A stretch of DNA of 13,692 bases from the NCBI GenBank assembly GCA_031275915.1, contig JAISOC010000015.1, forward strand, positions 1 to 13,692, in the 5' to 3' direction. The position numbers and the translations under genes are program-made. The stretch's first letter is position 1. Each line of letters opens with the position of its first letter. The stretch comes from Holosporales bacterium. Lineage in GTDB: Bacteria; Pseudomonadota; Alphaproteobacteria; RUG11792. Below are positions 1 through 13,692 of this stretch, piece by piece. The notes below the pieces were generated by a model. It was not told the DNA's origin and made no database searches. It saw nothing but the letters and a program-made list of their open reading frames with translations.

Positions 1-77
1 CTTCTTGCAGTAGCTCCTACAATAAAATATTCCACCAACTTCTTCTGTTTTTGTTTGCTTAGTTTGCTTTTTCTCAT
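1..77 (-). CDS. IS1595-family transposase, N-terminal 25 codons (partial)
   Basis: The minus strand from 77 encodes a protein beginning MRKSKLSKQKQKKLVEYF and continuing IVGATAR before the window ends. This closely resembles the N-terminus of IS1016/ISXO2-like (IS1595 family) transposases, which start MRKSxLSxxKQxxLIExFxxGxTAR and carry a helix-turn-helix segment followed by a zinc ribbon and a DDE-type nuclease fold. The start is supported by a GGAG sequence three bases upstream (81-84, minus strand). Only the N-terminus is visible, so whether the transposase is intact cannot be judged. Confidence 0.75.
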   Translation of the reverse strand, partial: MRKSKLSKQKQKKLVEYFIVGATAR

Positions 78-117
78 TACTCCATCCTAGATTATTTTCC
101 TTATCTAGGACAGCCCC
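1..117 (-). mobile_element. IS1595/IS1016-type insertion sequence, one end (truncated by window edge)
   Basis: The outer end reads, on the minus strand from 117, GGGGCTGTCCTAGATAAG, which fits the GGGGCTGT-type terminal inverted repeat of IS1595-family elements. It is followed within 40 bases by a ribosome binding site and the start of a transposase on the same strand. The bases just outside, 118-125 (aaagaaaa), are the expected position of an 8-bp target duplication, whose partner would lie beyond the left edge. The element sits about 100 bp upstream of the MATE gene. Family assignment comes from recalled family features, not a search. Confidence 0.8.
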
Positions 118-219
118 AAAGAAAAATACTATGGTACAATCGTAACGATATTTCAGTGTTTTTATTCAGAGCCATAATTTTTAACGCAAATTGCAGAAAA
201 GTTAAAATAGGCAAACGTC

Positions 220-1461
220 ATGAAATGCGAAAAAATAGATAGTTCTTTATCTAGCATACTTAGAATTTCTGTTCCTCTTGTTTTGTCTGCCCTGTCAGTC
301 AACATGATGTATGTGATAGACAAGGTAATGCTGGCTGGATACTCAGTTGACGCTATGAATGCGTGCTCTATATCTGGAAATTTAGTTGGTGTTTTCACGT
401 ATATGTTTATTGGCATAGCGGGAGCTGCTGAAGTTTTTGTTGGCCAATTCAATGGATCAAAACAATATGAAAAGCTGGCCTCTCCCGCTTGGCAAATGAT
501 TTACATGTCCTTAATAGCGGCTTTGCTTTTGTTACCAGTGGCATATTTCTCTGAATACGTTAATACCCTTCCAAAATATTATTTAAAAGAAGGAGTAATA
601 TACCAAAAAATTCTCCTGTATTGTTGCTTCCCTCCTTGCCTAACATCTGCTCTATCAGCTTTCTTCGTTGGGCAGGGGAAAACAAGAATGGTCACCTTGT
701 CTTCAGTGTTTGCTATGTTGCTGAATGCAGCCTTAGATTATATTTTCATATACAAATTACAAATGGGATGCAAGGGAGCAGCTATAGCAACCGTTGTTTC
801 AGAAGTCTTGCAAACTTCTATTTTATTGGCTTTGTTTTTTAGCAAAAATAACAGAAACAACTACAATACCTTTAGAAATCGAAAATTTGATAAATGGTTA
901 TTCTTGAAATGTATAAAAATTGGAACTCCAGTTTCTATTGGAAATTTCACAGCTCTATTGGCATGGTACGTTATTTATTCAATATTAAGTCATGTTTCAA
1001 AAGATGCCGCCACTGTTTATGGCTTTGGAGTGAATGTGTATGTTCTCTTTATATTTATAGGCGATGGGTTATATAAGGCAATAGCAACAATATCTTCAAA
1101 TATGATAGGCAGAAAGGATCTGTCTTCAATAAAAAAAACATACAGAACATTTGTTATTATTTCTGTTGCTTTTGGATTAATAATGGCTATACCACTTATT
1201 ATTTTCCCAGAAATGGTACTTAGATTGTTTGATTTGATGAAAGAAAATATATCGAATCTATACGATGAAATTAAAAGGACTTTTTATTTAATAACTGTTA
1301 ATACCACTGTGGAAACGTTACTGAGTGTGACTTGGGGAGTTCTTTTAGCAGGAGGAGATACCAAGTATGCTACCATCCTGAGTCAGTCATTACTTTGGGG
1401 AATCGTTGTTATCCCAACAGCTGTTTTGTATTACTTAAGGATCATTGATTCAGTGATATAA
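220..1461 (+). CDS. MATE-family multidrug efflux transporter, C-terminus interrupted
   Basis: The 413-residue product is hydrophobic throughout and has the pattern of the MATE (MatE) family, inner-membrane antiporters that export drugs or metabolites using Na+ or H+ gradients. Family signs are the N-terminal helix with ISVPLVLSALSVNMMYVIDKVML, the FVGQFNGSK loop, the FVGQGKTRM motif after the sixth helix, and a second half repeating the layout, with GDTKYATILSQ before the last two helices. The reading frame stops right after LRIIDSVI. The missing last helix is encoded downstream in another frame (1562-1669), beyond a ~110-bp insertion. Removing that insertion restores a 444-residue protein, the usual family length. 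The ribosome binding site is weak (AGG at 207-209). The product may be a non-functional truncated pump. Confidence 0.85.
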   Translation: MKCEKIDSSLSSILRISVPLVLSALSVNMMYVIDKVMLAGYSVDAMNACSISGNLVGVFTYMFIGIAGAAEVFVGQFNGSKQYEKLASPAWQMIYMSLIAALLLLPVAYFSEYVNTLPKYYLKEGVIYQKILLYCCFPPCLTSALSAFFVGQGKTRMVTLSSVFAMLLNAALDYIFIYKLQMGCKGAAIATVVSEVLQTSILLALFFSKNNRNNYNTFRNRKFDKWLFLKCIKIGTPVSIGNFTALLAWYVIYSILSHVSKDAATVYGFGVNVYVLFIFIGDGLYKAIATISSNMIGRKDLSSIKKTYRTFVIISVAFGLIMAIPLIIFPEMVLRLFDLMKENISNLYDEIKRTFYLITVNTTVETLLSVTWGVLLAGGDTKYATILSQSLLWGIVVIPTAVLYYLRIIDSVI

Positions 1462-1561
1462 TCGTGCGATGTCACAAACGAGTAGTCTTAAATTGTTGAA
1501 TGGCTTCTGGCGCGGGCTTTCTCAGACTAAATTGGTTTCAAAAATTACTCGGTTGGAAGCC
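1452..1561. mobile_element. ~110-bp insertion splitting the MATE gene, flanked by GATTC
   Basis: GATTC occurs at 1447-1451 and again at 1562-1566. Reading the MATE gene up to the first copy and resuming at the second restores one frame through ...LRIIDSSIIVYIFITIWG... to a stop at 1669, which matches the last helix and the basic tail of MATE proteins. The 115-bp offset shifts the frame by one. Within the insert are short inverted repeats: GAATGGCTTC (1498-1507) against GAAGCCGATTC (1556-1566), and ATCG-TG-CGAT (1461-1470). No clear terminal inverted repeats and no coding capacity of its own are visible. It could be a small non-autonomous element, comparable in kind to the palindromic elements found inside Rickettsia genes, or another type of insertion. 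Confidence 0.55.
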
Positions 1562-1669
1562 GATTCGAGTATAATTGTGTATATTTTCATAACTATTTGG
1601 GGAATTCTCTCAACATTCTTTTGCTATAGGAGATACAAAAGCCTCAAGTGGTACAACAAACTGGTGTAA
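1562..1669 (+). pseudogene. Severed C-terminal helix of the MATE transporter
   Basis: In the frame of 1562 the sequence encodes SSIIVYIFITIWGILSTFF followed by CYRRYKSLKWYNKLV and a TAA stop. A hydrophobic helix followed by a short basic tail (RRYKSLKW) is the usual ending of MATE proteins (compare the common RRFRSGRWK ending). This frame also contains an ATG at 1469, giving an apparent 66-residue open frame, but its first half is the inserted DNA and no ribosome binding site precedes it. It is best read as the displaced end of the upstream gene, about 35 codons long. Confidence 0.7.
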
Positions 1670-1705
1670 GTATTTCACTCTTAAAGATGAACTTACGAAA
1701 AACTT

Positions 1706-2029
1706 TTATTCACTTTCTTTATTAATATGCTGTATTTTGCGTCTATATGGTTTTTTTTCAAAAGCAGACGGAATTTCTTCTGATTTGAGAGTTGAAGTTT
1801 CTGCCACAGACTCCTCTTTTGGAACTTGAGTTTGTTGAGCGAGAAATTTTTCATTTATAAGACGCATATAGTGTTCCGCATATTGCAAATTGTATTCAGC
1901 ATTCACAATATCACCTGCCAATCTACTATCTTTTGCTGCCTTCATGTATTTCTCATACATATTTTGATAATAACCCCTGGTTTCATTTAAATTCCTGTTT
2001 AATTGCCTGTTATTATCTTTCCTAATCAT
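1706..2029 (-). CDS. DUF4167 domain protein (alphaproteobacterial)
   Basis: The product of about 107 residues holds the conserved core of DUF4167 at roughly residues 22-60: YEKYMKAAKDSRLAGDIVNAE, then YNLQYAEHYMRLI. The family pattern is an A-x-KY-x2-LARDA...GD-x3-AENYLQHAEHY-x-RI helix pair. DUF4167 is essentially restricted to Alphaproteobacteria; its biochemical role is not established. The N-terminal Arg/Asn-rich segment (RKDNNRQLNRNLN) and the C-terminal charged tail fit, although the protein is short for the family, in which long disordered tails are common. The start at ATG 2029 is chosen over an adjacent TTG (2032). The ribosome binding site is poor. It lies about 50 bp downstream of glmM on the same strand and is probably cotranscribed with it. 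It is convergent with the broken MATE gene. Confidence 0.8.
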   Translation of the reverse strand: MIRKDNNRQLNRNLNETRGYYQNMYEKYMKAAKDSRLAGDIVNAEYNLQYAEHYMRLINEKFLAQQTQVPKEESVAETSTLKSEEIPSAFEKKPYRRKIQHINKESE

Positions 2030-2081
2030 CAAATTGTTTCATAACTGTACATAAAACCAGCTTACATTCATTCTACCATAA

Positions 2082-3437
2082 TTACAGCTGCGATACAGCC
2101 TTATCTATCACCACCAACGCTTTTTCTACATCTTCTTCGTTTTCTGATTCTATCATTACTCTTATTATATTCTCAGTGCCAGATTTTCTGATAATCAATC
2201 TGCCTCTTTTTTGTAGAATTTCATTTTCGATCGAAAAGATAGTTTTCTTAACATAATTGGAGTGTATATCTATTTCTTTATTAAGATTTTTAAATACCTG
2301 AGGGTATGGCTTATAAAGATTATGTATATCACTTGCTTTTTTACTGTTGGATACCAAATAATTGAGAACTTGAAGAGCAGACACCAAGGCATCTCCAGTT
2401 GTTGAATAGTCCAAAGGGACGATGTGTCCAGATTTTTCTCCTCCAAGATTAGATTCAATTTCAATCATCTTCTCAATCACATATTTATCCCCCACATCTG
2501 ATCTAATTAACTCAATCCCAATTGAATTCAGGTATTTCCAAAGGGCCATATTGGACATAGTGGTTGCAACAACTTTATTTCCTCTTAGTTTCCCTCTGTT
2601 TCTCCAATCTGTCGCTATGATTGCTATTATGTAATCTCCATCTATAATTGTTCCCTTCTCATCGACAACAATAACTCTGTCTGCGTCTCCATCAAGGGCA
2701 AATCCGATGTCAGCTTTATGTTCAACAACAGTTTTTTGCAACAATTTCGGATTGGTTGTTCCACATTCTTCGTTTATATTCAAACCATCTGGCTCATTTC
2801 CTATAGCAATAACTTCTGCTCCAAGTTCCCAAAAAACTTCAGGAGCAACCTTATAGGCAGCCCCATTTGCACAATCCACAACTATTTTTATCCCTGAAAG
2901 AGTTAAGTTTCTTATAAATGATGCTTTAACAAATTCAACATATCTGCCATCAATATCATTTATTCTCTTGGCTTTACCCATTTTTTCTGGTCCAACTAAT
3001 TTCATTTCTCCAAAGAAAAATTCAGTTATCTTCTCTTCATCAAGCGGAGAAATTTTGAATCCCTTATCGTTGAAAAATTTGATTCCATTGTCTTTGTAAG
3101 GATTGTGAGAGGCAGAAATCACAACTCCAAGATTTGCTCGAAGGGTTCTGGTTATGACGGAGACTGCTGGAGTTGGAATTGGCCCCAGTAACATAACATC
3201 AGCTCCCGCTGCTATAAATCCTGCTGTCAATGCAGGTTCAAGCATATATCCCGAGAGTCTAGTGTCCTTCCCAATGACAACCTTAAAGTCCTCCATGTCT
3301 TTTTTAAAATGTTTGACAGCGGATATAGCTAGTTTCATAGAATTCTCAGGGGTGATGAATCCACTATTGGCAAGTCCCCTCACTCCATCCGTTCCAAAAA
3401 TGTTTAAAAGTTGCTTGGGCATATGTTTCATTTTCAT
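2082..3437 (-). CDS. glmM: Phosphoglucosamine mutase
   Basis: GlmM converts glucosamine-6-phosphate to glucosamine-1-phosphate in the cytoplasm, feeding UDP-GlcNAc synthesis for peptidoglycan and lipid A. The 451-residue product matches the usual ~445. It shows the N-terminal FGTDGVRG (residues 14-21), the phosphoserine loop ISASHNPYKDNGIKFF with the catalytic Ser near 110, the metal loop DGDADR (249-254), the sugar-binding GEKSGH, and the C-terminal phosphate-binding RKSGTENIIRVMIE. In the last motif the common Pro after GTE is Asn, and the common DGDGDR is DGDADR; both are conservative. Several in-frame ATGs (3437, 3431, 3422) make the exact start uncertain, and no strong ribosome binding site singles one out. 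The gene is divergent from rpsT across a ~147-bp gap. Its presence implies the organism makes cell-wall amino sugars. Confidence 0.96.
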   Translation of the reverse strand: MKMKHMPKQLLNIFGTDGVRGLANSGFITPENSMKLAISAVKHFKKDMEDFKVVIGKDTRLSGYMLEPALTAGFIAAGADVMLLGPIPTPAVSVITRTLRANLGVVISASHNPYKDNGIKFFNDKGFKISPLDEEKITEFFFGEMKLVGPEKMGKAKRINDIDGRYVEFVKASFIRNLTLSGIKIVVDCANGAAYKVAPEVFWELGAEVIAIGNEPDGLNINEECGTTNPKLLQKTVVEHKADIGFALDGDADRVIVVDEKGTIIDGDYIIAIIATDWRNRGKLRGNKVVATTMSNMALWKYLNSIGIELIRSDVGDKYVIEKMIEIESNLGGEKSGHIVPLDYSTTGDALVSALQVLNYLVSNSKKASDIHNLYKPYPQVFKNLNKEIDIHSNYVKKTIFSIENEILQKRGRLIIRKSGTENIIRVMIESENEEDVEKALVVIDKAVSQL

Positions 3438-3522
3438 AGAAGTGTTAAATGTATCCTATCACATTTGAACTATAAACTGGATCACCAGGCACTTTTTAAT
3501 AAATCTCAGAACCTTCGTAAGC

Positions 3523-3551
3523 TTGCGGTTATAGCTAGTAAATGATATGAT
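3523..3551 (+). promoter_or_regulatory. Predicted sigma-70 promoter for the rpsT cluster
   Basis: TTGCGG (3523-3528) and TATGAT (3546-3551) are separated by exactly 17 bases, a close match to the sigma-70 consensus. It lies in the divergent glmM/rpsT gap and would start transcription near 3558, leaving a leader of roughly 27 bases before rpsT. Confidence 0.55.
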
Positions 3552-3584
3552 AGTCGACAATACGGTAATTTAAAATGGGTATAC

Positions 3585-3863
3585 ATGGCTTCTCATGAAT
3601 CCTCAAAAAAGAGTATAAGAAAAACAGTTCGTCAAAGAGCAGTTAACGTGTGTCGTATTGGCAGAATCCGTACTTTCATTAAAAAAGTTGAAAAAGCAAT
3701 ATCTTCCAAATTAGATAGTGCGGCTATAGTGTCTGCATTTTCAATAGCTCAAAAAGAAATAATGAAAGGAGCTTCAAAACACATAATGCACAAAAATACT
3801 GCTTCAAGAATAATCTCAAGATTAAGCAAAAAAGTAAAATCTGCACTCGGAGAAGTGAAATAG
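3585..3863 (+). CDS. rpsT: 30S ribosomal protein S20
   Basis: S20 is a primary 16S rRNA-binding protein of the small subunit. The 92-residue, Lys/Arg/Ser-rich helical product carries the family landmarks: MASHESSKKSIRKTVRQR at the N-terminus, the RIRTFIKKVEKAI segment (about residues 27-39), and the signature HKNTASRIISRLSKKVK (about 69-85). The length is typical (85-90). The ribosome binding site is weak (GGGT a few bases before ATG 3585). A short out-of-frame ATG at 3575 reads eight codons and stops at TGA 3596, overlapping the rpsT start. The gene is followed without a gap by the ferredoxin-NADP reductase frame. Confidence 0.96.
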   Translation: MASHESSKKSIRKTVRQRAVNVCRIGRIRTFIKKVEKAISSKLDSAAIVSAFSIAQKEIMKGASKHIMHKNTASRIISRLSKKVKSALGEVK

Positions 3864-4768
3864 CAATAATTCGTGATATATCAATAATAGGAGGAGGAGT
3901 ATCAGGTATGTATGCCTCCTATTGTTGTGGCATATCCTCTTTTCCCTGTTCTCTTTTTGAAACGTTGCAGCATCTTGGGGGACAGTGTTCTGCCTTTTAC
4001 CCAGATAAAAATATATACGGAGTTCCAGGATTTTCTGATACCAAGGCCTCTGATTTTATAGATTTGTTAAAAAAGCAAACGTTTTCTCTGGAATATATTC
4101 CAGATATAATTAACAAGAAAATAACGAACATCGAACAAGATACAGAGTTTTTCTCCCTAAATAACGGAGAATACATGGCGAAATATATAATATTAGCTAC
4201 AGGAATAGGAGACATGATTCCTAATATTCCAAATGATATTTCTGGTATAGATAACGACTTTGTTCATTTTTATTGTATTAGAGCTGATTTATACAAAGGC
4301 AAAGATATTATAATTGCGGGAGGTGGAGATTCAGCTGTTGATTTTGCAATCTGTATGAAATCTATAGCAAAGAGCGTTACTATTATTCACAGAAAAGATG
4401 AATTGAGGTGTGATTCTCATAAGATAGGCAAGTTAAATGATATAAACGTAAAACTTTCACACTCAATTCTTTCAATAGAAAAAAATCATAAAATTATAAC
4501 AGACAAAGGAACTTTTACAGCTGATTACATAATATTTTGCTATGGATTTAGAGCAGAGCCTGGAGCTATAGCTGGACTGACAAAACTTGGGATTTCTTTT
4601 GAAGATGATTTAATTTCTGTTGATATAGACACGATGCAAACTGGAAACAAAAAGATTTTTGCTATAGGTGACGCAATTACGTATAAAAACAAGAAGAAAA
4701 ACTTAGTTTCTTGTTTTTTTGAGGCAGATAAAGCAGTTAGGATGATAAAATTGCTGGAGTTGCAATAA
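3860..4768 (+). CDS. Ferredoxin--NADP(+) reductase, TrxR-like type; no canonical start codon
   Basis: This is an FAD/NADPH flavoprotein of the thioredoxin-reductase-like ferredoxin-NADP reductase group (YumC type), which passes electrons from NADPH to ferredoxin. The frame shows [10 protein letters not shown] (FAD-binding, residues 8-16 counted from 3860), the group-specific [19 protein letters not shown], the LATG loop, a second dinucleotide fold [13 protein letters not shown] (near 152-162), and the C-terminal IFAIGDAI. The CxxC redox pair of true thioredoxin reductases is absent. The first ATG (3908) lies after the FAD-binding glycines, so it cannot give a working protein. Upstream in frame there is no ATG, GTG or TTG, only ATA (3860, 3866) and ATT (3869). 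ATA 3860 overlaps the rpsT stop and sits seven bases after GGAG (3849-3852), so it is used here as a tentative start. At 302 residues it is somewhat short for the group (~330). Confidence 0.8.
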
Positions 4769-4770
4769 AA

Positions 4771-7338
4771 ATGAGTAAAATAATCGTAAGGGGGGCAAAA
4801 GAACACAATTTGAAAAATATAGATGTTGATATCCCAAAGAACAAATTGGTTGTTATAACAGGGCTTAGTGGATCAGGTAAATCTACATTGGCATTTGACA
4901 CTCTATATGCTGAAGGGCAAAGAAGATATGTTGAAAGCCTTTCTTCATATGCCAGACAATTCCTGAATCTGATGCCCAAACCTGATGTGGAAAAAATAGA
5001 AGGATTAAGTCCTGCAATATCTATAGAGCAAAAAACTATATCTAAAAATCCAAGATCAACGGTTGGAACAATTACAGAGATTTATGATTATTTAAGATTA
5101 TTGTTTGCAAGAATAGGAATTCCATACTCTCCTACAACTGGATTGCCAATACGAGCTCAGACAGTATCTCAAATAGCAGATACAATAATGTCCTTTCCAA
5201 AAGATTCGAAGTTATACATCCTGGCTCCAATTGTGAGACAAAGAAAAGGTGAATACAGAGTGGAACTGTGGTCAATAAAAAACCAGGGCTTTGAAAGAGT
5301 TTTTGTAGATGGAAACATGTATGAGATTGATGAAGTTCCAAATTTGCCAAAAACTCATAAACATGACATATCAATAGTTGTTGATAGATTGTTGATATCA
5401 GAAGATAACACAGCCGAACTCAGACAAAGATTGGTAAATTCAATTGAAATATCTCTTAAAAAAGCTGATGGCATAATGATAGCGAAGGACTTTACAACTG
5501 GTAAAGAAACTGTATTTTCAGAACATTTTGCATGTCCCAAATCAGGATTTTGTATACCAGAAATAGAACCAAGACTCTTTTCTTTCAACAGCCCAAAAGG
5601 GGCCTGTAAAAAATGCGCTGGGCTGGGATACAAGGGTTTTGTCGGGGGGTTTGGATATTTCGCAAATAGATTCATCGAAGATGATGATATTGAAAGCGAT
5701 TATTGTATAGAGGAGAAAGAAGTGTGCCCAGCTTGCAATGGAACTCGCTTATGTAAGGAAGCTTTGGCAATTAAGATTGACATGAAAAATATAGCAGAAA
5801 TTGCTAATATGTCGCTCGATGAAGCTCTCATTTGGTTCACTGAGGTGTGGGCCAAACTATCAGAAAAAGAAAGAAATATATCTGAAAAAATCATACAAGA
5901 AATTAAAAATAGGCTTGAATTTTTGATAAATGTAGGCCTTGAATATTTAACTTTATCAAGAGCTTCCGAAACATTATCAGGAGGAGAATCTCAAAGAATT
6001 AAATTGGCTTCGCAAATAGGATCTGGACTCACTGGTGTTATGTATGTTCTTGACGAACCCTCAATTGGTCTTCATCAAAAAGACAATAATAGGTTGATTC
6101 AGACTCTTAAAAAATTGAGAGATTACGAAAACACAGTCATAGTTGTTGAACATGATGAGGATACCATGCTTGCCTCGGATTGGATCATAGATATGGGACC
6201 ACGTGCAGGAACTCATGGAGGACAAATTATTGCTGTTGGAACTGTTGATGATATTAAAAATAGTGAGGACAGTTTAACTGGCAAATATCTATCAAGAAAA
6301 TTGTTTATACCTGTTCCAAAACACAGAAGGCGTGTTAATCTCAACAGAAGTATAGAAATTGTTGGAGCCTCTGGAAATAATCTCAAAAACATTAATGTAA
6401 AATTTCCAATTGGAGTTATAACCTGTGTTACAGGAGTTTCTGGATCAGGTAAATCCACTCTTGTTATAGACACTCTCTTTAAAGCAGCATATAACAAAAT
6501 CTCCGCTATAAAGAAAATTGATATTAAAAACGTTGAAGAAATAAAGGGACTGAGGTTGATTGATAAGGTAGTTGATATTAATCAATCTCCAATAGGAAGA
6601 ACCCCTCGCTCAAATCCTGCAACATATGTTGGCTGTTTCACAGATATCAGAAATTTATTTGCTTCTATGCCAGAGGCTAGGGCCAGAGGATACACTAGCT
6701 CTAGATTTTCATTCAATATAAAGGGAGGAAGATGTGAAGCATGTAAAGGTGATGGCATCTTGAAGATAGGCATGCATTTTCTTCCTGATGTATATGTGGA
6801 ATGCGATCAATGCCACGGAAAAAGATTTACAGCAGAAACGCTTGAGATCAGATTCAAAGAGAAAAATATATCTGATATTTTGGATATGACTATAGAGGAG
6901 GGAACAGAACTTTTCAAAAATCATCCATCTATATATCAAAAATTAGGATGCCTCAATAGAGTTGGTCTTGGATATCTGACAATAGGCCACAAGGCCACTA
7001 CCCTTTCTGGAGGAGAGGCACAAAGAGTTAAATTATCAAAAGAATTGTCCAGAAGATCTACTGGAAACACATTATACATACTGGATGAACCAACAACAGG
7101 CCTGCATATGGATGATGTGAAAAAATTGATAGAAATACTGCAGGTTTTGGCAGATCAAGGAAACACAATCGTTATTATCGAGCATAATATGGAGGTAATA
7201 AAGATAGCAGATTGGATAATAGATATGGGGCCAAATGGAGGAGTAAACGGGGGTAATATTATAATTTGTGGTACCCCAGAAACGGTGTCGACTTGCCAAG
7301 AAAGCTATACAGGGCAATTTTTGAAAAAGCATTTATGA
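4771..7338 (+). CDS. uvrA: UvrABC excinuclease subunit A, lacking most of the insertion domain
   Basis: UvrA is the damage-recognition ATPase of nucleotide excision repair and loads UvrB on DNA. The two ABC halves are clear: Walker [10 protein letters not shown] (about residue 31), ABC signature LSGGESQR (about 402) and Walker [12 protein letters not shown]; then Walker [10 protein letters not shown] (about 557), signature LSGGEAQR and [11 protein letters not shown]. The UvrB-binding region (about 115-250) and the second zinc module (CEAC...CDQC) are present. At 855 residues it is about 85 shorter than the usual 940-950. The loss falls between the first zinc module ([10 protein letters not shown], near 282) and CPACNGTRL, where only about 35 residues replace the insertion domain. 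In the first zinc module the expected CPxC reads CPKSGFC, so one cysteine is displaced by three positions. It starts two bases after the reductase stop; GGAG lies at 4756-4759. Confidence 0.95.
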
Positions 7339-7349
7339 TTACGGAGAAT

Positions 7350-7426
7350 TGGTGGGCCCTGTAGGACTCGAACCTACGACAACTCCGTTATGAGCGGAGG
7401 GTTCTGACCAACTGAACTAAAGGCCC
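7350..7426 (-). tRNA. tRNA with CAU anticodon, probably tRNA-Ile2 (lysidine type)
   Basis: The minus strand folds as a complete 77-base tRNA. The acceptor is GGGCCTT/AGGGCCC, the D arm GTTC/GAAC with a nine-base loop containing GG, the anticodon stem CTCCG/CGGAG with loop CTCATAA (anticodon CAT), and the T arm GTAGG-TTCGAGT-CCTAC. The discriminator is A and the 3' CCA is encoded. CAU could mean Met or Ile2. The consecutive C4-G69 and C5-G68 pairs are those used by TilS to pick tRNA-Ile2 for lysidine modification, and the acceptor differs from initiator tRNA, so Ile2 is preferred. It is convergent with uvrA, only 11 bases away. Confidence 0.93.
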
Positions 7427-7436
7427 AACGCCTCAA

Positions 7437-7465
7437 AATCTATCACATAACTCATGTTCGGGCAA
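7437..7465 (-). promoter_or_regulatory. Predicted promoter of the CAU tRNA
   Basis: On the minus strand TTGCCC (7465-7460) and TAGATT (7442-7437) are 17 bases apart, and the -10 ends 10 bases before the first base of the tRNA. The spacing is ideal and the hexamers match moderately. The rest of 7427-7545 shows no gene. Confidence 0.45.
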
Positions 7466-7545
7466 TATTGTTTATGAGGCTGTATAAGTTCATAAGATAT
7501 GAGACAACACATTGGTGCGCTTACATGATCGATGATATTTTCTTC

Positions 7546-9375
7546 TTAGACCACGTTTGTATCTTCAAGTTCGTCTGCTATATCCCACAAAGAAATGTAT
7601 GCTTGTGCAAGAAAGGTCACCAGATTTGCATATTGTGCATCTTGATTAATTGATTCTACTCCCTTGGAGAAGGCAGAAGATACTAGGGAGGTAGCAGACA
7701 ATGCTCGCACAAATGTTCCCTGCAGTCCTGTCATATTGACTATTGCTGCTACAAATTTTGATAGAATAGAGACAGCATATATACCCTTTCCGAATTTGTT
7801 TCCTCGTTGGATTGACGATGTTTGTTTGTCCATTAATTTTTTAATTTGCGAAAACGTAACTAAGTGTTGAGTTAGTGTTGTATTGTTCTGGTATAGTTGA
7901 TTATTAGAAGTAATATGAGTATTTATTTGAGTATGTATATTCATTATATTTTTAACAGCATTAAAAATTGTTTCTTTGCCTGCCTCACTGAATGATATTG
8001 TGGACTGATTTTGTGAGGAGTTTAAAATGTTTTTAATTTTTGATCCAAGCCTATACCCGTATCCTGTTGCAATACCATCAGACACAGTTGTAACAGCCAT
8101 ACCTATCATCAAAGAATAATGATCCCAAAATAAGGTTGATACGATATTAAATATGTCTGTTGTAAATCCAGAAACAAGTCCCCATACATTTGCCCAGAAC
8201 AGTCTTTTGGAGTACTTTAAGAAATTTTGATCATTTTGTGAAGAAAACCCCTCCTTTTCCTCCTGCAATTTAGCTGCCTGCAATACAATTGGCTTAAATA
8301 GAGGATTATCAGCAAAATCTAGTAATTGATCCATTATCAGTGCTTTTTCTGATGATTGTGACGTAGTTGTAACCAAGGCCACTCTTTCTTTGAGAGATAG
8401 ATTGGTAGTTTTTTCCTGGGATGATACTACTGCGTTTATTTTGGAGGTAAATTCGATAATATCTTCTGGACTTAATGTTAAATATGTATTATTTTTCAAA
8501 ATTTCGCTTAAACTAATTTTTGCTTGATTATTGTTTTCATGGCAGTCATGTTGCCTCAAAGTCTTGCTAAATTGCTGAACAAAAAAATTCTGTAATACAT
8601 TTCTAACATTAGGATTCTGCAAGACCACATGCTGTTGATTTATTATCTTCCCAAAACAAGAAACTAAAAATTTCAATAATGTATCTTTATCTTCAGGACT
8701 TTCTGTGATTTCAGGATAGAGATTTAATATTGTCTCAAACTCATCCTCTATTTGAAATTGTGAATTTGAAATTTGAGATAGGCTTTCTAGTGAAGAGGAA
8801 TCTAAATTATCTTCAAAAGATTGATTCATACACACTTCACAAATATTTTGATCCATTTGTAGATTGAAAAATTCTGCCTGTGTTCCTGGAAGAGTATTTG
8901 TGGATTGTTGCCCTTCGAAAATTATCGATGGAGTTTGAAGAGGAATTTTAATTGTTGTATTAGAGCGACTGTTATTTTGAGAACAAAAATTATGGGGAGA
9001 TATAGCCTCCTTTGGAGAAGAAGCTTCATCCTTAGTTGATTCAATATGCTGTTTTGTTTTTTGAAACCATTTTTTTGCTGCTCTTGCTGCTGCGGAAGGG
9101 ATTTTTTCATTTGTCTGCACTGGACTAGTAATTGTAGGAGATGTACTATTAGCTGCTCTATGACTATTTCCTTTTTCCTTTATAATATCAAAAGCTATAG
9201 ATTTTATGCTTGTTTTTGGTTTTGCGCTTACTATGATTCCTGAAGCATTCAAGGATGTTTTATGAAATTGTTCGTCAGGCTGTTGGTCTCCAAAAGAAGA
9301 TGCGTTACAACAATAAAATAATAGAAAGAATTGGGCAATTAATGAAGTAGTTATATGTCTCTTCATTTTTGTCAT
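7546..9375 (-). CDS. Large exported protein of unknown function with hydrophobic C-terminal region
   Basis: I do not recognise this ~609-residue protein. The start is placed at ATG 9375, four bases after GGAA, rather than at an upstream TTG (9405); ATG 9366 is also possible. The N-terminus MTKMKRHITTSLIAQFFLLFYCCNASS is a typical Sec signal peptide with likely cleavage after CNA. Then come about 300 residues rich in Ser, Gln, Asn, Thr and Pro that look disordered, with a CEVC pair. A more helical part follows, and two hydrophobic stretches: WANVWGLVSGFTTDIFNIVS through MIGMAVTTVSDGIATGYGY (about residues 390-445 here), and GIYAVSILSKFVAAIVNMTG through ATSLVSSAFSKG (about 525-570). These could be membrane-inserting helices. 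It is divergent from the six-cysteine gene. The layout (signal, disordered region, hydrophobic hairpins) would suit a secreted or surface host-interaction protein, but that is inference only. Confidence 0.8.
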   Translation of the reverse strand: MTKMKRHITTSLIAQFFLLFYCCNASSFGDQQPDEQFHKTSLNASGIIVSAKPKTSIKSIAFDIIKEKGNSHRAANSTSPTITSPVQTNEKIPSAAARAAKKWFQKTKQHIESTKDEASSPKEAISPHNFCSQNNSRSNTTIKIPLQTPSIIFEGQQSTNTLPGTQAEFFNLQMDQNICEVCMNQSFEDNLDSSSLESLSQISNSQFQIEDEFETILNLYPEITESPEDKDTLLKFLVSCFGKIINQQHVVLQNPNVRNVLQNFFVQQFSKTLRQHDCHENNNQAKISLSEILKNNTYLTLSPEDIIEFTSKINAVVSSQEKTTNLSLKERVALVTTTSQSSEKALIMDQLLDFADNPLFKPIVLQAAKLQEEKEGFSSQNDQNFLKYSKRLFWANVWGLVSGFTTDIFNIVSTLFWDHYSLMIGMAVTTVSDGIATGYGYRLGSKIKNILNSSQNQSTISFSEAGKETIFNAVKNIMNIHTQINTHITSNNQLYQNNTTLTQHLVTFSQIKKLMDKQTSSIQRGNKFGKGIYAVSILSKFVAAIVNMTGLQGTFVRALSATSLVSSAFSKGVESINQDAQYANLVTFLAQAYISLWDIADELEDTNVV

Positions 9376-9436
9376 ATGTTTCCAAACAAAATACGACCTA
9401 TGCAATATACTGCACCAATATTAATTGGCTTTCAAG

Positions 9437-9474
9437 AAATAATGTTGTTTACTGCAAATAAATAATATTGTTTA
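9437..9474. repeat. Imperfect 15-bp direct repeat in the divergent intergenic region
   Basis: AAATAATGTTGTTTA (9437-9451) recurs as AAATAATATTGTTTA (9460-9474), with one mismatch and a 23-bp period. It lies in the 9376-9680 gap between two divergent exported-protein genes, where paired operator sites would be expected. Chance repetition in such AT-rich DNA cannot be excluded. The rest of this ~300-bp gap holds a T-rich tract (9498-9514) and the promoter below, but no gene. Confidence 0.35.
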
Positions 9475-9612
9475 ACAACAGTCTCAATAATAAATGATCT
9501 TTTTATTTTTTTTATTAATAACAGTGTTCTATCGCCTAACAATCACAGAGAAAAACCAAGAGCTACCAGCTTATCCCGAAGTATGTGCATCTATACAACG
9601 CCAGAATTATTA

Positions 9613-9641
9613 TTGCAAAACATTGATAAGTATTATACAAT
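9613..9641 (+). promoter_or_regulatory. Predicted sigma-70 promoter of the six-cysteine protein gene
   Basis: TTGCAA (9613-9618) and TACAAT (9636-9641) are 17 bases apart, a strong sigma-70 match. Transcription would begin around 9648, right at the shared GGTTATTAAACA motif, about 33 bases before the chosen start codon. Confidence 0.55.
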
Positions 9642-9648
9642 ATATATA

Positions 9649-9660
9649 GGTTATTAAACA
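9649..9660 (+). promoter_or_regulatory. Shared 12-base leader motif, copy 1
   Basis: GGTTATTAAACA here is identical to 10266-10277 upstream of the glycosyltransferase gene. In each case it lies 4-7 bases before the ribosome binding site. It could be a protein- or RNA-binding site that co-regulates the two genes. Confidence 0.4.
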
Positions 9661-9680
9661 TGCTTTCGGGAGAAGAAACA

Positions 9681-10121
9681 ATGTTAAAATTATGTGTATA
9701 CTTATTTATGCTTGGTGAAGTCATTATTTCGTCACTATGTGCATCACGAGATGAAGATTTAATATCATCTGAAAATAATGACATAAACATAGATGCTCAA
9801 ACAATGGATACAAATCCATCAGATGCTCAAAATGACAGAGAAGAACAAATGAGACAGCAATTAAATCAATATCTTTGTGATAATTTCGTGCAAGATGAAT
9901 TATTTGAAGGGACAGTAGCTGCAATGAATGATCTCATTCATAAGGGATGCTATTTTCCTGCAACATTTGAAGAAAATGAATGGCTTATACTGTGTATATA
10001 CTCAGAGCTTCAATGTTACGTATCAAAAGAACAACTTGCCCAATGTATGAAAACTGGAGATTGGAACTGTTTAAACGCCATATACTCATATAGACAGGTC
10101 GCAGAAAGAACCCACCTTTGA
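9681..10121 (+). CDS. Small exported six-cysteine protein, unknown function
   Basis: I do not recognise this 146-residue protein. ATG 9681 is chosen because GGGAGAAG (9668-9675) precedes it at good spacing. The in-frame ATG at 9660 would add seven residues, overlap the shared motif and lacks a binding site. The N-terminus MLKLCVYLFMLGEVIISSLCAS is a short signal peptide (one acidic residue in its core is unusual), probably cut after LCA. Next comes an acidic Asp/Asn/Glu-rich stretch (about residues 20-60), then a compact domain with six cysteines at YLC, KGC, ILC, LQC, AQC and NC. An even number of cysteines in an exported protein suggests three disulfide bonds. The gene lies 170 bp upstream of the glycosyltransferase in the same direction and may be its partner. 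Secreted adaptor, inhibitor or effector are all open. Confidence 0.75.
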   Translation: MLKLCVYLFMLGEVIISSLCASRDEDLISSENNDINIDAQTMDTNPSDAQNDREEQMRQQLNQYLCDNFVQDELFEGTVAAMNDLIHKGCYFPATFEENEWLILCIYSELQCYVSKEQLAQCMKTGDWNCLNAIYSYRQVAERTHL

Positions 10122-10128
10122 GCAAAAA

Positions 10129-10145
10129 CAGCATTAGCTATGCTG
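10129..10145 (+). repeat. Short hairpin after the six-cysteine gene
   Basis: CAGCAT-TAGCT-ATGCTG forms a 6-bp perfect stem with a 5-base loop, starting seven bases after the TGA stop. No T-run follows, so a standard intrinsic terminator is not supported. It could stabilise or attenuate transcription into the next gene. Confidence 0.4.
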
Positions 10146-10180
10146 ACCTGAAACATCACCTGGAAACACAACCATTGGAC

Positions 10181-10217
10181 CTTTGTGAAATGGTATGAGT
10201 TTTGAAATTTCACAAAG
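10181..10217 (+). repeat. 11-bp perfect inverted repeat upstream of the glycosyltransferase gene
   Basis: CTTTGTGAAAT (10181-10191) and ATTTCACAAAG (10207-10217) are exact inverted repeats with a 15-base loop. ACCA (10171) and TGGT (10224) extend the symmetry outward. No T-run follows. It lies about 75 bases before the glycosyltransferase start, so an operator or an RNA hairpin in the leader is possible. Confidence 0.5.
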
Positions 10218-10265
10218 CTTGACTGGTAAGGACACATGTGAGATCCTGATAGCGGGGATGTGAAG

Positions 10266-10277
10266 GGTTATTAAACA
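10266..10277 (+). promoter_or_regulatory. Shared 12-base leader motif, copy 2
   Basis: GGTTATTAAACA is an exact match to 9649-9660. It is followed after four bases by the ribosome binding site AGGGGGG (10282-10288) of the glycosyltransferase. No copy was seen elsewhere in the window, including before the divergent large exported-protein gene. Confidence 0.4.
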
Positions 10278-10291
10278 GGTTAGGGGGGATC

Positions 10292-11380
10292 ATGAAAGGG
10301 GCATTATTATCTTTGGCAGCTGTTCTTTTATGTGTTACTAATTTATCTAAAGCAGCAAGCAGTGATATGCAATCAATTAAACGTATCGTTGTTAATGAAG
10401 CAGAATTACCATTTATAGACTTACCAGGTTACCAAAAAGCAGATATATCAGGACCAGTAGTTCCATGGAATAAACTAAAGACATATGATCAATCTGAAAT
10501 AATTAATGTAGTTTTTGTATCAGACAGAAAATACCTTGAGCCTACACATACTGCTATAATATCTATATTTAAGAACTCTAAATATATTGAACGTAATGAA
10601 CCAATAAGATTTACTATTGTATTCGATGAAGCGGAGTTTAACGGAACTCTTGATAATGATATGAGCAGATTTTTAAATGCTTTTTTCTTAACGTTTGATA
10701 GAGATATTTATAAGTATGATATAGAGTATATTCCTGTTCCTAAAGAAGAAAGAGAATGTATGCTCAGGTTTGATACGTATTCTTGGACTAAAAACGTATC
10801 ACTAAGATTATTCCTTAGTAGATTTATTCAGCACAACAAATGCATATATCTAGATGGTGATATAGCATGCGTAGGTGATATAAGAAAAATGTGGAATTTA
10901 AATTTAAAAGATAAATGTTTTGGGGCAGCTGGCTATAGATCTACCGCAAACGTGAAAGATCATATTAACGGAGGAAGTTTGTTGTTAAACTTGGAGTATA
11001 TGAGAAAGGTAAAATTTGGGAATGAAATAGAGAAAATCTTAGAGGATGGAAAAAATGTGAGGAAAAGTGGACGTTTTACAGATGAACATGCATTAGATAA
11101 ATATAGTGTCCTGTATCCGAATCGACGTTTAATGCTCCCGTATGAATTCAATGTCGGCGTTATGACCATTCCGAAACAATTTTCTGGACAACCTACCAAT
11201 ACTTTAGAAGTCACGATCATACACTACTACGGAGGCTCCAAACCGTGGAAACATTGGTCAAAGGTTTCAAATTGTGTAGATCATAGCTCTTGGCGGCAGT
11301 CAGATTGGGCTCTTAACGAATGGGGCGAGTGCTATCAACAGCTGCTAATGGTTGAAGATCTCTCTGGGAACACTGATTAG
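10292..11380 (+). CDS. GT8-family glycosyltransferase with Sec signal peptide (exported)
   Basis: The 362-residue product is a GT-A fold, retaining glycosyltransferase of family GT8, the family of LPS galactosyl/glucosyltransferases and glycogenin. Visible motifs are INVVFVSDRKYLEPTHTAIISI (nucleotide-sugar binding, about residues 71-92), KCIYLDGDIACVGDI with the metal-binding DGD at 188-190, NGGSLLLNL at 226-234, DEHALDKY from 264, and HYYGGSKPW at 311-319, whose His completes the metal site. All expected catalytic elements are kept. Unusually, it starts MKGALLSLAAVLLCVTNLSKA, a textbook signal peptide with cleavage after SKA; bacterial GT8 enzymes normally work in the cytoplasm. The RBS is AGGGGGG, three bases before ATG. 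Donor and acceptor cannot be read from sequence. An exported enzyme would find no nucleotide sugar in the periplasm, so action on host material is a plausible inference. Confidence 0.9.
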   Translation: MKGALLSLAAVLLCVTNLSKAASSDMQSIKRIVVNEAELPFIDLPGYQKADISGPVVPWNKLKTYDQSEIINVVFVSDRKYLEPTHTAIISIFKNSKYIERNEPIRFTIVFDEAEFNGTLDNDMSRFLNAFFLTFDRDIYKYDIEYIPVPKEERECMLRFDTYSWTKNVSLRLFLSRFIQHNKCIYLDGDIACVGDIRKMWNLNLKDKCFGAAGYRSTANVKDHINGGSLLLNLEYMRKVKFGNEIEKILEDGKNVRKSGRFTDEHALDKYSVLYPNRRLMLPYEFNVGVMTIPKQFSGQPTNTLEVTIIHYYGGSKPWKHWSKVSNCVDHSSWRQSDWALNEWGECYQQLLMVEDLSGNTD

Positions 11381-11443
11381 CATTTTGTTTTTATATCCAA
11401 CAGCGACGGTGTTGAACTCTTCATGAAATTACCGGAAATTCAG

Positions 11444-11472
11444 TTGTGTGATAACTAGATATTTAGTAAAAT
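11444..11472 (+). promoter_or_regulatory. Predicted promoter of tRNA-Gly
   Basis: TTGTGT (11444-11449) and TAAAAT (11467-11472) are 17 bases apart and the -10 ends 15 bases before the tRNA. The spacing supports its own transcription start for the tRNA, independent of the glycosyltransferase gene. Confidence 0.5.
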
Positions 11473-11487
11473 TCAACAAAATCCAGG

Positions 11488-11561
11488 GCGGACGTAGTTC
11501 AATGGTAGAACACGAGCTTCCCAAGCTCGCAGCGTGGGTCCGATTCCCATCGTCCGCTCCA
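11488..11561 (+). tRNA. tRNA-Gly (CCC anticodon)
   Basis: The 74-base sequence folds fully: acceptor GCGGACG/CGTCCGC, D arm GTTC/GAAC with AATGGTA, anticodon stem CGAGC/GCTCG with loop TTCCCAA (anticodon CCC, reading GGG), T stem GTGGG/CCCAT (one G-U pair), discriminator T and encoded CCA. The T loop is TCCGATT instead of the near-universal TTCGATT, so position 55, normally the TruB-made pseudouridine, is C. It ends seven bases from the hisS stop, convergent with hisS. Confidence 0.94.
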
Positions 11562-11568
11562 TCGTTTC

Positions 11569-12843
11569 CTACGTAACTGTCTTTTCTTCGTGAAATTTTG
11601 CAAATCTGGTTACTTCTTCCATGTTTATTGTGGTACTTTTATCTTTTTCATCAGTTATTCTCATAAATTTTACAGTTATGGTTTTGTCCTTTTTTTCTCG
11701 TTCTCCGATTATGAATACAATGTCACATCCGAGTCTGTCTGCTATTTTCATTTTTTTCCCAATATTCCCAGAGGCTATAAATTCGCATAATATTGAACAA
11801 TTGTGTAATGTGCGCATGATCTTGAAGGCTATGTCATTTTCACTATCTGAGACTGAAACGACTGCAAATCTAGTAGTTTTCTGTAAAACAGCGTTATCGT
11901 TGATGAGGGACATGACTCTCTCAGCTCCAAATGCAAATCCAACCCCAGAAACATCAGGACCCCCAAACATTTTAACCAGATTATCATAACGACCTCCCCC
12001 TCCAACTGAGCCTACATTCTTTGCGGATGTTTTTATTTCAAAGGCAGTGTGAGTGTAATAATCCAGTCCCCTTACCAAAAAATTATCCACTTCATAGGGT
12101 ACCCCGTGTTCTTCGAGAATCTGGCAAACTTTTGAGAAATATGCTTCAGATTCTTTGTTCAAATAATCTCCCATTATTGGAGCCATCGAACAAACCTCTA
12201 TATCTTCTGCTTCCTTTGAATCTAGTATTCGCAAAGGATTTGTTTTGAGTCTTCTTTTGGAGTCTTCTGACAATTTCTGCTCATGCCTTGAAAAATATTT
12301 AACAACGGCCTTTGTGTAGGAAGATTTGCTTTCTTCATCTCCAAGTGTATTGATTGCCATCTTAAATTCAAAAATCCCAACAGCGTACAAAATATCAGAG
12401 GCCAAGAGAATTGTTAAGGCATCCACGTGTGGAGTCTTATCTCCTATATTTTCGAATCCTATTTGATGAAATTGCCTGTATCTTCCTTTTTGGGGCCTGT
12501 CATACCTAAACATAGGTCCATAATACATAAGTTTGATAGGAAGGCTCTGGGTTATATTATTAGTCACAATGGCTCTTATAATCCCAGCTGTTCCCTCTGG
12601 ACGCAAGGTTACTGACTCATCCCCCCTATCGAGAAAAGTGTACATTTCCTTGGATACAACATCAGTCTCATCTCCTATGGATCTTTGAAAAACCTCTGTG
12701 TATTCTAGGATCGGAGTTTCCATTATCTTGTATCCGTGCTGCATGGCTACTTTTATAGATCTCTCGATGAGATAGTTATATTTAATGATATCCAGATCAT
12801 ACAGATCTTTCATTCCCCTGACTGTTCTAAAGGCTGATGACAT
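11569..12843 (-). CDS. hisS: Histidyl-tRNA synthetase
   Basis: This class II synthetase attaches histidine to tRNA-His in the cytoplasm. The 424-residue product matches the usual ~420. It shows the N-terminal VRGMKDLYDLD, TLRPEGTAGIIRA (79-91), motif 2 MFRYDRPQKGRYRQFHQIGFE (111-131), the histidine-specific LVRGLDYYTHTAFEI (256-270), motif 3 GGGGRYDNLV with GVGFAFGAERV (281-310), and a C-terminal anticodon-binding domain. The motif 2 loop is the ordinary bacterial form, not the divergent form of those alphaproteobacteria whose tRNA-His lacks the extra G-1. The RBS AGGAAAG lies four bases before ATG. It sits downstream of rph on the same strand with a 29-bp gap and is probably cotranscribed. 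Confidence 0.97.
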   Translation of the reverse strand: MSSAFRTVRGMKDLYDLDIIKYNYLIERSIKVAMQHGYKIMETPILEYTEVFQRSIGDETDVVSKEMYTFLDRGDESVTLRPEGTAGIIRAIVTNNITQSLPIKLMYYGPMFRYDRPQKGRYRQFHQIGFENIGDKTPHVDALTILLASDILYAVGIFEFKMAINTLGDEESKSSYTKAVVKYFSRHEQKLSEDSKRRLKTNPLRILDSKEAEDIEVCSMAPIMGDYLNKESEAYFSKVCQILEEHGVPYEVDNFLVRGLDYYTHTAFEIKTSAKNVGSVGGGGRYDNLVKMFGGPDVSGVGFAFGAERVMSLINDNAVLQKTTRFAVVSVSDSENDIAFKIMRTLHNCSILCEFIASGNIGKKMKIADRLGCDIVFIIGEREKKDKTITVKFMRITDEKDKSTTINMEEVTRFAKFHEEKTVT

Positions 12844-12856
12844 AAATCTTTCCTAT

Positions 12857-12885
12857 ATTACAAACCTAAGAATTACAAACCTAAG
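12857..12885. repeat. 14-bp tandem duplication across the rph stop codon
   Basis: ATTACAAACCTAAG occurs at 12857-12870 and 12872-12885, exact copies with a 15-bp period. The second copy carries the last codons and stop of rph. The first lies between that stop and the hisS ribosome binding site, so a small tandem duplication has lengthened the rph-hisS gap without changing either protein. Confidence 0.8.
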
Positions 12886-13607
12886 GCTTCATTTTGCTTA
12901 AGCATGAGTTCTTTGCATCCTATTTTCGCCAAATTTAGCATAGCAAGGAACTCTTCCTCTTTAAAAGGTCTCTTCTCTCCGCACGACTGAATTTCTATTA
13001 TGCTCTCATCTGAAATCACAAAATTGGAGTCCACTTCTGCATTGGAATCTTCCAGGTAATCAATATCCAAGAGAGCAGCTCCATTAACAATTCCGCATGA
13101 AATGGCCGTTACATTGCTTCTTATAGGATTTTTGCTTATAGATTTGTTTTTGAGCAATTTTTGACAGGCAATATACAAAGCCACATAGGCTCCCGTTATA
13201 CTAGCAGTTCTCGTTCCTCCATCCGCCTGTATCACATCGCAATCTATTTTTATTTGCCTTTCTCCGAGAATTGACAAGTCAATTGCAGATCTCAAGGATC
13301 TCGAGATTAATCTTTGAATCTCCAGAGTTCTTCCAGACTGTTTACCCTTTGCGGCCTCTCTATCTGTTCTCTCAGAGCAAGAGCAAGGTAGAAGCCCATA
13401 TTCTGCTGTTATCCATCCAGTTCTGGATCCCTTAAGAAACAGAGGCACTCTGTCTTCTATCGTCGCTGCACATAGAACGTGAGTATTTCCAAACTTTATG
13501 AAGCACGATCCATCACTGTGTTTGTAATAATTTGGGTATATAACAACGGGCCGAAGTTGATCATATTGGCGCCCATTGTATCTGGAAAATACAGCTGAAT
13601 TCGACAT
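12873..13607 (-). CDS. rph: Ribonuclease PH
   Basis: RNase PH is a phosphorolytic 3'-5' exoribonuclease that trims tRNA 3' ends and acts as a ring hexamer. The 244-residue product has the usual length (~238). It shows the N-terminal RYNGRQYDQLRP, the DGSCFIKFGNTHVLCAATI strand, the FLKGSRTGWITAEYGLLP segment, REAAKGKQSGRTLEIQRLISRSLR (phosphate and RNA contacts), the highly conserved IDCDVIQADGGTRTASITGA, and the acidic active-site segment LLDIDYLEDSNAEVD. Where many homologues read PRATxTR after the LP, this one reads PCSCSERTD, a small local divergence. No good ribosome binding site precedes ATG 13607 (AAGG is about 18 bases upstream). Both tRNAs here encode CCA, so trimming rather than CCA addition would finish them. 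Confidence 0.96.
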   Translation of the reverse strand: MSNSAVFSRYNGRQYDQLRPVVIYPNYYKHSDGSCFIKFGNTHVLCAATIEDRVPLFLKGSRTGWITAEYGLLPCSCSERTDREAAKGKQSGRTLEIQRLISRSLRSAIDLSILGERQIKIDCDVIQADGGTRTASITGAYVALYIACQKLLKNKSISKNPIRSNVTAISCGIVNGAALLDIDYLEDSNAEVDSNFVISDESIIEIQSCGEKRPFKEEEFLAMLNLAKIGCKELMLKQNEALGL

Positions 13608-13692
13608 ATATGCAAGACAGATTTACCTTCATGTGTCCCCTGACAGTAGCACAACACGTTTTATTTTTACACTATTTTCTGAGTTGGCGGTA
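13608..13692. other. Upstream region of rph, no gene visible
   Basis: These 85 bases before rph hold no open frame of note. In many Alphaproteobacteria rph is divergent from hrcA, so a plus-strand gene could begin just beyond the right edge, but no start codon or binding site for it is seen here. Confidence 0.3.

Follow-up and report, generated by a model that had tools for sequence, protein, structure and literature searches.

Exported-looking proteins between two tRNA genes of a Holosporales bacterium: a diversified GT8 glycosyltransferase family and a recurrent poly-G leader

Three exported-looking genes between two tRNA genes

When a short block of genes for exported proteins lies between two tRNA genes and among housekeeping genes, it may be an inserted island, a single functional system, or simply a stretch of an export-rich genome. 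This question was raised by a 13,692-nucleotide stretch (the window) of the 727-kb draft genome of a Holosporales bacterium, in which a sequence-only reading had seen a possible tRNA-inserted cassette of secreted factors. The main features of the block and its borders are as follows.

7350..7426 (-): tRNA-Met (CAU), 5' end towards the block (ARAGORN and Rfam)
7481..7507 (+): 27 bp forming one terminus of a dispersed inverted-repeat element (repeat search)
7546..9375 (-): BIG, an exported-looking helical protein (ORF list, signal-peptide rule, paralog comparison)
9681..10121 (+): SMALL, an exported-looking 146-aa protein (ORF list, signal-peptide rule, homologues)
10150..10250 (+): probable remnant of another GT8 copy, comprising its decayed 3' end and the flank downstream (blastn)
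10292..11380 (+): GT8 glycosyltransferase, exported-looking, 362 aa (PF01501, 75.2 bits)
11488..11561 (+): tRNA-Gly (CCC), 5' end towards the block (ARAGORN and Rfam)

The three large ORFs between the tRNAs were listed at 7546-9405 (BIG), 9660-10121 (SMALL) and 10292-11380 (GT8), and the remaining ORFs there are short, as had been reported. All three products have signal-peptide-like N-termini according to a home-made hydropathy and cleavage rule or inspection by eye; the rule favored later ATG starts for BIG (9375) and SMALL (9681). The score of SMALL (2.69) is below the stricter threshold that was used in genome-wide ORF sampling, and a metagenomic homologue with a matching leader (P0013) supports both its start and its leader.

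BIG was present in only one of 59 genomes searched, its own, where it has one distant paralog (contig C24); its last ~310 residues are 40-41% conserved between the two. Matches to NCBIfam and PHROGs were insignificant, and no sequence match was found in the PDB. The AF2 model of the C-terminal part is of low confidence (pLDDT 57), and with this model the best Foldseek match, to HblL1 of the ClyA/Hbl kind of pore-forming toxin, was not significant (E 0.14). Several ClyA-like matches occurred among transporters and other proteins in the same list, none of them significant. SMALL was likewise absent from the other genomes in the set of 59, and a profile search found it in one of 385, again its own; its homologues are a distant paralog on contig C59 and the single metagenomic protein. 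The mature protein does contain six cysteines, as the sequence-only reading stated, but only one is invariant among the three known members, and a six-cysteine scaffold was therefore rejected. The structure model of SMALL was poor (pLDDT 63) and gave no significant fold match, and its NCBIfam and PHROGs matches were insignificant as well.

Chance, transfer or one system

In a sample of 220 ORFs from the genome, 48 (strict rule) or 62 (loose rule) appeared exported. Because this amounts to 22-28% of the sampled ORFs, a run of three is expected by chance: 74% (strict) or 95% (loose) of shuffles contained such a run, of three ORFs or longer. Thus, the run of exported-looking genes between the tRNAs is no more than chance would give.

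Lateral acquisition of a secreted-factor cassette and its insertion between the tRNA genes would agree with the presence of a tRNA gene on each side, with the restriction of BIG and SMALL to this genome among those searched, and with the dispersed-element end at 7481-7507, whose 24-base core has 16 matches in the genome (up to three mismatches). However, both tRNA genes turn their 5' ends towards the block and their 3' ends outward, no integrase was found among the ORFs between them, and no tRNA-derived repeat was present among the repeat families found in 7200-11800. In addition, G+C content stays within 0.30-0.42 both inside the block and beside it, with no compositional step, and all three genes have paralogs elsewhere in the genome. 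We therefore rejected insertion at the tRNA genes and regard a lateral cassette as highly improbable; the block is one of many stretches of exported-looking proteins among housekeeping genes. The hisS gene neighborhoods of relatives were compared in two sets with overlapping contents, 18 loci with flanks of up to 1.5 kb and 17 with flanks of up to 6 kb. No other gene of the window was found in these 35 loci, and tRNA-Gly was adjacent to hisS only at the present locus (22 other and 17 loci scanned).

The proposal that the three genes form one functional system was also rejected, since the paralogs of BIG and SMALL are located on separate contigs and no GT8 gene is found on either. What held of the sequence-only reading is the more general part, exported factors of a host-associated bacterium. 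It is consistent with the small genome, the exported appearance of the proteins, the occurrence of BIG and SMALL in this genome only among those searched, and the closest named relatives by hisS, which are either MAGs labeled 'Holosporales bacterium' or proteobacteria from the gut or rumen.

The GT8 gene and its copies

The GT8 assignment is firm: the PF01501 score far exceeds the cut-off (24.3 bits), the match spans positions 1-252 of the 253-position profile, and the protein contains LDGD and HYYGGSKPW, corresponding to the DxD and C-terminal HxxGxxKPW motifs typical of the family. Comparison of copies divided the gene into three parts.

10292..10354 (+): predicted signal peptide ('leader B'), similar on contigs C95 and C62, with no poly-G tract
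10382..10915 (+): conserved donor-binding half, with the DxD motif
10916..11221 (+): very divergent acceptor half

A metagenomic protein (P0002) is a full-length homologue (60%), whereas alignment in the named genomes yielded no confirmed relative. Among viral contigs, one 24% match to GT8 was seen.

Eight GT8 places were found in the genome, and the other seven are 45-63% identical to the window copy. The donor half is alike among copies (mean amino acid identity 71%, mean dS 0.60), whereas the acceptor half averages 35% identity and its dS is high or saturated (mean 1.77 in the variable segment, finite in 15 of 21 pairs). Tandem pairs occur on C52 and across C95/C62, and in the second C52 copy the ranking of nearest copies shifts along the length. 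Degenerate forms of the C-terminal motif occur in C30 and C95, and a partly degenerate one in the second C52 copy; none was seen in the pieces on C102 and C62, both of which are cut by contig ends. These comparisons indicate that the copies are probably mosaics with similar donor halves and very divergent acceptor halves, short of proof because misalignment at 35% identity also inflates dS.

The window copy is open as it stands and lies downstream of the decayed GT8 end. In the latter, pieces of 44-64 nt are 77-82% identical to GT8 3' ends on C52 and C95 (blastn, E 4e-4 to 1e-3), and a frame with WKHNHWTFVKWYE was found. The gap between SMALL and GT8 gave an unremarkable RNA fold (z -1.5). No long simple repeat was detected in the reading frame or promoter of the window copy, only G6 immediately ahead of the start codon and, within the leader, G4.

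A poly-G leader shared by GT8 and LRR genes

Sister copies do have such repeats inside the reading frame, G14 in C3 and G16 in C102. In the genome, 15 poly-G tracts reach a length of at least 10, and a cassette extending from promoter to signal peptide, with a poly-G tract of 14-16 nt, precedes the C3 and C102 GT8 copies and at least two BspA-type leucine-rich-repeat (LRR) genes (C42 and C105). Its leader (leader A) was detected 12 times in 285,088 bp, preceding GT8 genes (C3, C102, C30 and C52) and LRR_5 proteins (C42 and C105). Tracts of 13-15 G lie in leaders on C18, C42, C48, C79, C80, C81, C87 and C105. PF13306 (BspA-type LRR, LRR_5) was above cut-off in three of four proteins scanned (C42, C86 and C105, with C26 below; C48 lay outside the scan).

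Poly-G is a known artefact of two-color sequencing, and runs of poly-G or garbled G/C lie at the ends of some contigs (e.g., L287 and L290), with 58 G in L287 and 62 G in L304. It is improbable, however, that the tracts in general are sequencing or assembly artefacts with no switching. At C3, C102, C42 and C48, the 13-16 G tracts have homologous leader sequence on both flanks, and sister copies C30 and C52 have a short G6 at the same position. Moreover, signal-peptide starts precede the tracts far more often than they precede control positions: of 16 tracts read in this genome, 10 follow an ATG-initiated signal-peptide frame, compared with 6.3% of 3,200 control positions, and five of the 16 are also followed by at least 90 open codons, compared with 3.1% of controls. 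In another genome (G003), only one of 12 tracts read fits this pattern. Since the genome is a fragmented draft, the lengths of individual tracts, and the on/off states read from them, may be erroneous. Judged by its sequence, the poly-G leader set has the appearance of a phase-variable repertoire of exported proteins in which one leader is used repeatedly.

Possible function of the repertoire

We consider it moderately likely that the GT8 repertoire is diversified, is partly phase-variable via the shared poly-G leader, and acts on the surface of the host or the symbiont. Copies would diversify through duplication, partly in tandem, while recombination probably keeps the donor half alike as acceptor halves drift apart. 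One repeated leader, comprising promoter, ribosome site, signal peptide and poly-G tract, would serve some of these copies and also exported BspA-type LRR proteins, and slippage in the observed tract would turn each gene on or off by shifting between the observed frames. The window GT8 would be a tract-less member that follows what is left of a tandem partner. The exported enzymes would most likely transfer sugars to molecules of the host or, from outside, to the surface of the symbiont; because GT8s need nucleotide sugars, which are not supplied in the bacterial periplasm, they likely work amid those of the host.

Alternatively, these GT8s might build or decorate the envelope glycans of the bacterium itself, the N-terminus merely targeting or anchoring them, with no host target. 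Phase-variable glycosyltransferases elsewhere usually act on surface glycans, C102 carries LpxA/LpxB-like ORFs (recognized by eye), and the sole matching NCBIfam model is an LPS 3-alpha-galactosyltransferase, although far under its cut-off (37.9 versus 461 bits). We view this as unlikely, because known LPS GT8s are cytoplasmic and have no signal peptides, whereas the leaders here look cleavable and are also borne by LRR proteins. The lack of periplasmic nucleotide sugars is a further objection, which would be softened if host sugars entered through porins.

Returning to the phase-variable repertoire, its closest parallels are poly-G contingency loci such as those of Neisseria, Campylobacter and Treponema, which also have a long G tract within or close to the beginning of a surface-protein gene. 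Unlike in those loci, one tract-bearing leader here precedes unrelated GT8 and LRR genes, in an alphaproteobacterium with a small genome; we found no description of such a system in this lineage in the open-access literature searched. The LRR proteins share LRR_5 repeats behind a signal-peptide leader with BspA-type surface proteins (PF13306) but differ in that they have a tract-bearing leader in common with glycosyltransferases. Similarly, the GT8s share PF01501 and DxD with bacterial GT8s such as LgtC (1g9r) and 5gvv, a GT8 of known structure (match residues 171-344); those enzymes are cytoplasmic, whereas the present ones form a diversified multigene family with signal-peptide-like leaders.

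More tentatively, this may be a probably protist-associated alphaproteobacterium with shuffled, phase-variable exports, in which one cassette serves LRR proteins and GT8s with hypervariable acceptor halves, and related genera of the family use other leaders likewise. Cells within one host might then differ in the host glycans that they modify or bind, because the cassette would switch different effectors and surface proteins. Phase variation is best known in bacteria facing animal immunity; if the proposal is true, single-celled hosts, or competition within them, can select for it too. Exported GT8s that use nucleotide sugars and vary in their acceptor half would also offer new enzymes that act on host glycans, and the shared leader makes switching directly testable through tract-length sequencing.

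With regard to distribution, 25 of 35 genomes of the family had no GT8 match. Based on the loci read, exported-looking GT8s are common in the family of this bacterium and rare elsewhere in the class: a leader-bearing GT8 was present at nine of 13 loci in the same family versus two of 20 from other families.

The tRNA-flanked gene block

The sequence-only reading had placed three genes, the third a GT8 glycosyltransferase, between two tRNA genes and regarded them as a possible transferred cassette of secreted factors inserted at a tRNA. The gene content was confirmed: the two tRNA genes enclose three large open reading frames (ORFs).

7350-7426, - strand, tRNA-Met(CAU)
7481-7507, single terminus (27 bp) of a dispersed inverted repeat
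7546-9405, - strand, BIG
9660-10121, + strand, SMALL
10292-11380, + strand, GT8 glycosyltransferase
11488-11561, + strand, tRNA-Gly(CCC)

The third gene matches PF01501 with 75.2 bits and carries the metal-binding motif, and searches of BIG and SMALL against Pfam, NCBIfam and PHROGs profiles gave no family above cut-off. The C-terminal part of BIG was modelled, with low confidence, as long helices; its best fold matches were not significant and included ClyA/Hbl-type pores among transporters, a likeness which is a lead only.

By a simple rule, each of the three proteins has a signal-peptide-like start. We sampled 262,703 bp of this genome from 37 sources (the window, 8 picked for paralogs, 8 picked for a repeat and 20 taken at intervals), in which 48 of 220 ORFs were exported-like at the strict threshold and 62 at the loose one. 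Runs of at least three such ORFs were near chance, with 2 observed versus 1.2 expected (strict) and 3 versus 2.5 (loose). The run in the window counts at the loose threshold only, and there it takes in uvrA, a false positive.

Insertion at a tRNA was rejected on four observations: the 5' ends of both tRNA genes are turned towards the block, the block has no integrase gene, no tRNA sequence is part of any direct repeat listed between 7200 and 11800, and G+C (0.30-0.42) is alike in the block and its flanks. The inverted-repeat end at 7481-7507 has 16 matches in the genome, so the DNA near the block may have been rearranged to some extent; a two-ended 88-bp copy (sequence piece L167:1580-1667) resembles a MITE or an insertion-sequence remnant.

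A repeated leader with poly-G tracts

The genome is a 727,082-bp draft of 112 contigs, 85% complete, with the window as contig C68. The sampled 262,703 bp contain 7 homopolymers of at least 12 G or at least 12 C, while A runs reached at most 9 and T runs at most 9 apart from one of 14. Genome-wide, 15 G tracts of at least 10 were found (far fewer than one is expected from base composition). When these and one more at a contig end were read, 10 of the 16 started 35-36 nt past the first base of an ATG, in a frame beginning MKKLLLSI, versus a comparable frame at 6.3% of 3,200 control positions; the pattern is therefore clear in this genome. Behind MILPALVIVIL, or a sequence very close to it, lie two other tracts; each of the remaining four sits at a contig end or has a poorer frame.

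In 285,088 bp, the DNA of this leader cassette, from promoter to signal peptide, recurs 12 times, and the poly-G leader is shared by sister genes.

Contigs bearing the leader cassette
Before GT8, with tract: C3, C102
Before GT8, G6 only: C30, C52
Before LRR proteins: C42, C105, plus C48 by N-terminal likeness
As a stub, no long frame behind: C79, C80; C87 ends 50 bases on
Cut by contig end: C18, C81

Related LRR-type proteins with a cut or garbled leader lie at the contig ends of C86 and C26, and LRR_5 was above cut-off in three of the four scanned. Among the tract-bearing copies with at least 90 codons past the tract, one (C3) is open and four (C42, C48, C102 and C105) are closed, as read from a draft assembly, which can err in such tracts. 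Slippage in the tract could turn these genes on and off.

The MILPALVIVIL-type leader was seen at L148:89-111 (G23) and L163:10894-10913 (G20), with no long frame behind the tract in the available sequence. Stub cassettes with poly-G (L177:4629-4641, L167:76-89 and L291:51-64), behind which no long reading frame was seen, are possibly a reservoir or remnants.

In the open-access literature we found no paper on phase variation in Holosporales, on homopolymeric-tract phase variation in alphaproteobacterial endosymbionts or on a GT8 with a signal peptide as a symbiont effector, and nothing beyond a general review on phase-variable surface proteins of protist endosymbionts. On phase variation by simple sequence repeats in Rickettsiales two papers came up, one of them reportedly about AG repeats in blood-cell bacteria, Rickettsiales among them, and on slipped-strand mispairing in alphaproteobacterial symbionts one Bartonella paper did.

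Uneven divergence and probable mosaicism of the GT8 copies

GT8 occurs at eight places in the genome (C68, C30, C95, C52 twice, C102, C62 and C3), four of which extend to a contig end or are truncated by one. An overlap of 119 identical bases joins C95 and C62, so that the C62 gene runs on into a tail on C95; one tandem pair lies across these contigs and a second on C52. Upstream of the window GT8, about 100 bp resemble the 3' end and flank of a tandem GT8 partner. A protein search gave 9 matches, 3 from other metagenomes and 6 apparently from contigs of this genome.

Divergence along the gene is strongly uneven. Among seven copies or pieces (21 pairs), residues 31-208 have a mean identity of 71% and a mean dS of 0.60 (finite in all 21 pairs), and residues 209-310 have a mean identity of 35% and a dS of 1.77 (finite in 15 of 21 pairs, the rest saturated), a value that misalignment of so divergent a segment would inflate. 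Selection on the protein would not raise synonymous divergence. One pair, C102 and C62, is alike in both segments (dS 0.56 and 0.81). For the second C52 gene, the nearest copies to the front part are C3 (90%), C30 (83%), C95 (82%), the first C52 gene (80%) and C62 (77%), and those to the 3' end are the gene joining C62 to the C95 tail (89%), the first C52 gene (85%) and C95 (80%). The uneven dS and the changed order of nearest copies suggest that the donor half was converted or the acceptor halves were shuffled; recombination would have made the copies mosaic. The divergent half may determine acceptor choice.

In one GT8 sister (L033:6140-6333 and L032:1-119), the variable half contains 15-bp tandem repeats coding YSPTSYSPA-like units, at which the contigs break.

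Relatives and putative export signals

All six GT8 copies with an intact start in this genome have a signal-peptide-like leader; of the others, C102 has a frame that closes after the tract, and the second gene on C52 is truncated. GT8 is present in 10 of 35 same-family genomes, this one included. We read 15 of the 16 rows from the other genomes, and 9 of the 13 proteins with a complete N-terminus showed such a leader by eye; L182, L183, L189 and L193 have none, and that of L184 may be an anchor. As a control, 24 of 28 GT8 loci from other families of the class were read, 20 of them with a closed 5' end. Only two of these 20 had a leader (L206 in G186 and L215 in G189, both genomes of 0.9-1.2 Mb); the former is possibly an anchor and the latter lacks a good start nearby. 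The exported-looking enzymes would probably act outside the bacterium, using host nucleotide sugars.

An 11-G run occurs in 26 of 35 family genomes, a figure inflated by runs at contig ends. In two relatives the tract-behind-leader pattern is suggestive: a signal-peptide-like frame precedes 7 of 31 distinct tracts read in G008 (39 listed; controls 3.9%) and 4 of 16 in G023 (16 listed; controls 7.1%). In G003 it was not seen past one case among 12 distinct tracts read (16 listed; controls 5.0%). For seven proteins encoded behind such tracts, no Pfam match passed the cut-off of its family.

For hisS, the top 16 matches (53-64%) lie in MAGs or genomes whose titles read Holosporales bacterium in 8 cases, Holosporaceae in 1, Alphaproteobacteria bacterium in 3 (goat rumen and roe deer rectum being the source of one each) and uncultured proteobacterium RUG in 4. 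Among the codes used for isolates, Gsp, Rs, Nm, Gx and Po presumably denote termite guts and RUG rumen. A review (PMC11909080) describes one clade of Paracaedibacteraceae as frequently from animal guts, termites in particular, and holds a type VI system to be the most plausible route of secretion in Holosporineae.

Other genes

A thioredoxin-reductase-like ORF (window 3908-4768) starts directly past rpsT. It aligns only from profile position 41 (TIGR01292) or 69 (PF07992) onwards, and its N-terminal FAD-binding stretch seems absent or diverged. Elsewhere in the genome, L150:2018-2968 and L170:35-793 form an apparent exported paralog pair with a common leader starting MFMKNIL, and an exported-looking ORF (L164:1136-2872) has DIWES/NIWES pentapeptide repeats shortly past its leader.
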